Assembly (NCBI GenBank): GCA_903888765.1
Contig: CAISVF010000322.1
Span: forward strand, 1-62,507
Source of the DNA: an uncultured Verrucomicrobia subdivision 3 bacterium
GTDB lineage: Bacteria; Verrucomicrobiota; Verrucomicrobiia; Limisphaerales; UBA11358
Direction of reading: 5' to 3'
DNA length: 62,507 nucleotides
Program-made: the position numbers and the translations under genes
Shown: positions 1-62,507 of the stretch, piece after piece
How positions within the stretch are numbered: position 1 is the stretch's first letter
Layout of the letters: every line of letters starts with the position of its first letter
Notes under the pieces: model-generated
Database searches by the model: none
Told to the model about the DNA's origin: nothing
Seen by the model: the letters and a program-made list of their open reading frames with translations, nothing else

Positions 1-2
1 AT

Positions 3-527
3 TTTGCTGAAGACGATTATTTATATCTGCCGGGCTCGCTAGAGCGTGGAGTTGCGTTTCTGCGGCGGCATGCGGAGGCGGATTTTCTGACGCTTTACGA
101 TCATTCAGATAACCACACAAAATTCATTCATCGAATTAAAGGTGCTGAATTTCAAGAAGATGGACATCGGTGGCATACCATCACCTCCACCTGCCTGACT
201 TTTCTAGCGCGTAAGAAATCTCTGGCTGAAACGGTTAATGTTTTTCAGACGTATGGACAGAAAAATTCAGACCTCGGCCTTTGGTTGGCGCTAACCAAAG
301 TTCGCGTCTTGAATCCATGGTCGTTTGTTCGCAGCTTGGGCGACGGAATGTTTTTTGCGGCCTCGCATGTTTTGGCCTGGCGACATGCGTGGCGACAATT
401 ACTATTTGGCAAACGGCGGACCCTCTGGGTCGCAACGCCATCGTTAGCAACACACATGGAAATTTCCGGTTTGGCACCAGGGGTGGACTGGGAAAAACTT
501 TTTAAGCCGACAGCAAAACCTGAATAA
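3..527 (+). CDS. Glycosyltransferase, C-terminal part (partial)
   Basis: The reading frame is open from the left edge of the window to a TGA at 525-527, so the start and the N-terminal nucleotide-sugar domain lie outside. The visible 174 residues begin with an acidic AEDDYLYLPGSLE segment, which resembles the region of GT2-type transferases where a catalytic acidic pair sits. A region rich in His and aromatic residues follows, and the tail is basic (FGKRRTLW). It lies 18 bases upstream of a methyltransferase gene on the same strand, and sugar-modifying genes follow, which suggests a surface-polysaccharide cluster. The family assignment rests on the acidic motif and context; donor and acceptor cannot be told. 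Confidence 0.5.
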   Translation, partial: FAEDDYLYLPGSLERGVAFLRRHAEADFLTLYDHSDNHTKFIHRIKGAEFQEDGHRWHTITSTCLTFLARKKSLAETVNVFQTYGQKNSDLGLWLALTKVRVLNPWSFVRSLGDGMFFAASHVLAWRHAWRQLLFGKRRTLWVATPSLATHMEISGLAPGVDWEKLFKPTAKPE

Positions 528-545
528 TTCGATTTTTGAAGCTTC

Positions 546-1355
546 ATGAACCCGCCTAACCATAACGACTACGCCAGTTATCCCGAATCCTCCTTGCGTG
601 ACCGAATCAAGCTTGCCTACGATTGGATTCCTCCCGGCAGTATGAGGATTATGGATGGAGGCTGTGCCTTTGGCTATGGGACAAAGCATTTCCAGAAGGG
701 GAATGCCAAGGTGTGGGGCGTGGATCCGAATGCAGAATTTATCGCCATCGCGAGGAAGCGGTATCCGGGCCTCACCTTTGAAGTTTGCGGCGTTGAGCAA
801 ACCCTGTTCGCAGCGGAATATTTCGACGTGGTTATTCTCAACGATGTGCTGGAACATGTGATTGACGAGCGCAAGACCTTGAACGAGATGTTCCGCATCT
901 TAAGTCCGGGTGGCACATTCATCATCACCACGCCGCACCGGGGACTGTTTGCCTTCATGGATCCGGACAACTACACCTATCATTTGCGAACAAAAGCCCC
1001 CAGATTATACCGTTTTCTATTTCACGCCAAATATGGAAAACTGCCGCCCACGGATATTAAACCCGGCTATGATCAATTGCATCGGCACTATTCCTTAATT
1101 GATTTGAAACGGTTGCTGGAAGAATCAAATTTTAAGGGCAGATATGCCATGGAATCCGTTTTTCGCGGGGGGTTGTTCATGGGGGTGTTTGCCAGCAACT
1201 TTTTTGAACTGCTTTGCGTTCTTTTCAGTGTTAAAAGCGCAAGTCAATGGACCCGGTGGATGCAGTGGCTTGCTGATCGTGATTACTCTATTCCGTACGG
1301 TCCGCTGGCGTATAACATTGGAATACGCATTCGTAAGTTGCCATTGCCGAAGTAA
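546..1355 (+). CDS. Class I SAM-dependent methyltransferase
   Basis: Encodes 269 residues. The Rossmann-fold glycine motif is seen as MDGGCAFGYG near residues 36-46, a variant of the usual D-x-G-C-G-x-G. An acidic ribose-binding position follows (WGVDPNAE). The post-I motif FDVVILNDVLEHV near residue 100 and the LSPGGTFIITTP strand are typical of Methyltransf_11/23 proteins that act on sugars, lipids or quinones. The start at 546 follows the glycosyltransferase stop by 18 bases, so the two are probably co-transcribed. It converges on another methyltransferase at 2078-1419. The substrate is unknown; a glycan or glycolipid is the contextual guess. Confidence 0.8.
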   Translation: MNPPNHNDYASYPESSLRDRIKLAYDWIPPGSMRIMDGGCAFGYGTKHFQKGNAKVWGVDPNAEFIAIARKRYPGLTFEVCGVEQTLFAAEYFDVVILNDVLEHVIDERKTLNEMFRILSPGGTFIITTPHRGLFAFMDPDNYTYHLRTKAPRLYRFLFHAKYGKLPPTDIKPGYDQLHRHYSLIDLKRLLEESNFKGRYAMESVFRGGLFMGVFASNFFELLCVLFSVKSASQWTRWMQWLADRDYSIPYGPLAYNIGIRIRKLPLPK

Positions 1356-1418
1356 AGACCTTTAATCTTTAGCGTCGATTAAACGGCGGTGATTCCAGTC
1401 GGTAAAATGGTGCCGGGG

Positions 1419-2078
1419 TTAGCTGCCAATAGATTTTACGCATAGAATTGCCGCCGCATCTGCCGGATGGCGATTGCTCCATAGACACTGCCCCATCAGG
1501 GAAACAATTCCCCAAATAGCAGTGGGCCGGCGCTTTAGGGCATGATATTCACCGCGCAAACTTTTAGGTCCCAGCAGGCCCATGACGCGGTATCCCCGCT
1601 GTTCCATTTCTGAAGACTCCCAGCCGGAAAGATGTTCTTGCAAATCGTCATTGCTGGTATGGCGCTGCGGTAAAAAACCACTTGGAGTAAAAAAAACGAC
1701 CCTCTTTTTGGCGATTCGTTCCATGTCTGCTATCAGCTTTAGCCCATCCGGCTTCGTAAGATGTTCGATGACATCCAGCGCCACGCACGCATCAAATTGC
1801 TTTGGCTGAAATTGGCTGGAAAGGTCGCTCACATCACATTGAATCACCTGGTCATGAGTTTTTTGGCGCTTCGCCGCTTCCACTGAAGGAGCGTAACCGT
1901 CGGCTCCAACGGTGTGTGATATTCCCAACTGGCGCATGGTGTTCGACACCCCACAGCCTATGTCCAAAACATTTTCGCAATCCAGCAGGGCTTTGCGCAA
2001 AGCAAGTTTGACTAAAATACGGTTTGGATCATGCCCTTCCCGGATCAAGGCTGTCATTAGTTCAATTGGGCTTCTCAT
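1419..2078 (-). CDS. Class I SAM-dependent methyltransferase
   Basis: Encodes 219 residues with a clean SAM-binding motif VLDIGCGVSNT near residues 38-48, an acidic GADGYAPS loop, and the FDACVALDVIEHL motif near residue 97. It is followed by a strand containing VVFFTPSG. These are standard elements of the Methyltransf_11/UbiE-like fold. It lies 31 bases downstream of the NDP-sugar epimerase on the same strand, so the two form a likely operon that ends convergently against the methyltransferase at 546-1355. It differs in sequence from that neighbour, so the pair is not a recent duplication. The acceptor substrate is unknown. Confidence 0.8.
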   Translation of the reverse strand: MRSPIELMTALIREGHDPNRILVKLALRKALLDCENVLDIGCGVSNTMRQLGISHTVGADGYAPSVEAAKRQKTHDQVIQCDVSDLSSQFQPKQFDACVALDVIEHLTKPDGLKLIADMERIAKKRVVFFTPSGFLPQRHTSNDDLQEHLSGWESSEMEQRGYRVMGLLGPKSLRGEYHALKRRPTAIWGIVSLMGQCLWSNRHPADAAAILCVKSIGS

Positions 2079-2109
2079 GGGTCGTAACTCAAATTACCGG
2101 ACGTGGCGG

Positions 2110-3126
2110 TCAGTTGGGTATTTCTAATTTGGCCCAGGACGCCGGCAGATTTTTTCTGACTTCAATTCCCTTGAACGCCTGCCCCTGCCGCGCACCCGTT
2201 TTTTTGGCCCAGACAGCCATTTGGTTTACCCCGGTCTCCAACGAAACATTTTTAATCAGGTCGCCGAAAACTTTATGGGCTTTTTCGTGGGCGGAGTAGG
2301 CGTGAACCACTTCATTACGGGCCTCCAGATGGTTGATCTGCGGCGGCACTCCCATCGCCTTCGCGACCACCTTGGCCAACTCGGCTACCGAATAGGGCTG
2401 GTCTGCCCCCACGTTGAATACCTGGTTGTAACTGGCTGGCCGTTCAATGCTGGCGGCGATGACTGGAGCCACATCGTCAATGTAACTAAAGGCCCGAGTT
2501 TGCGTGCCGTCGCCAAAAATCGTCATCGGCTGCCCCTGCATGATCTGGTTCATGAAAATCCCAATGACATTCCGGTAACGATCTCCCAGATTCTGGTTGG
2601 CGCCATAAACGTTATGCGGACGGAAAATGACATGATTTAGCCCGAATATCTCGTGGGCTTCTTTGAGATCAAGCTCTACGGCGTATTTGGCAATGCCGTA
2701 GGGGTCTTCGGGTTGCGGGACGGTGTCTTCGGTCATCGGAAGCTGATTGCGGCCATACACGGCAATCGACGAAGTGAAGACAAAGCATTTAACCGTGCCG
2801 GTATTGACAGCGGCGTTGATCAGGTTGACGCTGCCTAGGAGATTATTCGTGTAATTAAACCGTTTGATGAAATGGCTCAGGCCTTCCGCCGCATAGGCGG
2901 CCAGATGAAAAACATATTCAAAGCGGTGCTCGGCAAAAAGTCGATTGACCAGGTCAACATCGTTGATGGAACCCCGGACAAACTCTACGCCCGCCGGTAC
3001 ATGATCCTCAAAACCTCCGCTTAGATCATCCAAAGCGACAACCCGCATTCCTCGCTTCAACAAATGCGAGGCCACATGCGAGCCAATGAAACCCGCAGCA
3101 CCAGTTACCAAAACTCGTGAATTCAT
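2110..3126 (-). CDS. NAD-dependent epimerase/dehydratase (UDP-glucose 4-epimerase-like)
   Basis: Encodes 338 residues of the extended short-chain dehydrogenase fold. The N-terminal GAAGFIGSH dinucleotide-binding motif is at about residues 8-16, and VALDDLSGG is at the end of beta-2. The catalytic Tyr-Lys pair appears in PYGIAKYAVE near residue 147, preceded by a TSS serine segment. NVYGANQ and a C-terminal FNVGADQPYSV segment are typical of NDP-sugar 4-epimerases and 4,6-dehydratases. The TSSIAVYG segment favours an epimerase. It heads an operon with the downstream methyltransferase and fits the polysaccharide context. GalE proper or a UDP-GlcNAc epimerase cannot be separated by eye. Confidence 0.85.
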   Translation of the reverse strand: MNSRVLVTGAAGFIGSHVASHLLKRGMRVVALDDLSGGFEDHVPAGVEFVRGSINDVDLVNRLFAEHRFEYVFHLAAYAAEGLSHFIKRFNYTNNLLGSVNLINAAVNTGTVKCFVFTSSIAVYGRNQLPMTEDTVPQPEDPYGIAKYAVELDLKEAHEIFGLNHVIFRPHNVYGANQNLGDRYRNVIGIFMNQIMQGQPMTIFGDGTQTRAFSYIDDVAPVIAASIERPASYNQVFNVGADQPYSVAELAKVVAKAMGVPPQINHLEARNEVVHAYSAHEKAHKVFGDLIKNVSLETGVNQMAVWAKKTGARQGQAFKGIEVRKNLPASWAKLEIPN

Positions 3127-3245
3127 AGAGCAATTCTAGCGGGGTTCGAGCCGCCATGTCGAGATTTGAAAAGATTCAGCAACGGTCTGCGTGCCCCTCT
3201 GGCTCAGGGTGCGCTGCCTGATAAAATATTCGTCTAAATGAAGCT

Positions 3246-3320
3246 TGGTAGCGCGCACGGGAATCGAACCCGTCTTTCAGCCTTGAGAGGGCCGTGTCCT
3301 AACCGATAGACGAGCACGCC
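3246..3320 (-). tRNA. tRNA-Glu (anticodon CTC)
   Basis: A complete cloverleaf reads on the minus strand from G1 at 3320 to an encoded CCA at 3248-3246. The acceptor stem GGCGTGC pairs with GCGCGCT using two G-U pairs. The D-arm is GTC...GGTTAGGAC, the anticodon loop is CTCTCAA (anticodon CTC) and the T-arm is CGGG-TTCGATT-CCCG. This is a normal, non-permuted tRNA and is a useful contrast to the tRNA-like elements near 11 kb. Confidence 0.95.
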
Positions 3321-3429
3321 ACGAATGGAAATCCTATCTGGCGCAGCCACGATGTCAATGCGCAGGTGGTCAATGAGCAAACAAAATAATTTTTTATGAT
3401 CCTTTAGATTACTTGGTGAACCTTGGTCT

Positions 3430-4480
3430 GTGAACTCCGGCCCACGTTCATACGCCACCGCATCTTCCTCGGGTTCGCCGTCGCCTTGGCAGCCACCTTC
3501 ACCCGCTGCGGTCTGCGCGTCGTCATCAGCCTCTTACGCACCTTGGGCTTGCGCCAGGCCAACTATGATCGGCTGCTGGACTTTTTCCACAGCTGGTCCT
3601 GAACCAAGCTGCGCACACACGGCTCTGGATCGCACTCATGTTTAAATCTCTGCTACCTTTCCTGCTGATTGTCAAAAGACATATCGCCCTATTGGCCGAT
3701 GGCATCAAAGCTGCCAAAACAGGAAAAGAGATGCTCGGCGTCAAAAAGCTGTATCGGGAGTCCCAGAACAACTCCAAGTCCGAATTCATCTTCGGCCATT
3801 CCGGTCAGGCTATCGCCGTCGTTGTCAAGGTGGCTGACGCCTATTTATTGTTGGCCGGATTTATTCTGCCTTTGCTCCAATCCGACCACCAGCTTGTCAC
3901 CTCTCCCAAATCCAACACCGTTGCCTATGCGGCCCCGGAAAAAACCAATGCCGACGCAGGAGCCGACCAAGGTGCTACGGTCCCAAAGTGAAGCTCAAAC
4001 ACTTGTTCGAGGATGAAAGTCGGTTTGTGTCCACCGCCAGCCCCATATATGGCGAGCGCAACGTCACGCTCCGCTACCAAGTGCGGGATCTTTTGCGGAA
4101 ATCGTTTGGCCTTCGGGTTCGATTCATCCTCGTCATCCATCCGCTGCGGGGCGTAAAATACTGCTTTGCACCGATCTGGCTTTCTCGGCGCTCCAGATTA
4201 TTTAACTCTACGGTGTGCGCTTCAAAATTGAAGTGGCCTTCAAGCAAGCCGTCCACACCATTGGAACCTATAGGTATCAACTCTGGATGCAAGCCGCGAA
4301 ACCACGGCCTTGCCGTTCCGGCGACCAGTATCTGCACAGGGAGTCCCACCTGTATCGGGATCAGCTCCGCCGCAAACTCGCCGCCTATCATTGTCACATG
4401 CAACTGGGCATCATCGCCCAAGGCCAGCTCCAGTGCCTGCCCAGCCTTGACTTTAACCGACCAGTCAGCGCGCTCTGCCG
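3430..4480 (+). pseudogene. Decayed DDE-type transposase
   Basis: Transposase-like peptide segments appear in order but in different frames. FIRHRIFLGFAVALAATF starts near 3448 and ends in a stop near 3600. It is followed by LADGIKAAKTGKEMLGVKKL with FGHSGQAIAVVV at 3690-3830. RNVTLRYQVRDLLRKSFG lies at 4058-4115, and YGVRFKIEVAFKQAVHTIGTY then RRKLAAYHCHMQLG lie at 4210-4410. The LADGIK and RFKIEV...K...HT segments are what I recognise of a DDE transposase with a C-terminal catalytic Glu. At least three frame changes, an in-frame stop and a missing central part show it is dead. The IS family is not certain, and terminal inverted repeats were not found. Confidence 0.7.
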
Positions 4481-4489
4481 AGCGCACAT

Positions 4490-4519
4490 AAAAAAACCCG
4501 CCGGCACTGGCCAGCGGGT
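4490..4519 (-). terminator. Intrinsic terminator of rplM-rpsI
   Basis: On the minus strand a 10-bp stem, ACCCGCTGGC with GCCGGCGGGT (one T-G pair), closes a CAGT tetraloop. It is followed directly by seven T residues (4496-4490). It begins 20 bases after the rpsI stop, the expected place for the end of the ribosomal protein operon. Confidence 0.9.
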
Positions 4520-4538
4520 GGTAAAACTTGGGCGAGAA

Positions 4539-4940
4539 TCAACGCTTCGAGAACTGGAAGCGTTTTCGCGCGCCGGGTTGGCCGTACTTTTTCCGTTCGC
4601 GTTCGCGCGGGTCGCGGGTAAGAAAGCCTTCCGCTTTCAGCGCCGGACGCAGGGTGGCGTCAAACTTAAGCAACGCCCGGGCGATGCCATGGCGCGTGGC
4701 TCCGGCTTGACCCACCGGCCCGCCGCCGACCACATTGACTCGCACATCCAGCTTATCGGCCGTGCCGGTGAGGCTGAGCGGCTGGGATACGGTGGCGCGC
4801 TGGGTATCCAGCGGAAAATAAACTTCAAAGGCGCGGCCATTGACGGTGATCTTGCCACTGCCGGTTGCCAGCCGGACGCGGGCGATAGACGTCTTGCGAC
4901 GGCCAGTGCCAAGGAATTCGTTGGTGATTGTGGTAGCCAT
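4539..4940 (-). CDS. rpsI: 30S ribosomal protein S9
   Basis: The 133-residue product starts [22 protein letters not shown] and ends in the basic tail [20 protein letters not shown]. This is the signature of uS9, whose C-terminal arm reaches the P-site tRNA. The [20 protein letters not shown] segment is the conserved core. I chose the ATG at 4940, 8 bases after the rplM stop, over an in-frame TTG at 4952 that would overlap that stop. It is the second gene of the universal rplM-rpsI pair and is followed by a strong terminator. The length is normal for the family. Confidence 0.98.
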
Positions 4941-4948
4941 ACGATAAA

Positions 4949-5383
4949 TCAATTAGCGGCTTTGAGCACAGCCGGCGTCTGGGCCTGATGATCGTGCTTC
5001 GGGCCTTTGAATACTTTCAATTTGGTGAGCAAAACGCGCCCGAGCCGGTTTTTGGGAATCATGCCTTTTACGGCGCGTTCAATGATCAGTTCCGGGTGCT
5101 TGGCACGCAGATCCTGAACGGTGGCATATTTTTCGCCACCTTTCCAGCCGGAATAGGTCATATATTCCTTATCGGTCTCTTTTTTGCCGGTGACACGTAC
5201 TTTCTCCGCGTTGACAACGATGACAAAATCACCGGCGTCGAGGTGAGACGTATAGACAGGCTTGTTTTTCCCGCGCAAAATATCAGCCACCTGCACGGCC
5301 AACCGGCCAAGCACGGCGCCATCGGCATCAATGACATGCCACTTGCGCTGGTCCAAATTCACTTTCGGCAAATGCGTTTTCAT
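4949..5383 (-). CDS. rplM: 50S ribosomal protein L13
   Basis: Encodes 144 residues matching uL13: [22 protein letters not shown] at the N-terminus, the [12 protein letters not shown] segment, and the family pattern [32 protein letters not shown] near residues 105-135. The protein binds 23S rRNA early in assembly of the large subunit. It is the first gene of the rplM-rpsI pair, with a good promoter-like sequence 26 bases upstream. Length, start and gene order are all standard. Confidence 0.98.
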
Positions 5384-5408
5384 CTAAATTCCAAACAAAG
5401 GGACGTGG

Positions 5409-5436
5409 AAACTATCAAATCAACTGGTGAAGTCAA
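5409..5436 (-). promoter_or_regulatory. Likely sigma70-type promoter of rplM
   Basis: On the minus strand TTGACT (5436-5431) and TAGTTT (5414-5409) are separated by 16 bases, with the -10 box about 26 bases before the rplM ATG. The -35 box matches five of six consensus positions and the -10 box four of six. The position is right for the ribosomal protein operon, but housekeeping sigma preferences of this lineage are not known from the window. Confidence 0.45.
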
Positions 5437-5601
5437 TACGAGATTTAATTTTATTTGACACTAATCGCGGCCGGTGTGTGCGGCTCCGGATTTACCCAAC
5501 CCATCCGGGTCGGCCAGCCGCCAGCCAACATCGTTTAGATTGATTCTACCGGTGTTTTTTTCGATTCAAGCATTTACGGGAGAAGCGGTTATGCTGTCGG
5601 T

Positions 5602-5706
5602 ATGAGAAAAATGTTGCGGACGGGTGTGGTAATTATGGCTTGCCTTATCGCCGCCACGGATTTCCAATGGTTATACATAATAAAAGCCGCCCAATCTGAA
5701 AGGTAA
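5602..5706 (+). CDS. Possible 34-residue leader peptide
   Basis: An ATG at 5602 opens a 34-codon frame with a hydrophobic stretch (TGVVIMACLIAATDF) and stops at 5704-5706, five bases before the DUF2339 start. Its last codons contain the AAAGG that serves as ribosome-binding site of the next gene, so its translation could couple to that gene. It has no recognisable family and may be chance; the support is position and hydrophobicity only. Confidence 0.25.
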   Translation: MRKMLRTGVVIMACLIAATDFQWLYIIKAAQSER

Positions 5707-5711
5707 ACTTT

Positions 5712-8700
5712 ATGGAATTTCTATTTGGCATTTTGACGCTGGCCATCGCCTCCGTGGCTCTTATCCGCTCCCGCCGGGCCATCGAAGCCGGGGAAAAACT
5801 CGCCGAACGGCAGCGGGAATTGGAACTCGAAGTTTACGCCCTGCGAAAAAACCACCGCGAACCTTCAGCCAAAGACCACGTTTCGGAAGCAGATACTCAA
5901 CCTTTCAAACCCGCCATTCTGCCTCCCATAAAAGGTGAGGGTGAAGCCGGGACCATCCTGCCACCGCCGCCGGAAATCCCTCCGGAGCATCGCTGGACAG
6001 TGCCGGTTATCCAGCCGCCAACACCAGCAGAACCCATCGCCACACAGAGCGATCCGGATTTTTCCTTTGCTCCCCCGCCTGCCATTGCCCCCCCGCCGCT
6101 TCCCGCTTTTGCGGTGATCAGCGAAACGCCGGACGCCGCACCCGCAATCGAGGCGGCCGATAACCTGCCACCTATCACCGCCAGTGCAGGATACGAGCCA
6201 CTGCCGGAGGCGGATAAGGCCTCGTTCGAAATGCGCCTGGGAACTTTTTGGCTGGTGCGCATCGGCATCGTAATGCTGCTGACGGGATTGGTCTTCTTTG
6301 GAAATTTTGCCTACCACAACATCGTGGGCAAGCTGGGTCCCGGCGGAAAAATTTCCCTGCTTTACCTGGCCAGTGGACTGCTGCTGGGCGCTGGTGCCTG
6401 GTGGCAGCGGCGCACGGCCAAGGCATCATTAAAGAACTACGCGCAGGTGATTTTTGCCGGCGGGCTGGCGGCGGTTTATTTTACCACCTACGCCGCGTAC
6501 CACATACCGCCACTGCAAGTCATCCGCAGCGCGGTGATGGATGGCGTCCTGCTGCTTGCCTGGGCCGGGGTGATTGCCTGGCTGGCCGACCGCCGCAAAT
6601 CCGAGGTGATGGCCCTGTTTGCCGTGGGCCTCGCCTTTTACAGTTCCATAATGACGCGGGTTGGTGATTTTACGTTGTACTCCAATCTGGTGTTGACCAT
6701 CACCGCCGTGGTGTTCCTGCTCCGCAATCGTTGGGCCAGCTTATCGTTCGCCGGCCTGGTAACCAGCTACGCCGGCTATGCGTTCTGGCGATTCTTGCGG
6801 GAGGAGGGCTGGCGCTGGGCCGCTCCCGACGAACATCTCTATTTCGGCGCATCTTTCCTGGCCTGCTATTGGGCCATCTTTACCGTGGCAGCGTTTCTTT
6901 CCCGTTGTGAAAAACTGAGCGGGGCCAGCCGCGCGACTTTTTTAACCCTTAACAACGGCGCGTTCTTCTCGCTGTTTCTCCTGACCATGTTGCAGGTGCA
7001 TACCGGGGGGTTCTGGAAAGTCAGTCTGGGCTATGGCGTGCTTTTGCTCGCGCTCGCCGGCCTGGCCAAAAAGCAGCTCGCGGATGAACCCCTCGCCAAA
7101 AATGCCTATCTTACCCAGGGCTTGCTGCTGGTCACGCTGGGCTTTATCACCAAGTTCGCCGGGTTTCATCTGGCGCTGGTGCTGGGGGCGGAAAGCGTCG
7201 TGCTGTTTGTTTTGGGCACCCAACGGCAAAGCCTGGTGCTCAAGTTTTTTTCCTATGCCGCCGCCTTGCTTGCCACCGGTTGGTGTGTGATCAGTTTGCA
7301 TCCGCTTGATCCCTCTGGTGGCTGGGCCGGAGTGGGTCTGGGCGGATTGCTGGCCTTTAACGCCTTCTGGGGGTACCGGCAGGAAACCAAAACCGATCCC
7401 GCCAGCGGTCGTCTGGAAAGCTCCACCTTCACGCTGCTGGCCTTCGTCGTCTGGACGGTGGCCACGTGGTTCAACACCGCCGAGCCGCACCTGGCCGTGG
7501 CGCTGGTGCTTGGCGTGGAAAGCGTGGTTTTCTTCAATCTGGTGGCCGCGCGCCGGGTGCTTGCCCCCAAAATAGCGTCGTATGCCAGCGCTGCGTGCGC
7601 GGTGGTGTGGTGGGTCGCGAACCTGCATCCGTTTATAGCTAACGGGCTTTGGCCCGGCCTGGGTCTGGGAACCCTCCTGCTGGTTAACGCTTTTTATGCC
7701 CACCGCGAGCAGGTGGCTGATTCCGCCCCCATCCGGGTTGAACCGGGCGTGTTCACGGTGCTGGCGCTGGTGAGTTGGGCGGCGACCACGTGGTGCAACT
7801 GTACCGCCGAACATCTACCGCTGGTACTGGCCGCCGAGGCGGTCGCACTAACCTTTTCGATTTATCTGCTGCGCATCCGGGAGGTGGCTTTATTCGGACA
7901 ATTTTTTCTGATCGGGGCGCTCCTCACCTGGCTGTTTCATTACCTCAACACCACGCCGCCCTGGTGGAATCCCCTCCTGCTGATTGCGGTGGCCATAGGC
8001 TTGGGGCATTGGTGGCAAAAGCAAAAAACTCTGGTGGTGGAGGAAAACTTTAATCTCGGCTGCCAGGCCCTGTTTGCGCTGGCCGCCGTTGGCGTGATGT
8101 TCGTGTGGCTGCATCCGCTGTTTTCCCCACCTTCGTGGCTCGCCTTGACGAGCCTGCTGGCCGTGATCGCAGTAGGGTACGGTCTGGTCACCCGCGCGTG
8201 GCCGCTCGTGGTCGTCGGCCAGATTTTTCTGGCCGTCAGCGCCTGGGAATTTATCGTGCAGGTGTGGGGCCAGCGCCCGGTTTGGTTCTTTCCACTCGCG
8301 CCGATCCTGGTGCTGGCAATCTTTTCGCTAGCCACCGTTCGCTGGCTGGGCCGCCGGCCGGAGTCCTTGGATAAAGAGCGCGCCCCGCTATTACAGATTG
8401 CCCGGGCTTATCGTTGGGCCGCCTTGGCCATGTCGCTGTGCTGGCTCTGGCAATATATTCCCGAGCGACAGCATGTGGCGGGTTTCATGATTGTCGCAGC
8501 CGTTATGGCTGGCATCGCAGTCTGGCAACGCAACCGCGAAGCCCTGGCGGGCGCGGCGGTTTATGCCGGGATTTCCCTGCTCGCGCTTTGGGCGCGGGAA
8601 GATTTTATCATGGACGTCTATTGGCTCAATCTGGTGTCCGTGCTCCTGGTGTTGCTCACCCAACGGCTGCTGCGCCGCAGTATGGATCGGCTGCCGGTGG

Positions 8701-9041
8701 ATGAATCCGTGCATGGCGCTCTGGTGCTGGCCGGCGGGGTGAGTTTGTGGCGGTTAGCCTCCTGCTGGGCGGCAACGTTTACCGGAGGATTTTTCATCAC
8801 GATGATCTGGGCCGGTCTGGCCCTGCTGGTGTTTGCTGCCGGAATGCTGCTGCGGGAACGCTTTCACCGCTGGCTCGGCCTCGGCATTCTAGCGACGGCG
8901 ATCGGACGCGTGGTGCTCGTGGACGTATGGAAACAAGAGACGATCTGGCGGGTGCTTACCTTCATGGCCCTAGGCCTTGCGCTGCTCGTGATCGGCTTTG
9001 TCTATAACAAATACCAGGATACTATCCGCAAATGGCTTTAA
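5712..9041 (+). CDS. DUF2339 polytopic membrane protein
   Basis: Encodes 1109 residues. Residues 1-15 are hydrophobic and are followed by a charged helix (residues about 20-55, probably coiled coil) and a Pro-rich linker to about residue 165. The EMRLGTFWLVRIGIVMLLTG segment then starts a long series of membrane spans, well over twenty, that fills the rest of the protein. The pattern of charged N-terminal helix, Pro-rich linker, the LGTFWLVRIG entry motif and very many transmembrane helices is characteristic of DUF2339. A ribosome-binding site (AAAGG) lies about 9 bases upstream of the ATG. The family function is not established; an envelope role is only a guess. It appears intact and monocistronic. 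Confidence 0.85.
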   Translation: MEFLFGILTLAIASVALIRSRRAIEAGEKLAERQRELELEVYALRKNHREPSAKDHVSEADTQPFKPAILPPIKGEGEAGTILPPPPEIPPEHRWTVPVIQPPTPAEPIATQSDPDFSFAPPPAIAPPPLPAFAVISETPDAAPAIEAADNLPPITASAGYEPLPEADKASFEMRLGTFWLVRIGIVMLLTGLVFFGNFAYHNIVGKLGPGGKISLLYLASGLLLGAGAWWQRRTAKASLKNYAQVIFAGGLAAVYFTTYAAYHIPPLQVIRSAVMDGVLLLAWAGVIAWLADRRKSEVMALFAVGLAFYSSIMTRVGDFTLYSNLVLTITAVVFLLRNRWASLSFAGLVTSYAGYAFWRFLREEGWRWAAPDEHLYFGASFLACYWAIFTVAAFLSRCEKLSGASRATFLTLNNGAFFSLFLLTMLQVHTGGFWKVSLGYGVLLLALAGLAKKQLADEPLAKNAYLTQGLLLVTLGFITKFAGFHLALVLGAESVVLFVLGTQRQSLVLKFFSYAAALLATGWCVISLHPLDPSGGWAGVGLGGLLAFNAFWGYRQETKTDPASGRLESSTFTLLAFVVWTVATWFNTAEPHLAVALVLGVESVVFFNLVAARRVLAPKIASYASAACAVVWWVANLHPFIANGLWPGLGLGTLLLVNAFYAHREQVADSAPIRVEPGVFTVLALVSWAATTWCNCTAEHLPLVLAAEAVALTFSIYLLRIREVALFGQFFLIGALLTWLFHYLNTTPPWWNPLLLIAVAIGLGHWWQKQKTLVVEENFNLGCQALFALAAVGVMFVWLHPLFSPPSWLALTSLLAVIAVGYGLVTRAWPLVVVGQIFLAVSAWEFIVQVWGQRPVWFFPLAPILVLAIFSLATVRWLGRRPESLDKERAPLLQIARAYRWAALAMSLCWLWQYIPERQHVAGFMIVAAVMAGIAVWQRNREALAGAAVYAGISLLALWAREDFIMDVYWLNLVSVLLVLLTQRLLRRSMDRLPVDESVHGALVLAGGVSLWRLASCWAATFTGGFFITMIWAGLALLVFAAGMLLRERFHRWLGLGILATAIGRVVLVDVWKQETIWRVLTFMALGLALLVIGFVYNKYQDTIRKWL

Positions 9042-9261
9042 TAGCCGCCAACTGACCAACCGGCCGCACGACCTGCCAGCGAGCCGGTGGTAAAATTCTG
9101 ATAGGCACAAAAGACTGACTGGCAAGGCGCAGGTTTGAATGCCATGACTGCTATGCGCGCGCTGGCATGGGCAGATCAGGGCTCATCCCGACAGGAGTTG
9201 GCAAGTCAAACCGAGCTGAAATTAGGTGTGCCAAACAATGCTTGAAAACTGGTTGAATCAC

Positions 9262-9320
9262 ATTAAAACCCCCTGAAATGCGCGGTTTTTGAGTGCGAAT
9301 CCCACCTCTTCCACCAATCG
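9262..9320 (+). repeat. tRNA-3'-end-like direct repeat, left copy
   Basis: About 59 bases are roughly three-quarters identical to 16129-16188 in the same orientation. The distal part reads CGAATCCCACCTCTTCCACCA, the layout of a tRNA-Ser T-arm 3' strand, acceptor 3' strand and CCA. The proximal part (TTAAAACCCCCTGAAAT, then GGTTTTTGAGT) is not tRNA-like. No tRNA 5' half is present. The rest of the gap 9042-9501 holds no gene I can support; open frames there are translations of this repeat. Confidence 0.6.
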
Positions 9321-9501
9321 ATTTCATTGGGAAGTCGAAAGCTTTTCGGGATAAAAAAGTCACAAACCAAGGTCGCCTGCCCATCCCCTCAAGCCCTCTC
9401 ATTTAATACCATCGACACGGGTGGGAGATAGTGGCGCGAGGGTAAAGGGTGGATAAGGCTTGGCGTGACATCATTTGCAGGCAATCCAACAATGGCGACT
9501 A

Positions 9502-11013
9502 TCACGCCGCCCCTTTCAAACTGTCGTCCGAATCCTTGATCACAAACCGGGCGCGCAGGCGCGCCACTTCGCTGGCCAGGCCGGCGAGCCGCACAGACTT
9601 CAACACTTCGTTGAAATCCTTGTAAGCCGCCGGCGCTTCATCCTTCGGATACGTGCGGCAGTTCGTCAAAATGTCGTGTACCACAAATTCATCGTCCACC
9701 GTCTTCTGATCCAAATCCCGAATCGCCGCCTTGCGCCCCTTCGCGCGGCCCGCACCATGGTTAACGCTGTAACAGCTTTTGTCCGCGCCCGGGTCAGCAA
9801 CCATCACGCAGGAACCCGCCGTCGGATTGCCGGGCAACAGAATCGGATGACCGGTCTCGTAAAACGGCGTGTTTTTGAGCGCGAAGTGATTCGCCGGGAA
9901 GGCACGGGTGGCACCCTTGCGATGCACCCAGGCTTCCTGATTGTTCACGATTTCGCGGCGGGCAATGTTGTGGCTGATGCAATACACGAGCTGGCCGCGC
10001 GTGCCGGGAATGATTTCCTGGAACGCTTCGAGCACGAGCTGGTTGATGAGCAGGTGGTTCACGGTCGCGAAGTTCGCGCCGAGCGACATGTCGTCAATAT
10101 AATCATCCGCCTCCTGCGTGCCGAGCGGCGCGTAAACCAACTCGCGGTCGTTGCCCGGCAACGGAATGTTCCAGGTCGCAAATTTGTTCTGCAACGCCTG
10201 GAACTGACCTTGGGCCAACGCGTAACCAAAGCCGCGCGAACCGCAGTGTGATAAAAATGCCACACACCCATCGCGCAAACCGAAGACCTCAGCCGCGCGC
10301 CGAGCGCGGTCGTTATCGGCAATCTGCACGGCTTCGCATTCACCAAAATGATTGCCACCGCCATAAGAACCAAGCTGGCGAATTTTGTCCTCAAACTTCG
10401 GGAATTTGCCGGTGCGGATGAGCAAGTCGAGCCGCGCGGCAAGATCGTCGCGCTGATTGCTGTGGCCGACGTGGAACGCGTCTTCGCAATGCGCCGCCCA
10501 CTCCGGCGGAATGCCAAGGTCTTGGCAGACGGCCACAGAGGCTCCTTCAATCGCCACACGGCGGCCGACCTCGCCATTCACGTTGCGACCTTTCTTTACA
10601 TTGCGCTGACCTTTGCCGGCTCCGGTCGGAGTACGTTCGACGATGGCGTTGATGAGTGCGCGGCGAACAGTTTTGTCCGCCACCGCGTCCGCCGGCACAT
10701 CAAGCTGGAGCAAGCTCATGGAGCATTTGATGTCCACGCCGACGGGGCCGGGATAAATGTGTGTCGGCGAAACGAGCACGCAGCCGACGGGTGCGCCGTA
10801 GCCGCAATGCGCGTCAGGATTGAGCACGAGGTCGGTAACGCCCGGCGCACCGCGCGAATTGAGGGCCTGCTCGATGCACTTCGCATCAAACGTCTCGCGG
10901 ATGGCGGCGGTGCCGATCACCGTGATCGGCTTGCCCTGATGGCCCGGCGCGGGAATGAAGCCGGTGGCTTCGCCCGTGGGCTGGATCACCGGCACTGCGG
11001 TTTCTGTGTTCAT
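9502..11013 (-). CDS. rtcB: RNA-splicing ligase RtcB
   Basis: The 503-residue product is an RtcB ligase, which joins 2',3'-cyclic phosphate or 3'-phosphate ends to 5'-OH RNA ends using GTP and Mn2+. Metal and nucleotide-site motifs are in order: DAHCGYGAPVG (residues 67-77), GVDIKCSM (Cys97 at the Mn position), GGGNHFGECE, LSHCGSRG, HNIARRE, HRKGATRAFP and NHGAGRAKGR, where the last His is the expected guanylylation site. I chose the ATG at 11013, 24 bases after the last Y-RNA-like element; an upstream frame extension to 11076 reads through that RNA and is rejected. It is the distal gene of the Ro60 operon. No archease or RtcA is present in the window. Confidence 0.97.
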   Translation of the reverse strand: MNTETAVPVIQPTGEATGFIPAPGHQGKPITVIGTAAIRETFDAKCIEQALNSRGAPGVTDLVLNPDAHCGYGAPVGCVLVSPTHIYPGPVGVDIKCSMSLLQLDVPADAVADKTVRRALINAIVERTPTGAGKGQRNVKKGRNVNGEVGRRVAIEGASVAVCQDLGIPPEWAAHCEDAFHVGHSNQRDDLAARLDLLIRTGKFPKFEDKIRQLGSYGGGNHFGECEAVQIADNDRARRAAEVFGLRDGCVAFLSHCGSRGFGYALAQGQFQALQNKFATWNIPLPGNDRELVYAPLGTQEADDYIDDMSLGANFATVNHLLINQLVLEAFQEIIPGTRGQLVYCISHNIARREIVNNQEAWVHRKGATRAFPANHFALKNTPFYETGHPILLPGNPTAGSCVMVADPGADKSCYSVNHGAGRAKGRKAAIRDLDQKTVDDEFVVHDILTNCRTYPKDEAPAAYKDFNEVLKSVRLAGLASEVARLRARFVIKDSDDSLKGAA

Positions 11014-11037
11014 AGTTTTATTCTTTTGTCCAAGTGA

Positions 11038-11152
11038 CGGCGCGACAAGTTTTTGCCGAAACAATCGCTCTACCACTGAGCTACGGCCCCGACTGATGGA
11101 GCCGGCGAGATTCGAACTCGCGACAGATGTAGTTCCAACGGCATTCGCACCG
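11038..11152 (-). ncRNA. Y-RNA-like element 6 (permuted tRNA mimic)
   Basis: Read on the minus strand. The terminal stem CGGTGCGA/TCGCGCCG (8 bp) is followed by the conserved AATGCC opposite TTG. Helix II GTTGGAAC/GTTTCGGC (8 bp with G-U pairs) and TACAT come next. The tRNA body follows in permuted order: T-arm GCGAG-TTCGAAT-CTCGC, acceptor 3' strand CGGCTCC, connecting loop ATCAGTC, acceptor 5' strand GGGGCCG, TA, then D-arm GCTC-AGTGGTA-GAGC. The acceptor strands pair over 7 bp within the unit. No tRNA 3' half lies downstream, since rtcB starts 24 bases later, so this cannot be an ordinary tRNA. It resembles YrlA-type bacterial Y RNAs, known tRNA mimics without a free CCA end. Confidence 0.85.
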
Positions 11153-11183
11153 AAATCATTTAACTGCGTTAACCAACTAAATA

Positions 11184-11315
11184 CGCGACGACAAAAATTG
11201 GAGAAACATTTTCCGCTGCTCTACCAACTGAGCTACCCCAACCTTCTTGCGGTCGGAGGCTGGATTCGAACCAGCGACCATCGGCTTCATGTAGTTTGCT
11301 CCGGCATTCGTCGCG
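11184..11315 (-). ncRNA. Y-RNA-like element 5 (permuted tRNA mimic)
   Basis: The terminal stem CGCGACGA/TCGTCGCG is 8 perfect base pairs. Conserved AATGCC faces TTG, and helix II is GGAG-C-AAAC/GTTTCTCC. The tRNA body is permuted: T-arm GCTGG-TTCGAAT-CCAGC, acceptor 3' strand CTCCGACC, loop GCAAGAA, acceptor 5' strand GGTTGGGG (8 bp with two G-U), TA, then a canonical D-arm GCTC-AGTTGGTA-GAGC including the GG of the D-loop. The anticodon-stem equivalent can form CCG/CGG plus GAA/TTC with an asymmetric bulge, recalling the kink reported for YrlA. It is the best preserved copy. Confidence 0.88.
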
Positions 11316-11321
11316 AAAAAC

Positions 11322-11454
11322 TGTGACGACAAAATTTGATGAAACTGATAACGCGCTCTACCCCTGAGCTACGACCCCATGTGTTGGAGTCGGCAGGACT
11401 CGAACCCGCGACCTCGTCCTTATGAGGGATGTAGTTCCATCGGCATTCGTCACA
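11322..11454 (-). ncRNA. Y-RNA-like element 4 (permuted tRNA mimic)
   Basis: The terminal stem TGTGACGA/TCGTCACA is 8 perfect base pairs. Conserved AATGCC faces TTG, and helix II is GATGGAAC/GTTTCATC (8 bp, one G-U). The sequence between TACAT and the T-arm contains CTCATAAGGACGAGGTC, like the anticodon loop and variable region of a CAT-anticodon tRNA. T-arm GCGGG-TTCGAGT-CCTGC, acceptor 3' strand CGACTCC, loop AACACAT, acceptor 5' strand GGGGTCG (7 bp), TA and D-arm GCTC-AGGGGTA-GAGC follow. The order is that of a tRNA cut open in the anticodon arm with its old ends joined. Confidence 0.88.
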
Positions 11455-11469
11455 AATTCTGACTGCAAT

Positions 11470-11570
11470 ATGGCGACAAGGATTGATGAGAATTCTCAAC
11501 CGGCCTTGCAGCGGGTCGGGCGGAATTCGAATCCGCTGGTTGCCAATGTAATCTCCCCTGCATTCGCCAT
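11470..11570 (-). ncRNA. Y-RNA-like element 3 (degenerate tRNA body)
   Basis: The terminal stem ATGGCGA/TCGCCAT is 7 perfect base pairs. The conserved AATGC and TTG strands and TACAT are present. Helix II is weaker (GAGA-TT with AATTCTC). The T-arm GCGGA-TTCGAAT-TCCGC is canonical. An acceptor-like stem CCGACC/GGCCGG with one A-C mismatch closes the loop CGCTGCAA. The D-arm is reduced to a small GAG-AATT-CTC hairpin, so tRNA mimicry is partial. At 101 nt it is shorter than elements 2, 4 and 5. Confidence 0.75.
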
Positions 11571-11581
11571 AAAATTTCAAA

Positions 11582-11714
11582 GAAGCAGCGCGACAATCGG
11601 GTGCAAGACAGTATTGAGCTATTCCGCTTGCGCGGAACCGGGAAACGAACCCGGACGCTCTGGCGTTGGGCCAGTTGCTCTACCATGTAGTCCTGCGGGC
11701 ATTCCCGCCGCTCC
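11582..11714 (-). ncRNA. Y-RNA-like element 2 (tRNA permuted in the D-loop)
   Basis: The terminal stem GGAGCGGCG pairs with CGCTGCTTC-side bases with one mismatch. AATGCC faces TTG, and helix II is GCAGGAC/GTCTTGC (7 bp). The tRNA parts occur in a different order from the other copies: GGTA and D-stem 3' strand GAGC (11680-11677), an anticodon-arm-like hairpin CTGGC-CCAAC-GCCAG, T-arm CCGGG-TTCGTTT-CCCGG, acceptor TTCCGC, GCAA tetraloop, acceptor GCGGAA, TA, and D-stem 5' strand GCTC (11619-11616). GAGC and GCTC can pair, so the circle is opened in the D-loop. The T-loop has T instead of the usual A at position 58. Confidence 0.78.
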
Positions 11715-11745
11715 AAATTTCTGAAAAATCAATTCCGCTTTCAGA

Positions 11746-11811
11746 GCGGGCCGACAAGTTGTTGCCGAGACAGAACAGGTTAAATGTAGTCTCAAGCGGC
11801 ATTCGGCCCGC
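11746..11811 (-). ncRNA. Y-RNA-like element 1 (minimal, no tRNA body)
   Basis: A 66-nt element with a perfect 9-bp terminal stem GCGGGCCGA/TCGGCCCGC, the conserved AATGCC and TTG strands, and helix II GCTTGAGAC/GTCTCGGC with one bulged T. TACAT is retained but is followed only by a short loop; there is no T-arm, D-arm or acceptor stem. It therefore looks like the Ro-binding module alone. A small inverted repeat (CTGAAA...TTTCAG, 11744-11721) follows and may be a processing or stability signal. Confidence 0.78.
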
Positions 11812-11831
11812 AAAAAATGGTTTCCACCCCG

Positions 11832-11863
11832 GCCCGGCCACGTCCGGATTGACGTGACCGGGC
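11832..11863 (-). other. 13-bp hairpin after the Ro60 stop codon
   Basis: GCCCGGTCACGTC pairs with GACGTGGCCGGGC over 13 bp (one T-G pair) around the loop AATCCG. It begins 11 bases after the Ro60 stop and ends 20 bases before Y element 1. There is no directly following T-run, although six T residues occur at 11817-11812. It may protect the Ro60 mRNA 3' end, act as a partial terminator, or serve as a processing site separating mRNA from the RNA array. Confidence 0.6.
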
Positions 11864-11874
11864 TATTCCTTGGC

Positions 11875-13428
11875 TCACAATGCGAGCGACTCAATCGTTC
11901 CCACCCAGTGATCGGCACCCAACCGGCCTTCAGCGAAGGCGGCGATGACTTGAAACACCTGGTCGGAAAAACCGCCAATGTTCAAGATATCCTCGCGTTC
12001 CAACGCCTGCACCGTCGCGTAAGGCTGGATATCAATACACACCAACCGCGCCTGCGGATTGAACCGTTTAAACACCGACCATTGGCGCATCGTCTCAGTG
12101 CCGCGGCCACCCTTGGCATCCACCCACGACTGGTTGTCGGAGACGAACACCACCAAGTCGCCCTTGGCCTGCTTTTGGTTCAGCCACGCAAGCGGCGCAC
12201 TGCAGTTCGTGCCACCGCCGCCCACGGCGGCGAGCTTCTGGGCGTTGGTCATCACACTATCGCGGCTGTTCAACGACACGTTCACGACGTTATTCTCGAA
12301 GGGCACCACTTCGGCCTGCGGATTCTGGCGCAAGATGGACGCCGCCACCAAGGCCGCCACATCCACACATCGCACCGACGTGGTCGCGCCGGCTCGCTGG
12401 CCCGTCACGGCCGAACCCATCGAACCCGACACATCCGGGCAGACATACACCTTGCCCGCGATGCGCGGAATGTTCTCCGTCGCGACTTCCATCGCGTCCT
12501 GGAGCGCGTCCCGAATCAAGTTCGGCACATCGCCACCGGCCGCTTTGAACGCCATCAACAACTGATACGGAAACACGCGAGCGCGTTTCACCGCGTCGGC
12601 ACTCGCCAGGCGGTTGGCGATCAATTTCACCATGACCTCGTTGTCGAACACGCCGTGCCGAGCAAACGTGTTCAAGTTCATGCGCGTCATCTGCCACGGA
12701 GCTTTCTTCGCGATCGCCGTCCACTCGGCTTTGCCGAGATCCAAGGCGGTCAACATCTGGAAAGCCACGTCCGGCACTTCATCCCGCTGGCCGCCCTTGA
12801 AGGCTTCGAACTGCTTCACGATTCCGGGCAGCGCCGCGGCATTATGTTTCCGACCAAGCAAATAACCGTAGAACGCGTCCCGGGTCGCATTGCCGGGTTT
12901 CGGGTGAACCATCTTGACGAGGTCCGCCAAAGACGGAGCATTGCCCACCGACACTCGGAACAACTGTTCATCCGTGCGGGATTCGAGCCAGCGCTGGACC
13001 AATTTCTTTGGCACCGTGCCGAGTGATTTGCGGCCCACCACACCGGAACGCAACACCTGGACGAAATTGCGGAGCATCTTGCCGTCATCGATCACCCGGT
13101 CGAACACGGTGCGGAGCAATGGCGGATCTTTCACCGACAACGCCGCGCACAATAAGGCCGGCATATCCTTCATGAAACCCTTCTCACGGGCATACACGGC
13201 GGTCTTGGCGACGAACTGCGCGTCCACTTCCTTCGTCAAGGTGAGCACCTTTTGGAGCTGGTCCTCGGCGGAGGCATAATAGGTCGAGTTCAAACAGCCG
13301 GTCGCCGCGTATTGGGCGAGCGCCTGCTTCGGCGCGAGCGTGTAAGCCCGGCCACCCGCTTCGTTGATGGCATCGGTCTGCGGCAAGAGCGCCCCGCGCA
13401 AGGATTGGAATAATGATTGGTTAGCCAT
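11875..13428 (-). CDS. rsr: Ro60/Rsr ortholog (TROVE and vWA domains)
   Basis: The 517-residue product has an N-terminal alpha-helical TROVE region (about 15-345), the ring that binds Y RNAs outside and RNA 3' ends inside. It has a C-terminal von Willebrand A domain with an intact metal site: DVSGSMGS near residue 351, the Thr of GGGGTNCSAP, and the Asp of VFVSDNQSW. Length is near that of other bacterial Ro60 proteins. It is the first gene after a sigma54 promoter, and is followed by the Y-RNA-like array and rtcB. In Salmonella a comparable rsr-yrlBA-rtcBA arrangement is known under RtcR control; here rtcA is missing. The start at 13428 lies about 25 bases after the predicted transcription start. 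Confidence 0.95.
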   Translation of the reverse strand: MANQSLFQSLRGALLPQTDAINEAGGRAYTLAPKQALAQYAATGCLNSTYYASAEDQLQKVLTLTKEVDAQFVAKTAVYAREKGFMKDMPALLCAALSVKDPPLLRTVFDRVIDDGKMLRNFVQVLRSGVVGRKSLGTVPKKLVQRWLESRTDEQLFRVSVGNAPSLADLVKMVHPKPGNATRDAFYGYLLGRKHNAAALPGIVKQFEAFKGGQRDEVPDVAFQMLTALDLGKAEWTAIAKKAPWQMTRMNLNTFARHGVFDNEVMVKLIANRLASADAVKRARVFPYQLLMAFKAAGGDVPNLIRDALQDAMEVATENIPRIAGKVYVCPDVSGSMGSAVTGQRAGATTSVRCVDVAALVAASILRQNPQAEVVPFENNVVNVSLNSRDSVMTNAQKLAAVGGGGTNCSAPLAWLNQKQAKGDLVVFVSDNQSWVDAKGGRGTETMRQWSVFKRFNPQARLVCIDIQPYATVQALEREDILNIGGFSDQVFQVIAAFAEGRLGADHWVGTIESLAL

Positions 13429-13462
13429 AGATTTTCTTTCGTTTAGTTTCTGCCAATTCTTA

Positions 13463-13480
13463 AAGCAGCCACCGTGCCAA
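13463..13480 (-). promoter_or_regulatory. Sigma54 promoter of the Ro60/Y-RNA/rtcB operon
   Basis: On the minus strand TTGGCACGGTGGCTGCTT matches the -24/-12 consensus (TGGCAC and TGC). GG is at 13478-13477 and GC at 13466-13465, exactly 12 bases apart. The predicted start is near 13453, leaving a leader of about 25 bases before the Ro60 ATG. The divergent gene encodes the matching enhancer-binding protein RtcR, which supports the call. Confidence 0.88.
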
Positions 13481-13579
13481 CTATAAAAAACGTGGCAATC
13501 CCCACATAAACCTCAATAAATACAGGCAAAAATAATAGTTCAGCTGTGTCAGGCGATTTGGTTTGCCGGATAACCGTAC

Positions 13580-13611
13580 TAGCGGATATGCTAAATAGCA
13601 GGAATTTTAGC
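13580..13611 (+). promoter_or_regulatory. Candidate RtcR binding dyads
   Basis: Two small inverted repeats overlap just before rtcR: TAGC-GGATAT-GCTA (13580-13593) and GCTAAA...TTTAGC (13590-13595 with 13606-13611). CGGATA is also repeated directly at 13567 and 13583. They lie 100 to 150 bases upstream of the sigma54 promoter, a usual distance for an enhancer, and would also cover the rtcR start for autoregulation. No binding data are available. Confidence 0.35.
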
Positions 13612-13612
13612 T

Positions 13613-15220
13613 ATGACAGCCAGGAAACAGGTGGTGATCGGTCTGCTCGGCAGTGTGCTGGATTACGGCTTTCACCAGGAACGCTGGCATAAGTGGCGCC
13701 CGAGCGTTTCTTTGTGCAAACACGCGGACCTGCCGATTGACCGGTTTGAACTCATTTACGATCCCAAGTTCAAAGACATGGCCAACGTGGTCATGGCGGA
13801 TATTTCCACCGTCTCGCCGGGAACCGAAGTCCGCGGCACCACCCAACCATTGCGTGATCCTTGGGATTTCGAGGAAGTGTATGCCGCGCTGCATGACTTT
13901 GTGCGTGGCTACGAATTCAAGCCGGACACAGAAGATTACCTCGTCCACATCACCACTGGTTCGCATGTGCAGCAGATTTGCCTATTCCTGCTGACCGAGT
14001 CGCGTCATTTTCCGGCGCGCCTGTTGCAAAGCTCGCCGGCGGATGCCAAACGGCGCGGACCTGAAGGGAAGTTCGCCATCATCGATCTCGACCTCTCCAA
14101 ATATGACCGGCTGGCCTCACGATTCGGCAAGGAGCTAAAGGAGGCGCGGACGTTCCTCAAGTCGGGCATTGCCACGCGTAACGAACATTTCAATCAGCTT
14201 ATCGAGCAGATTGAGCATGTCTCAATCAATGCGAAAGATCCTGTCTTGCTGACCGGACCTACGGGCGCGGGAAAGTCGCAGCTCGCCCGGCGCATCTACG
14301 AACTGAAAAAATCACGGCACCAGATCGCGGGAGCATTTGTGGAGGTGAACTGCGCCACGCTGCGCGGCGACTCGGCCATGTCGGCACTCTTCGGCCACGT
14401 CAAAGGGGCGTTCACTGGGGCGGTAAAAGATCGGCCCGGCCTGTTGCGTGCCGCTGACGGGGGCTTGCTTTTCCTGGACGAAATCGGCGAGCTGGGACTG
14501 GACGAACAGGCGATGCTTCTCCGGGCGCTGGAAGAAAAACGCTTTTTGCCTTTCGGTGGCGACTGCGAGGTCACCAGCAATTTTCAATTGATTGCCGGCA
14601 CGAATCGCGATCTGCAACGCGCCGTCCAGGAAGGCCGCTTTCGCGAAGACCTGCTGGCCCGGACCAACCTCTGGACATTTCATCTGCCGGGCTTGCGCCA
14701 ACGTCCGGAGGACATCGAACCCAATCTGGATTACGAGCTGGAACAATTCGCGCGCAAGAGCAGCCAGCGCGTCACCATGAGCAAGGAGGTGCGCGAAGCT
14801 TTTTTGAAATTTGCCCGATCACCGGCGGCAAAATGGACCGCGAATTTTCGTGACTTGAACGCGTGTATTACCCGCATGGCCACGCTGGCACCCGGCGGTC
14901 GCATTACCGCACCCGTCTTGGATGGTGAAATGCAACGCTTGAAGACCGCCTGGACCACGCCGATGGCAAACGATGACCACGGCACCGTGCTTTCTGAAGT
15001 TCTCAGTGACGCAGCGAAAGATCAACTCGACCTATTCGATCAGGCGCAACTGGCTTTCGTCATTCGCGTGTGCCACGAATCCACGACTCTTTCCGACGCC
15101 GGTCGCAAACTCTTCGCCGCCACCCGGGAAAATCGAAAAACCGCCAACGATGCCGATAGGCTTCGCAAATACCTCGCCCGTTTTGACCTCGGTTGGCAGG
15201 ATATAAAATTAAAAAACTAG
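13613..15220 (+). CDS. rtcR: Sigma54-dependent activator RtcR
   Basis: The 535-residue product starts with the RtcR regulatory domain, a CARF-type Rossmann fold (VVIGLLGSVLDYG at the N-terminus; DYLVHITTGSHVQQICLFLL near residue 107) thought to sense an RNA-derived ligand and hold the protein inactive. A sigma54-interacting AAA+ domain follows: Walker A TGPTGAGKS near residue 215, the GAFTGA loop near 265 that contacts sigma54, LFLDEIGEL Walker B near 288, and arginine-finger segment GRFREDLLAR. The C-terminal part should hold the DNA-binding helix-turn-helix. It is divergent from the Ro60 operon with 184 bases between. AGGA lies 9 bases before the ATG. Length matches E. coli RtcR closely. 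Confidence 0.95.
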   Translation: MTARKQVVIGLLGSVLDYGFHQERWHKWRPSVSLCKHADLPIDRFELIYDPKFKDMANVVMADISTVSPGTEVRGTTQPLRDPWDFEEVYAALHDFVRGYEFKPDTEDYLVHITTGSHVQQICLFLLTESRHFPARLLQSSPADAKRRGPEGKFAIIDLDLSKYDRLASRFGKELKEARTFLKSGIATRNEHFNQLIEQIEHVSINAKDPVLLTGPTGAGKSQLARRIYELKKSRHQIAGAFVEVNCATLRGDSAMSALFGHVKGAFTGAVKDRPGLLRAADGGLLFLDEIGELGLDEQAMLLRALEEKRFLPFGGDCEVTSNFQLIAGTNRDLQRAVQEGRFREDLLARTNLWTFHLPGLRQRPEDIEPNLDYELEQFARKSSQRVTMSKEVREAFLKFARSPAAKWTANFRDLNACITRMATLAPGGRITAPVLDGEMQRLKTAWTTPMANDDHGTVLSEVLSDAAKDQLDLFDQAQLAFVIRVCHESTTLSDAGRKLFAATRENRKTANDADRLRKYLARFDLGWQDIKLKN

Positions 15221-15229
15221 TAAATCGCT

Positions 15230-15928
15230 TTACACCTCAAACACGAACAGCTTGGGATCCAAACGCAGACGTGTTCCGTAGATTCCCGCAGCATCCTCGC
15301 GGCCCACAGAAATGACCATGACAACGTTCGCAGCACCGCCCAGACCCAGGATTTTTTTGACCCGCGATTCGTCAAATCCCTCCATCGGACAGGTGGAGTA
15401 ACCCTGCGCCGTGATGGCCAACATAAAATTCTCGCAGGCCAACGCGACGGTTTTGCTCAACGTAGCCCTTAACCCTGATTTGGAAAAAGGCCCGCGCGGC
15501 ACAGGGCGAAACAGACCGACCACAGCAAACACGGCGGATTTTAACAACCCAAGCGAACTGAACCAACCGGGCGTGTAAAACAGCGGCACAATTTTCAGGT
15601 AATAATCCCGCTGTTGCTTGGGAACCGTGCCGCGCTGACCAAGGGTTTCAAGAATGCGTTGTCGGTTACGACGCCAGGTATCTGTTCTGGCCACAAACAC
15701 AACGAGCTCCGCAGCTGTCGCAGCGGTTGCCTGATCGAGGCAGGCCGCAACCAATTGCTTCTTCTTTTCGGGATGAGTCACCCAATAAAATTCCCATGGC
15801 TGCAAGTTGGAGGAGTTGGGTGCGAGCAGGGCCGCTTCAATGGCTTTATCAATCACTGCACGAGCCACTGGTTCATTCAAATATTTGCGGACCGAACGAC
15901 GTTTTTCAATGGCATCAAACAAATTCAT
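15230..15928 (-). CDS. Nitroreductase-family flavoprotein
   Basis: The 232-residue product begins MNLFDAIEKRRSVRKYLNEPV, the FMN phosphate-binding RRSVRKY motif. It contains the APNSSNLQPWEFYWVT segment near residue 33 and an LGLGGAANVVMVISVG segment near residue 200, both typical of nitroreductase-like NAD(P)H:FMN oxidoreductases. I chose the ATG at 15928; the longer frame to 16087 adds a non-family leader. It is convergent with rtcR, 9 bases from that stop, and is the last gene inside the repeat-flanked island. No link to RNA repair is evident; substrate unknown. Confidence 0.85.
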   Translation of the reverse strand: MNLFDAIEKRRSVRKYLNEPVARAVIDKAIEAALLAPNSSNLQPWEFYWVTHPEKKKQLVAACLDQATAATAAELVVFVARTDTWRRNRQRILETLGQRGTVPKQQRDYYLKIVPLFYTPGWFSSLGLLKSAVFAVVGLFRPVPRGPFSKSGLRATLSKTVALACENFMLAITAQGYSTCPMEGFDESRVKKILGLGGAANVVMVISVGREDAAGIYGTRLRLDPKLFVFEV

Positions 15929-16128
15929 ATTTGGTAGTATGAAAGAACCGTCGCGTGTTTCCCATTTGATTATGGCCGATTTCTCCGCGTCGCTGGTGAG
16001 TCGAAACGCGCGGCATCCAAATACCCACCAAGGAAGATTTGGAGTAGGGGGACCGAAAATCTGAGACAAATGGCAGGTCTGTTTCAAAGTTTGACTTGCG
16101 TTGCGAGATTGGGTGGACAGAAAAATGC

Positions 16129-16188
16129 GTTAATATCCCCATGAAATACTTGGTTTTTGAGTCCGGATCCCGCCTCTTCCGCCAATCA
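16129..16188 (+). repeat. tRNA-3'-end-like direct repeat, right copy
   Basis: Matches 9262-9320 in the same orientation: TTAATATCCCCATGAAAT, GGTTTTTGAGT, then CGGATCCCGCCTCTTCCGCCA. The last 21 bases resemble a tRNA-Ser 3' end with CCA and differ from the left copy at three positions. Together the copies bracket the Ro60/RtcB/RtcR island. They could be old attachment sites or two members of a dispersed tRNA-derived repeat family. Confidence 0.6.
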
Positions 16189-16214
16189 TTGTCCAGCCCT
16201 TGACAAGTTGATCG

Positions 16215-18080
16215 TCAAGGATGATCAGCAGTTTCAATGTGGAGGAGATACCACGTTTGCGCTCCGGCGGAGACGAGTTCGACAATCGGCACCTTAAGCA
16301 CGATTTGAGCACGGTGTTCGGCTGCCCATTTTTGGATGGAATCAGAACTTATTTCCGACCAGGCATCCTGTTTAATCACCACCCACCCGGGTTGAGGATG
16401 TTCCACAAATTTTTGTCCTTCCGGGCGTAAATCGTAAACGCGGCGATCACCAAACGGACGCCACAGCGAGTAGCTGGTGTCATTCGATCCGGCAACAAAA
16501 CCGATTTCCCGGACATCGGCGGGCAAGGCGGAACGGATGGGCGCCAAAATATCATTCCGATGGGCATACGCGGTATATGTGGTCGCCAAGCGTTTCAGAG
16601 TATTGTTCTCAGGATGATGACTGGCCAGCCAGACGGACACGGTTTGCGCCGGCCACAGGGGGCGTGCAATTGAGACGAGCAGGACCGGCAAGGTGCCCAA
16701 GGCCATCAGAGCCATAAAAACCATCCAAGTCCGGTGGCGCAAAAGTATGCTTTGGGCGGGCAGCAGCAGCAAGGGAATCAAAGCCAGCGGGTAATAGGGC
16801 AGAAGCAACCTGGGGCCGGCTTCCGAGCCCAATTTGGCCATAAAAACCAACCCAGCCACCCAGGTAGCCAGAGCCACAGGAGGACACAGGGAACCTACAT
16901 TTTTCAGGGAAAACCAGCTTCGAAAATGGCCAGCCGAGACAATAAGCACCACAAGCAGCGGCAGGGTAATGGTCAAATTGAGTCCAGCCCCCTCCTCGCC
17001 CGGTATTTCATTCATTTTGGCCATAAACAGCCGGGGAAACTGTTGGTGCAAAAAATCCGGCAGCGTATCAGTCAAGCGTTGGTGAATCTTATTCGAAACC
17101 GGCAGCACCGGAGGAAACAATGACATTTCCGCCACTAAAAAACCATTGCCCAGCAGACCGGCGACCGGATGGTGAAGCTGCATTTCATATTTATTGTGCG
17201 GGTCCCCATTCCAACTACCGGTGTGTGACTGATTAAAAGCCATGATCGGCAGGGCGGAAACGACCACAGCAGCGAACATCACCACAAGACTGCCGATCCG
17301 GTTTTGCCACAGTACTCGCAGCGCCGGCCAAGCCGCCACCACGCAGGGGAAAGCCAGTGGCAGATTGGACAGCTTCACGCCGGTCATCAGCGCGGCAGCC
17401 AGCAAGGCCAGCCAGAGGTCGGAGCTTTTTCCCGAGTGCCTCGCGCGGAATCCAAAATAAACCGACAACAGGCAAAACAAGGTGCCGACCAAATCATTAC
17501 CGATCCCGCCCGCCTGAGTGGCATACCCATAAGCCAGCGGCAAAAGCCACATCCAGGTCCACGCCACCTTACGCGCCACTCCCAGTTGCCGGAAGATGGA
17601 AAAAAGCAAGCCGGGCAGCAAAAGAAAACCCAGCGCATTAATTAAGAACAGCCACCGGTCCGAACGGGTCAATGTCAGAATCGGCATAGCGATCCACTCC
17701 CAAGCCACGCCGGAATAGTTCATTCGCTCATTAATGGTAGAAATCCAAAAACATTGGCCCGACAGGAGCCAATTGAGCATGCGCGGCAGCCGGTAGGTTA
17801 AAGCATCAAAATTGTTGGGGGCATAGAGCATGCCACCGAGGAAAATCAGGGCGGTGAGCAGGAGATAAATTGCGGGCAGCGGCTGGATAAAACGTCGGGC
17901 CAAGCGGGACCGGCAGAAAACCGGTGGATTTTTTTTGAGCCAAGCCAGCCAGCCCAGCGCGGCTGGCATCAAAGCCAGAACATAGCCCACCGGGTTGAGT
18001 TGGTGCAATAATGCCAATAACCACCCGATGCAATTGAGATACACGCAACTGCAAATCCAGATGGCAAACAAGGTCGGCAT
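16215..18080 (-). CDS. GT-C type membrane glycosyltransferase
   Basis: Encodes 621 residues with about ten or more hydrophobic spans over residues 1-465, and a soluble C-terminal domain of about 150 residues ending WYLLHIETADHP. The first large loop contains NNFDALTYRLPRMLNWL, resembling the acidic-residue motif of GT-C polyprenyl-phosphate sugar transferases (ArnT/PMT, GT39/GT83 type). The start lies 6 bases after the stop of an upstream GT2 gene that looks like a polyprenyl-phosphate sugar synthase, a logical functional pair: one makes the lipid-linked sugar, the other transfers it outside the membrane. The acceptor is unknown. Confidence 0.75.
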   Translation of the reverse strand: MPTLFAIWICSCVYLNCIGWLLALLHQLNPVGYVLALMPAALGWLAWLKKNPPVFCRSRLARRFIQPLPAIYLLLTALIFLGGMLYAPNNFDALTYRLPRMLNWLLSGQCFWISTINERMNYSGVAWEWIAMPILTLTRSDRWLFLINALGFLLLPGLLFSIFRQLGVARKVAWTWMWLLPLAYGYATQAGGIGNDLVGTLFCLLSVYFGFRARHSGKSSDLWLALLAAALMTGVKLSNLPLAFPCVVAAWPALRVLWQNRIGSLVVMFAAVVVSALPIMAFNQSHTGSWNGDPHNKYEMQLHHPVAGLLGNGFLVAEMSLFPPVLPVSNKIHQRLTDTLPDFLHQQFPRLFMAKMNEIPGEEGAGLNLTITLPLLVVLIVSAGHFRSWFSLKNVGSLCPPVALATWVAGLVFMAKLGSEAGPRLLLPYYPLALIPLLLLPAQSILLRHRTWMVFMALMALGTLPVLLVSIARPLWPAQTVSVWLASHHPENNTLKRLATTYTAYAHRNDILAPIRSALPADVREIGFVAGSNDTSYSLWRPFGDRRVYDLRPEGQKFVEHPQPGWVVIKQDAWSEISSDSIQKWAAEHRAQIVLKVPIVELVSAGAQTWYLLHIETADHP

Positions 18081-18086
18081 GTCCCG

Positions 18087-18818
18087 TCAGGCGCGGCGCA
18101 GGCAATTGTACTTGAAAATGCACCAGAGCGCCCGGAAGCCATCACGCCAGCCAATTTTTTTGCCTTCCGCGTAGGTACGACCAGAGTAGGATATGGCCAC
18201 CTCGTAAATCCGAACCTTCAGCTTTGCCACTTTAGCCGTGATTTCGGGTTCGAAGCCAAAACGATTTTCCTCGAGTTTGATTTTTTGAATCACCTCTCGC
18301 CGGAACGTTTTGTAACAGGTCTCCATGTCCGTTAAATTCAAGTCGGTGGCCATATTGGAAAGGGTGGTGAGCACCTGATTCCCGACCGAGTGCCAGTAAT
18401 ACAAAACCCGGTGTGCGCCGCTGCCGCCAAAAAAGCGCGAACCAAACACGACATCCGCTTTGCCTGCCAGAATCGGCGTCAGCAACCGGTAGTATTCCCC
18501 GGGGTCGTATTCCAGATCCGCGTCCTGAATAATAACGATGGACGCTGTGGCATGGGAAATTCCAGTGCGCAAGGCCGCGCCTTTGCCCTGATTGACATCA
18601 TGCCGAACCAGCTTGATCCGGGGCTCGTTTAATGCAAGCGGCTGAAGCAAAGCCCACGTACCATCGGTGGAACAATCATCCACGATCACGAGCTGCTCTA
18701 CGGGACGCTGCGCCAGCACGACACGGACGACTTCGGCAAGCGTGGCCGCCTCATTGAAAACCGGCATGACTGCCGTCAGGCAGGGAGCTATATCGGCGTT
18801 GGATCTGGCTTCGGTCAT
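18087..18818 (-). CDS. Family 2 glycosyltransferase (polyprenyl-phosphate sugar synthase-like)
   Basis: The 243-residue product has the GT-A fold signature: [31 protein letters not shown] near residue 48, [12 protein letters not shown], the metal-binding [11 protein letters not shown] near residue 95, and [26 protein letters not shown] close to the C-terminus is typical of DPM1-like enzymes lacking transmembrane anchors. I chose the Met at 18818 ([10 protein letters not shown]) over 18848 because the extra ten residues are not family-like, though this is uncertain. It is coupled to the downstream GT-C gene and is divergent from yajQ. Confidence 0.82.
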
Positions 18819-18921
18819 GTGCGCAAAAAAGTCGCGCCAAGCTGGCAAAAACCTGCGGCCAATTCAACCTTAATCCATAGTCAAAGGTGACAAACGGCTC
18901 ACATTTTGCCAAAATTCGGCC

Positions 18922-19407
18922 ATGCCATCTTTTGATATTGTCTCGCAAGTAAACTCAATGGAAATTGAGAATGCTGTTAATCAGGCCAAAAAAGAGCTCG
19001 CCAACCGCTTTGATTTCAAGGGCAGCAAGGCGGAAATTGTCCTGGAAAAAACCGAAATCAAGCTCTCCGCCGAGGACGATTACAAGGTCCGAACGCTCAA
19101 CGAAATGGTCATTGGCAAGCTCGCCAAGCGCGGCATCAGCCTGAAAAGCGTCGAACAATGCGATCCTGAAATCTCCCCGCTCGGCCACACCCGGCAATCC
19201 ATCAAGCTTAAGAATGGAATCGAGAGCACGGTGGCCAAGCAGATCACCTCTTTCATTCGCGACGGCAAATTCAAGGTAACCACCCAGATTCAAGGCGACG
19301 AGGTGCGGGTGAACAGCAAAAGCCGCGACGAACTCCAAACCGTCATTGCCGCCGTGAGCACACATGATTTTCCCGTGGCAGTGCAATTCGTAAATTTCCG
19401 CGATTAA
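18922..19407 (+). CDS. yajQ: YajQ-family nucleotide-binding protein
   Basis: Encodes 161 residues with the YajQ (UPF0234) signature: MPSFDIVSQVNSMEIENAV at the start, RFDFKGSKAEI near residue 30, and the C-terminal VRVNSKSRDELQTVIA and FPVAVQFVNFRD. Members have a tandem ferredoxin-like fold, and some bind cyclic di-GMP. Length and both ends match the family. It is divergent from the glycosyltransferase operon and convergent with purD, and has no obvious operon partners. Confidence 0.95.
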   Translation: MPSFDIVSQVNSMEIENAVNQAKKELANRFDFKGSKAEIVLEKTEIKLSAEDDYKVRTLNEMVIGKLAKRGISLKSVEQCDPEISPLGHTRQSIKLKNGIESTVAKQITSFIRDGKFKVTTQIQGDEVRVNSKSRDELQTVIAAVSTHDFPVAVQFVNFRD

Positions 19408-19524
19408 AAATCGCCCAAGGTAAGCCCGAGAAACTCTGGACTGCAAATCTGCTTGGCGGATTTGGCGGGCAGAGATAGGGAGAGTTTGGAATAATGTGGT
19501 CCTTATCCGCAGAAGGCAGTTTGC

Positions 19525-20817
19525 TTAGCTCATTGCCTTTGCCGCAATGTCACGGCGAAAATGTGCGCCCTCAAAATAGATCTTATCCACAGCGGCATAG
19601 GCAGCGGCTTGGGCGGCGCGCAAATCCTGACCCAGCGCGGTAACGCCAAGCACGCGTCCGCCACTGGTCACAATGTCGTCCCCGGCCCGAGTCGTGCCGG
19701 CATGGAATACCTTGGTGTAAGGCTGAGCGTTGGCCGCGTCAAGACCGCTGATAAGCTTGCCCTTGGCATAATTGCCGGGATAGCCGCCGCTGGCCATGAC
19801 CACGCAAACGCTGGCGAGCGGACTCCATTTCAATTCATGCTGTGACAGGGTGCCGCTGGCGCTGGCGGCCAGGAGTTCCAAGAGATCGCTTTCCAAGCGG
19901 GTGAGATACACCTGCGTTTCAGGATCACCAAAGCGGGCGTTGAACTCGAGAATCTTGGGGCCGTTCTTGGTAAGCATTACGCCGGGATAGAGCAAGCCGC
20001 GATAATCAATGCCCTCGGCCACGCATCCACGCATGAAAGGCTCCAACACCAGGCGCGCGGTCGCGGCAAGTTGAGCGCCATCCAAAAATGGCGTCGGCGA
20101 ATAGGTGCCCATACCGCCTGTATTCAAGCCCTGGTCAGCGTCAAGCGCACGTTTATGATCCTGAGAAGTGGGAAAAATCCGAGCCGTAACGCCGTCGCAA
20201 AGCGCATGCAGGGAAATCTCAATCCCATCGAGAAATTCCTGAATAACCACGTTTGCTCCCGCTACGCCAAACGCTTTGCCAACCATAATTTCGTCCACCG
20301 CCCGCTCCGCCTCAGCCTGATTCGCACAGATGAGAACGCCTTTACCCAGCGCGAGACCGTTGGCCTTCACCACGCATTTGCCATCAAGGGTGGCTGCGAA
20401 GCGCTTGGCGGCGGCAACGTCAGCGAACGTGCCGGCAGCCGCCGTGGGGATGCCGTATTTCTCCATGAATTTCTGGGAGAAAACCTTGGATGACTCAAAT
20501 TGCGCAGCCTTACGGTTCACCCCCCAGATTTTCAAGCCGTGTTGCTGAAATAAATCAACGATGCCCAGCGCCAGCGGATTATCAGGACCAACGATGGTGA
20601 AATCCACTTTTTGTGTTTGCGCGAAAGCGAGCACTTTCGGCAAATCTTCCGCACCGATCTGGACGCATTCGACCGGGGCACCATTTTGGGCGAGCCGTTC
20701 CTGAGCAATCCCCGCGTTGCCTGGCGCACACCACATCTGCGTGACATGTGGCGATTGCGCTAGTTTCCAGACGAGCGCGTGTTCGCGGCCGCCCGAACCA
20801 ATGACTAAAATTTTCAT
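19525..20817 (-). CDS. purD: Phosphoribosylamine-glycine ligase
   Basis: The 430-residue product catalyses ATP-dependent joining of phosphoribosylamine and glycine, the second step of purine synthesis. Recognised segments are the N-terminal MKILVIGSGGREHALVWKL, the DFTIVGPDNPLALGIVD region near residue 75, ATP-grasp residues KANGLALGKGV near 153, DHKRALDADQGLNTGGMGTYSPTP near 220, and EFNARFGDPETQV near 292. Length is normal. It is 36 bases upstream of nothing else on its strand and downstream of the heparinase-like gene end by distance only, so it is probably monocistronic. purM lies separately at 30223-29165. Confidence 0.97.
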   Translation of the reverse strand: MKILVIGSGGREHALVWKLAQSPHVTQMWCAPGNAGIAQERLAQNGAPVECVQIGAEDLPKVLAFAQTQKVDFTIVGPDNPLALGIVDLFQQHGLKIWGVNRKAAQFESSKVFSQKFMEKYGIPTAAAGTFADVAAAKRFAATLDGKCVVKANGLALGKGVLICANQAEAERAVDEIMVGKAFGVAGANVVIQEFLDGIEISLHALCDGVTARIFPTSQDHKRALDADQGLNTGGMGTYSPTPFLDGAQLAATARLVLEPFMRGCVAEGIDYRGLLYPGVMLTKNGPKILEFNARFGDPETQVYLTRLESDLLELLAASASGTLSQHELKWSPLASVCVVMASGGYPGNYAKGKLISGLDAANAQPYTKVFHAGTTRAGDDIVTSGGRVLGVTALGQDLRAAQAAAYAAVDKIYFEGAHFRRDIAAKAMS

Positions 20818-20853
20818 GCCTAATTGAAGCAGGAAGCCAGCAGGGAATCAATT

Positions 20854-22692
20854 TTACTGTCCAGCACCGGTTGTCGCCGGCAGCAATTCAATTTCCATGG
20901 TTAGCTTGCCAGACGCCGGCACAACGGTCTTCAGGGTAAGAATGCGAGCCCCGGGATTCGGCTGGTTTACCCCATCCTCCGGCGGTTGGGCGCTGGTGAT
21001 TTCAAAATGTGCGCCAGCAGGTGAAATGATTCTGGCAGCCAATGTCTTGCCTTGCTGGTGGATTAAAGCCCCGGTGTCCTGCAAACTGATTTTGGCATGG
21101 GTGACCATTTGCCAGTTCACCGTAAGACCGGGTTTAGCGGTCGAAATCTCATCCTGAATGCGCACGGCACGGTTATCGCCGAGTCGGAAGTGGCGCAGCA
21201 CGCTGCCCGCCTGTCCGGCATAGAGGGATGATAAATCCACCGTGGCCATTGCAGGCGTGAAGGCGGTAATACGCGCATCGCCAGCGACTCGTTGCAACTG
21301 GCCACCAAGTGTCAGGGTATTGTGGCTAAAGTTATTCAGCCGATAAACGCGCCAGCGGTCGCCTCCCTGGGAGCCATCCCATAATCCCCAACCTTTGGAT
21401 TCGACGGAAAGATATTCCTGCGAACCGAGATCGCACGCCCAACGAACGCCATCGGCATCCAGCACGAAAGAACCAGCATCCATATGCGCGTGGTTGACAC
21501 CCGGCGAACCACCTTTGAAGGCAAGGAACAGGGCATTGCTATCCGTCCACGAACTGCGAAATACACCGACCGGATTGGGTCCATTGCCATGCCACGCCAA
21601 CGGCAATGCGGGCGGTGGAATGTCCTTGGGAAGTCCGGTGGCCCAGAGAGCGAGCAAGGGGGCAAAGCGGTCCGTTTCTGGATTCCTTCGCCGAACCGCC
21701 AGTTTTCGCTGCAACAATTGGTTCTGGAAGCACACCAGAGACGGCTGCTGCAATTTTTTTGCAAACCAGAACAAGGCCGGGTCGAAAGCCAGGCCTTCAC
21801 CGCAATCGGAATAATTAAAGGTCCGGCCCGCTGGACTGGTTTGTTCCACCAAGGCCGAGGCGCTGGCGAGAAAGCCGGGACTGGCTGACAAGTTCCAATC
21901 GGTGCCCAAGGCGGTTTCCAACGCAGAAAGCAAAAGCACCTGATAGGTCGTCCCGTAATTCCAATAGCCGGGTCCCTCAGGATAAATGCCATCGGGGGCA
22001 TAGGGTTTCAAACCGTTTGGATTATTCTTGCGGGCGCGGATTAATAATTCTCGGGCCAGGTCGGGATAATCTTCCGCAACAGCCAGCGCGCCAAGCGAGA
22101 GCCCGCCAAAACAAACCTGATTCCAATTGTTATGTCCTGTCTGCCATCCATTATGTACCGCCAGTCCCGGCTGAATGCCCTTCTCCACCATAGCCTGCCG
22201 GATGACGGCGCGTGTGCTGCCGGACAATGCGTCAAACAACCAGTCATAGCCGAGGGCCATACCGGCGGTCATTTCTGCAGTATCCAGAAAGTGGGGCGGA
22301 TTCCAGTCGGCAAACGCCGCCACGGTGAGCATTTCTGTTTTCGCACGCTCGAGAAAAACACTTTCGCCAGTCACCCGGTACGAAAAACTTAAAATCTCAA
22401 TCCGGCGCATCGCCTCGCGAGAAACTGCCAGTAATCGTTTGCCGTCCTTTTTATAAACCACCGGTGGGACGGCCAAGAGGGATCGGGCATCCGCCACCGA
22501 CCTTGTCAAAATCGCCTCCAGTTCAGGATCGTGCGACCGGTGAAGCTTTAACTGATTCCATGCTCCATTCGTAATGATGAGCCGCGGATGTTCCGGTCTT
22601 AAACCTATTAGAATATCGGAGTTGTCGGTTGCAGCAGCCCATGCGGAACCGCTCGCGATAAAGCCGATTACCAGAAGGAGGGAAAATTTCAT
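20854..22692 (-). CDS. Heparinase II/III-like polysaccharide lyase, exported
   Basis: The 612-residue product has a signal peptide (MKFSLLLVIGFIASGSAWA). An alpha/alpha-toroid region (about 40-380) includes WNPPHFLDTAEMTAGMALGYDWL and NWNQVCFGGLSLGALA. A heparinase II/III beta-sandwich C-terminal domain contains NHAHMDAGSFVLDADGVRWACDLG near residue 420 with the expected His. I chose the ATG at 22692, 5 bases after the GH95 stop, because the longer frame overlaps that gene and lacks a signal peptide. It is the last gene of the GH35-GH95-lyase operon. Relatives cleave uronate-containing chains; the substrate here is unknown. Confidence 0.8.
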   Translation of the reverse strand: MKFSLLLVIGFIASGSAWAAATDNSDILIGLRPEHPRLIITNGAWNQLKLHRSHDPELEAILTRSVADARSLLAVPPVVYKKDGKRLLAVSREAMRRIEILSFSYRVTGESVFLERAKTEMLTVAAFADWNPPHFLDTAEMTAGMALGYDWLFDALSGSTRAVIRQAMVEKGIQPGLAVHNGWQTGHNNWNQVCFGGLSLGALAVAEDYPDLARELLIRARKNNPNGLKPYAPDGIYPEGPGYWNYGTTYQVLLLSALETALGTDWNLSASPGFLASASALVEQTSPAGRTFNYSDCGEGLAFDPALFWFAKKLQQPSLVCFQNQLLQRKLAVRRRNPETDRFAPLLALWATGLPKDIPPPALPLAWHGNGPNPVGVFRSSWTDSNALFLAFKGGSPGVNHAHMDAGSFVLDADGVRWACDLGSQEYLSVESKGWGLWDGSQGGDRWRVYRLNNFSHNTLTLGGQLQRVAGDARITAFTPAMATVDLSSLYAGQAGSVLRHFRLGDNRAVRIQDEISTAKPGLTVNWQMVTHAKISLQDTGALIHQQGKTLAARIISPAGAHFEITSAQPPEDGVNQPNPGARILTLKTVVPASGKLTMEIELLPATTGAGQ

Positions 22693-22697
22693 GCTGA

Positions 22698-25007
22698 TTA
22701 TTCCAAGTTGGTTCCCAGGATTTTTTCCATGCCACGGGCCACAGAAACTGCCTTTGTCTGATTCCCGTACCGCACGGTTATCCGCCCATCGCCGCTGACA
22801 TTTTTCAGGCTGCCGGAAACCAGTTTGCCCTGCTTCCATATAATGCCGACCTCATAGCCGCCCCGCGCCCGCAAGCCGACAATGCTGCCATTTGGCCAGG
22901 CGGATGGCAGGGCGGGGAGCAATTCAATTTCCCCCGCCTGAGACTGCACGAGCATCTCAGCAATTCCGGCGGTGATACCAAAATTGCCGTCAATCTGCAT
23001 CGGCGGATGCAGCCCAAACAGATTCGGACAGGTATTGCGTGCGGAAAAAAGCTGCTGCAACATTTCATGCGCGTGCTCGGCATCGCGCAAGCGCGCGTAA
23101 AGCGAAGTGCGCCAGGCAAATGACCATTCACGCACGTCACTGCCCGCGTCAATGCCCCGCGCATCCAGCGAAACTTTGGCCGCTTTTGCCAGATCGGGAG
23201 TCTGACTCGCGCTGATCTGGGTTCCCGGATACACCGCGAACAGATGCGACGTGTGGCGGTGATGATCATTGGGATCATCCCGGTCGGTCATCCATTCCTG
23301 AAGTTGCCCCCACTTTCCAATTTGAGGCGTTACCAATCGGTCGCGCAAAGCTGCGATCGTGTCGCGATAATTCGTATCCACCCCGAGCGCATCCGCAGCC
23401 TGGACAAAATGATTGAATAAATCCCAGACTATTTCCTGACTATAGCTGACCCCATCTTCATCCGGGCCGTGCTCCGGCGACCACGCATTGGGCACCACGA
23501 GTTTTCCATTGGGCAAGGTTTTTAAGTGGTCCTGCCAAAAACCGGTGGTTTCCTTGAGAATGGGATACGCAACGGAGCGCAGATACTTAAGATCACGTCC
23601 GAAGGCGTAGTGCTCCCACAAATGCTGACAATACCAGGCATTTGCCGTCTTGTCCCACTTCCATCCCAAGCCGCCGGTGATGTTGTGCGAGGTGCGGATC
23701 GCAAAGCCGCGCCGGGTGAGGTTTCCATCTGCGGTTTTAAAATCTTTGGCTACCGCGGTAGCGGCACGCCAAGCCGGTAATTGGCTGGCCAGCAAATCAA
23801 ACAGCGGAAGGTGGCACTCACCCAGATTCGCCACCTCCGCAGGCCAGTAATTCATCTGGATATTGATGTTGGCATGATAATCTGAATGCCACGGCGGGCT
23901 GTTGTTGTCGTTCCACAAACCCTGTAAATTCGCCGGCAATCCCCCCGGACGCGAACAGGAGATCAGCAAATAGCGTCCGTATTGAAACAACAACGCTTCG
24001 AGTCCCGGGTCCACGGCTTTAAACGCTTGCAGTTTGCGCTGGTCGGTGGGTAAAGCCGTTTGCGCCTCAGAGGACCGGCCGAAGTCTGCGCTAACCCGGT
24101 GAAAAAACTGCTGATAATCCTGAAGGTGTTCGGCTTTCAGGCTAGCGAAGGTTTTTCCCGCCGCCTTATCCAATTGGGCGGTTACCCGGGCATGCGGATC
24201 TTCCCCGTGATAATGTTTGCCGTAATCAAATACATAGTCGGTGCCCGCTGCGACCAGCAGCGTTAGGCTATCGCAGTCTTTGAATTCAATTTGCGCACCG
24301 CTGATTTGACCGGCAATTCCCGGAATTAAATTCACCGCACCGCCTTTATTTATAACGCACAACTGCCACTCGTACTTCATGCCATTGTCCAAAGTGCCGG
24401 TAGCGGTGAGGCGGTTGCCGGCGGTGGAGATTTTTGCCCCGTGCGCATCCGCCAGTTCAATTTTGCCAGAGTAAGCGGATTTTTTATCCGCAGTAAATTG
24501 CGCGGCCAGAATTTCGGCCGGATGGCTGCAAAAAAATTCGCGCTCGAAGTGCACGCCATTCCTTTTGTAGCTGACATGAGAAAGGGCGTTGTCTAATTCC
24601 AAGTCCCTCCGGTAATCCGTTACCTCGCCTGCGCCAACCAAATCCACCATGACATTGCCCATCACTTGATAAGCTCCCATGGTATCGTAATTGCCCGAGG
24701 GATTTTCCCCGCCCGTCCACAAACTGCTTTCATTGACACTGATGCGTTCGCGAGTTGGAGACCCGAAAAGCAGCGCCCCCATCCGTCCGTTACCGATAGG
24801 CAAAGCCTCGTTCATGGCGTGCGACCCCTTGCCGCCACCCATGCCAACCGGAGGCTGACCGGGACTGCTGGTCAGCGGCTCATTTACCAGGCCGCCGACC
24901 GGCTGCTGATACCACATCACTAAATCTGCAGCGGACGCTCTGGCCAGGCAGGTCAAGGTCACCAAAGCAAAAACAGCCACCTTGAGGCGGGAATAAATGT
25001 AATTCAT
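22698..25007 (-). CDS. GH95 alpha-L-fucosidase-type glycosidase, exported
   Basis: The 769-residue product starts MNYIYSRLKVAVFALVTLTCLARASA, a signal peptide. It then has the GH95 N-terminal pattern LPIGNGRMGALLFG and ISVNESSLWTGGENP, the NINIQMNYWPAEVANLGECH segment carrying the conserved Asn pair, and WSPEHGPDEDGVSYSQEIVWDLF with the catalytic Glu. The C-terminal DGNFGITAGIAEMLVQSQ is also family-typical. I chose the ATG at 25007, 14 bases after the GH35 stop. GH95 enzymes release alpha-1,2-linked fucose or L-galactose by inversion. With GH35 and the sulfatases it suggests a fucosylated galactan or mucin-like substrate. Confidence 0.92.
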   Translation of the reverse strand: MNYIYSRLKVAVFALVTLTCLARASAADLVMWYQQPVGGLVNEPLTSSPGQPPVGMGGGKGSHAMNEALPIGNGRMGALLFGSPTRERISVNESSLWTGGENPSGNYDTMGAYQVMGNVMVDLVGAGEVTDYRRDLELDNALSHVSYKRNGVHFEREFFCSHPAEILAAQFTADKKSAYSGKIELADAHGAKISTAGNRLTATGTLDNGMKYEWQLCVINKGGAVNLIPGIAGQISGAQIEFKDCDSLTLLVAAGTDYVFDYGKHYHGEDPHARVTAQLDKAAGKTFASLKAEHLQDYQQFFHRVSADFGRSSEAQTALPTDQRKLQAFKAVDPGLEALLFQYGRYLLISCSRPGGLPANLQGLWNDNNSPPWHSDYHANINIQMNYWPAEVANLGECHLPLFDLLASQLPAWRAATAVAKDFKTADGNLTRRGFAIRTSHNITGGLGWKWDKTANAWYCQHLWEHYAFGRDLKYLRSVAYPILKETTGFWQDHLKTLPNGKLVVPNAWSPEHGPDEDGVSYSQEIVWDLFNHFVQAADALGVDTNYRDTIAALRDRLVTPQIGKWGQLQEWMTDRDDPNDHHRHTSHLFAVYPGTQISASQTPDLAKAAKVSLDARGIDAGSDVREWSFAWRTSLYARLRDAEHAHEMLQQLFSARNTCPNLFGLHPPMQIDGNFGITAGIAEMLVQSQAGEIELLPALPSAWPNGSIVGLRARGGYEVGIIWKQGKLVSGSLKNVSGDGRITVRYGNQTKAVSVARGMEKILGTNLE

Positions 25008-25021
25008 GCAAAACGTCTTTT

Positions 25022-27274
25022 TTAATCGGCTTGGACTGTACAACCATTGACGATTTCAACGGTCTGAAGTTTCAACAAACTATCGCGCCCGGCAAAATCC
25101 GGTCGCGCCTTCGGCTCCAGGAAAATCGGCGCGTCCTGCCGCAACGGCAGTATTTCCAGCCGGAGGTCACCGGAACCGACTTCCGTGGCATAGCGATTTA
25201 AGCCCAGGTCAAATTCTCTCCCGGCGTAAAAATTATCTGCAATCAACCGGCCATTCAGCGTTAATCGCGCTACGTCGCCGACATAATGAATGCGCAGCAG
25301 CGGATGCAAATTGAAATCCAGTCCCGCTGGCAGTTTGATTTTCCAGATGGCGGCATTGGTAAAATCAGCGTCATTGGGGGCGAGAGCGAGATGGGATTTC
25401 ATGTGCAATGGAATTTCCCGAACCGGACCAGCGGTTTGAAGTAATTCCGCCGCCACCGGGAGAGTAGAAGTTTTTTGCGGCAGTTCAAAAGCCGCCTGGC
25501 CAGCAGCGCTTATTTGCAATTCCAGGGAATCGGCCTCGCTCAATAGTACGATGCGGATTGGGCGGCCGGATCGAGGGTTAAGTGTGATTGCCGCATCCCG
25601 GCTGGTTTTTACTTGGTCAAAACTGGTACTTAGCCCAATACCATCAATCAAGGTGTGCGAATCAAAATCAAACTGAGCGTCCACGCCGGGTGTTTTGGCA
25701 AAGTAAAAGGTGTTACCTGCCCGGCCCACCGGCTGCGCCGTTGCGTAATTTAATATTGCGCCATTGAGGTCGAGATGGAACGGCCAGAAGAAAAATGCGT
25801 CCGCCGGAATCGTTACCGGTTTGGCGGGAAAAACCACTTCGCCACCGGGTAGCTTTAGTTTGAACTGCGCGTTGATCTTCTCAGGCAGCGGTTGGAGGCG
25901 TTGATAATTATTTATAAATACATATCCGCTTTTCCCATCCGAACGCACCGCCCAGCGCAGGGTGTTAAAATCGGTTTTGTCCTTCGGTCGCAAATCGGGC
26001 AGCGTTACAGGCATCTGCGCTAGCACTGCACCGAAACTATGCAGGAATAAATGCAGCCGGCGCAGCCAGTAGTATTGCGGATTGAACTGTCCGAATTCAC
26101 CCAAGGGCGCGTTGAAATCATAGGATTTCACCGGCAAATCGTTGGGGTAGCCGGTCGCCATGGATTCCTGCAAGGTGGAGAGTTTGCCATCGGGATTCTG
26201 TCCGCCATGATACATATAATAGCCAAGCAGACTGCTGCCGCCGCCCAGTTGAGTCAGCACGTTCGCCTCAACATCGCGCGGGTCATAATTCATGCGTCGG
26301 TGATAGGATGCGGGCATGCCGCCGCCGACTTCGCAGGTGAGGTGGGGATATTTTTCCGTCCCGCTAGTGTCGCCGTTCTGGCTCATTGTCAATGTGTCGT
26401 TGCCGATGCCGGTGTCGGTGCGGGTGATGCGGAAGGTGAAATTTTCCCAGGTGGCCCCGTCCATCGCCTGCAGGCTACGGCTCCAAAACCCATCCGGATA
26501 CGCGCCAAAGAGCGGCAATAATTCGCCGAGCGGCACGGGGGTTTTCATCGGCGGCCATCCGGTCTTGATGTAAAGCGGCACGTCAATGCCTGCCTCAATG
26601 GCCATCCTTTTCAGCGCCATCAGATAATTCGGCGAGCCGCCAAATTCGTTATCCACCTGGATGCCGATGACCGGCCCGCCCTCTTTCCAGGTCTCACCCT
26701 GCAGTTGTTTGGAAATTTCACCGTACAGGATTTTGGTGGCGGCGAGAAAATTTGTATCCGCCGAGCGGAGCTTCCAATTTTTGTGCGCCACCACCCAGTC
26801 GGGGAAACCACCATTTCGAACCTCACCGTGGCACCATGGACCGCAGCGCACGACGACTTTCAAACCTAATTCACCACAGGTCTGCACAAACCGTTTCAAA
26901 TCACGCTGGCCGGTCCAATCCCACTGCCCCTCAACCTCCTCGTGGTGAATCCAAAAGACATAAGTGGCCACGATGTCCACGCCGCCCGCTTGCAGCTTGA
27001 GCAGTTCCTCGCGCCACTCGCCGGCCGGCGTGCGGGAGTAATGAAATTCCCCCATTACCGGAAACACCGGCTGACCGTCGAACAGCAGACTGCGGCTGTT
27101 CACTCCGATCTCATGGCCGGCGGGATTTCTGGTCGTGCCGAGTTTGAAATAGCCGATCCCGGCCGGCGGTGGTGTTTGCATGGTAGCGGTGAGAAGTTCC
27201 GCGCGGAGGCTAAGTGAAAAAGTCTGGCTGGCAACCGCCATTGCCAGCAGCAGCATCGAAAAACGAGATTCCAT
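25022..27274 (-). CDS. GH35 beta-galactosidase-like enzyme, exported
   Basis: Encodes 750 residues with an N-terminal signal sequence (LLLAMAVASQTFSLSLRA). The TIM barrel includes PVFPVMGEFHYSRTPAGEW near residue 72, GVDIVATYVFWIHHEEVEG near 98, the acid/base Glu210 in GIQVDNEFGG and the likely nucleophile Glu315 in LTCEVGGG. The C-terminal half is beta-rich jelly-roll-like. Residue spacing and motifs agree with GH35, which removes terminal beta-galactose. It is the first gene of the three-gene minus-strand operon and diverges from the GH5 gene across a 365-base gap that should hold both promoters. Confidence 0.9.
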   Translation of the reverse strand: MESRFSMLLLAMAVASQTFSLSLRAELLTATMQTPPPAGIGYFKLGTTRNPAGHEIGVNSRSLLFDGQPVFPVMGEFHYSRTPAGEWREELLKLQAGGVDIVATYVFWIHHEEVEGQWDWTGQRDLKRFVQTCGELGLKVVVRCGPWCHGEVRNGGFPDWVVAHKNWKLRSADTNFLAATKILYGEISKQLQGETWKEGGPVIGIQVDNEFGGSPNYLMALKRMAIEAGIDVPLYIKTGWPPMKTPVPLGELLPLFGAYPDGFWSRSLQAMDGATWENFTFRITRTDTGIGNDTLTMSQNGDTSGTEKYPHLTCEVGGGMPASYHRRMNYDPRDVEANVLTQLGGGSSLLGYYMYHGGQNPDGKLSTLQESMATGYPNDLPVKSYDFNAPLGEFGQFNPQYYWLRRLHLFLHSFGAVLAQMPVTLPDLRPKDKTDFNTLRWAVRSDGKSGYVFINNYQRLQPLPEKINAQFKLKLPGGEVVFPAKPVTIPADAFFFWPFHLDLNGAILNYATAQPVGRAGNTFYFAKTPGVDAQFDFDSHTLIDGIGLSTSFDQVKTSRDAAITLNPRSGRPIRIVLLSEADSLELQISAAGQAAFELPQKTSTLPVAAELLQTAGPVREIPLHMKSHLALAPNDADFTNAAIWKIKLPAGLDFNLHPLLRIHYVGDVARLTLNGRLIADNFYAGREFDLGLNRYATEVGSGDLRLEILPLRQDAPIFLEPKARPDFAGRDSLLKLQTVEIVNGCTVQAD

Positions 27275-27431
27275 TGGCTGCAGATTACGCGGACGTCACT
27301 GATTTGAAATGAAAAATCTGTCGCCTGCTTGCAGAGGCGTGCCACCTTGGTGGATGCAAAATCTCAATCCAAACCAAGCCCTGTCAATAGCGGCATAGGC
27401 TGATGACTCTCTTGATGAGGCGGAATCCCAA

Positions 27432-27470
27432 CTTGCGAAAAGCGGCGTAGCGCTACCGCTCTGCCACCCC
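27432..27470 (-). repeat. tRNA-like/REP-like intergenic element
   Basis: On the minus strand GGGGTGGCAGAGCGGTAG is followed by CGCTACGCCGCTTTTCGC, which can fold as an imperfect hairpin around AGCGGTAGCGCT and looks like the 5' part of a long-arm tRNA (Ser/Leu type). No matching 3' half is visible. It lies in the GH35-GH5 intergenic gap. A second small dyad, CCACC-TT-GGTGG, occurs at about 27340-27351. It may be a dispersed intergenic repeat of this lineage. Confidence 0.35.
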
Positions 27471-27639
27471 AAATCAAACCACTCGCGCATCGCCCTTCCT
27501 CGTCATGACTTCACCGAAGATCCAGCCTTCATGCCGCTGTGAGTTGATTTAAAATCGCGCACGGACAAAACCTTCCTTGATTTGCCGGGATAGGAGATTA
27601 ACACTGCCCGGCAAAGCAAAGCATTATCCAATCACCACC

Positions 27640-29145
27640 ATGAATCGCCGCCAATTTCTCAAAGCGACTGCCGCTACCACAGTCGTCGCTGCATTGGCAA
27701 AACGCAGCTATTGTGATACCGCCCGCCCGCTCCCTGCTGCGACACCGCAGAAACTCCCCCGCTGGCGAGGGTTTAATCTGCTGGAAAAATTTCAGAGCGC
27801 CAACAACAAGGCATTTGTCGAAGCGGATTTCGCGTTCATTGCCAATTGGGGGTTTAACTTTGTCCGCCTGCCCATGGACTTCCGATGCTGGGCGAAAACG
27901 CCGGAAGCGGAATTTAACGAGCAGACCATGCAGGAGATTGATCAGGCGCTTGCGTGGGGTGAAAAGTACAAGATTCACGTCTGTATGAATTTTCACCGTG
28001 GCCCCGGCTACTGCGTCAACAGGCGTAAGGGCGAACAGCCGACGCTATGGACCGATGCGTCTGCACAGGAACAATTTGCCCGGCACTGGAATGTGTTTGC
28101 AGCGCGGTATAAAGGGGTGCCAAGCGGTCAACTTAGTTTCAACCTCATCAATGAACCCGGCGACATTGCCGGCGCCGTCTATGCGGCGGCGATCAAGCCA
28201 GCGATCGAGGCCATCCGCGCCGCCGACCCGCACCGGCTGATCATCGCTGACGGCGTTCGCTGGGGCACGAAGCCGGTGCCGGCATTGGTGCCGTTCGGCA
28301 TCGCGCAGAGCACCCGCGGTTACGAGCCGATGCTGGTCAGCCATTACGAAGCGAGCTGGATTTCTCACCAAGGACCGTGGCCCACGCCGGTCTGGCCAGT
28401 ACCCGTCGGCATCAACAACCATCTCTACGGTGACAGCAAACCGGAATTCAAGAGCGCGCTCGTGTTGCAGGTTGAGTGTCCGCAAGCCACGCCGTTCAGC
28501 ATCCGCGTTGGTCATGTTTCAGCGCAAGCCGAACTGGCTGTAAAAGCGGATGGCGCGGCCGTCTTGCAGAAACAATTTCAGCCTGGCCCCGGCGCGGGTG
28601 AATGGAAAAAGTCTGAACCGTCAAGCTGGGGTGGCTACACTGCCGACTACGACCGCGAGTATGCCACAACACTTCCCGCCGGGACGCGAGAGGTGCAGAT
28701 CGCCGTCGGCAAGGGTGACTGGCTGACATTTGCGGAATTACGTTTCGGCGATTCCACCATTGTGCCGGGCAACAGCGACTGGGGGGTGAAACAGGAAATG
28801 TTTATCGTGGACGCTCACGGTGCTCGTCCGGCCAACCCACGGTATTTGCACAGCAAAGAAACGCTTCAGAAAAAAAGGATCGAACCGTGGCAGGCGCTGG
28901 CCGCACAGGGCGTTGGCGTTGTGGTCGGCGAATGGGGTGCCTTCAATCACACGCCGCACGCGGTGGTCCTGGCATGGATGCGCGACTGTCTCGATAACTG
29001 GCGGCCGGCCGGATTCGGCTGGGCGTTGTGGAATTTCCGCGGGCCTTTTGGCGTCCTTGACAGCGAACGTAAAGATGTCGCCTACGAATCTTTTAAAGGG
29101 CACAGACTTGACCGCAAAATGCTGGAACTCCTCCAGCAATATTAG
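27640..29145 (+). CDS. GH5-type glycoside hydrolase with inserted domain, Tat-exported
   Basis: The 501-residue product starts MNRRQFLKATAATTVVAALA, a twin-arginine signal, so it is probably exported folded. The barrel shows RGFNLLEKF near 43, GFNFVRLPMD near 71, the acid/base Glu172 in FNLINEPGD and the nucleophile Glu431 in GVVVGEWGAF. Family proteins usually have about 110-140 residues between these two; here there are 259. Residues about 268-375 look like a beta-sandwich insertion (ALVLQVECPQATPFSIRVG through WLTFAELRFGDS). I chose 27640 because it begins the Tat motif; 27577 would precede it with a non-signal leader. It likely acts on a beta-linked glycan. Confidence 0.82.
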   Translation: MNRRQFLKATAATTVVAALAKRSYCDTARPLPAATPQKLPRWRGFNLLEKFQSANNKAFVEADFAFIANWGFNFVRLPMDFRCWAKTPEAEFNEQTMQEIDQALAWGEKYKIHVCMNFHRGPGYCVNRRKGEQPTLWTDASAQEQFARHWNVFAARYKGVPSGQLSFNLINEPGDIAGAVYAAAIKPAIEAIRAADPHRLIIADGVRWGTKPVPALVPFGIAQSTRGYEPMLVSHYEASWISHQGPWPTPVWPVPVGINNHLYGDSKPEFKSALVLQVECPQATPFSIRVGHVSAQAELAVKADGAAVLQKQFQPGPGAGEWKKSEPSSWGGYTADYDREYATTLPAGTREVQIAVGKGDWLTFAELRFGDSTIVPGNSDWGVKQEMFIVDAHGARPANPRYLHSKETLQKKRIEPWQALAAQGVGVVVGEWGAFNHTPHAVVLAWMRDCLDNWRPAGFGWALWNFRGPFGVLDSERKDVAYESFKGHRLDRKMLELLQQY

Positions 29146-29164
29146 GCAAAAGCAGAGCGTCCGA

Positions 29165-30223
29165 TCAGATTACCCGCGCTTCGCCCTTGCCTTTGACGAC
29201 TTCGCCGATGATCCACGCTTTGTGCTGCTGCGCCTTGATGAATTTCAGCACGGCGTCCGCTTTGTCTGCCGTGACGATGCTCACTATACCGATGCCCATG
29301 TTGAAGACCTGATAAAGTTCGTCGTCCGGCACACCGCTCTTCTGTTCGATGATCTGGAAGACGGGCAGCATGTCCCACGAACCTTTCTTGATGACCACGT
29401 CGAGCGACTGCGGCAACACGCGCGGGATGTTGTCCACAAAACCGCCGCCGGTGATATGCGCGAACGCCCGCACCTGGTCCGGCTGGCCGACAAGATTAAA
29501 CTTCTTCAACAACTTCTGCACCAATGGCCCGTAGCTGAGGTGCTCCTTTAATAATTCCTGACCAATAGTATCCTTGAGACCGGGCACGCGGCTGGAGGGT
29601 TTCAACTTGAGCTGCTCGAAGAAAATCTTACGTCCCAGCGAATAGCCGTTCGTGTGCAAGCCGCTCGATTCGATGCCGATGACCACGTCGCCGCGCTTCA
29701 CGGTTTTCTGGCCGTTGAGCATCCGGGATTTTTCCACGACACCCACGATGGTGCCGCTCACGTCGTATTCGCCCGGCTGATAAAAGCCCGGCATCTGCGC
29801 CGTCTCGCCGCCGATCAGCGCGCAGTTGTTTTCCGCACAAGCGCGAGCGAAGCCCTTGATGATGTCGGTGAACACATGCGGCTCCAGTTTGCCGGTGCCA
29901 AGGTAATCGAGGAAAAAAAGCGGTTCTGCGCCGAGGACGGCGATGTCATTCACGCAATGATTCACCAGATCTGCACCGATGGTATCGTGCTTGTCCTGCT
30001 GAAAGGCGATCTTGAGTTTGGTGCCGACGCCGTCCACGGAGGAGACGAGTATGGGCTCGCGATATTTTTTCACGTCCAGCGCGAACAAGCCCCCAAAGCC
30101 GCCCACCTTGCCAAGCACCTCGCGGCGATGCGTGGAGGCGAGCAATTGCGGGAGCGTGGCTTTGACTTTGTTGCCCAGATCAATATCCACACCGGCGGCA
30201 GCGTAAGCTTTTTGCTTCTTCAT
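29165..30223 (-). CDS. purM: Phosphoribosylformylglycinamidine cyclo-ligase (AIR synthetase)
   Basis: Encodes 352 residues. The ATP-dependent ring closure that gives aminoimidazole ribotide is indicated by AAGVDIDLGNKVK at the start, ILVSSVDGVGTKLKIA near residue 60, the NDIAVLGAEPLFFLDYLGTGKL segment near 92, GGETAQMPGFYQPGEYDVSGT near 137, and AFAHITGGGFVDNIPRVLP near 255. Length is normal. It is convergent with the GH5 gene (19 bases apart) and unlinked to purD, so the purine genes are dispersed in this genome. Confidence 0.97.
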   Translation of the reverse strand: MKKQKAYAAAGVDIDLGNKVKATLPQLLASTHRREVLGKVGGFGGLFALDVKKYREPILVSSVDGVGTKLKIAFQQDKHDTIGADLVNHCVNDIAVLGAEPLFFLDYLGTGKLEPHVFTDIIKGFARACAENNCALIGGETAQMPGFYQPGEYDVSGTIVGVVEKSRMLNGQKTVKRGDVVIGIESSGLHTNGYSLGRKIFFEQLKLKPSSRVPGLKDTIGQELLKEHLSYGPLVQKLLKKFNLVGQPDQVRAFAHITGGGFVDNIPRVLPQSLDVVIKKGSWDMLPVFQIIEQKSGVPDDELYQVFNMGIGIVSIVTADKADAVLKFIKAQQHKAWIIGEVVKGKGEARVI

Positions 30224-30359
30224 GTGGCAGGGATTAAATCGAGAAATGCCCTGCCGGGCGAGAAAATTTCAGAAGGATTTATCTCGAGATGGATTGGCAA
30301 ATAGAATTTAAAAATGGTTTTGTATTCCATTTGCTGGGTTAGTAACGTGCCAATCAATT

Positions 30360-31637
30360 ATGAATAAAAGCTTGGTGCAAGAACTCGTTTCCAAATTTGT
30401 CCAAAGTTACGATTCGGCCGCCAAAGATAAGATTTGGCAAAAGCAAAGTGCTGATTTTAGAGAGTTCTGGTCGGGACGAGTGCTTGCTCAGGGAAATGAA
30501 ACGATCTCCGACAATGATTGCGACGAAGTCATTCGAATTCTCGACTTTAATGGAAAGGGCAAACCAAAGGGCAGTGAGGTTGTCGCCAAAGTGATGGTTT
30601 CGCAAAATGTCTGGCGGAAGCTTTTTAACATTCTTCACTCTGATAAAAACCTCACAAGTTTGGTCGATTCGATTTTCAAGGAGGTCAACATTGACCATAA
30701 GGCTCAATTAATTGATAAACTTTATGCCGAAAACGCAACTGGAAAAAATTGGCTCACTGGTGAGAGTGGCAATGTTCTGAACGCGCTGCTTGCAGCGTAT
30801 GACCCAGTTAAGAATTTGTCGGCAGTATCAATAAAGCACCGAAAAGCTCTCGTGGACTTTTTGGAGATAAAGTCGCCTTTTGATTGGGCTTCTGCTTCGA
30901 TTGGAAAACGGATTTCACATAGTAATGAATCCATTCAGGAGGCCACTCGTGCTCTTGGTTTGACCGGTTCTGCGCGGACACTTTACCGTTTTTTGTATTC
31001 GGAACCGGTCGCGAATCTCTGGCAAGATACGATCAAGCGAGAAGGCAAACAACTGATTGTCACCGTTCCGCAAAATGCCGAGGCTGAAAAGAACGAGCCG
31101 GCTAACGAAGGCGAGATGCGAGAATCTCTGCAAATCCAAGCCGCTCTTGCGGAAATTGGAACGAGGATGGGATTTCAAATTTGGCTGCCCCGCGCCGACC
31201 GTGGCAGAGTGCTGTCAAAATGGAAACCTGATTTGGACGTCTTGCTTGAGGAACTCCCAGTCGGATTCGACCAAACGACGATGAAAACGATCGAGCAAAT
31301 TGATGTGCTTTGGCTCAAGAAGCGGACGATAGTCAGGGCTTTTGAAGTTGAACACACCACATCGATTTATTCTGGAATTCTTCGCATGGCGGACATGCTG
31401 GCAATGCAGCCAAACCTCAAAATTAAACTGCACATCGTTGCACCTGCTTCAAGACGCGAAAAAGTTTTTCAGGAAATCAGGCGGCCTGTCTTTGCGTTGC
31501 TTGAAGGTGGCGCATTGTCGGACATCTGCACCTACCTTTCCTACGACACTGTTACGGATTTGCGCAACCAGAAGCATCTCGAACATTTGTCGGATAAAGT
31601 TATTGAGGATTACGAAGACAAGCCACAGGAAGCATAG
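30360..31637 (+). CDS. Possible PD-(D/E)xK-like nuclease of unknown system
   Basis: Encodes 425 residues in two parts. Residues 1-225 are helical and unrecognised. Residues 250-400 contain ESLQIQAALAEIGTRMGF, then IEQIDVLWLKKRTIVRAFEVEHTTSIYSGILRMADM (Asp315, Glu329 and Glu331) followed by IKLHIVAPASRREKV. The spacing of Asp, a beta strand, Glu-x-Glu and a following helix is what one expects of a PD-(D/E)xK-type restriction-like fold, and similar domains occur in restriction and defence contexts. The gene is less GC-rich than its neighbours and adjoins transposon debris, suggesting transfer. No methyltransferase partner is present. Function is inference. Confidence 0.5.
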   Translation: MNKSLVQELVSKFVQSYDSAAKDKIWQKQSADFREFWSGRVLAQGNETISDNDCDEVIRILDFNGKGKPKGSEVVAKVMVSQNVWRKLFNILHSDKNLTSLVDSIFKEVNIDHKAQLIDKLYAENATGKNWLTGESGNVLNALLAAYDPVKNLSAVSIKHRKALVDFLEIKSPFDWASASIGKRISHSNESIQEATRALGLTGSARTLYRFLYSEPVANLWQDTIKREGKQLIVTVPQNAEAEKNEPANEGEMRESLQIQAALAEIGTRMGFQIWLPRADRGRVLSKWKPDLDVLLEELPVGFDQTTMKTIEQIDVLWLKKRTIVRAFEVEHTTSIYSGILRMADMLAMQPNLKIKLHIVAPASRREKVFQEIRRPVFALLEGGALSDICTYLSYDTVTDLRNQKHLEHLSDKVIEDYEDKPQEA

Positions 31638-31689
31638 CACCGCAGGTGCGGTATCTTTGTGGTTTGCCTTCCAACCCAATCTAATGCTC

Positions 31690-31734
31690 CGTCAGCGGCA
31701 TATTCCACACGATTTTTTAACCGTGCCGCTGACG
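31690..31734. repeat. 11-bp perfect inverted repeat
   Basis: CGTCAGCGGCA (31690-31700) and TGCCGCTGACG (31724-31734) are perfect reverse complements separated by 23 bases. They lie 52 bases after the putative nuclease gene. The feature could be a transcription terminator without a T-tract, a paired REP element, or the remains of a mobile-element end. Confidence 0.6.
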
Positions 31735-31777
31735 AAGCTTGCTTCATTATTATTTTGCCGGTTGCTGCAAAGATTCC

Positions 31778-31791
31778 AGCCCTGAAGGGCT
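31778..31791 (+). terminator. REP-like hairpin or weak terminator
   Basis: AGCCC-TGAA-GGGCT forms a 5-bp stem with a TGAA loop and is followed by TTTG. Short palindromes of this CCCTGAAGGG type are the usual partners of REP-associated tyrosine transposases, and a decayed one lies 460 bases away at 32590-32252. It could also end transcription of the gene at 30360-31637. Confidence 0.4.
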
Positions 31792-31930
31792 TTTGATTTG
31801 AAAATCCAACGGGCGTCCGGCGCAGCTCCGCTGGTGTTCCATTTGGCCGAAATCGTCTTCATAGCTGGGGTCACTGCGCCTCCGCCAGCTAGGGCATCAA
31901 GTCCGTTTTGCCAACACCGTCATGGCAACT

Positions 31931-32251
31931 TCAGCCTTTCGCCAAATTGATTTGTTGAACCGGCAGGGAATCGAAGTGCGGGTCTTTGTGGATCAAAGCC
32001 AGCTCGTGAGCTTGCGCGGTTGCGGCGATCAGCGTGTCGGCAAAGGGAAAAGAGCCTGCGGTCTTGATTCGCAGCGTGACTTGAAGTATCCGTTCATCGG
32101 GCCACAAAGTTACGATGGGCAGCCGTCGGGCGTCGGCCATCTGCAATTCGACTTGCTCCGCGCCCAAGCCGAGCGCCTTGAGCCGGCCCTGAATTTCCAC
32201 CCACGAGGCAATGCTGACGGCAGCTTCGCCGGGCGGGTCGAAAATGAGGGA
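31931..32251 (-). pseudogene. Truncated PIN-domain (VapC-like) fragment
   Basis: The frame reads ASWVEIQGRLKALG, FPFADTLIAATAQAHELALIHKDPHFD and QQINL, matching the C-terminal two-thirds of VapC-type PIN ribonucleases, with the central Glu and later Asp residues present. The N-terminal strand with the first catalytic Asp is missing. In its place the frame continues upstream into the C-terminus of a REP-associated transposase. No antitoxin gene is visible. It is therefore probably a remnant created by insertion or deletion, not an active toxin. Confidence 0.55.
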
Positions 32252-32590
32252 TAAATACCGCTCGTCGTATTCGATGCGGTGGTTATTCAGCAGAGCCAAA
32301 AAATCCTCTGGAAACGTCACTTGTGGTGGTGGACTTCCTGTCCCCGAATGTATTCGATGGTTTTGTCCAATAGGGAAGTGCTCACGTTAAAAGCGCGTAT
32401 TCCTCCTGCCAGGCAAACGCGCTTTGGACGGGAAAAGTTCTGTGAATCCATTTGGACGAGCCACCCTTGACGAGTTGCAGCGCCTTGGCAACCGCCATCG
32501 TGGATGGCAGGGAAGGTCGATGACTTTATAGCCACGGCCCCGGAAATCCCCAATTGACCACCCAGATGTTCCCCAGTAACTCATTGCGAG
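32252..32590 (-). pseudogene. Decayed REP-associated tyrosine transposase (RAYT)
   Basis: Pieces of a Y1-type transposase appear on the minus strand in three frames: SLPSTMAVAKALQLVKGGSS and KWIHRTFPVQSAFAWQEEY (about 32510-32400), GIRAFNVSTSLLDKTIEYI with RGQEVHHHK (about 32395-32323), and TFPEDFLALLNNHRIEYDERYL (32320-32252). The HHHK and TFPEDF pieces are joined by a one-base frame change at about 32320. The catalytic HUH region is lost or scrambled. RAYTs mobilise REP hairpins, and a candidate hairpin is at 31778-31791. Confidence 0.6.
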
Positions 32591-32599
32591 ACGGGCTGG

Positions 32600-33048
32600 A
32601 ATGATTGCAAAACCCGGCACTTGAAACCGCGAAAGACAAGAAATACGAAGTAGGAAAGGTCCTGAAAAAGGGTTCCCTGTAGCCACAGGGCAAGTTGCAT
32701 TTGGGTGCCTTCTTTTCCCGTGGTTCGCGGATCCTCCCAACTCCGGTTTTCAGGTAAAATAACGCGCCTTATTTGAGCATGCAGGACATGCCGACTGATG
32801 GTGGTTTGCTCGATTGTCACAGACTGCCAGCGCACTTCCAAATGGCTTTTCAACTGGTAGAAGGCTTCCTCTACCGCCAACACGCCCTGGTAATGCCCCC
32901 AACCTCCTCCTTGGAGCAACGCTCCGCCGGGCGGTTGGTGTGGAACAAATACCAGCCGTCCCGCTGCGTTTCCTGCTGGATAATTTCCGCCTTTTCGGCC
33001 AGTTGCTCTAACTCATAAACTTTTGGAAACGACCGACGTAAAATCATG
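32600..33048 (-). pseudogene. Transposase relic (IS4/IS1634-like C-terminal part)
   Basis: On the minus strand, RSFPKVYELEQLAEKAEIIQ and QETQRDGWYLFHTNRP read from 33040 to about 32930, then shift frame into YQGVLAVEEAFYQLKSHLEV and SVTIEQTTISRHVLHAQIRR (about 32890-32760). The order WYLF-N, then V-AF-LK, matches the end of IS4-superfamily transposases, where the last catalytic Glu sits in the AF-x-x-LK helix. Frameshifts and loss of the N-terminal two-thirds show it is inactive. Its exact family is uncertain. Confidence 0.45.
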
Positions 33049-33132
33049 GCGAGGCATAAAATGTTAATGGGTAATGCCGAGCAGGATAAATGAAAACCCC
33101 ATAATTCCTTAAGGAAATCAAGGGGGGTTAAA

Positions 33133-33207
33133 TGGAGCCAGTTGTCGGGCTTGAACCGACGACCTGCTGATTACAAATCAGCTGCTCTACCACTGAGCTA
33201 AACTGGC
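33133..33207 (-). tRNA. tRNA-Thr (anticodon TGT)
   Basis: A full cloverleaf reads from G1 at 33207 to an encoded CCA at 33135-33133: acceptor GCCAGTT/AACTGGC (7 bp), D-arm GCTC-AGTGGTA-GAGC, anticodon stem GCTGA/TCAGC with loop TTTGTAA (anticodon TGT), and T-arm GTCGG-TTCAAGC-CCGAC. It is a normal tRNA. The flanking transposon debris suggests the locus attracts insertions. Confidence 0.95.
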
Positions 33208-33637
33208 GATCACAATGTTGTTGCTGTGCGGTGACCAAACGCAGCCAACGTTAGCCTCGTGGCAAATTGCGGCGAGGGGCCAGGACGTTAAATGGGTTAC
33301 TCTAGAAAAGGTCACCCAATATTCACAAGGGTTTTGTCACAGGCGAGCGCAACGTATCAGAAAGTTTACTTGGACCGCAAGCGGAGATTATTTTGTCAAA
33401 AAATCCACTTTGCTGGTTGACCGAGACATGCGAGCGGACTGGCTGCGTGTTCATGGATGGAGTGTATCGACAAGAAAAGCCAAAGTTGTTTGCCAGAAAT
33501 CAGGCTAATCCACGAACAGCTTGAAGCCAAAGCCCGCTATTGCCGGCACAATTCCGTGGTGATGATTGCTCGCTTCCCTTTTGTCGCCATCGCCAGCCTG
33601 ACTTCGCCAAAAATCGAGGTGCGCCCACAAGCTATTC
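33208..33637. other. Intergenic gap with no recognised gene
   Basis: Between tRNA-Thr and the recA promoter region short open frames exist on both strands, but none shows a recognisable family, signal peptide or ribosome-binding site. I see no RNA gene here. The stretch may be residual mobile-element DNA like that on the other side of the tRNA. Confidence 0.4.
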
Positions 33638-33667
33638 CTGGGTGCATCGGCACTGGGTGCATCGGCA
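33638..33667 (+). repeat. Perfect 15-bp tandem duplication before recA
   Basis: CTGGGTGCATCGGCA occurs twice in direct succession (33638-33652 and 33653-33667), ending one base before the -35 box of the likely recA promoter. Its position suggests an operator or activator site, or a simple recent duplication. It does not match the E. coli or Bacillus LexA boxes. Confidence 0.7.
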
Positions 33668-33668
33668 T

Positions 33669-33697
33669 TTGACTAATTATGAGCGATTGCCTACTGT
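33669..33697 (+). promoter_or_regulatory. Likely recA promoter
   Basis: TTGACT (33669-33674) and TACTGT (33692-33697) are separated by 17 bases and lie 35 bases before the chosen recA start. The -35 box is a five-of-six match and the -10 box four-of-six. The adjacent 15-bp tandem duplication is the only candidate regulatory site I see. Confidence 0.45.
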
Positions 33698-33732
33698 GTG
33701 ATTTCGTAAAACCAACGGAAAAATTATATTTT

Positions 33733-34803
33733 ATGCCGCCCAAAGCAGTTGAAAAAGTTGCCACCACCGCCATTGAAACCAAGGCTTCCGCAACGCGCGA
33801 TCGCGATCTTGATGCCGCTATTTCCTCCATCACCAAAGCTTACGGCGACGGGGCCATCATGCGTCTGGGCGATGCCCGGGCGCAGGTGAAAATCGAAGTC
33901 ATCCCCACCGGCGGGCTGGCGATTGATCTGGCGCTAGGCGTGGGCGGTATTCCACGCGGTCGGGTGGTAGAGATTTACGGGCCGGAATCCTCCGGCAAAA
34001 CCACGCTGATGCTGCACATCATCGCCAATGCGCAAAAAGCCGGCGGGCTGGCGGCCTTCATTGACGCGGAGCATGCGCTGGACCCGGGCTATGCAAAAAA
34101 ACTGGGGGTGAATCTGGATGACCTGCTGGTTTCGCAGCCTGACAGCGGCGAGGAGGCGCTGACCATTTGTGAAACACTAGCGCGTTCGAATGCGCTTGAT
34201 GTCATCGTGATTGACTCCGTGGCCGCCCTGGTACCGAAGGCGGAACTGGACGGGGAAATGGGCATGGCGACGATGGGCATGCAGGCGCGCTTGATGAGTC
34301 AGGCGCTACGCAAACTCACCGCGATTTTAAACAAGTCCAAGACCACGTGTATTTTTACCAACCAGCTCCGCGAAAAAGTGGGCGTCATGTTCGGCAGCCC
34401 GGAAACCACCCCGGGAGGCAAGGCGTTAAAATTTTATGCCAGCGTGCGCATGGATATCCGCCGCAAAGACCAGCTCAAAGATGCCGCCGGCAACGTGTAT
34501 GGAAACCACACGCGTGTCAAAATCGTTAAGAACAAAGTCGCGCCGCCCTTTGCTGAAGCTGAATTTGACATCATTTACAACCACGGCATTGACAAAGAAG
34601 GCAGCATTCTAGATGTGGGCATTGAGCACGGAGTCGTCGATAAAAAAGGCGCCTGGCTCCAATTTGAGGGCGCGCTCATTGGCCAAGGCAAAGATGCCGC
34701 CAAAAAGGCGCTGCTAGAGAAGCCCGAACTGGCAAAGAAAATCGTGGAGGCTATCCTAGTGAAAAGGGCGACTCCGACGGTCACCCCGCCCACGGCGAAA
34801 TAG
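33733..34803 (+). CDS. recA: Recombinase RecA
   Basis: The 356-residue product carries out strand exchange and SOS co-protease activity. Motifs are in order: Walker [10 protein letters not shown] near residue 78, [17 protein letters not shown] near 104, [15 protein letters not shown]alker B near 155, the L1/L2 loops with [21 protein letters not shown] near 177 and [20 protein letters not shown] near 213, and [19 protein letters not shown] chose the ATG at 33733 (MPPKAVEK), because the frame's upstream extension to 33679 runs into the promoter and is not RecA-like. It is monocistronic; no RecX or LexA is nearby. Confidence 0.97.
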
Positions 34804-34931
34804 CAATACCACCCACGAAAAGCGGGTACTGCTCAATCTGGCAACCCGTCAGTTTTTGTTTTTGTATTGCTGGTAGCCGACCAGCACCTGCCGGGGGCAA
34901 CCGATCTCACCAACTCCTCCTCACGGGTTGG

Positions 34932-34955
34932 CATCCCAGCGTGATCGTTGGGATG
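34932..34955. other. Intergenic stem-loop after recA
   Basis: CATCCCAGCG pairs with CGTTGGGATG over 10 bp (one G-T pair) around a TGAT loop. It lies 129 bases after the recA stop and 79 bases after the stop of the convergent gene at 35034. There is no T-tract on either strand, so terminator function is uncertain. Confidence 0.45.
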
Positions 34956-35033
34956 GCAAATCATCCCTTCCTCCCACAAAGCGTTTTTTGATTTCGCCCA
35001 GAGGATGCCACCTGGTCAATAACCCATGGGCGC

Positions 35034-36791
35034 TCAAGGCTGAAGAGACGATAATTTGATCTCGTGCCGGCGCTGCGCATCGTCGCGCACAAAAATTGCG
35101 CCGACTTCCACGCGGATGTTTTCACCATCGGCCTTGATCCAGCAACAATCCGGCGCGGCGGGTTCACTACTCTTGTGGGGATAGTAGGCGGAGATTTTCT
35201 TGAGTGGAACTTTTTCGCCATTCAAGCGCGGGCAGCCGAAGGTCACATTCACCTTGGGAATCGGAGCGTGGGGGATTTTCGCGGTGCTGTAAACTTCGAC
35301 GAAAGCGGAGTGCCGAGGCCAGAAAGTAAAATCTTCGCCCTCGAACCGGAGGCTGCCCACTTCGCAAACGGAGCCATCAGTGGATTTCACGCGACAGGTA
35401 AACCAGGTATTGGTTTTGCCGCCACTGATATCGGTGGCCCCTTTTTCAATGCAATAGGTGTAGGTGCCCTTCGTCCAAGCGAACGGACGGCGCACACTGG
35501 CAAATTCACCCTCGTAACCAGCACTCTCGATAAGACAATCGTCGCCGGCTACGCGGACATTTTCCAGGCCGACAGGCGTTTTCTTATCCGCCGACCAGCG
35601 GGAGAAAATCACACCGTGACCCGGAAAAATCCGGTCGTGGTTGGTCGCGTTTTGCCAGCCGTTGATGTTGGATTGCAGGCCGCCGTAAAAGGTCTTGCCA
35701 TTGATATCCGCAATACCACAAGGGGATACGTAGAGGTTGTAATTGGCCGGAATCTCGCGATCGATGGTTACATCAATCTCTAGCTTTTGAAAATGCCGGA
35801 CGGCCTGCCGGAAATCCCACCAGATGTTGGCCACATGCCATGGCTGATGCGGCAGCGTGACTCCCGCAGCCTCCGCCAACTCTTCCGGTGCCGGCTGGAC
35901 GCAGGAGGCTTCAGTCGAAGCCTGCCCGGTGCCGGCAGCGCGAGGCAAATGCTTGAGTTGAGCCACTAAATCGGCCGGCAAGGGCCGATCTGTGAGCGGG
36001 TCCAAAGCTATTTCCAAGCCGGCAAAAACGGGTTTGCCGTATTGCGCCTCCAAATTAGCAAATACAGAACCGAGTTCGTTGCTGCCGCCAGAGGCGAGAA
36101 AATAAGCATCCTGCATTTTCCCCCAGGTGCCGTCGCCGACCGCCCGGGTCAAACAGTGCAAATGATCCACATCTGGACCAAGCCAAAGGCGATATAAAGC
36201 AAGCCGGGCGGCTGACCGATTTTCGCCGGAAAAATTTTCAAGAAAAGAATTCACGCCACCGCCAAGCGTAGCAACGCTAGGCTGACCGCCGTTCGGACTA
36301 TTGATCGTCGCCAGGTGATGCCATGATTTAGTGGCGGGATCGAAAATATAATAACGCGCGTCAGTGGTGTTGGTCAGGGCACCCGGCTGCTTGTGGACAA
36401 AAAATTGAAAGGTTTCATTAGTCTTCCAATTCCAAAGCATATGGGTATGACCGCCTTCGCCTTCGCCACCAAACCGGCCAAAAATAGTGTCCGGCCAGGC
36501 TTCGGTGACCAGGGGATGCAATTGAGGGGAGGTATCCCAGATGGAAAAGATGGTGCGCCGCTCCTGCGGGTCATTGTGCTGAATGCCGCAATAACCGCCG
36601 GCTGGTTCGCCCGGATGCCAATTGGCGCCGCAATAATAGGTCGTGGGTTGGGTGGCCAACACCGTGATCTCACCATAAAGACAGGTGCCCTGTTGCTGGC
36701 CTTCGAGGTTCCACCAGAGGTGTTGCGCGCTGGCATTTATAACGCAAGCTCCGGCAATCGAGAGGGATAGCAGATACAGTTTTGAATTCAT
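35034..36791 (-). CDS. Exported DUF3472-type protein
   Basis: The 585-residue product has a signal peptide (MNSKLYLLSLSIAGACVINASA). It is rich in aromatic residues, with AGGYCGIQHNDPQERRTIFSIWD near residue 65 and GHTHMLWNWKTNETFQFFV near 113, the pattern I associate with DUF3472 proteins, which occur beside glycan-degradation genes in PVC bacteria and Bacteroidetes. The C-terminal half is beta-rich and may be a carbohydrate-binding module. It is the distal member of the long minus-strand run that contains the sulfatases. Biochemical function is not established. Confidence 0.6.
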   Translation of the reverse strand: MNSKLYLLSLSIAGACVINASAQHLWWNLEGQQQGTCLYGEITVLATQPTTYYCGANWHPGEPAGGYCGIQHNDPQERRTIFSIWDTSPQLHPLVTEAWPDTIFGRFGGEGEGGHTHMLWNWKTNETFQFFVHKQPGALTNTTDARYYIFDPATKSWHHLATINSPNGGQPSVATLGGGVNSFLENFSGENRSAARLALYRLWLGPDVDHLHCLTRAVGDGTWGKMQDAYFLASGGSNELGSVFANLEAQYGKPVFAGLEIALDPLTDRPLPADLVAQLKHLPRAAGTGQASTEASCVQPAPEELAEAAGVTLPHQPWHVANIWWDFRQAVRHFQKLEIDVTIDREIPANYNLYVSPCGIADINGKTFYGGLQSNINGWQNATNHDRIFPGHGVIFSRWSADKKTPVGLENVRVAGDDCLIESAGYEGEFASVRRPFAWTKGTYTYCIEKGATDISGGKTNTWFTCRVKSTDGSVCEVGSLRFEGEDFTFWPRHSAFVEVYSTAKIPHAPIPKVNVTFGCPRLNGEKVPLKKISAYYPHKSSEPAAPDCCWIKADGENIRVEVGAIFVRDDAQRRHEIKLSSLQP

Positions 36792-36858
36792 TTTAATTTA
36801 TGCTTGATACGAGTATTTCATTGGTCAAGCCAGAGCTTGGCGATCGCAAGCGGAGGCA

Positions 36859-38292
36859 TCAAAATTTCAGGGGGATCGAGGATTTGGCGGGATCCACAGC
36901 AAAACCACATTCCCGGAACCAGGGAAATAGGTTTTGTTTTAGCGCGATACTGAGCACGGCAACCGTTGCATGAAGATCATACTTTTTAATCCGGTCAGGT
37001 TTCGCCCATTGCCGTTTGGCCTGAAAATAGTGGGCCATGATGTCGGGATCTTGCGCCCGCAACTGCTCGAAAACCCAGAAGGTCTTGCCCCAGTGCATGG
37101 CGTTGGCAGCGGCACCCTCGAGTTGAGGGGCTCCGGCAAGACTTTTGCCCTCAATGTCATAGCGTTTCATCGTCTCATCAATGCGCGAGGCCCGCTCAAT
37201 GGTGTGGTGGATGCGTCGCAAACCTTCCTCTGGATAACCCATGTCCATCATGACTAAATCACCGACATAGGTAGCGATTGGCTCATTCCAGATTTCCGGA
37301 AATGGCAGTACCCAGGAATGAGTGGATTCGTGCGTGATAAATTCGATCATGCTGTCCTCGCGCGCCGGGAAATCGCCCCAAAACACCGCCAGACCAATCA
37401 TCTGTCCGGCGGAAAAACCGCCGCCACCAGTCGCCAGCAGACCGATTTCCGAAGCCATGCCTTCCGACAGCGGCACGCCCATGCGCTTTTCCATGACGGG
37501 CACACTGCGCTGGTAAATCGCCATCATATCTTTGGCATAGGGTTTCAAATAATCGCTGTAACGCAAAGTGAGCCGACCGAGTTTTTCGGTGTAATCCAAC
37601 TGTCCCAAACCGCGGCTTGGGCATGACTTTAGAGGATTAATCAATTTTCCGGCAGCGGTCCTGACCAGCAACGGCCGCCACCAAGCAGCATTAAGGTTAT
37701 CCTTGGCATCCGGGCGATTGCCGGCAAGACCACGCGCTCCGACCAGCAGCGTGCCTTTGCCCACGGTTTTACGCACCAACACGGGATTCCCCAAAGCGTC
37801 GGCAATTAGCGCGTCCCATTGGGCCGGAACTGCCAATTTCAACGTGTCGCCACCACCCGCAATTTCACCGGCGATTGATTGGTTTATCGTTTTAAGCGGC
37901 TTCTGCGCAGGAGCGGCAAATTCACACCCAAAAGTCTGTGCCAGAGCGTTTTGTGGTTTGTCTCCGGCAGCGCCCAGCAGCAACACTCCACCGCCACCGT
38001 CCAGAAAATCGGCGATGGCCTTAATATCTTTTGGAACATAGCTCAAGTGTGGATCGCAGCCGAGCAGCACCAAAAGATTGGCATTGGATAAATCAAAATT
38101 GAATAGCGAGCCCCAACTGGTCGCACCGGTCTGGTCAGGCAGGTATTGGGAGTGAAAACGCCCATCCCCATAAAACGTAAATTGATGCCCCAGATCCACC
38201 ACTGCGTGGACCACGGGTTCAGCCCGGACCACGACACGGCTGCAAAAAAGCGCAATGGCTGACAGAAACGAAAGTAGAATCGGGGAGTTCAC
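36859..38292 (-). CDS. Exported HExxH metallopeptidase-like protein
   Basis: The 477-residue product has a signal sequence (LLSFLSAIALFCSRVVVRA). Residues about 40-180 look like a Rossmann-like or class I glutamine amidotransferase-like fold (LLVLLGCDPHLSYVPKDIKAIADFLDGGGGVLLLGA). Residues about 240-400 contain ITHESTHSW, a zinc-binding HExxH motif, followed 15 residues later by NEPIATYVGD with a possible third ligand Glu. This resembles gluzincin or M60-like mucin peptidases. It sits 66 bases upstream of the DUF3472 gene and 3 bases downstream of a sulfatase, so it belongs to the same operon. Glycoprotein cleavage is inferred. Confidence 0.6.
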   Translation of the reverse strand: MNSPILLSFLSAIALFCSRVVVRAEPVVHAVVDLGHQFTFYGDGRFHSQYLPDQTGATSWGSLFNFDLSNANLLVLLGCDPHLSYVPKDIKAIADFLDGGGGVLLLGAAGDKPQNALAQTFGCEFAAPAQKPLKTINQSIAGEIAGGGDTLKLAVPAQWDALIADALGNPVLVRKTVGKGTLLVGARGLAGNRPDAKDNLNAAWWRPLLVRTAAGKLINPLKSCPSRGLGQLDYTEKLGRLTLRYSDYLKPYAKDMMAIYQRSVPVMEKRMGVPLSEGMASEIGLLATGGGGFSAGQMIGLAVFWGDFPAREDSMIEFITHESTHSWVLPFPEIWNEPIATYVGDLVMMDMGYPEEGLRRIHHTIERASRIDETMKRYDIEGKSLAGAPQLEGAAANAMHWGKTFWVFEQLRAQDPDIMAHYFQAKRQWAKPDRIKKYDLHATVAVLSIALKQNLFPWFRECGFAVDPAKSSIPLKF

Positions 38293-38295
38293 GTT

Positions 38296-39843
38296 TTATG
38301 GCATCGGCGCGCTTTTTTGCGCGGCCGGTTTGGCATCCGCCGCACGACCAGCGCGCTGCGCTTCCAAAAGGCCCGCAGCCATGCTCGCGGTTTTCGCTGG
38401 CTGCGCCTCACGAAGATTCATGGTTTCGCCCAGATCGTTGCTGAGATTATACAATTCGCCCTGAGGCGAATATCCGGACCGGACGCGGGCACGTCGTTCC
38501 GGTTCAATCCACTTCCACGAGTCGGCGCGAAAACCCAGCACGCGTGCGCCATCGTGCTCCACCAGTTTTTCGCGGCCAACTGGCGAGTCACCGAGCAGGG
38601 CCGGCAACACATTGAGGCTATCGAGCGCATCGCCGGCGGGAATTTTCTGGCCCGTGAAGGCAGCAAATGACGCCGGAAAATCCAGCAAACAAACCAAAGC
38701 CGCCGAGACACCGACCGGCACACGCCCCGGCCACCGGACAATGAAAGGCACGCGTGTGCCCGCTTCGTAAACGGAATATTTACCACCGCGCAAAGGACCA
38801 GCCGGCGTGTGGCCATGCAGGTTTTGCACCGCACCATCGGCGTAGCCATCGTCCAGCACCGGACCGTTGTCGCTGGACAAAATCACCAGCGTATTCGATG
38901 CAAGATTCATTTTATCGAGCGTGGCGAGGATTTCGCCGACACACCAGTCAAACTCCACAATCACGTCGCCACGAACACCGCAGCCGCTCTTGCCGACAAA
39001 ACGGGGATGCGGCACACGCGGCACATGCGGATCGTGCGTAGCAAAATAGAGGAAGAACGGCTGATGCGAATTTTGCCGGATGAAATCAACCGCTTTACCG
39101 GTGAGCAGGTCCGCCTTGTCCTCGTCTTTCCAGCGCGCTGCATGGCCACCAGACATGAAGCCGATACGGCTAATGCCGTCAATAATGGTACCGTCGTGGC
39201 CAAGCGATAATCCCATTTTCAAAAGTTCCGGATGCTGACGTCCCGTGGGCTCATCGCCCACCATGGCACCATAGCCAACCTGAATGGGGTCCTTCGGGTC
39301 CAACCCGACAACGTGATGATTTTCAATATAGACGCAAGGCACGCGATCGCCGGTGGCGGCCATGATAAAACTGTAGCCAAAACCCAACTCGTTCGGACCG
39401 GGGGCAACGTCACCATTCCAATCCGCACCATTCGTTCCCCCCAACCCAAGATGCCATTTGCCGACGACGCCCGTGCGATAGCCCGCCCGCTGAAAAACCG
39501 TTGCCAGCGTGGTCCGCTTGGGATCAATAATCAGCGGCGCATTGCCGGGAAGCACCCCCGTGCCTGATTTGCGCCAGGGGTATTCGCCCGTGAGCAGGGA
39601 ATAACGAGAGGGGGTGCATGTCGCGGAAGTCGTATGCGCGTCGGTGAACCTCAAACCCTGACGGCCAAGCCGATCCACATTGGGGGTCGGAATTTTGGTG
39701 GCGCCATATACCCCGGTATCGCCGAAGCCAAGGTCATCGGCGAGAATAAGAACAACATTTGCCGGTGGCGGGCTGGCAGCGGGAAAGGTAGTTACTCCAA
39801 TGCCCGATAGCAAAGCACAAATAATTAAGGTGACTCTTTTCAT
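38296..39843 (-). CDS. Exported sulfatase
   Basis: The 515-residue product has a signal peptide (to about residue 22) and the S1 formylglycine sulfatase pattern: metal-binding Asp36-Asp37 in ILADDLGFGD, the modified Cys76 in CTPSRYSLLTGEYPW, GKWHLG near 146, LYFATHDPHVPRVPH near 260, and LSSDNGPVLDDG near 315 with the C-terminal metal Asp-Asn. Cys76 must be converted to formylglycine; no maturase gene is in the window. It has the arylsulfatase-type CTPSR signature. Three bases separate it from the HExxH gene. Confidence 0.93.
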   Translation of the reverse strand: MKRVTLIICALLSGIGVTTFPAASPPPANVVLILADDLGFGDTGVYGATKIPTPNVDRLGRQGLRFTDAHTTSATCTPSRYSLLTGEYPWRKSGTGVLPGNAPLIIDPKRTTLATVFQRAGYRTGVVGKWHLGLGGTNGADWNGDVAPGPNELGFGYSFIMAATGDRVPCVYIENHHVVGLDPKDPIQVGYGAMVGDEPTGRQHPELLKMGLSLGHDGTIIDGISRIGFMSGGHAARWKDEDKADLLTGKAVDFIRQNSHQPFFLYFATHDPHVPRVPHPRFVGKSGCGVRGDVIVEFDWCVGEILATLDKMNLASNTLVILSSDNGPVLDDGYADGAVQNLHGHTPAGPLRGGKYSVYEAGTRVPFIVRWPGRVPVGVSAALVCLLDFPASFAAFTGQKIPAGDALDSLNVLPALLGDSPVGREKLVEHDGARVLGFRADSWKWIEPERRARVRSGYSPQGELYNLSNDLGETMNLREAQPAKTASMAAGLLEAQRAGRAADAKPAAQKSAPMP

Positions 39844-39852
39844 GGTGATCCT

Positions 39853-41424
39853 TTACGGTTTCGCGGTATTGTCTGCGCCCGTTTTCAACGGGGTGGGGCT
39901 TTGGCGGTTACCACCAAACGCTCGGGGATCATCCTGAGCCGGCTCTTTTAATTCCATGCGCTGACGGAAAACCTCCTGCACCAAGTTGGTTTGTATCCGG
40001 GCATAAGCGGGGTCGCCGTAGATATTACGCATTTCACCGGGGTCTTTTTCGCGATCGAAAAGCTCCCAGTAATCCACGTCAGGGGCATAGAAATGCGCCA
40101 GCGTGTAATGGTCGGTAATAATACCGTAGTGCGGACGGACATGGTGGTCAGCAGGATATTCGTAATAATGATAATAAAAGGCATTGCGCCAGTCGGCGGG
40201 AGTCGTCCCCTGCAATAACGGAACGAGACTGTGCCCCTGCATCCGGTCGGGCACGGGCACCCCGGTCAGATCCAGAAAAGTTTCCGCAAAATCCAGATTG
40301 GAAACCAACGCCTTATTAACACTTCCGGCCCTGATCTGCCCCGGCCAGCGGATCAGCAAAGGGGTGCGGGCAGATTCCTGAAAAATCCACCGCTTGTCGA
40401 ACCAGCCGTGTTCGCCCAGGAAAAACCCCTGGTCAGAGGAATAGATGACCATGGTATTGGTGGCGAGGCCGGTATCATCGAGATACTTCAGGAGGCGCCC
40501 AACGTTATCATCCACACCTTTGATGCACCCCAGGTAATCGTGCATAAAGCGGTTGTACTTCCATTCGGTCAGCGCCCGGCCGGTGAGATTTTTTTTCAGG
40601 AAGGCTGCATTACGGGGAGTGTAATATGCCTCCCACACTCGCTGCTGTTCCGGCGTCAGGTCGCGCGGAACCGTGAGTTTGCAATCCTCATTTAGGCGCA
40701 TCGTTTCGGCAATGGTCATGTTCTGATCATGTTCGGCCAGGCCACGACCTGAGTAATCGTCGAACAAACTTTCCGGCAAAGCATAGGTCCGGTCGTGGTC
40801 AAAATCCAGATCCCGCAGGGCTGGCTCCCAACTGCGGTGGGGCGCCTTTTGCCAGCAGAGCAACATGAACGGTTTGGCCGGATCCCGCTGCTTCATCCAG
40901 TCCAGGGAAAGGTCCGTGATAATATCGGTCACATAACCGGGATGTTTAATCCGCTGACCATTCCGGATCAGGGTGGGGTTGTAATAAATGCCCTGGCCGG
41001 GAAGAATTTCCCAATGATCGAAGCCGGTTGGATCCGATTCCAGATGCCATTTGCCTATCACCGCGGTCTGATATCCGGCCTGCTGAAGCAGCTTTGGAAG
41101 AGTGATTTGCGAGGCGTCGAAGCGGCAATTGGAGTTGTTATAAAAGCCATTGATGTGGCTATAGGTCCCAGTGATGATCGAGGCCCGGCTCGGACCACAC
41201 AAGGCATTGTTAACCAGGCAACGGTCAAATCGCATACCCTCGCGCGCGAGGCGATCCAGATTTGGCGTCTGGATCAAATGTCGCGATTCCCCGTAGGCGC
41301 TGACTGCCTGCCAGGCGTGATCGTCGGACATAATAAATAAAATATTAGGCCGCAGAGGTGCCGCGAGCAGGGCTTCAGCCAAAAAAGCAGCCGTGGCAAT
41401 AATAACCAGGATAGGCAGTTTCAT
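39853..41424 (-). CDS. Exported sulfatase
   Basis: The 523-residue product has a signal peptide (MKLPILVIIATAAFLAEALLAA), metal-binding Asp34-Asp35 in IMSDDHAWQAVSAYG, the formylglycine Cys76 in CGPSRASIITGTYSHINGF, GKWHLESDPTGFDHW near 120 and YSSDQGFFLGEHGWFDKRW near 330. The DDHAWQA and HINGF patterns set it in a subgroup of N-acetylglucosamine-6-sulfate or related glycosaminoglycan sulfatases, though substrate cannot be fixed by eye. Its start overlaps the stop of the next upstream sulfatase by 4 bases, indicating translational coupling. Confidence 0.92.
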   Translation of the reverse strand: MKLPILVIIATAAFLAEALLAAPLRPNILFIMSDDHAWQAVSAYGESRHLIQTPNLDRLAREGMRFDRCLVNNALCGPSRASIITGTYSHINGFYNNSNCRFDASQITLPKLLQQAGYQTAVIGKWHLESDPTGFDHWEILPGQGIYYNPTLIRNGQRIKHPGYVTDIITDLSLDWMKQRDPAKPFMLLCWQKAPHRSWEPALRDLDFDHDRTYALPESLFDDYSGRGLAEHDQNMTIAETMRLNEDCKLTVPRDLTPEQQRVWEAYYTPRNAAFLKKNLTGRALTEWKYNRFMHDYLGCIKGVDDNVGRLLKYLDDTGLATNTMVIYSSDQGFFLGEHGWFDKRWIFQESARTPLLIRWPGQIRAGSVNKALVSNLDFAETFLDLTGVPVPDRMQGHSLVPLLQGTTPADWRNAFYYHYYEYPADHHVRPHYGIITDHYTLAHFYAPDVDYWELFDREKDPGEMRNIYGDPAYARIQTNLVQEVFRQRMELKEPAQDDPRAFGGNRQSPTPLKTGADNTAKP

Positions 41425-42911
41425 TTTATATTCAGGGAAGGAGAACTTGACAGGCGTCCCGGCTCTCGCCGACCGGCCCCGGGACGTTTAGTTAATCCGT
41501 CACCCAACTCCTGGCGGGCCTTTTCCGCTTCGGCAGCCAGTTGGGTTACCATAGCCGGATATCGGGCGGAAACGTCGGTGGTTTCGCCCAAGTCGTGAAC
41601 CAGATCATACAACTCGGCGGTTGCCAACTGGCGATGGGCGTAAGGAGCCGGCACCCCGTCCCGGCCTCCGGGTTTGCCACCGAGGGTTTGATAGCTATGC
41701 GGCAACTGGAGTTTCCAGCGGCCGTCACCGCTGGTGACGGCCTGCAACTGGTTGACCTCATAATAAAACCAATAGGACGAATGCGGATTTTGGGCGCCGG
41801 TCTGGCGGGCAATAATGGGCCAGACATCAAGACCATCGATTTTGTTGGGAGGCAATTCAGCCCCAACCAACCTGGCGATGGTCGGCAATAAATCAATGGT
41901 CATCAGCATATCCCAGGTATCCGCGCCGGCGGGAATTTTTCCGGGCCAGCGCATGATGCAGGGCTCGCGCGTGCCCCCCTCCCAATTCGTGCCCTTGCCC
42001 TCGCGCAAAGGTTTCGCCGAACCACCGTGGTTGCCATAGCTCAGCCACGGCCCATTGTCCGAGGTGAAAATGACCCAGGTATTCCGGTCGATACCGTTGC
42101 GCTTGAGCGCCTCTAGAATCTGCCCAACCGACCAGTCAATTTCCTCAATCACATCGCCATAGAGACCGCGCGCGCTCCGGCCCCGGAATTTTTCGCTTAC
42201 CCCGAGAGGCACATGGGGCATGCTGTGGGCGACGTAAAGAAAAAACGGATGAGCTTTGTTTTTTTCGATAAAGGCCACCGCGCGCTCCGCATACCAGGTC
42301 GTCAGCTGATTCAGGTCAGCAATGGACATTTCTTCGCGGAATTGGTTGGTCCCATCGTAAATCGGCAGATGCGGATATTCGCGTTTCATGGCCGCCATAG
42401 CGGCCGGCAGGTTAGTAATTAAATCCGGATGCCCGGGCCAATAGTCGCAGGACAACGGCAGGCCGAAATACTCATCAAACCCATGGCGCAGCGGCATGAA
42501 TTGGGGTGAATCTCCCAGGTGCCATTTACCAAATATGGCGGTGGCGTAGCCGCAGGACTTCAGCAGCTGGGCCAGCGTCACCTCATGATCGCTGATGCCA
42601 ACTTTTGTCCCGGGACCGAGAGCGCCATGAATGCCCAGCCGATTGGGGTAACAGCCGGTCAGCAAGGCACAGCGGGAAGCAGAACAGACCGGTTGGGCGA
42701 CATGAAAATTTCGAAAAACCGCACCTTCATCCGCCATCCGGTCAAGGTTTGGGGTTACAAATCCTTCGGCACCGAAGCGGCCGACATCGGCATAGCCCTG
42801 ATCATCGGTGAAAATAATGACAATGTTGGGTCTGGCATCATCCAACGGAGCAGCCATGGCCGCACTAAGCAGCCCCAGCGCCGAAAATAAAAGAGCAACC
42901 GGTTTAATCAT
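41421..42911 (-). CDS. Exported sulfatase
   Basis: The 496-residue product has a signal peptide (LLFSALGLLSAAMAA) and the sulfatase core: Asp36-Asp37 in IFTDDQGYADVG, formylglycine Cys76 in CSASRCALLTGCYPNRLG, GKWHLGDSPQFMPLRHGFDEYFG near 128, YVAHSMPHVPLGVSEKF near 230 and FTSDNGPWLSYGNHGG near 289. The CSASR form is an accepted variant of the formylglycine motif (C-x-A-x-R). It overlaps the upstream sulfatase by 8 bases and the downstream one by 4, so three sulfatases are translated as a coupled block. Confidence 0.92.
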   Translation of the reverse strand: MIKPVALLFSALGLLSAAMAAPLDDARPNIVIIFTDDQGYADVGRFGAEGFVTPNLDRMADEGAVFRNFHVAQPVCSASRCALLTGCYPNRLGIHGALGPGTKVGISDHEVTLAQLLKSCGYATAIFGKWHLGDSPQFMPLRHGFDEYFGLPLSCDYWPGHPDLITNLPAAMAAMKREYPHLPIYDGTNQFREEMSIADLNQLTTWYAERAVAFIEKNKAHPFFLYVAHSMPHVPLGVSEKFRGRSARGLYGDVIEEIDWSVGQILEALKRNGIDRNTWVIFTSDNGPWLSYGNHGGSAKPLREGKGTNWEGGTREPCIMRWPGKIPAGADTWDMLMTIDLLPTIARLVGAELPPNKIDGLDVWPIIARQTGAQNPHSSYWFYYEVNQLQAVTSGDGRWKLQLPHSYQTLGGKPGGRDGVPAPYAHRQLATAELYDLVHDLGETTDVSARYPAMVTQLAAEAEKARQELGDGLTKRPGAGRREPGRLSSSPSLNIK

Positions 42912-44430
42912 GGGTCACGGGTTTTCCATTACTGTCACGGGACAGCGGTTTTACTTTTCGCAGTTTCACCGGCACATCATTGACGGTTGATGGTCCGGCG
43001 GTGCTACGGCCATCCGCAACATATTTCTCAAGCAACCTGGTCAACTGCGCGACAATTTCGGGATGTAATTGCCATACGTTGGTCCGTTCGCCGACGTCCG
43101 GCAACAGGTCGTAGAGCTGGACCGGCGGCAATGTTTGAGCCGCCTTACTGCCTGGCTTGGGGTCACTCCAGCCACCGGAGTCGGGACACAATTCCAGCTT
43201 CCAACGCCCCTGCCGAATGGCGAAGGACCCGTTGATGGAATGAGACACGACGGCCTCATGCAGCGGTGCCGCTGCCGTGCCGAAGAAGGCCGGCAGCAAA
43301 CTGACGCTATCCTCCCCGGCATTAGCGGGCAGCTTTACCTCCAATAGATCCGCACAGGTGGCCAGCAAATCCACCAGGCACACCAGCTGGTCACTGCGGG
43401 ATCCCGCTTTGACCCGATCCGGCCAGCGCACCAGAAAAGGGATGCGATGTCCGCCATCCCAAATATCCGCTTTATAGCCACGCCGCTCCGCACTGGGAAA
43501 ATGACCCTGCTGTTCCAAATCAGCAACCCCAATATAAGGAGCACACCCGTTGTCGCTGGCCAGCATCACGAGCGTGTTCCCGGCTACCCCATGACTTTCC
43601 AACGCGGTTAAAACTTCACCGACAGCCCAGTCGGTTTCCATGACAAAATCGCCGTAGTCACCGAGTCCGCTCCGGCCTTGCCATTCCTTGGTAGGCACCA
43701 GCGGTGTATGCGGTGCCGTGAGGGGCAGATATAGAAAAAAAGGCTGTTTCGCTATCGCGCTGGCCCCAATAAAAAGACCAGCCTTGCGCACCAGTTCCGG
43801 CAGCACGTCCACCGCCTCAAAGTCCGGGGCGGCAATCCCGGATCGAACCCACTTTTTAGTGACGCCGGGGAATTGGGTAAAATGATTGTTTTCCACATAA
43901 GCAAACGGCGGCATATCGGCCGAGGCCGCAATTCCAAAAAAATAATCAAACCCGTGCGTGGTGGGGCCGTCGGCAATTAGCCCGGCATAGTCGGGCTTGC
44001 CGTCCTTTTTGGCATACGTCAAGCCAAGGTGCCATTTACCAATGCAAGCGGTGTGATATCCGTGTCGGCTGAGCAATTCAGGAACCGTGAGGCGCCCCGG
44101 TGCGATCAGCGGCGGACTGAATCCTTCCAGCACACCGGATTGCAGACGCGAGCGCCAATTGTAACGACCAGTTAGAATGCTATAACGGCTGGGAGTGCAA
44201 ACGGCCGAACTGGAATGCGCTTCACTGAAGATCATGCCCTGGCTCGCCAGCCGGTCCAGACATGGCGTAGCAATTTTACCACGGGAGGGATTCAAACAAT
44301 GTATGTCCCCGTAGCCCAGGTCGTCTGCTAGAATAAACACGAGATTGGGCCGCTTCACGGCTTCTGCGATCGCCGGCAAACAGCCGGCCAGGAACAGCAG
44401 TAAAATAATATTCCGGAGGAGACCTTTCAT
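42904..44430 (-). CDS. Exported sulfatase
   Basis: The 508-residue product has a hydrophobic leader with a Cys near residue 17 (LFLAGCLPAIAEA), so it may be a lipoprotein or simply secreted. It has the sulfatase core Asp36-Asp37 (ILADDLGYGDIHC), formylglycine Cys78 in CTPSRYSILTGRYNWRSRLQSGVLEG, GKWHLGLTYAKKDGKPDYAG near 128 and LASDNGCAPYIGVADLE near 295. The CTPSRYS-TGRY-WR pattern is that of arylsulfatase A-like enzymes. Its start overlaps the frameshifted upstream sulfatase by 4 bases. Confidence 0.92.
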   Translation of the reverse strand: MKGLLRNIILLLFLAGCLPAIAEAVKRPNLVFILADDLGYGDIHCLNPSRGKIATPCLDRLASQGMIFSEAHSSSAVCTPSRYSILTGRYNWRSRLQSGVLEGFSPPLIAPGRLTVPELLSRHGYHTACIGKWHLGLTYAKKDGKPDYAGLIADGPTTHGFDYFFGIAASADMPPFAYVENNHFTQFPGVTKKWVRSGIAAPDFEAVDVLPELVRKAGLFIGASAIAKQPFFLYLPLTAPHTPLVPTKEWQGRSGLGDYGDFVMETDWAVGEVLTALESHGVAGNTLVMLASDNGCAPYIGVADLEQQGHFPSAERRGYKADIWDGGHRIPFLVRWPDRVKAGSRSDQLVCLVDLLATCADLLEVKLPANAGEDSVSLLPAFFGTAAAPLHEAVVSHSINGSFAIRQGRWKLELCPDSGGWSDPKPGSKAAQTLPPVQLYDLLPDVGERTNVWQLHPEIVAQLTRLLEKYVADGRSTAGPSTVNDVPVKLRKVKPLSRDSNGKPVTHD

Positions 44431-45769
44431 GGTTTCACGGCCGGTTTTGCTTTAAGCTGGCGAGGCGAATCCGGCCAGAGTGGATTGGGCACATGCTCGC
44501 GCTGCAGAATATTATCGAGCCGCCGGACCACCTCCGGATTTTTGGTGGCAACGTCGTGCGCTTCCGCAGCATCCTTGGCCAGGTCATAAAGTTCCAGTGG
44601 TTCTCCGAGCCCGTTGCGCACGCCCTTCCAATCGCCCATCCGGACGGCTTGGATGAATGGCCCCTCATGCAATTCCCAATAAAAAATTCGCGTGCCAGCG
44701 TATCGCCTTTGAGCAATGCCGGAATAATGGAGAGGCCATCGGTTTTCACCTTAGCCGGCAGCGGCTGATGGATCAGCTCAGACACGGTCGGCAGAAAATC
44801 ATAAAATGCCCACGGCGTGGAATTCACGACGCCAGCGGGGATCTGATGTGGCCAGCGCGCCACCATGGGCACCCGCAATCCGCCTTCATACATCGTGCGC
44901 TTGATGCCGCGAAAGGGACCGTTACTATGGAAGGTTTTGAGCACGCCAGGATTATCAGCCCCCTGATCACTGCTGAAAAACACCAGCGTCTGGTCATCGA
45001 TTTTCAATTCCTGAAGCAGGGCCATAATCTGTCCGATGCTCGCGTCCATACGAGTGAGCATCGCGGCATATTTTTTCTGCGCGTCAGGCCACGGTGCGTT
45101 CGTATAGGGGCCCAAGTCCGGCACTTCAAAAAGCGGATGGGGAATGGTGAAAGGCACATAGAGAAAGAAGCGTTCCTTGGCGTGGGCTCGCAACCACGCT
45201 AGCGCTTCGCCGGCGATGAAATCATGCGCATACGTTTTCCCATCAAGCGGAATCCGTTCGTGATTGCGCCAGAGGTGGTTGGGATAATAGTGATGAGCTT
45301 CTCGCTGGCAGTTGTAACCGAAGAAGGTATCAAAACCCATCCGGTCTGGTGCGCCGGAGGAATCAACAAAACCCAGTCCCCACTTGCCGAACGCCGCCGT
45401 GGCATAGCCGGCATTTTTGCACAGTTGAGCGACCGTGAAGGTTCCTGCCGGCAGCGGCTCCTGGCCTTCCGGCGCCAGTTCACGATTCGCGCGAATGGCC
45501 GCATGACCAATGTGCCGACCGGTCATCAGCGCGCAGCGCGAGGGAGCACATACGGTCGTGCCCGCATAAGCCTGGGTGAACCGTATGCCTTCGGCAGCCA
45601 GGCGGTCTAGATTGGGCGTCTGGATCCATTTCTGGCCATAGCAACCGGCGTCGCCAATGCCCATGTCATCAGCGAGAATAAAAATAATGTTCGGCTTGGG
45701 AGTCCCTCCAGCCAAACCGTTAAGCGAGGCAAGGCACAGGACAGCCCAAAGCTGGAAGGTCTTTCGCAT
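44427..45769 (-). pseudogene. Sulfatase gene with a homopolymer frameshift
   Basis: The first frame (45769 down to about 44685) has a signal peptide, Asp34-Asp35 in ILADDMGIGDAGC, formylglycine Cys74 in CAPSRCALMTGRHIGHA, GKWGLGF near 130 and FSSDQGADNPG near 273. At a run of six T residues (44686-44681 on the minus strand) the sensible frame is lost. The expected C-terminus FYWELHEGPFIQAVRMGDWK continues in another frame to 44427 and ends just where the next sulfatase starts. One extra T would restore a single protein of about 447 residues. It may be a sequencing error, a recent mutation or slippage; all active-site residues precede it. Confidence 0.8.
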
Positions 45770-45918
45770 AGTGTTCTAGTTCATGGTTCAATCTTTGCGT
45801 TGCTTAACCCAACCTGAGGCACAATCAATTTTGCAGACCGGCTGGGACGGGGTGGCTAATTTAGCCAACCGAACACGCCGGACACGCCCCCATTTTTAAT
45901 AACCCAATAATGTCCTTT

Positions 45919-47172
45919 TCATGGGTAACTGCTGCTGGTTGCATTAGTGCCAAGGCGAGTTTGGTACCGCTCCAGATCCCGGCGCAATTCATTTTTTTTG
46001 GCACTTTCAGTCGTCAAAACAACGGCCTGCTCCAGATACTTCAAGCCTTCATCCATCCGGCCAGTTACAAACAACGCGCGAGCGTAGGTCTCCAGCACAT
46101 CCGGATTCTTCCCGCCAGAAGCAGCAAACGCGGCTTGGGCAAATTTAAGCGCCAGCTTCGCGTTGCGCGTTTTGATATTCTCATCGGTGAGCAATGTCCA
46201 TGCGATTTCGTTCTGCGCATCCACATCAGCAGATTCAACCAATTCCAGCCGGCGCGCCAACTCCTCCACGCGCGCTGCGGGATCACGGCCAGTCACGGCC
46301 CGATAATACGCTTGAAAGGTCCGCTGCAATCCCAAGTGGTCACGATAATCTCCAAACTTAAAACCCGCCGGTGCCAGCGGCGCCGCTTCCAGCTCCAATC
46401 CGGCCAACTCAGCGGCAGATTTCCCCATGGCGGCCGCGCGCTGGTAAGCACGCATTAAACTTTGAAAACGCACACTGCGACGCAGCTCGGCAAGATCAAG
46501 CTTGCGTCCGGGCTCGATGCCATCCAGTTGCTGGTCAAGGGCACGAAGTTTTTCCGCCATGGCGTCGAGTAGCGCCGCATCCGCACCACTGGCGGCAGCT
46601 TCCGTAAAATCCCGCAACAGCTTGCCGGCTTCCGCGCGTTTACTGTCAGCCGGATTATCAACGCCGTATGCGGACGCCAATTTTTCCAATTCCTTCTCCA
46701 AGTCACCCTGCGGATGCCCAACCCACGCCACGCGGCCTGCACGGTCCACAATAAACGCACAGGGAATACCATTCTGCCCGTAGGCTTTCATGTAGCCGTC
46801 CGAAGTCTGACGGTTATTATCCACAGCCACGGCATAATCCATTTTCGCGCCCATTTGATCAACAAACGGCCGCACTTTTGCGCTGTCCTCGTCACTCACG
46901 CCAACGAAAACCACCCCCCGCCCGGCAAATTTTTTTGCCAGCCCAGTCAGGTGTGGAATGCTATCTTTGCAGGGGCCGCACCAGGTCGCCCAAAATTCCA
47001 CCACCACAATTTTCTTTCCTTTCACCGCCTCAAGGCTGACCGCTTCCCCTTTGATCCACTCGGCAATCTGCAACGGGGCGGCAGGATCGCCAATTTGCGC
47101 AGCCGACGATCGATGGGAAGCAGCCAACAATAAAGCAAGGGCCACCAGCAGTGGGAAAAAATCTATCTTCAT
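45919..47172 (-). CDS. TlpA-type thioredoxin-like protein, exported
   Basis: The 417-residue product has a signal peptide (MKIDFFPLLVALALLLAASHRSSA). A thioredoxin/AhpC-TSA domain follows, with KIVVVEFWATWCGPCKDSIPHL near residue 52 (active-site CGPC) and NGIPCAFIVDRAGRVAWVGHP near 125. Residues about 170-410 are helical with TPR-like repeats ending in YLEQAVVLTTESAKKNELRRDLERYQ. I chose 47172 because it begins the signal peptide. It is the last gene of the MoxR/vWA operon, 19 bases after the 1266-residue protein gene, suggesting redox folding of that operon's periplasmic products. That role is inference. Confidence 0.85.
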   Translation of the reverse strand: MKIDFFPLLVALALLLAASHRSSAAQIGDPAAPLQIAEWIKGEAVSLEAVKGKKIVVVEFWATWCGPCKDSIPHLTGLAKKFAGRGVVFVGVSDEDSAKVRPFVDQMGAKMDYAVAVDNNRQTSDGYMKAYGQNGIPCAFIVDRAGRVAWVGHPQGDLEKELEKLASAYGVDNPADSKRAEAGKLLRDFTEAAASGADAALLDAMAEKLRALDQQLDGIEPGRKLDLAELRRSVRFQSLMRAYQRAAAMGKSAAELAGLELEAAPLAPAGFKFGDYRDHLGLQRTFQAYYRAVTGRDPAARVEELARRLELVESADVDAQNEIAWTLLTDENIKTRNAKLALKFAQAAFAASGGKNPDVLETYARALFVTGRMDEGLKYLEQAVVLTTESAKKNELRRDLERYQTRLGTNATSSSYP

Positions 47173-47191
47173 AAAATCAATCATCCCACAT

Positions 47192-50100
47192 TTATCGGAC
47201 CAGCTGCCACCATTTCTGCGCCACAGCGGCCAAATCCGGAGGATTGGAGGGCGCCTGTCCCCCCCGGAAAAAGGCCAATTCGAGCTCTTCAATTTGGCCT
47301 TTCAATGCCTGCTTCGCCGGCTCGTCCAACCGGCCGGAAGCCTCGCGCTGGAGCCGACGCAGAAACGCAACGACGGAGAACGGCGTGATTTGCGCCGGCA
47401 TCTCCAAGGCGTTCGCGGAGGCTTGCGTTAAACCCGATCGAGCCCGCAACCGTAACCAGGCACCCAGAGTGATGCCCCCCAGCACGAACACAATGAAGGC
47501 ATTTCGCAGCCCCCGGTTTACCGTACTCTTCAACACCACGCCGGCCACCGCCTGGTTCGCATCCAATTTGATCAGGTCCGCATCCTGATAGTGCTGATAC
47601 TCCACGCTCGCGGCAAAGATGCCCGATTTCAGGACCGGAAATTTCAGCACGGCGTCACCGCGCAAATCCTTTCTGCGCTGGTAGGTAAACTGCCAGTTGC
47701 GGTCCGCCTGCGCCTGCGCGACTTTCCCATCGGCAGAAAATTCCGCCACCGAAACTCCATTGTCAGTCACTTCACAATCAAAGCCGGCCTGCGCAAAATC
47801 AAACAGCTGCCCGTGCGCCGGAATGACGCCACGCCCCTTGGCCGAAACCTCCACCACCACGCGGCCATCCCGCACCCATTCACGCTCGTCCATCGTCAAC
47901 GTCAGGGCCAGGCCAGGACACGGACGGGGCGCCGAGTCCGCCTCCCGGGCATCAATGGATTCCAGCTGTGAGCGCACCGGCAGGACCACCTGGCCGGAAG
48001 TGTCACTGAAATCCATATCCAACTGGACCGACGGGATGCGATCCACGGCAGCCTCCTTGGCGCGCAACATGAGATAAGCCAGCGGAGTTGCCTGCCAGCC
48101 TTCGCGAGGCAGATCCAGGGCATGCACTTCGGGGCTGGCAAACGTAATGGAAATGATTTCAAAAGTCTCATCCAGGGCGCCGTGGATATTCCGGGCAAAA
48201 TTGTCACGATAATTTGCAGCCGGATTGCCCGCCGCCTGAAGCCCCACCTGCCGCTGAACCGGGGCGTTCTGCAAATACTTGGCGAAACCGCCGCCTTCGC
48301 GCGCAATCTGGCGCGTGTGCTCAAGGGTCAAGGCGAGGCCAAACGGCTGGGCATGCCCCACGCGCGCCGGACCGTCCACGGTCGCCCGCAACAGCACCTC
48401 GTCAAGCAGCTCCTGATAATTTTTCAGCGATGCCTGGGCCACCTTTGCACTGGGGTGATTGGCGCCGACCACCTGCAATCCGGCGCTTAAAAAGTTCTGC
48501 CGCAAGTTGCCTGGAACCTGGGACAGCAAGCTGCCCAACATTTCGCCGAATTTCTGCAGATGCCCCGCCGCCGCCGCCCCGGGCAAAGCGCGCATCGCAT
48601 CGCCAATTTGCGAGAGGCCGGGGTCGGAACGCGCCGCAGAACGAGTCAGCTGCGATAAATCACTGGCTCCCAGCATCACGATAAACCACATCTGATAGGG
48701 CTCCAAAGTCCACTGGCCGCGCGCCAGGTACGGCACCTTGGCCGCATATATCTGAGCCGCCTGACGATAGCTAGCAAAAGCCTCGTCACGCAGGCTGACG
48801 TATTCCGTGAGCTTCACCTGCCGGGCAAACTCAAATTCTGACGCATCAAAAAACAACTGGCCGCGAACGAGGTATTGCTGCCACTCAGCGTCCTTTTCCG
48901 TAAGACCTTTTTTAACCAACGCAATTGCGGTACGGTAACCGCGTGAAACCTCGTCTTTAGCCTCCTGCTCGGTGCGGTTAGCCCCGGCATCCTGCTGCAC
49001 CTTCGGATCCTGCCACTGCTCATGCAGCTTCGTTCTCATTCCAGTGACAAGCTGCATCAACTCGGCGCGGCTCATTTTTTCTGCCGGCCCGAAAATCGCC
49101 GCGATATCCTCAGCGCGATATACCTCGGCACCGCTGTGGATAGCCATGAAACCCTGGACCACCGAGGCTGGCGCGAGCGGTTCCGGCGACAAGGGGCGCA
49201 GCGCCGTAAGCAAATTTTTGTAGTCAGCGACGTTTTTATTCTGGCGCAGACGCGTCAGTGGGATGCCACCGCCCGCCGGCTGCTGACGCGAAATCTGGTA
49301 GCCGAGATTTCGCATGCGGATGATGTTCGGGTCTTCCGGCGGCACGCTGCGCTTCTTGACCCAAGCGCCCAGGTAATCCTGACACAATTCCTTTTCCTGG
49401 CCGGGATGATCCTTTAAATACGCGGCGAGCGTAGCCAGCGTTTCCGGCTCCTTGGGATCCAGCAAGTTCGCCTTGAGCAAGGTCAGATTCACGCGCTGCG
49501 ACAATCCTTCGTTTAAGCGGCGGATAAGGGCCGGCGTTGGCGCATTGGCAAGAATAACCTCGGCCTTGAGCACCTTGGCCTGATTCCGCTGGCGGTTGTA
49601 ATAATAGCTTGAGGAGCGGAAAACAAACGGGTTATCCAACGCATCCTCCTGATCGGCAGCGTCCGGCTTACCCGAGCGATAAGTTGTCTCAGCCTCATTC
49701 AGCCAGTTCATCACCAGAACATTGGCTGATGCCGGCAGCGCGCTTTTGCGCCCGGCAAGAACCCGCATGAGAATGCTCTGGGTAGCCAGGCTTTGTCCGC
49801 GCAGGTTGAGATCGGTGCCCCGCAGCGCCTGCTGGCCGGATTCACCCAGCACCAGAATGAGGTCATTGAGAATCAGCGGCTGCGTGAGAAAGTTCTCGCG
49901 AATGAGCTGCTCTGCCTCGGCAGCTTCCAAAGCCGGCAGCAGCTTCACAAACCGGTCGGTGGCCTGCCGGAAAAGCCCTTTATCATCCGCCCCGAAACGG
50001 CTGGTCTGCATCATAAACGCACATAATTCCGCCGCCCCCTTGAGCTGGCGCTCGTCCCGCTGCTGAATACCCGTCTGCGTGAAATACTCCATCGCCAGGA

Positions 50101-50992
50101 CCAGCGAAAGCGTATCCGCCTGTTCCCACTCCTCGCGCTTGAGCGGCAAATAAGGACCGGCATCGGCAATCCAATCCAGCGACGACAACAGCTGAGCCGC
50201 CAACTGACGGCCTGACGACGCAGAGCCGCCAAACCCTTTTAAGCCATGACTCAGCCGCGAGAGGAATTCATTTTTGCCCGCGCTACCCACGGCAATTTTT
50301 ACCAGAGCAGAAAGCTGCGGTAAATTTGCCGGGTCCAGATTACCCGGAGCCGCCGCCACCAAAGCGTAAAAATCCTGCTCCAGCAATAAACTAGCCGATT
50401 TTCTAGCCGACCGGTTCGCGGGCGTCTGCGGGTCGCCACCATCGCCCACATCCATCGCCATGGACGACGAAGGCGCGGCGGCCGACTGTTGATAAAATTG
50501 AGCTGCCGATTGCGAATTGCCGGCAAGGGCGGCAAGCAACCGAGCATACGCTTCCTTAGCCTCACCGGGCGGCAGGATTTGCAGGGCATTACTGACCGAA
50601 ACCCAGTCACCCAGCAATACGGCGAAGCGAAAACGCTCCGCCTCGGTTGGCGGGGCACCCGACTGCTGTGATTTCACGACCTCCAGCAAAGCCTCCGGAG
50701 TACGGTCAAATTTCATCCGGCTTACGGCCTCAGCAAAGGTCTTCGGCGGGGCGGCTGATTCCTCGCCGGCGGGGTTATTAGTGGCGCGGGCAGCCCGGCG
50801 CTGCTCGACCAACGCCCGGATTTCCTCCGGCGACAGCGAGCGGCGAGGGCTGGCTCCGACCATCGGCATCGCAGTCATCGCCGGAACTGCGACTGGCACC
50901 GGCGGGCTGGTCTGCGCCCGGGCGCCCGGAATGACGAACCAGGCCAAGGCTAACCCGAGGCACTGAGGCCGCAAATAAAATGGCGTCTTCAT
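47192..50992 (-). CDS. Very large exported protein with C-terminal membrane anchor
   Basis: The 1266-residue product begins with a signal peptide (MKTPFYLRPQCLGLALAWFVIPGARA) and an Ala/Pro-rich segment, then a long mostly helical ectodomain (residues about 70-900) that looks like solenoid repeats. A beta-rich stretch follows, then one transmembrane helix (AFIVFVLGGITLGAWL) about 85 residues from the C-terminus, and a short cytoplasmic tail. I recognise no catalytic motif. The start at 50992 is preferred over 51151 because it begins the signal peptide. Position after two vWA genes suggests it takes the place of the BatD/BatE-like periplasmic subunits of Bat systems. Function unknown. Confidence 0.7.
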   Translation of the reverse strand: MKTPFYLRPQCLGLALAWFVIPGARAQTSPPVPVAVPAMTAMPMVGASPRRSLSPEEIRALVEQRRAARATNNPAGEESAAPPKTFAEAVSRMKFDRTPEALLEVVKSQQSGAPPTEAERFRFAVLLGDWVSVSNALQILPPGEAKEAYARLLAALAGNSQSAAQFYQQSAAAPSSSMAMDVGDGGDPQTPANRSARKSASLLLEQDFYALVAAAPGNLDPANLPQLSALVKIAVGSAGKNEFLSRLSHGLKGFGGSASSGRQLAAQLLSSLDWIADAGPYLPLKREEWEQADTLSLVLAMEYFTQTGIQQRDERQLKGAAELCAFMMQTSRFGADDKGLFRQATDRFVKLLPALEAAEAEQLIRENFLTQPLILNDLILVLGESGQQALRGTDLNLRGQSLATQSILMRVLAGRKSALPASANVLVMNWLNEAETTYRSGKPDAADQEDALDNPFVFRSSSYYYNRQRNQAKVLKAEVILANAPTPALIRRLNEGLSQRVNLTLLKANLLDPKEPETLATLAAYLKDHPGQEKELCQDYLGAWVKKRSVPPEDPNIIRMRNLGYQISRQQPAGGGIPLTRLRQNKNVADYKNLLTALRPLSPEPLAPASVVQGFMAIHSGAEVYRAEDIAAIFGPAEKMSRAELMQLVTGMRTKLHEQWQDPKVQQDAGANRTEQEAKDEVSRGYRTAIALVKKGLTEKDAEWQQYLVRGQLFFDASEFEFARQVKLTEYVSLRDEAFASYRQAAQIYAAKVPYLARGQWTLEPYQMWFIVMLGASDLSQLTRSAARSDPGLSQIGDAMRALPGAAAAGHLQKFGEMLGSLLSQVPGNLRQNFLSAGLQVVGANHPSAKVAQASLKNYQELLDEVLLRATVDGPARVGHAQPFGLALTLEHTRQIAREGGGFAKYLQNAPVQRQVGLQAAGNPAANYRDNFARNIHGALDETFEIISITFASPEVHALDLPREGWQATPLAYLMLRAKEAAVDRIPSVQLDMDFSDTSGQVVLPVRSQLESIDAREADSAPRPCPGLALTLTMDEREWVRDGRVVVEVSAKGRGVIPAHGQLFDFAQAGFDCEVTDNGVSVAEFSADGKVAQAQADRNWQFTYQRRKDLRGDAVLKFPVLKSGIFAASVEYQHYQDADLIKLDANQAVAGVVLKSTVNRGLRNAFIVFVLGGITLGAWLRLRARSGLTQASANALEMPAQITPFSVVAFLRRLQREASGRLDEPAKQALKGQIEELELAFFRGGQAPSNPPDLAAVAQKWWQLVR

Positions 50993-51029
50993 AAAATATT
51001 TTCTCAAAGTTTGGCTGCAAATTAACAAA

Positions 51030-51767
51030 TCAGGAGCCCGGCCCACCCGGGAAGCGCGTGGTGCCAGCGCCTGAAGCGGGCGGACCTTCGTCATTCTGAC
51101 CAACCCCCGGCTGGTCGCCGCGCTGCCCGCGCCGCTTCGCCATCTGTTCACTCAAACCCTGGCCCGACAGACCCTGCCCTTCCTCGGGCAAACGCCGGGC
51201 CAGCAATTCGCTCATGCTCATCCGTTCCAAGCGGACGGATAATTCAAGATTGGTCTGCTGGGTTTGCGCAAACGGACTATTCCCTGCCGCAAAACCGGCT
51301 TCCGTTAATAACCGGTAATTTTGCCGTGCCAGCTCAGCCTCCTCCATCCACAAGTCGCGCCGGGCTCCCTCCAGACGCATCACCCAGGCGGCGTAGTAAT
51401 GAATCCGGCCGGCCAATTCGCGAGCCTCGCGCTGGAAATCCGGCGGCTGCTCCACAAATTGCCGGTCGGAAAGAATGCGATCCGCGCCATCAACCGCTTC
51501 CACGGCGCTGCCTTGCCGATAGCGGTTGCGAACCAACGCCAAATCCAGCCGCATCCGCGCAGCCGGGTCACTGTTGCCAATGGCGGCGGCAGCTTCATGG
51601 TAAAGGTTTTCCGCATCCGCCCAGTTTTGCTGAACCTCCGCCTGCCGGGCCTGACGGATGAGCACCCAGGTGCGATCACGCGCCAGCCACTTTTGCCCGG
51701 GACCAAAATGCCAGACAATCACCGGCAATGGCACCAACAACCAGAGCAGCAGGAGCCAGCGTTTCAT
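51030..51767 (-). CDS. Membrane-anchored helical protein of the MoxR/vWA operon
   Basis: The 245-residue product has an N-terminal membrane helix (MKRWLLLLWLLVPLPVIVWHF), then a helical region with a TPR-like stretch (ARQAEVQQNWADAENLYHEAAAAI near residue 40), and a disordered Gly/Gln-rich tail (residues about 205-245). It overlaps the upstream vWA gene by 4 bases, so translation is coupled. The position and TPR-like content recall BatE/BatC proteins of other Bat operons, but sequence support is weak. Confidence 0.65.
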   Translation of the reverse strand: MKRWLLLLWLLVPLPVIVWHFGPGQKWLARDRTWVLIRQARQAEVQQNWADAENLYHEAAAAIGNSDPAARMRLDLALVRNRYRQGSAVEAVDGADRILSDRQFVEQPPDFQREARELAGRIHYYAAWVMRLEGARRDLWMEEAELARQNYRLLTEAGFAAGNSPFAQTQQTNLELSVRLERMSMSELLARRLPEEGQGLSGQGLSEQMAKRRGQRGDQPGVGQNDEGPPASGAGTTRFPGGPGS

Positions 51768-52762
51768 TGATTTGCCTCCGGCTTTGAATTTGAGGCCACC
51801 GGTTTCCAGCCGCTACCAAACCATTCCAGCAACAGCGGCAACAAACACAGAATGGCGGTGCAAACAGCCAGCAGACCGCAGGCGAAGGTGCGAAGATTGA
51901 CTTGAAATGTATCGGCGCGAGTATCCGGCGCAATCAACTGACGCAACAATCCACTCGGGATTTGCTTGCTGTTGCCATCAAAATAATTCCCGCCCAGCCG
52001 CCGGGCCAGTTGCGTAAGTCCGGCCCCATCCTGCCGCGACTGATGGCTGTCAAGAAAGGTGCCGCGACTCGAGCTGCCAACGCCAACAATCAGGAAATCG
52101 GCAACGGCTGAAGGCAGCAAATTCAATCCGCTGGCGGCAACGGAATCGCCATCCGTCAGCACGAGGAAGGTCACGGATTTGCGGGGAAAATCTTTCACGA
52201 AGCCGCCCGCTGTATTCAGCGACTTTAGCAACGAAGTTTTGCCCGGTTTGAAGGCGATATGCAGCGGCAGGTTGTCGGCAAAATTCCAGATGAGCTCACG
52301 ATCCGAGCATTCCTTGCAAAGCAGCATCGCATCGGAGTAAAAGCAGGCCATCGAGATTTTAGTCTGGTCGCTATTGGCCCGCTCCATGACCGACTTGAGC
52401 AATACGGCGGCCCGGTTGCGACGGGATTGGGTGCCGCCAGCGCCGGCGTCCTTGATTTCCATGCTGGGGGAAACATCCAGCATCACCATCAGTTGCCGGG
52501 TGGCGGCGGCGGAGCGATCATGCATCCGGCTCGCGCCTTCAAAAGCCAGCAATATTACCAGGGACCACACCGCGCCACCGAACGCCGCCACGGATAGCGG
52601 CGGAGCGAGCACAGTCCAAAAGCGGGCTTTTGCGTCCGGCCCGAATGCCAGCCGGCCAAGCCGCGCCACGCGCCGCGCATGGAGCCACTCGGCAAGCACT
52701 CCCAGCGCCACCGCACCACATGCAGCCCATAGGGCCAGCTGGATGATTTGCTCTTTTACCAT
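51764..52762 (-). CDS. vWA-domain membrane protein (BatB-like)
   Basis: Encodes 332 residues. One or two N-terminal membrane helices (LALWAACGAVALGVLAEWL and LSVAAFGGAVWSLVILLAF) are followed by a von Willebrand A domain with metal site MLDVSPSMEI near residue 95, a Thr in the PGKTSLLKSL segment, and VLTDGDSVA near 198. A further membrane helix (FACGLLAVCTAILCLLPLLL) is near the C-terminus. Topology and motif order match BatA/BatB proteins. The start overlaps the upstream vWA gene by 7 bases. It lies third from the end of the MoxR operon and presumably forms a complex with its vWA partner. Confidence 0.85.
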   Translation of the reverse strand: MVKEQIIQLALWAACGAVALGVLAEWLHARRVARLGRLAFGPDAKARFWTVLAPPLSVAAFGGAVWSLVILLAFEGASRMHDRSAAATRQLMVMLDVSPSMEIKDAGAGGTQSRRNRAAVLLKSVMERANSDQTKISMACFYSDAMLLCKECSDRELIWNFADNLPLHIAFKPGKTSLLKSLNTAGGFVKDFPRKSVTFLVLTDGDSVAASGLNLLPSAVADFLIVGVGSSSRGTFLDSHQSRQDGAGLTQLARRLGGNYFDGNSKQIPSGLLRQLIAPDTRADTFQVNLRTFACGLLAVCTAILCLLPLLLEWFGSGWKPVASNSKPEANQ

Positions 52763-53679
52763 GGCGTGTAACGCAGCCCCAGCAAGCTAAGCCCCCAGAC
52801 AGCCGCGATCAATAATCCGGCCAGGGCCAGAGGACGATAGTAATCAACCCAATCCGAGGTCACTTGTTTGAACTTGGCTTTCTGCATGCCGTCAATTTCA
52901 TGAAACACCATCGATAACGCGCCTTGATCAGCCGCTTGAAAAACCTTTCCTGCGGTGAGCGCCGCAATCGTATAAATGCCATCCGCACCAAATCCGCCAG
53001 CGTCATTCCCAATCAGGATAGTAAACACCCGGATCCTGGCCGCAGCGAGCTGCTGGCCAATTTGCCGATCACGTCCGCCGCTAAAATCGCCGCTGCCGCC
53101 ATCGGTGATGAGGATCACCGCGCGATCCCCTTCCTTCGTGCGCACGAGGCGCTCCCGGCAACCTTCCAGCGCGCGGGCAATCAGGGTGCCGCCAAACCAG
53201 GGCAACTGGCGGGCCGACTGCACAAACGGCAAGACGTTGCGGATGGCGGAAAGCTCCTTCGTTGGCGGGAGCCAATGCAAGTATTCCGAGCCAAAAACCG
53301 TCAGGCCAAAGGCGTCGCCCTTACGATATTCACAAAATTGACGGGCGGAAGTCATGGCGGAATCAAAGCGCGTTGAACGACCGAACGGCATGGACATCGA
53401 TCCCGACATATCAAGGCAGATGATGATGTTATTCAAAATGCGCTCATCCTCCGGCGGCGCAGACCGGCGCGGACCGGCCAGCATCAGCACCGCCACCGCA
53501 AGCAGCAAGGCGGGCAGCATTTGCGCGAGATTTACCAGCGCACGCAGCTGCCGGCCTTCGCGCTGCCGGCCATAATCAAAAGGCAGGATCACGGGATGTC
53601 CGCGCCGGGTCCATTGCCAGAAAGCCCAGACCACCGGCAGCCCGAGCAACCAGAGCACCCATGGATGATGAAAACTCAA
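52756..53679 (-). CDS. vWA-domain membrane protein (BatA-like)
   Basis: The 307-residue product begins SFHHPWVLWLLGLPVVWAFWQW after a probable TTG start at 53679, the usual BatA N-terminus. A second helix (LPALLLAVAVLMLAGP) follows, then a vWA domain with intact metal site CLDMSGSMSMP near residue 88, GGTLIAR and ILITDGGSGDFSGG near 188, and a C-terminal helix (LALAGLLIAAVWGLSLLGL). The TTG overlaps the stop of the upstream gene as TTGA. A longer open frame to 54066 runs antisense-like through that gene and is not credible. Confidence 0.82.
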   Translation of the reverse strand: MSFHHPWVLWLLGLPVVWAFWQWTRRGHPVILPFDYGRQREGRQLRALVNLAQMLPALLLAVAVLMLAGPRRSAPPEDERILNNIIICLDMSGSMSMPFGRSTRFDSAMTSARQFCEYRKGDAFGLTVFGSEYLHWLPPTKELSAIRNVLPFVQSARQLPWFGGTLIARALEGCRERLVRTKEGDRAVILITDGGSGDFSGGRDRQIGQQLAAARIRVFTILIGNDAGGFGADGIYTIAALTAGKVFQAADQGALSMVFHEIDGMQKAKFKQVTSDWVDYYRPLALAGLLIAAVWGLSLLGLRYTPW

Positions 53680-54512
53680 GTCGCACCCCCCGTCAGGGCC
53701 GCCGGTGCCGGCAAATGCCGATACGGTTCCAACAGCGCACTCACCTCTGCTGCTGAAGCACCGGCTCGCTGGTGCAACCAGTGTTCCAGCGCGCGTAAAA
53801 ATTCGCCAGCCTGCGCATGGCCCCTCAGATAGACGAGCGCATCCGCCATGCGCTGATCGGGCAGATTTAATTTCTCCCGCCAGAAACCGATAAATAAGCG
53901 CTCGAGCTGCGCCTGGCCGTCCAGCGACAGTTTGCCCGCGGCAGCGGCTTCCACCAGCGGACCCATGCGCTGGGCAAAGGATGACTCGGGCAATCTCGTT
54001 ACTGGTACCACCACGAGGCGTTTTTTCCGATACGACCAGATGAAAATCCCGATCCCACCCACCCATGCCGCCCCCAGCGAACCCAGAAAGACCCGATAGC
54101 CGCCAAGGAATGGAAATTGCCCGGGCGTGAACGACGTGAGTTGACCACTGTGGCTTTCGGGCAACACGGCCGCCACGCGAATCCGGAACGTGCCGAGCTC
54201 CCCGGGGCGGCTACCATCGGGATAGACCAGATAATCGGACAGCTGATAATCGCCCGGCTCCATGCCAATATAAGAAAAATTGTAACGCTGTCGGTGGTCA
54301 GCGGTCGCACTGACAGATTCAATGCGCAAAATCAATTCCGTGCGGTCATCCAGCGGCAACAAACGATAGTCAGGCCGGGGTAAATCCAGCATGATGCGCC
54401 CTTCAATCCCGATGGCATGCCCGGCTCCGGCTCCATTGGTCGCCTGGGAAAATCCAGAATTAGCGGCCAGAAACAGTAACGCAGGCAACCATAGATAGCA
54501 CCGACAGGTCAT
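53676..54512 (-). CDS. Membrane protein between DUF58 and vWA genes (DUF4381/BatD-like)
   Basis: The 278-residue product has a signal peptide (YLWLPALLFLAANSGFSQA), an extracytoplasmic beta-rich domain (residues about 35-140, with RYNFSYIGMEPGDYQLSDYLVYPDG), one membrane helix (GSLGAAWVGGIGIFIWSY near 150) and a helical cytoplasmic tail with HWLHQRAGASAAEVSALL. The placement between DUF58 and the vWA pair is that of DUF4381 or BatD-type subunits. It overlaps both neighbours by 4 bases. Assignment rests mainly on position and topology. Confidence 0.65.
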   Translation of the reverse strand: MTCRCYLWLPALLFLAANSGFSQATNGAGAGHAIGIEGRIMLDLPRPDYRLLPLDDRTELILRIESVSATADHRQRYNFSYIGMEPGDYQLSDYLVYPDGSRPGELGTFRIRVAAVLPESHSGQLTSFTPGQFPFLGGYRVFLGSLGAAWVGGIGIFIWSYRKKRLVVVPVTRLPESSFAQRMGPLVEAAAAGKLSLDGQAQLERLFIGFWREKLNLPDQRMADALVYLRGHAQAGEFLRALEHWLHQRAGASAAEVSALLEPYRHLPAPAALTGGAT

Positions 54513-55366
54513 CCCATCCTCCTGGTTCCACCCCGCGATTTCATGAAATGACGCAGGCGCGGCAATACCGGCTGGTCGGTGCGCAGGTGCAAATAATCCA
54601 CGCCGGCGCGAGGCAACGCGTGGGCTTCAGCGTCGCCAAACCAGCGACTTTTTCCATGGGCAACAAAAGCCCGCCCGGTTTCCGCCTCGACCGCGCGATA
54701 AATTCCGCCACCGGTCTGGCCACGCTCCGCCGGGTCTTCGAAGTGCAGGATCATGCAGTCATGCTCGTGGGCCATGAGCTTAATGGCGGGGATGGCATCG
54801 AGATCATGCAAGTCGCTCAACACAATAAACAGGCAGCGCTGTTCGACACGCGGAATCAGCTCACGGATGCGGCGACCCAGGGTCGTCCCTTCAACCAAGT
54901 GATAGCGCCGGAGCTGATGCATCCATTGCATAACCGAATTGCGCGCCAGCGTCGGCGGATGGTGCAGGCTGCGTTCCCCCACGGTCATCAAACCAACAGG
55001 ATTCATGTGATCGACAGCGGCCAGGGCAAGGCCGCCGGCTATCTGCACCGCCCAGGCGTATTTGCTCAGGCGCTGCGAGGAAACACACATGGAGGCCGAG
55101 GTATCCAGCAGCAAATAAACCGGCATCTGGCGGGGCGCCTCGTATTCCTTGACGTGAAATTTCCCCGTCCGCCCCGTCATCCGCCAATCAATGAACTTCA
55201 CCGGGTCGCCCGGCTGATAAAGCCGCGATTGGACATACTCAATGCCCGCACCGAGAAACGGCGAGCTTTCCTGACCATAGCTCAGCGCATTGGCCAGCCG
55301 ACGCACCGCCAGCTCGAACTGGCGGGCGTCGAGCGGGTCATGCGGGGGTTGGGCGGCCGGGTTCAT
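54509..55366 (-). CDS. DUF58 (vWA-like) protein
   Basis: The 285-residue product has the DUF58 signature YQPGDPVKFIDWRMTGRTGKFHVKEYEAPRQMPVYLLLDTSASM near residues 54-98, where a degenerate metal site DTSASM sits. It is followed by FIVLSDLHDLDAIPAIKLMAHEHD near 185. DUF58 genes follow moxR in most Bat-type operons, as here (66 bases after the moxR stop). I chose the ATG at 55366; an in-frame Met four codons earlier is possible. Loosely, the family links AAA+ remodelling to vWA partners at the membrane. Confidence 0.88.
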   Translation of the reverse strand: MNPAAQPPHDPLDARQFELAVRRLANALSYGQESSPFLGAGIEYVQSRLYQPGDPVKFIDWRMTGRTGKFHVKEYEAPRQMPVYLLLDTSASMCVSSQRLSKYAWAVQIAGGLALAAVDHMNPVGLMTVGERSLHHPPTLARNSVMQWMHQLRRYHLVEGTTLGRRIRELIPRVEQRCLFIVLSDLHDLDAIPAIKLMAHEHDCMILHFEDPAERGQTGGGIYRAVEAETGRAFVAHGKSRWFGDAEAHALPRAGVDYLHLRTDQPVLPRLRHFMKSRGGTRRMG

Positions 55367-55444
55367 GGGGATCACCACGCGGGGTCTTTAAACCATGCGG
55401 ACAGAAATAAATACGAATGAGGCAGCTGCATTCGCGGGTGGGGT

Positions 55445-56416
55445 TCAACCAAGTTTCTGCAGGATTTCTTCCAGCACCTGCGCCGGTTTACGGCCTTCGG
55501 CCAAGGCTTCGTAGCTCAAGCGGATACGGTGCAGCACCACATCTTCGGCCAGCTGAAACAAATCCTCCGGCACCACATAATCGCGCCCAAAGACATATGC
55601 GCGCGCGCGCGCCGCCTGAACAACGGACAAACCGGCGCGCGGCGAACAGCCCAGCTCGATATTCGGATGCGTGCGCGTAAGCCGGACAAATTCCACACAA
55701 TGTTTCATGAACACGTCGCTGACATGCACCTGCTGGACCGTTTCCATGGCCTTCGTTAAATCTTCCAGATGACAGACCGGTTCACCCGCAATCATGTCAA
55801 ACGCGGTCTTGGGCATGGCGCCGGCTTCTGTGCGCTTCAGTCCCATGTTGACCTGCCGGCGCAAGACTTCCTCCTCCTGAACCGCCGTCGGGTAAGTCAG
55901 CCGGTGGCACAACATGAAACGGTCCAGTTGCGCTTCGGGCAATTCAAACGTGCCGGCCTGTTCAATCGGATTCTGCGTGGCAATCACAAGAAACGGCACG
56001 GGCAGCGGGTAACTCGCATTACCGATGGTGACCTTGCGTTCCTGCATGGCTTCGAGCAAAGCGCTTTGCACCTTGGGCGCAGCGCGGTTGATTTCATCGG
56101 CCAGCAGCAGGTTGGTGAACACGGGGCCCTGATGCGTGCGGAATTTACCCGTGGCCTGATCCAGCAATTCCGAGCCCAGGATATCTGAGGGCAGCATATC
56201 GATAGTGAACTGCACGCGGCTGAATTTGAGATCCACCGCCCGCGCCAGCGCATTTACCAGCAAGGTTTTGGCGATGCCCGGGACGCCCAGCAATAGCAAA
56301 TGGCCACCGGTCAGCAGAGCAATCATCATGCGCTCCACCACGGTATCCTGGCCGACAACGACTTCCGCAACCCGCTCACGCACGGCCGGAACAAAATGAC
56401 GATGGTTATGCTTCAT
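55445..56416 (-). CDS. MoxR-family AAA+ ATPase
   Basis: The 323-residue product has Walker A GVPGIAKTLLVNALA near residue 43, Walker B LLLADEINRAAPKVQSALLEAMQE near 106, sensor I ATQNPIEQAGTFELPEAQLDRFM near 147 and arginine-containing GCSPRAGLSVVQAARARAYVFGRDYV near 255. These are definitive for MoxR ATPases, which act as chaperones for vWA proteins. It heads the operon that runs to 45919. Its promoter should lie in the 142-base gap before 56559. Confidence 0.95.
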   Translation of the reverse strand: MKHNHRHFVPAVRERVAEVVVGQDTVVERMMIALLTGGHLLLLGVPGIAKTLLVNALARAVDLKFSRVQFTIDMLPSDILGSELLDQATGKFRTHQGPVFTNLLLADEINRAAPKVQSALLEAMQERKVTIGNASYPLPVPFLVIATQNPIEQAGTFELPEAQLDRFMLCHRLTYPTAVQEEEVLRRQVNMGLKRTEAGAMPKTAFDMIAGEPVCHLEDLTKAMETVQQVHVSDVFMKHCVEFVRLTRTHPNIELGCSPRAGLSVVQAARARAYVFGRDYVVPEDLFQLAEDVVLHRIRLSYEALAEGRKPAQVLEEILQKLG

Positions 56417-56558
56417 AAAATCAATAAGAGGACAAAATCATTGAGACAATCTTCCACCAGCTGCGCAAATGATAATGACCATTCTACCCTGGCCTGGCAA
56501 TGCCGGTTTTAATCCAGGTCCCGGGCCGGCGGGCAAGCATGGCGGCACCGGCCAAAGG

Positions 56559-57980
56559 CTATGGGCTAGCGGCGCCGGCAGTCCGGCTCGGGCGGGGCAC
56601 CGGCATTTGGGCCCCGACCTCCTTGAGCCACGCATCCAGCCGGGCACTTAATTCCAGCCGTTGGCCGGGCTGGGCTGCCGCCAGGTCGTTTTTTTCTGAC
56701 AGGTCGGAGGCCAGATCGTAAAGCTCCTCGCGGCCCGTTTCGTAAAAGCGGATCAGCTTCCAATCGCCGACACAGGCGACGCTGTAGGGTGAAATTTTTC
56801 CACCATTCCAATAGTGCGGATAATGCCAGAACAATTCCCGGTGCGGCGGCAGCCGGTCTCCGCGCAGCAACGGCACCAAGCTCACGCCATCCAACGCGGT
56901 CCGGCTGGCAAATTTTTCAGCGCCAACCAGTTCGAGCAGCGTGGGGAAAAAATCCATCGTGATGACCGGGAGCTCGCAAACGGTTCCGGCGCGCGTCACG
57001 CCCGGCAGATTGACGAGCAGCGGCACGCGCAACCCGCCTTCGTAGGCCGAGCCTTTGCCATTGCGCAGCGGATAATTGGAAGTGGCCGCCGGCTGGCCAA
57101 AATGGACGGCTCCGCCATTGTCGGAAGTGAAAATCACGAGGGTGTTTTCCGTCAAATGCAATTCCGCCAGCTTTTTGACAATGCGCCCGACACTATCATC
57201 CACACTTTTCAGCATGGCGGCATAAACCACATTGCTTTGACCGTCGGCGCCGGGCCGGTCGGCGACGGCATCTATCAATTCCGGTTTGCCCATGAGGGGT
57301 GCATGAACGGCATAATGGCAGAAGTTGAGGTAAAATGGTTTGTCCTGATTCGCCTCAATAAATTGCAGCGCCTCGTCCGTCAGCTGGTCAGTTAAATAAT
57401 CACCCGCGTGCCCACCGCGCGCCGCCAGACCGGGAACGCGATTAGGTTGATTCGTCCCGCCATACGGCCAGAAATAGGATGCGGGATGGCCGGTTTCGCC
57501 ACCGGCAATATTGGTGTCAAAACCCTGATGCTGCGGCAGATAGTCACCGCCCCCGAGATGCCATTTGCCCAGATGCGCTGTGGCGTAGCCGCGGTTTTTG
57601 AGCGCGGTCGCCAGCGTGGTTTCTGCCAGCGGCAACTGTTGCTGCCAGTCGGGAATTTTAAAACGGCTGTTCTTGGGCGCGCCTTCGCCGGCAATCCAAT
57701 CCGTGAGGTGGAGCCGCGCGGGATATTTTCCGGTCATCAAAGCCGCCCGCGTTGGCGAGCACACGGCGCAGGCCGCATAGGCCCGGGTAAACCGCATGCC
57801 GCTGGCGGCCAGTGCATCAATGTGAGGAGTCTGATAAAAGCGACTGCCAAAACAACCGCCGTCGGCCCACCCCATGTCATCAATCAGGAGGAAGACGATG
57901 TTCGGCATTTTGGCCAACACATCAGCCTGCTGGCTGGCGATCAGCCATCCCAAGGCCAGCCATCGAATTGTTCGTTTCAT
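56559..57980 (-). CDS. Exported sulfatase
   Basis: The 473-residue product has a signal-like N-terminus (MKRTIRWLALGWLIASQQADVLA). It has metal-binding Asp34-Asp35 in LLIDDMGWADGGCFGS, formylglycine Cys74 in CSPTRAALMTGKYPARLHLTDW, GKWHLGGGDYLPQHQGFDTN near 137, YLNFCHYAVHAPLMGKPELI near 225 and FTSDNGGAVHFGQPAA near 288. The TGKYPARLHLTDW pattern sets it in a large PVC/Bacteroidetes subgroup distinct from the 38-46 kb cluster. It lies 142 bases upstream of moxR on the same strand. No formylglycine-generating enzyme is nearby. Confidence 0.92.
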   Translation of the reverse strand: MKRTIRWLALGWLIASQQADVLAKMPNIVFLLIDDMGWADGGCFGSRFYQTPHIDALAASGMRFTRAYAACAVCSPTRAALMTGKYPARLHLTDWIAGEGAPKNSRFKIPDWQQQLPLAETTLATALKNRGYATAHLGKWHLGGGDYLPQHQGFDTNIAGGETGHPASYFWPYGGTNQPNRVPGLAARGGHAGDYLTDQLTDEALQFIEANQDKPFYLNFCHYAVHAPLMGKPELIDAVADRPGADGQSNVVYAAMLKSVDDSVGRIVKKLAELHLTENTLVIFTSDNGGAVHFGQPAATSNYPLRNGKGSAYEGGLRVPLLVNLPGVTRAGTVCELPVITMDFFPTLLELVGAEKFASRTALDGVSLVPLLRGDRLPPHRELFWHYPHYWNGGKISPYSVACVGDWKLIRFYETGREELYDLASDLSEKNDLAAAQPGQRLELSARLDAWLKEVGAQMPVPRPSRTAGAASP

Positions 57981-58155
57981 ATTATACGTGAGGTGAACTG
58001 GTTAAGTATCGGCTGCTCAAGGCGGGTTCGTCCACTCCCAATTGAACCCCGGTCCTTTAAAAGGCTCCTGATGCCGAGGAGGGCCGGCGTGATTTCTAGC
58101 TGATACGGTTGCTCCGCAGTGCAGGCGGCCCCGCTTGCCGGGGAACATCCGAACG

Positions 58156-58198
58156 AATTAAGATAATAATTTATTATAATTAATATTGTTTATAATCA
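58156..58198. other. AT-rich block in a 1-kb gene-free stretch
   Basis: About 43 bases are almost entirely A and T (for example ATAATAATTTATTATAATTA), sharply different from the GC-rich surroundings. It lies about 180 bases upstream of the sulfatase start at 57980 and could be an upstream promoter element or DNA-unwinding region. The surrounding stretch 57981-59011 holds no gene I can support; it contains this block and the two 10-bp repeat sets listed separately. Confidence 0.4.
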
Positions 58199-58380
58199 CG
58201 CGGATTTGGCGATCGATTATCCGGGGCGATTCCGGTTTTCCCGGGCAGTCATAGGCTACCGCTACCGGGTCGGAAAAGTTTCAGTCCCTGTTTTCTAACC
58301 GCTTTTCCCGGGTTTTGCCTCTCCGGAGTGGAGTAAATATGACGATGCTTTTTTTATGGGTATTTTTAAGCTCGATAAAT

Positions 58381-58420
58381 GGCGGGTTTTGGCGGGTTTT
58401 GGCGCATTATGGCGGGTTTT
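58381..58420 (+). repeat. 10-bp tandem repeat, four units (GGCGGGTTTT type)
   Basis: The units read GGCGGGTTTT, GGCGGGTTTT, GGCGCATTAT and GGCGGGTTTT without spacing; TGCGCGTCGT follows as a possible degenerate fifth unit. The period of 10 bases places each copy on the same face of the helix. A reverse-strand frame across it is a low-complexity artefact. Confidence 0.75.
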
Positions 58421-58560
58421 TGCGCGTCGTTTTTTTGCGCGCCAGGTTAAAAATACCTTTTTCCTATATTTCTGCTCAACAGCCATAAACTGCCGCTACC
58501 AGGGTTGCAGAACGGCAAAACTTTATTTTCACCCAAGTCTTTTGGGATTTGGCCCTCTGG

Positions 58561-58600
58561 AGATGACCAGAGATGACTAAAGATGACCAAACGTGACCGA
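58561..58600 (+). repeat. 10-bp tandem repeat, four units (AGATGACCAR type)
   Basis: The units read AGATGACCAG, AGATGACTAA, AGATGACCAA and ACGTGACCGA without spacing. The period is again 10 bases but the sequence is unrelated to the set 140 bases upstream. The most changed unit is at the right end. Confidence 0.75.
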
Positions 58601-59011
58601 AAATTAAATTTTCCGGTTTTTGGTCGGCTCCAGCACCCCGAAAAGGCACTAAAGGTGAATCCGCTTTGGCGAGGCGTCAATTATCAAGCGAGGATGGCAG
58701 GACGGCAGGACGGAAAATTCCGTTCCTGTGTTCCAGCACAGAAAGGCCATGCGAAAAGTTCGGAAACCCGGAACCGCCCAAGGTGGTTCCGGTTGTCAAA
58801 GATCGAGTTTGAGCCTTAATCGAAAAGTCCGGATGCCTTCAAAAATTCCAACTGTAAAAGGCGGTTCGGACACATCGAACAGAATCCAATAATGACGACA
58901 CGAAGATACCACAAAGCCAATCCGCAGGCCAATTTTTTTGAAATCGTTTTGGGCGAAGGATCCGGGGTGATTTGCTGCGAGTGGAGATTCCTGATAGGTT
59001 TAAACCATTGC

Positions 59012-59467
59012 ATGATTTTCATTTCCCGCATCTACATAATGGTTTGGTGCGCCGGGTTGATCGCCTGGTGCTCCGCATGTTCCACGATGCATCCGGAGTT
59101 CAAGGCCAATTCCAATGCCGATGTCATCCAAGGCACTGGCGGGGAGATGCATCCGGCAGGTAATGGCATTGAAGTTTACACCGTGGGATCGCCCGCCCGA
59201 AAATACCGGGTGGTTGGCACGGTCGAGATGGCGCGGTCCAAGCAGCAGCATCCCGGATTTTTAAGGGATTTGACCGCAGGCAGCCTGAAAAGCGATCCGG
59301 ACATGGAAGATGCCCTGGTGGAACAGGCTAAAAAGCAGGGTGGCGATGCGGTGATCCTGGCACCGCCGGAACGGGTGGCAGGGGCCGCAAATCCGGATGC
59401 CGGTTTTGCTGCCCCGGAGATCCAGTGGCGTCACACCAAAGCCTACGTACTGCAATTTGTAAATTAA
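59012..59467 (+). CDS. Small probable lipoprotein
   Basis: The 151-residue product begins MIFISRIYIMVWCAGLIAWCSAC; the hydrophobic stretch ending in a Cys-Ser-Ala-Cys segment looks like a lipoprotein signal, with the mature part starting at one of these Cys residues. The mature domain contains VGSPARKYRVVGTVEMARS and DALVEQAKKQGGDAVILAPPERV, a pattern seen in small YbjQ/Spy-like or DUF4156-like lipoproteins, although I cannot name the family. An internal Met at 59039 is an alternative start. The upstream frame to 58892 lacks a signal peptide. Confidence 0.6.
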   Translation: MIFISRIYIMVWCAGLIAWCSACSTMHPEFKANSNADVIQGTGGEMHPAGNGIEVYTVGSPARKYRVVGTVEMARSKQQHPGFLRDLTAGSLKSDPDMEDALVEQAKKQGGDAVILAPPERVAGAANPDAGFAAPEIQWRHTKAYVLQFVN

Positions 59468-59607
59468 TGGCCAAAGTGGCACAAGGTGCCGGCAAAGTTC
59501 CGGCCCGCCTTCATTTTGGAGGCTGAAGCGGCGTGAACGCCGCGACCCGCTTGCGCCCCCGTTTTCCCCTGGCGTCTCCGGGTTGAAATATTGCATTCCG
59601 TCACATT

Positions 59608-60450
59608 TCAGAAAAACCCGGTGCCATTATGGTGGCGGTCCGGTTCTCCGGGCGGTCCGTCCCCTGAGCGGATTTCGCGATGCCCCGCGCCGCCCGCGCT
59701 CCAGTTGCTTTCCCGGGCAGCCAATTCAGCGAGCAAGGCAGCCTGGCTGGCATAGCGGGTAAAACCAGCGGGCATTTGAAACCATTCCTCCGGCAGGGGT
59801 TGCGCCCGGGCTCCCGCCAACAGCAAACGGCAACCCGAGGTTCCATCCAAGGAAACGACTTGCGATGGCAAATACGGGGGCGTTTTTGAGGTGGACGCTT
59901 GAACCGTTTGCTTCTCACCCGCAGCATTGGCCGCAACGACTTCCACCAGCCCGGCACCGGGACGTTCGCCGGAAGTTTTAGCGAGGATATTGGTGAACCG
60001 TCCTGAGCCATCCAAGGCGGCGCAGCCTTGCAAAGCCTCGCAAAAAAACCAACCGCTGCAGGTTTGGGCATCCCAAATGACCCCGAACTGGTTGGCCGAG
60101 TCCGCCTTGGATTTTCCCAAAGTCATTTCCAAACGAAGGCACTGCTCCCGCACCAACAGCCGGGCGTGCCAGGGTTCGGTTGCCTGGCCGGTGGCGTTCC
60201 AGGCAACGGTGGCCTCGGCGGTATAACTGCGGCTGTTCGTTAAACAAATCCCCGCCGGCCCGGTGAGCACTCCGGTCAGTTGCGGCAATACCAGGCCCAT
60301 ATCCGATTCTATTTGCACGATGGCGGAGGGATGGTGCGCACACCCGGAGCTCAAAGACATTATTAACGCCAGCCCCGGAACGATCAGGCCGAGGCTTCGC
60401 CAGCGGCGCAACGTGCCAAAAGCCAAGGGGCGAAGATTTATCCACATCAC
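59608..60450 (-). CDS. Hypothetical lipoprotein
   Basis: The 280-residue product has a basic N-terminus, a hydrophobic helix and a lipobox LSSGCAHH (Cys at about residue 37). The mature part is beta-rich (SYTAEATVAWNATGQ, RLEMTLGKSKAD) and could adopt a LolA/LolB-like or DUF4292-like half-barrel, but this is only a fold impression. The gene is convergent with the small lipoprotein gene at 59012-59467. No operon partner is evident. Confidence 0.6.
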   Translation of the reverse strand: MMWINLRPLAFGTLRRWRSLGLIVPGLALIMSLSSGCAHHPSAIVQIESDMGLVLPQLTGVLTGPAGICLTNSRSYTAEATVAWNATGQATEPWHARLLVREQCLRLEMTLGKSKADSANQFGVIWDAQTCSGWFFCEALQGCAALDGSGRFTNILAKTSGERPGAGLVEVVAANAAGEKQTVQASTSKTPPYLPSQVVSLDGTSGCRLLLAGARAQPLPEEWFQMPAGFTRYASQAALLAELAARESNWSAGGAGHREIRSGDGPPGEPDRHHNGTGFF

Positions 60451-60520
60451 TTTCTAATACCACGTCCATAGGACCAGATGCAAGCGGCCCTAACTTAACT
60501 TTTGCTATAGGGAACCAGTG

Positions 60521-60548
60521 ATTTAACCACGGATGGACACGGATAAAA
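60521..60548 (+). repeat. CACGGAT-type dispersed intergenic repeat
   Basis: The sequence AACCACGGATGGACACGGAT contains two CACGGAT copies in 16 bases. Sequences of this form recur between genes in many PVC and Bacteroidetes genomes and generate spurious HPCPSVV-type peptides on the opposite strand, as happens here. The rest of the gap 60451-60842 shows no gene. Confidence 0.45.
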
Positions 60549-60842
60549 GCAGGGGAGAAAGTCCGTCGCACTCCGGAAGATTGATGGTGGGCGGAGAGGT
60601 GTGACTTGATGGGGAGGAGGACCTCCTGACCAGCCCGCGTTGTGCCAAAGCGCCAGGGGGCTGACGCAGTCCAAGTCGCGGCGCGAGGCGCGCAAGCGAA
60701 TAAGGTGGCTAGAAACCGCAAGCAAGCTGTTGGAATACAAATACCGTAATAAAGGTGTTTATTTTGTTTGTGGATGGCGACGTTTTCCCAGTATGGTTAT
60801 AAATATTTTTAATTCATCCAGCCAATCATGTGCAAACATCCT

Positions 60843-61511
60843 ATGTCAAATAATCCCGTTAAAATCGTCATCGTTGATGACCATGAGGTGCTCATGGAGT
60901 CGCTCGCCACCTGGCTGGACAGCCAGCCGGAATTTAAGGTGCTGGGTCGCGCCCAGGACGGTGCATCCGGATTGAAACTTTGTTTGGAGACGCACCCGGA
61001 TCTGGTCCTGGTGGATGTCGCCCTGCCCGGTGGGGACGGAATCGAATTGGTGGAAAGGCTGCAGCAAGAATTGCCGGCGCTCCGCGCGCTGGTCATGTCC
61101 GGACATCAGGATCACCATACGATCTGGCGGATTTCGCGCAGCGGCGCCCAGGGCTACCTGGAAAAGAACGCTCCGCTCAAATTGCTGAAGCAAGCCATCA
61201 AACTGGTGGCGGCCGGCGGCTGTTTTTTCAGCCGGGAATTTCAGAAAATTTCCCAGGAATGCCAGAGCGATCCGGAGGCCTTTCCCAATTTGGTATCCAA
61301 GCGGGAACAGGAAGTTTTAAAATACGTGGCGCAAGGCTGGACGGATGAACGCATTGCCGAGGCGATGAAAATCAGCGCGGGAACCATCATGGTCCATCGG
61401 AAAAATATCCGGCAGAAACTGCGCATTCATAATGACCGGGATATGATGGCTTATGCGCGGAAATGGGGCTTGGGGGTGGATCTGGCCAGCGCTTCACTGG
61501 CGGCTGCGTGA
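60843..61511 (+). CDS. NarL/FixJ-type response regulator
   Basis: The 222-residue product has a receiver domain (acidic pair in VIVDDHEVLMESL, phospho-acceptor Asp in DLVLVDVALPGGDG near residue 58, Thr/Ser position MSGHQD, Lys in YLEKNAPL near 110). It has a C-terminal LuxR-type helix-turn-helix (SKREQEVLKYVAQGWTDERIAEAMKIS and GTIMVHRKNIRQKLRI). I chose the ATG at 60843; an in-frame Met five codons earlier is less likely. No histidine kinase is adjacent, so it is an orphan in this window. Its targets cannot be told. Confidence 0.92.
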   Translation: MSNNPVKIVIVDDHEVLMESLATWLDSQPEFKVLGRAQDGASGLKLCLETHPDLVLVDVALPGGDGIELVERLQQELPALRALVMSGHQDHHTIWRISRSGAQGYLEKNAPLKLLKQAIKLVAAGGCFFSREFQKISQECQSDPEAFPNLVSKREQEVLKYVAQGWTDERIAEAMKISAGTIMVHRKNIRQKLRIHNDRDMMAYARKWGLGVDLASASLAAA

Positions 61512-62025
61512 CCGTTAATAATCTCCCAGTGCTTGGTTTTGCCGGAGCGCCAGGATAAATATTCCAGCGCTGAGGTTTCGGGTCTGCATCCCGGTGGGCC
61601 CCGTTAATGCCGGTCGAATCACCCACCCGCCATATAAGAGGTCGTCTGAAAAGTCAAAATGGTTCAATGTTCATACCATGACAATAGTATGGCAAACCGT
61701 GCCGGCCCCGGAGTTCAGCCCACTGGATAACCGGATTGTGTGCGCCCTATCCAGGGCACCCGACTTGCGCAAATGAGACGAAGGAAAAAACCACCCCGCA
61801 ACGCATGCGCCGCCGGGCAGCAATCGAGGCGGCGCTGTGGAAAAGTCATCGGCGAGCCGATTTGAGCCACATAACCACAGAAAGCCAAACGGGCCTGGTA
61901 CTGGAGGGTTCGCAGCCGGAGCGAACCATGATCAGGGTCAGTTGAGGTAGTATGGTCTGCCCCTGATGCTGGAGCATAAACCCGCCTGCCAACAAACCCT
62001 GGCTGACGAGCCGGGTACTTTGCTC
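61512..62025. other. Gene-free stretch
   Basis: I see no credible gene. A 176-codon minus-strand frame (62245-61715) has Arg/Ala/Gly-rich, non-protein-like composition and no family match. There is no clear terminator after the response regulator stop at 61511. Confidence 0.4.
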
Positions 62026-62193
62026 CTATAGCGGTGCCAGGGCGGCGGCCGTGGCCCGATGGATGCCTGCCAGGCGCGTGGCGATTTGAATGACGGGCCA
62101 TGGCGCCGCCGGCAAGGTAAGCGATAGCCCGGCGGCTATCAGACCGGCGGTTAAACCCAAGCCCCAGCCAACAATACTTGCGCTCCAAATCAT
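62026..62193 (-). CDS. Possible 55-residue hydrophobic peptide
   Basis: An ATG at 62193 opens a 55-codon frame whose product begins MIWSASIVGWGLGLTAGLIA and is hydrophobic over about residues 4-36, consistent with one or two membrane passes. It has no clear ribosome-binding site and no family match, and may be a remnant of a transporter gene or chance. Confidence 0.25.
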   Translation of the reverse strand: MIWSASIVGWGLGLTAGLIAAGLSLTLPAAPWPVIQIATRLAGIHRATAAALAPL

Positions 62194-62395
62194 TCACCGG
62201 ACATTTTAAACGAAGAGTGGTTGTCCAAGCCAAAGTCATATTCACGTTACTTCGGGCGTCTGTTTCCAGATACTTACTCCAACCCAGGCCTGGTTAGGTG
62301 ATACTTTTGGCCCGGCGCATACGCAGGTCATAGCCATACCGGCGGCAGACAGGAGCGACTAAGAGTTTGTTTTAAAAATCAACATGGTTAAAGGA

Positions 62396-62507
62396 TCAGG
62401 CCAATCGGCGGAGTTGAATACGGATCATCGCGACATAGATCCAAGCTTCGGCGCTGGAGATGGTGCGTTCGTAATCGCGCACCAAGCGACGGTGGTACAT
62501 CAACCAA
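62396..62507 (-). CDS. IS5-type transposase, C-terminal end (partial)
   Basis: At the right edge the minus strand encodes WLMYHRRLVRDYERTISSAE and AWIYVAMIRIQLRRLA before a TGA at 62398-62396, the typical C-terminus of IS5-family (ISL2/IS427-like) transposases. The remainder lies outside the window. About 20 bases further on, GAGTTTGTTTTAAAAATCAA at 62363-62382 on the plus strand may belong to the element's terminal inverted repeat; the partner is not in view. Confidence 0.75.
   Translation of the reverse strand, partial: WLMYHRRLVRDYERTISSAEAWIYVAMIRIQLRRLA

Follow-up and report, generated by a model that had tools for sequence, protein, structure and literature searches.

A Ro60-linked array of six predicted YrlA-like Y RNA genes with diverse permuted tRNA modules in a probable RNA repair operon of Verrucomicrobia

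Bacterial Y RNAs of the YrlA type are encoded beside the gene of the RNA-binding protein Ro60 (Rsr), as in the rsr-yrlBA-rtcBA operon of Salmonella. Canonical YrlA (PDB 6CU1) has been described, in work with ARTEMIS, as a circularly permuted tRNA (PMC11472068). PMC8394870 reports that DusA and TruB modify YrlA and that this RNA connects Rsr with PNPase, and a complex of Ro60, Y RNA and PNPase (RYPER in Deinococcus) is documented (PMC8394870, PMC4726728). The regulator RtcR is described as binding 5' tRNA fragments that carry a cyclic phosphate, and the same source proposes YrlA as a competitive nuclease inhibitor; in Salmonella no fragments of YrlA were detected, so nucleases do not use it as a substrate in that species (PMC7790460). 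Known features of this family include the circular permutation, the link to Ro60 and control by RtcR.

We analyzed a window of 62,507 nucleotides, contig CAISVF010000322.1 of an uncultured Verrucomicrobia subdivision 3 bacterium. On its minus strand lie Ro60 with TROVE and vWA domains (11875..13428; PF25045, E=1.1e-20; PF05731, E=2.4e-8), directly downstream an array of six predicted RNA units, and then the RNA ligase RtcB, whose checked reading frame starts with ATG at 11013 (9502..11013; PF01139, E=1.5e-97). RtcR is divergent from these genes on the plus strand (13613..15220) and combines the sensor domain PF06956 (E=2.1e-80) with the sigma54-activating AAA+ domain PF00158 (E=5.3e-49). At least 8000 scored candidates are Ro60 homologs at E≤1e-20. 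The arrangement agrees with Salmonella in the Ro60 neighbor, the divergent RtcR and the downstream RtcB, and differs in having six diversified units instead of two and in the lack of RtcA, a member of the RNA repair operon in published descriptions. RtcA (PF01137) was not found in the one genome searched, that of the window, whose assembly is 92.9% complete; the E. coli control was positive.

A sigma54-type promoter-like site, TGGCACG-N4-CTGCT (13464..13479, minus strand), lies roughly 35 bases ahead of where Ro60 starts and has two mismatches to TGGCACG-N4-TTGCA; it is the top match on both strands of 13429-13612. The stretch 10950-13650 yielded no sigma70-like site. Because of this pair of results, together with the divergent RtcR and the RtcB of an RtcR-type repair operon, RtcR likely drives the Ro60, array and RtcB genes as one predicted operon. 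A weak counterpoint to a single transcript is a terminator-like hairpin just past the first unit (11735-11749), a kind of site no commoner than chance (three such sites, 3.4 expected), which leaves room for processing or attenuation. The gap that separates the Ro60 stop from the first unit holds an inverted repeat rich in G+C (11832-11863), which is present in L031-L033 as well and is a possible site of processing or attenuation. Between array and RtcB the window has 24 bases, and L031 has there a 201-amino-acid open frame (4518-5123) with no Pfam match.

The six units, named U1 to U6 in the direction of transcription, are YrlA-like Y RNA genes by prediction. The original prediction of six structured minus-strand elements of 66-133 nt, related to Ro60-linked YrlA RNAs in an RtcR operon, holds up, the protein side through the Pfam matches above and the RNA side through covariance models. 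Model R1 was built from 28 units, U4 and U5 of the window among them. It recovered all six window units, each at E≤4.5e-6 over 839 kb, four of which had no part in its training, and also matched units in relatives; its alignment runs end to end (model positions 1-129) with every window unit, over the terminal stem and the conserved internal loop. Across the whole genome R1 gave no seventh copy among the 150 first-look candidates, out of 1198, that it scored. The curated Rfam model for YrlA (RF02553) has a cut-off of 69 bits, and U6 alone exceeds it (80.5), with U4 short by 0.2 (68.8), U5 by 1.9 (67.1), U3 at 38.5 and no match for U1 or U2. One unit in six above the cut-off suggests that the curated model misses much of the family.

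All six units share a foot composed of a terminal stem, mostly ending in CGA/UCG, an internal loop with AAUGC opposite UUG, helix II and, after helix II in six of six, the sequence UACAU. This foot is the predicted Ro60 handle of all six. What it carries differs from unit to unit. U1 (11746-11811; R1 42.4 bits; alignment A3) is short and has no tRNA part, and in this it resembles the plain Y RNA of Deinococcus. U5 (11184-11315; R1 110.9 bits) and U6 (11038-11152; R1 103.1 bits; short linker) have the canonical YrlA form, in which T-arm, acceptor hairpin and D-arm make up the permuted head already known from YrlA. U3 (11470-11570; R1 52.4 bits) retains, in the four sequences of alignment A5, the T-arm, an elongated acceptor hairpin and, following TACAT, a GG like that of a D-loop; as far as four sequences allow, it is apparently a reduced form of elbow plus acceptor. 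The heads of U2, U3 and U4 have layouts that are absent from the Rfam YrlA model.

In U2 (11584-11712; R1 34.1 bits) the Y stem enters a complete, circularly permuted tRNA cloverleaf through the D-loop. It sits inside this loop with the halves of the D-stem on either side; the rest of the cloverleaf consists of the D-stem, the T-arm, an acceptor with GCAA as its closing loop, and a stem where the anticodon stem would be. We collected 13 U2-like units, with Verrucomicrobia, Planctomycetes and Acidobacteria among their sources. In every one of the 13 the stem at the anticodon position forms at least five pairs, counting G-U. Its loop varies from 3 to 14 nt, is GAAA in three of the 13, and where it has 7 nt (once, in L032) lacks U33. 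Since this loop is degenerate across U2-like units, U2 would be a mimic of tRNA shape with no anticodon. The idea that every head serves as anticodon bait was rejected for U2 on the same ground.

U4 (11322-11454; R1 118.3 bits) is a permuted tRNA in which the Y stem enters between tRNA positions 28 and 29, within the anticodon stem, and leaves an anticodon-like loop CTCATAA (CAU). tRNA-like D, T and acceptor arms are present in U4, U5 and U6, in another permutation in U2 and in part in U3, and are lacking in U1. The original prediction had pointed to the diversity of the units, and diverse they are; the tRNA-like modules in five of the six were overlooked there. A simple classification by pattern, which is rough, divided 284 units of the wider family into 116 junction-type, 52 D-loop, 104 short and 12 other heads.

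Covariation in the alignments bears out the original argument that the RNA structures are selected. Doubly changed paired cells number 142 in alignment A6 (28 units; 96.6% of cells paired), where shuffling gives 36.8. In alignment A8 (the 13 U2-like units) 89.3% of cells are paired and 70 are doubly changed, with a shuffled value of 22.1. Pairing of A6 fell to 40-51% in slid controls, a comparison that favors the drawn structures over their slid versions as those of A6 (from U4) and A8 were drawn from window units. That the units are no genes at all, only chance repeats or the remains of an old tRNA cluster, might be entertained because tRNA-like sequence is easily copied; this strong covariation, conservation across phyla and a yield of two matches when a simple motif scan was run on 292 kb of shuffled sequence make it scarcely credible.

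Among the 116 junction-type units, the linker from TACA to the T-stem is most often 20 nt (38 units), then 15 nt (16 units). Linkers of 20 nt can be read as tRNA positions 29-48, and we parsed 36 such units of the U4 kind from 34 sources, leaving out two of the 38 rows (L068 4515 and L076 6702). Selection relied on the TACA motif, the length of the linker and the T- and D-arms and made no use of the positions tallied here; the units come from Verrucomicrobia, Acidobacteria, Planctomycetes, Rhodothermales and Undibacterium. Their anticodon stem is paired at 31-39 in 34, 30-40 in 35, 29-41 in 22, 28-42 in 34 and 27-43 in 34 of 36 units; taken together 159 of 180 cells of the stem 27-31/39-43 are paired, both halves lie above all 5000 shuffles, and the stem covaries. 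A pyrimidine stands at position 32 and a G at position 46 in 36/36, U33 is found in 34/36 and a purine at 37 in 31/36; the 7-nt length of the loop is a consequence of the position numbering. Positions 34-36 use all four bases, and A34 occurs in 17 of 36 units versus one of the 31 tRNA sequences recovered from the window genome. In the RF02553 alignment the U4 anticodon hairpin is placed as an insertion, as this model has no such arm.

Similar arms appear on predicted viral contigs, which lie outside the model: a hairpin with a 7-nt loop and at least 3 bp is found in 12 of 17 long linkers (mean 5.5 and maximum 10 in 200 shuffles), with U33 in eight and a purine at 37 in 11 of the 12. Under this looser rule the excess in the bacterial set is less clear (36 of 66; shuffled mean 21.8, maximum 33), the rule wrongly omitting true U4-like linkers that start with TGGC or TGGT. 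As a single sequence U4 prefers another fold, the proposed cloverleaf having -38.7 and the minimum -50.3 kcal/mol in a calculation that leaves tertiary contacts aside; nor was the proposed cloverleaf the minimum-energy fold of the two relatives tried. A conserved anticodon identity was discarded for U4, because the window has CAU and ARAGORN reads AAA in three orthologs. G3:U70 is the identity element of alanine tRNA. It is present in U4 and U6 of the window and in 21 of 108 parsed units overall, and we dropped it as a conserved feature. Nor do the heads appear to derive from a single host tRNA, as no one close parent was found among the 31 tRNA sequences.

These features raise the possibility that the anticodon-bearing units are mainly sacrificial or competitive targets of anticodon nucleases, which would spare the tRNAs while RtcB reseals the cut ones. 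Such a reading would fit several observations: U33, the purine at 37 and 7-nt loop spacing are retained although the triplet differs from lineage to lineage, the predicted viral contigs have similar arms, the operon regulator senses cut tRNAs, and PMC7790460 proposes a competitive-inhibitor role for YrlA. We nevertheless consider it doubtful, since such a loop occurs in only one of the six window units, the loops of the U2 kind are degenerate, and YrlA is not cut in Salmonella as far as that report goes.

The acceptor end of these RNAs bears on whether they are tRNAs. All seven base pairs of the acceptor stem form in 86 of the 108 parsed units. The loop that closes the stem is at most 12 nt in 91 and most often 6-8 nt (55); CCA is present in eight, and the loop starts with NNCA in 25 (the CCA cases included), where about seven are expected at equal base odds. 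Because their acceptor ends are closed, the units would be tRNA mimics and not tRNAs. In seven of the 108, L083:6856-7051 among them, the acceptor loop is 39-96 nt long, so additional sequence can be borne at the acceptor end. The order of T-arm, acceptor 3' strand, loop and acceptor 5' strand is shared with permuted tmRNA (RF04321) and permuted tRNA genes; RF04321, with a cut-off of 47, gave weak sub-threshold matches to U6 (26.5 bits) and U4 (23.5 bits). Unlike those genes, the units have mostly a short closed acceptor loop, usually lack CCA, and carry the Y stem where the tag or the intron sits.

Could the tRNA-like parts be tRNA genes, permuted or spare, whose transcripts become usable tRNAs? 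ARAGORN called a tRNA in eight of eight cases when U2, U4 and three orthologs of each were de-permuted and given ends, a test run without a shuffled control; one of the eight had no clear identity and the U4 module of the window was called Met CAT. The frequency of the NNCA loop start also points this way. Set against this, neither ARAGORN nor Rfam found a tRNA in the native array of the window, ARAGORN made no call for de-permuted U5 and U6, and the short loops, the rarity of CCA and the frequent A34 are hard to reconcile with usable tRNAs. We therefore hold this to be highly improbable. Partial R1 matches in Acidobacteria that resembled free-standing permuted modules turned out, where inspected, to be junctions between neighboring tRNA genes.

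The original prediction took the presence of six copies to be possibly new. We counted units in 84 sources, which are the best 80 of 415 confirmed Ro60 loci, the window and L113-L115 (L112 was left out as the same as L032). These are model counts from 284 of 315 R1 matches, once 16 partial and the 15 lowest matches had been set aside; among the 284, two run into a contig end and a few overlap tRNA genes, and L113-L115 and some other contigs are short. At least one unit is present in 80 sources, at least three in 64 and at least six in seven, so multiplicity as such does not set the window apart. Six to eight units are found in L031, L032, L069, L107, L054 and L068, plus the window with its six. 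L107, from Undibacterium, has seven by the model count, the first four of them short (58-65 nt).

The locus is patchily distributed. A Ro60-like match occurs in 17 of 146 related genomes, five of these full-length at ≥59% identity, and a strong unit match under stricter filters in 13 of 288 genomes of the same phylum, the window's own genome being included in both counts. Where the array is kept, its units keep their identity: in L031 and L032 (six units each), L033 (five) and L046 (four), 21 of 21 units have their counterpart of the same class in the window, with the order preserved and 78-93% identity, whereas the closest pair within the window is 69% identical. Because orthologs are closer than any paralogs in the window, each unit is an old and separate lineage. 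This weighs against the view that the six units act alike, all linking Ro60 to PNPase as in RYPER, with copy number only raising the amount. Such a dosage role could draw on the documented Ro60, Y RNA and PNPase complex (PMC8394870, PMC4726728, so far as these describe it) and on the foot common to all units, but units with distinct heads and a conserved order are neither recent nor homogenized copies, and we judge it distinctly unlikely. Deinococcus Y RNA resembles the window array in the expected tether between Ro60 and an effector, and differs in that the window units bear permuted whole-tRNA heads.

By tblastn with the window proteins (E≤1e-10, which distant forms may escape), RtcR is present in 47 of the 80 named loci, RtcB in 44 and either in 51; the 33 stretches with no RtcR match, some on truncated contigs, count against the adaptor reading set out below. 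In 18 of the 80 (L035, L036, L039, L040, L042, L045, L047, L051, L054, L064, L065, L068, L072, L076, L077, L079, L097 and L106), ARAGORN made 7-33 tRNA calls per fetched stretch (a threshold chosen after the counts were known), of which all but one lie on the strand of Ro60. All 18 belong to Acidobacteria groups; a few calls lie within Y units (for example L045 6869-6938), and those of L045 span all 20 amino acids. RtcR or RtcB was found in none of the 18, while RtcR was found in 47 of the 62 others (Fisher p=3e-9). Ro60/Y RNA loci seem to come in two versions, one of repair and one of spare tRNAs. Within its tRNA array L045 has an HNH endonuclease gene (2958-3542), and an HNH gene often adjoins large tRNA clusters in mycobacteria according to PMC9569102. 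Ro60 relatives also occur on 62 predicted viral contigs (L134-L195), nine of them longer than 300 kb, and 34 of the 62 have an R1 match (E≤0.001, partial matches included).

We favor, on balance, a reading in which the array provides interchangeable Ro60 adaptors with tRNA-shaped heads, made upon tRNA damage and beside RtcB. Cut tRNAs would switch on RtcR and so the predicted Y RNAs; the shared foot would hold Ro60 in all six, and the heads would draw tRNA-handling proteins to Ro60 next to the ligase. With its closed acceptor hairpin, a head could bind tRNA-recognizing enzymes and escape charging, and the anticodon loop of U4 might be a bait for anticodon nucleases. This panel of adaptors is suggested because the literature cited above describes the RtcR ligand, the link of YrlA to PNPase and the permutation of YrlA. 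The sequence itself shows homology, structure, covariation, conserved unit identity and operon layout, while co-transcription, processing, Ro60 binding, a division of labor between the heads and the bait role of U4 are inferences. Against the adaptor reading stand the other fold that U4 prefers as a single sequence, its unconserved triplet with A34 common, the pair 29-41 that forms in only 22 of 36 units of its kind, the U2-like loops that do not resemble an anticodon loop, the missing RtcA and the uncut YrlA of Salmonella (PMC7790460).

Beyond the permutation described with ARTEMIS, the window units let the Y stem enter at two further places, the D-loop and the interior of the anticodon stem. 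The literature searched, with the primary bacterial Y RNA papers outside its scope, gave no description of Y RNAs that are entered through the D-loop or bear an anticodon. Any novelty would lie in the anatomy, in diverse permuted tRNA modules within one array, and not in multiplicity. More speculatively, and in our opinion improbably, RNAs of the U4 type could be whole permuted tRNAs with a mostly sealed acceptor and a Ro60 handle in the anticodon stem, their changeable loop a bait for anticodon nucleases that RtcB reseals, with Ro60, bait and ligase joined in a single machine for tRNA protection. If true, this machine would be shared by bacteria and very large phages. With a conserved panel of heads built in different ways, one of which has an intact anticodon loop, the question of why repair operons carry Ro60 and tRNA-like Y RNAs becomes testable, and direct tests can ask what protein each head binds and if anticodon nucleases accept the bait.
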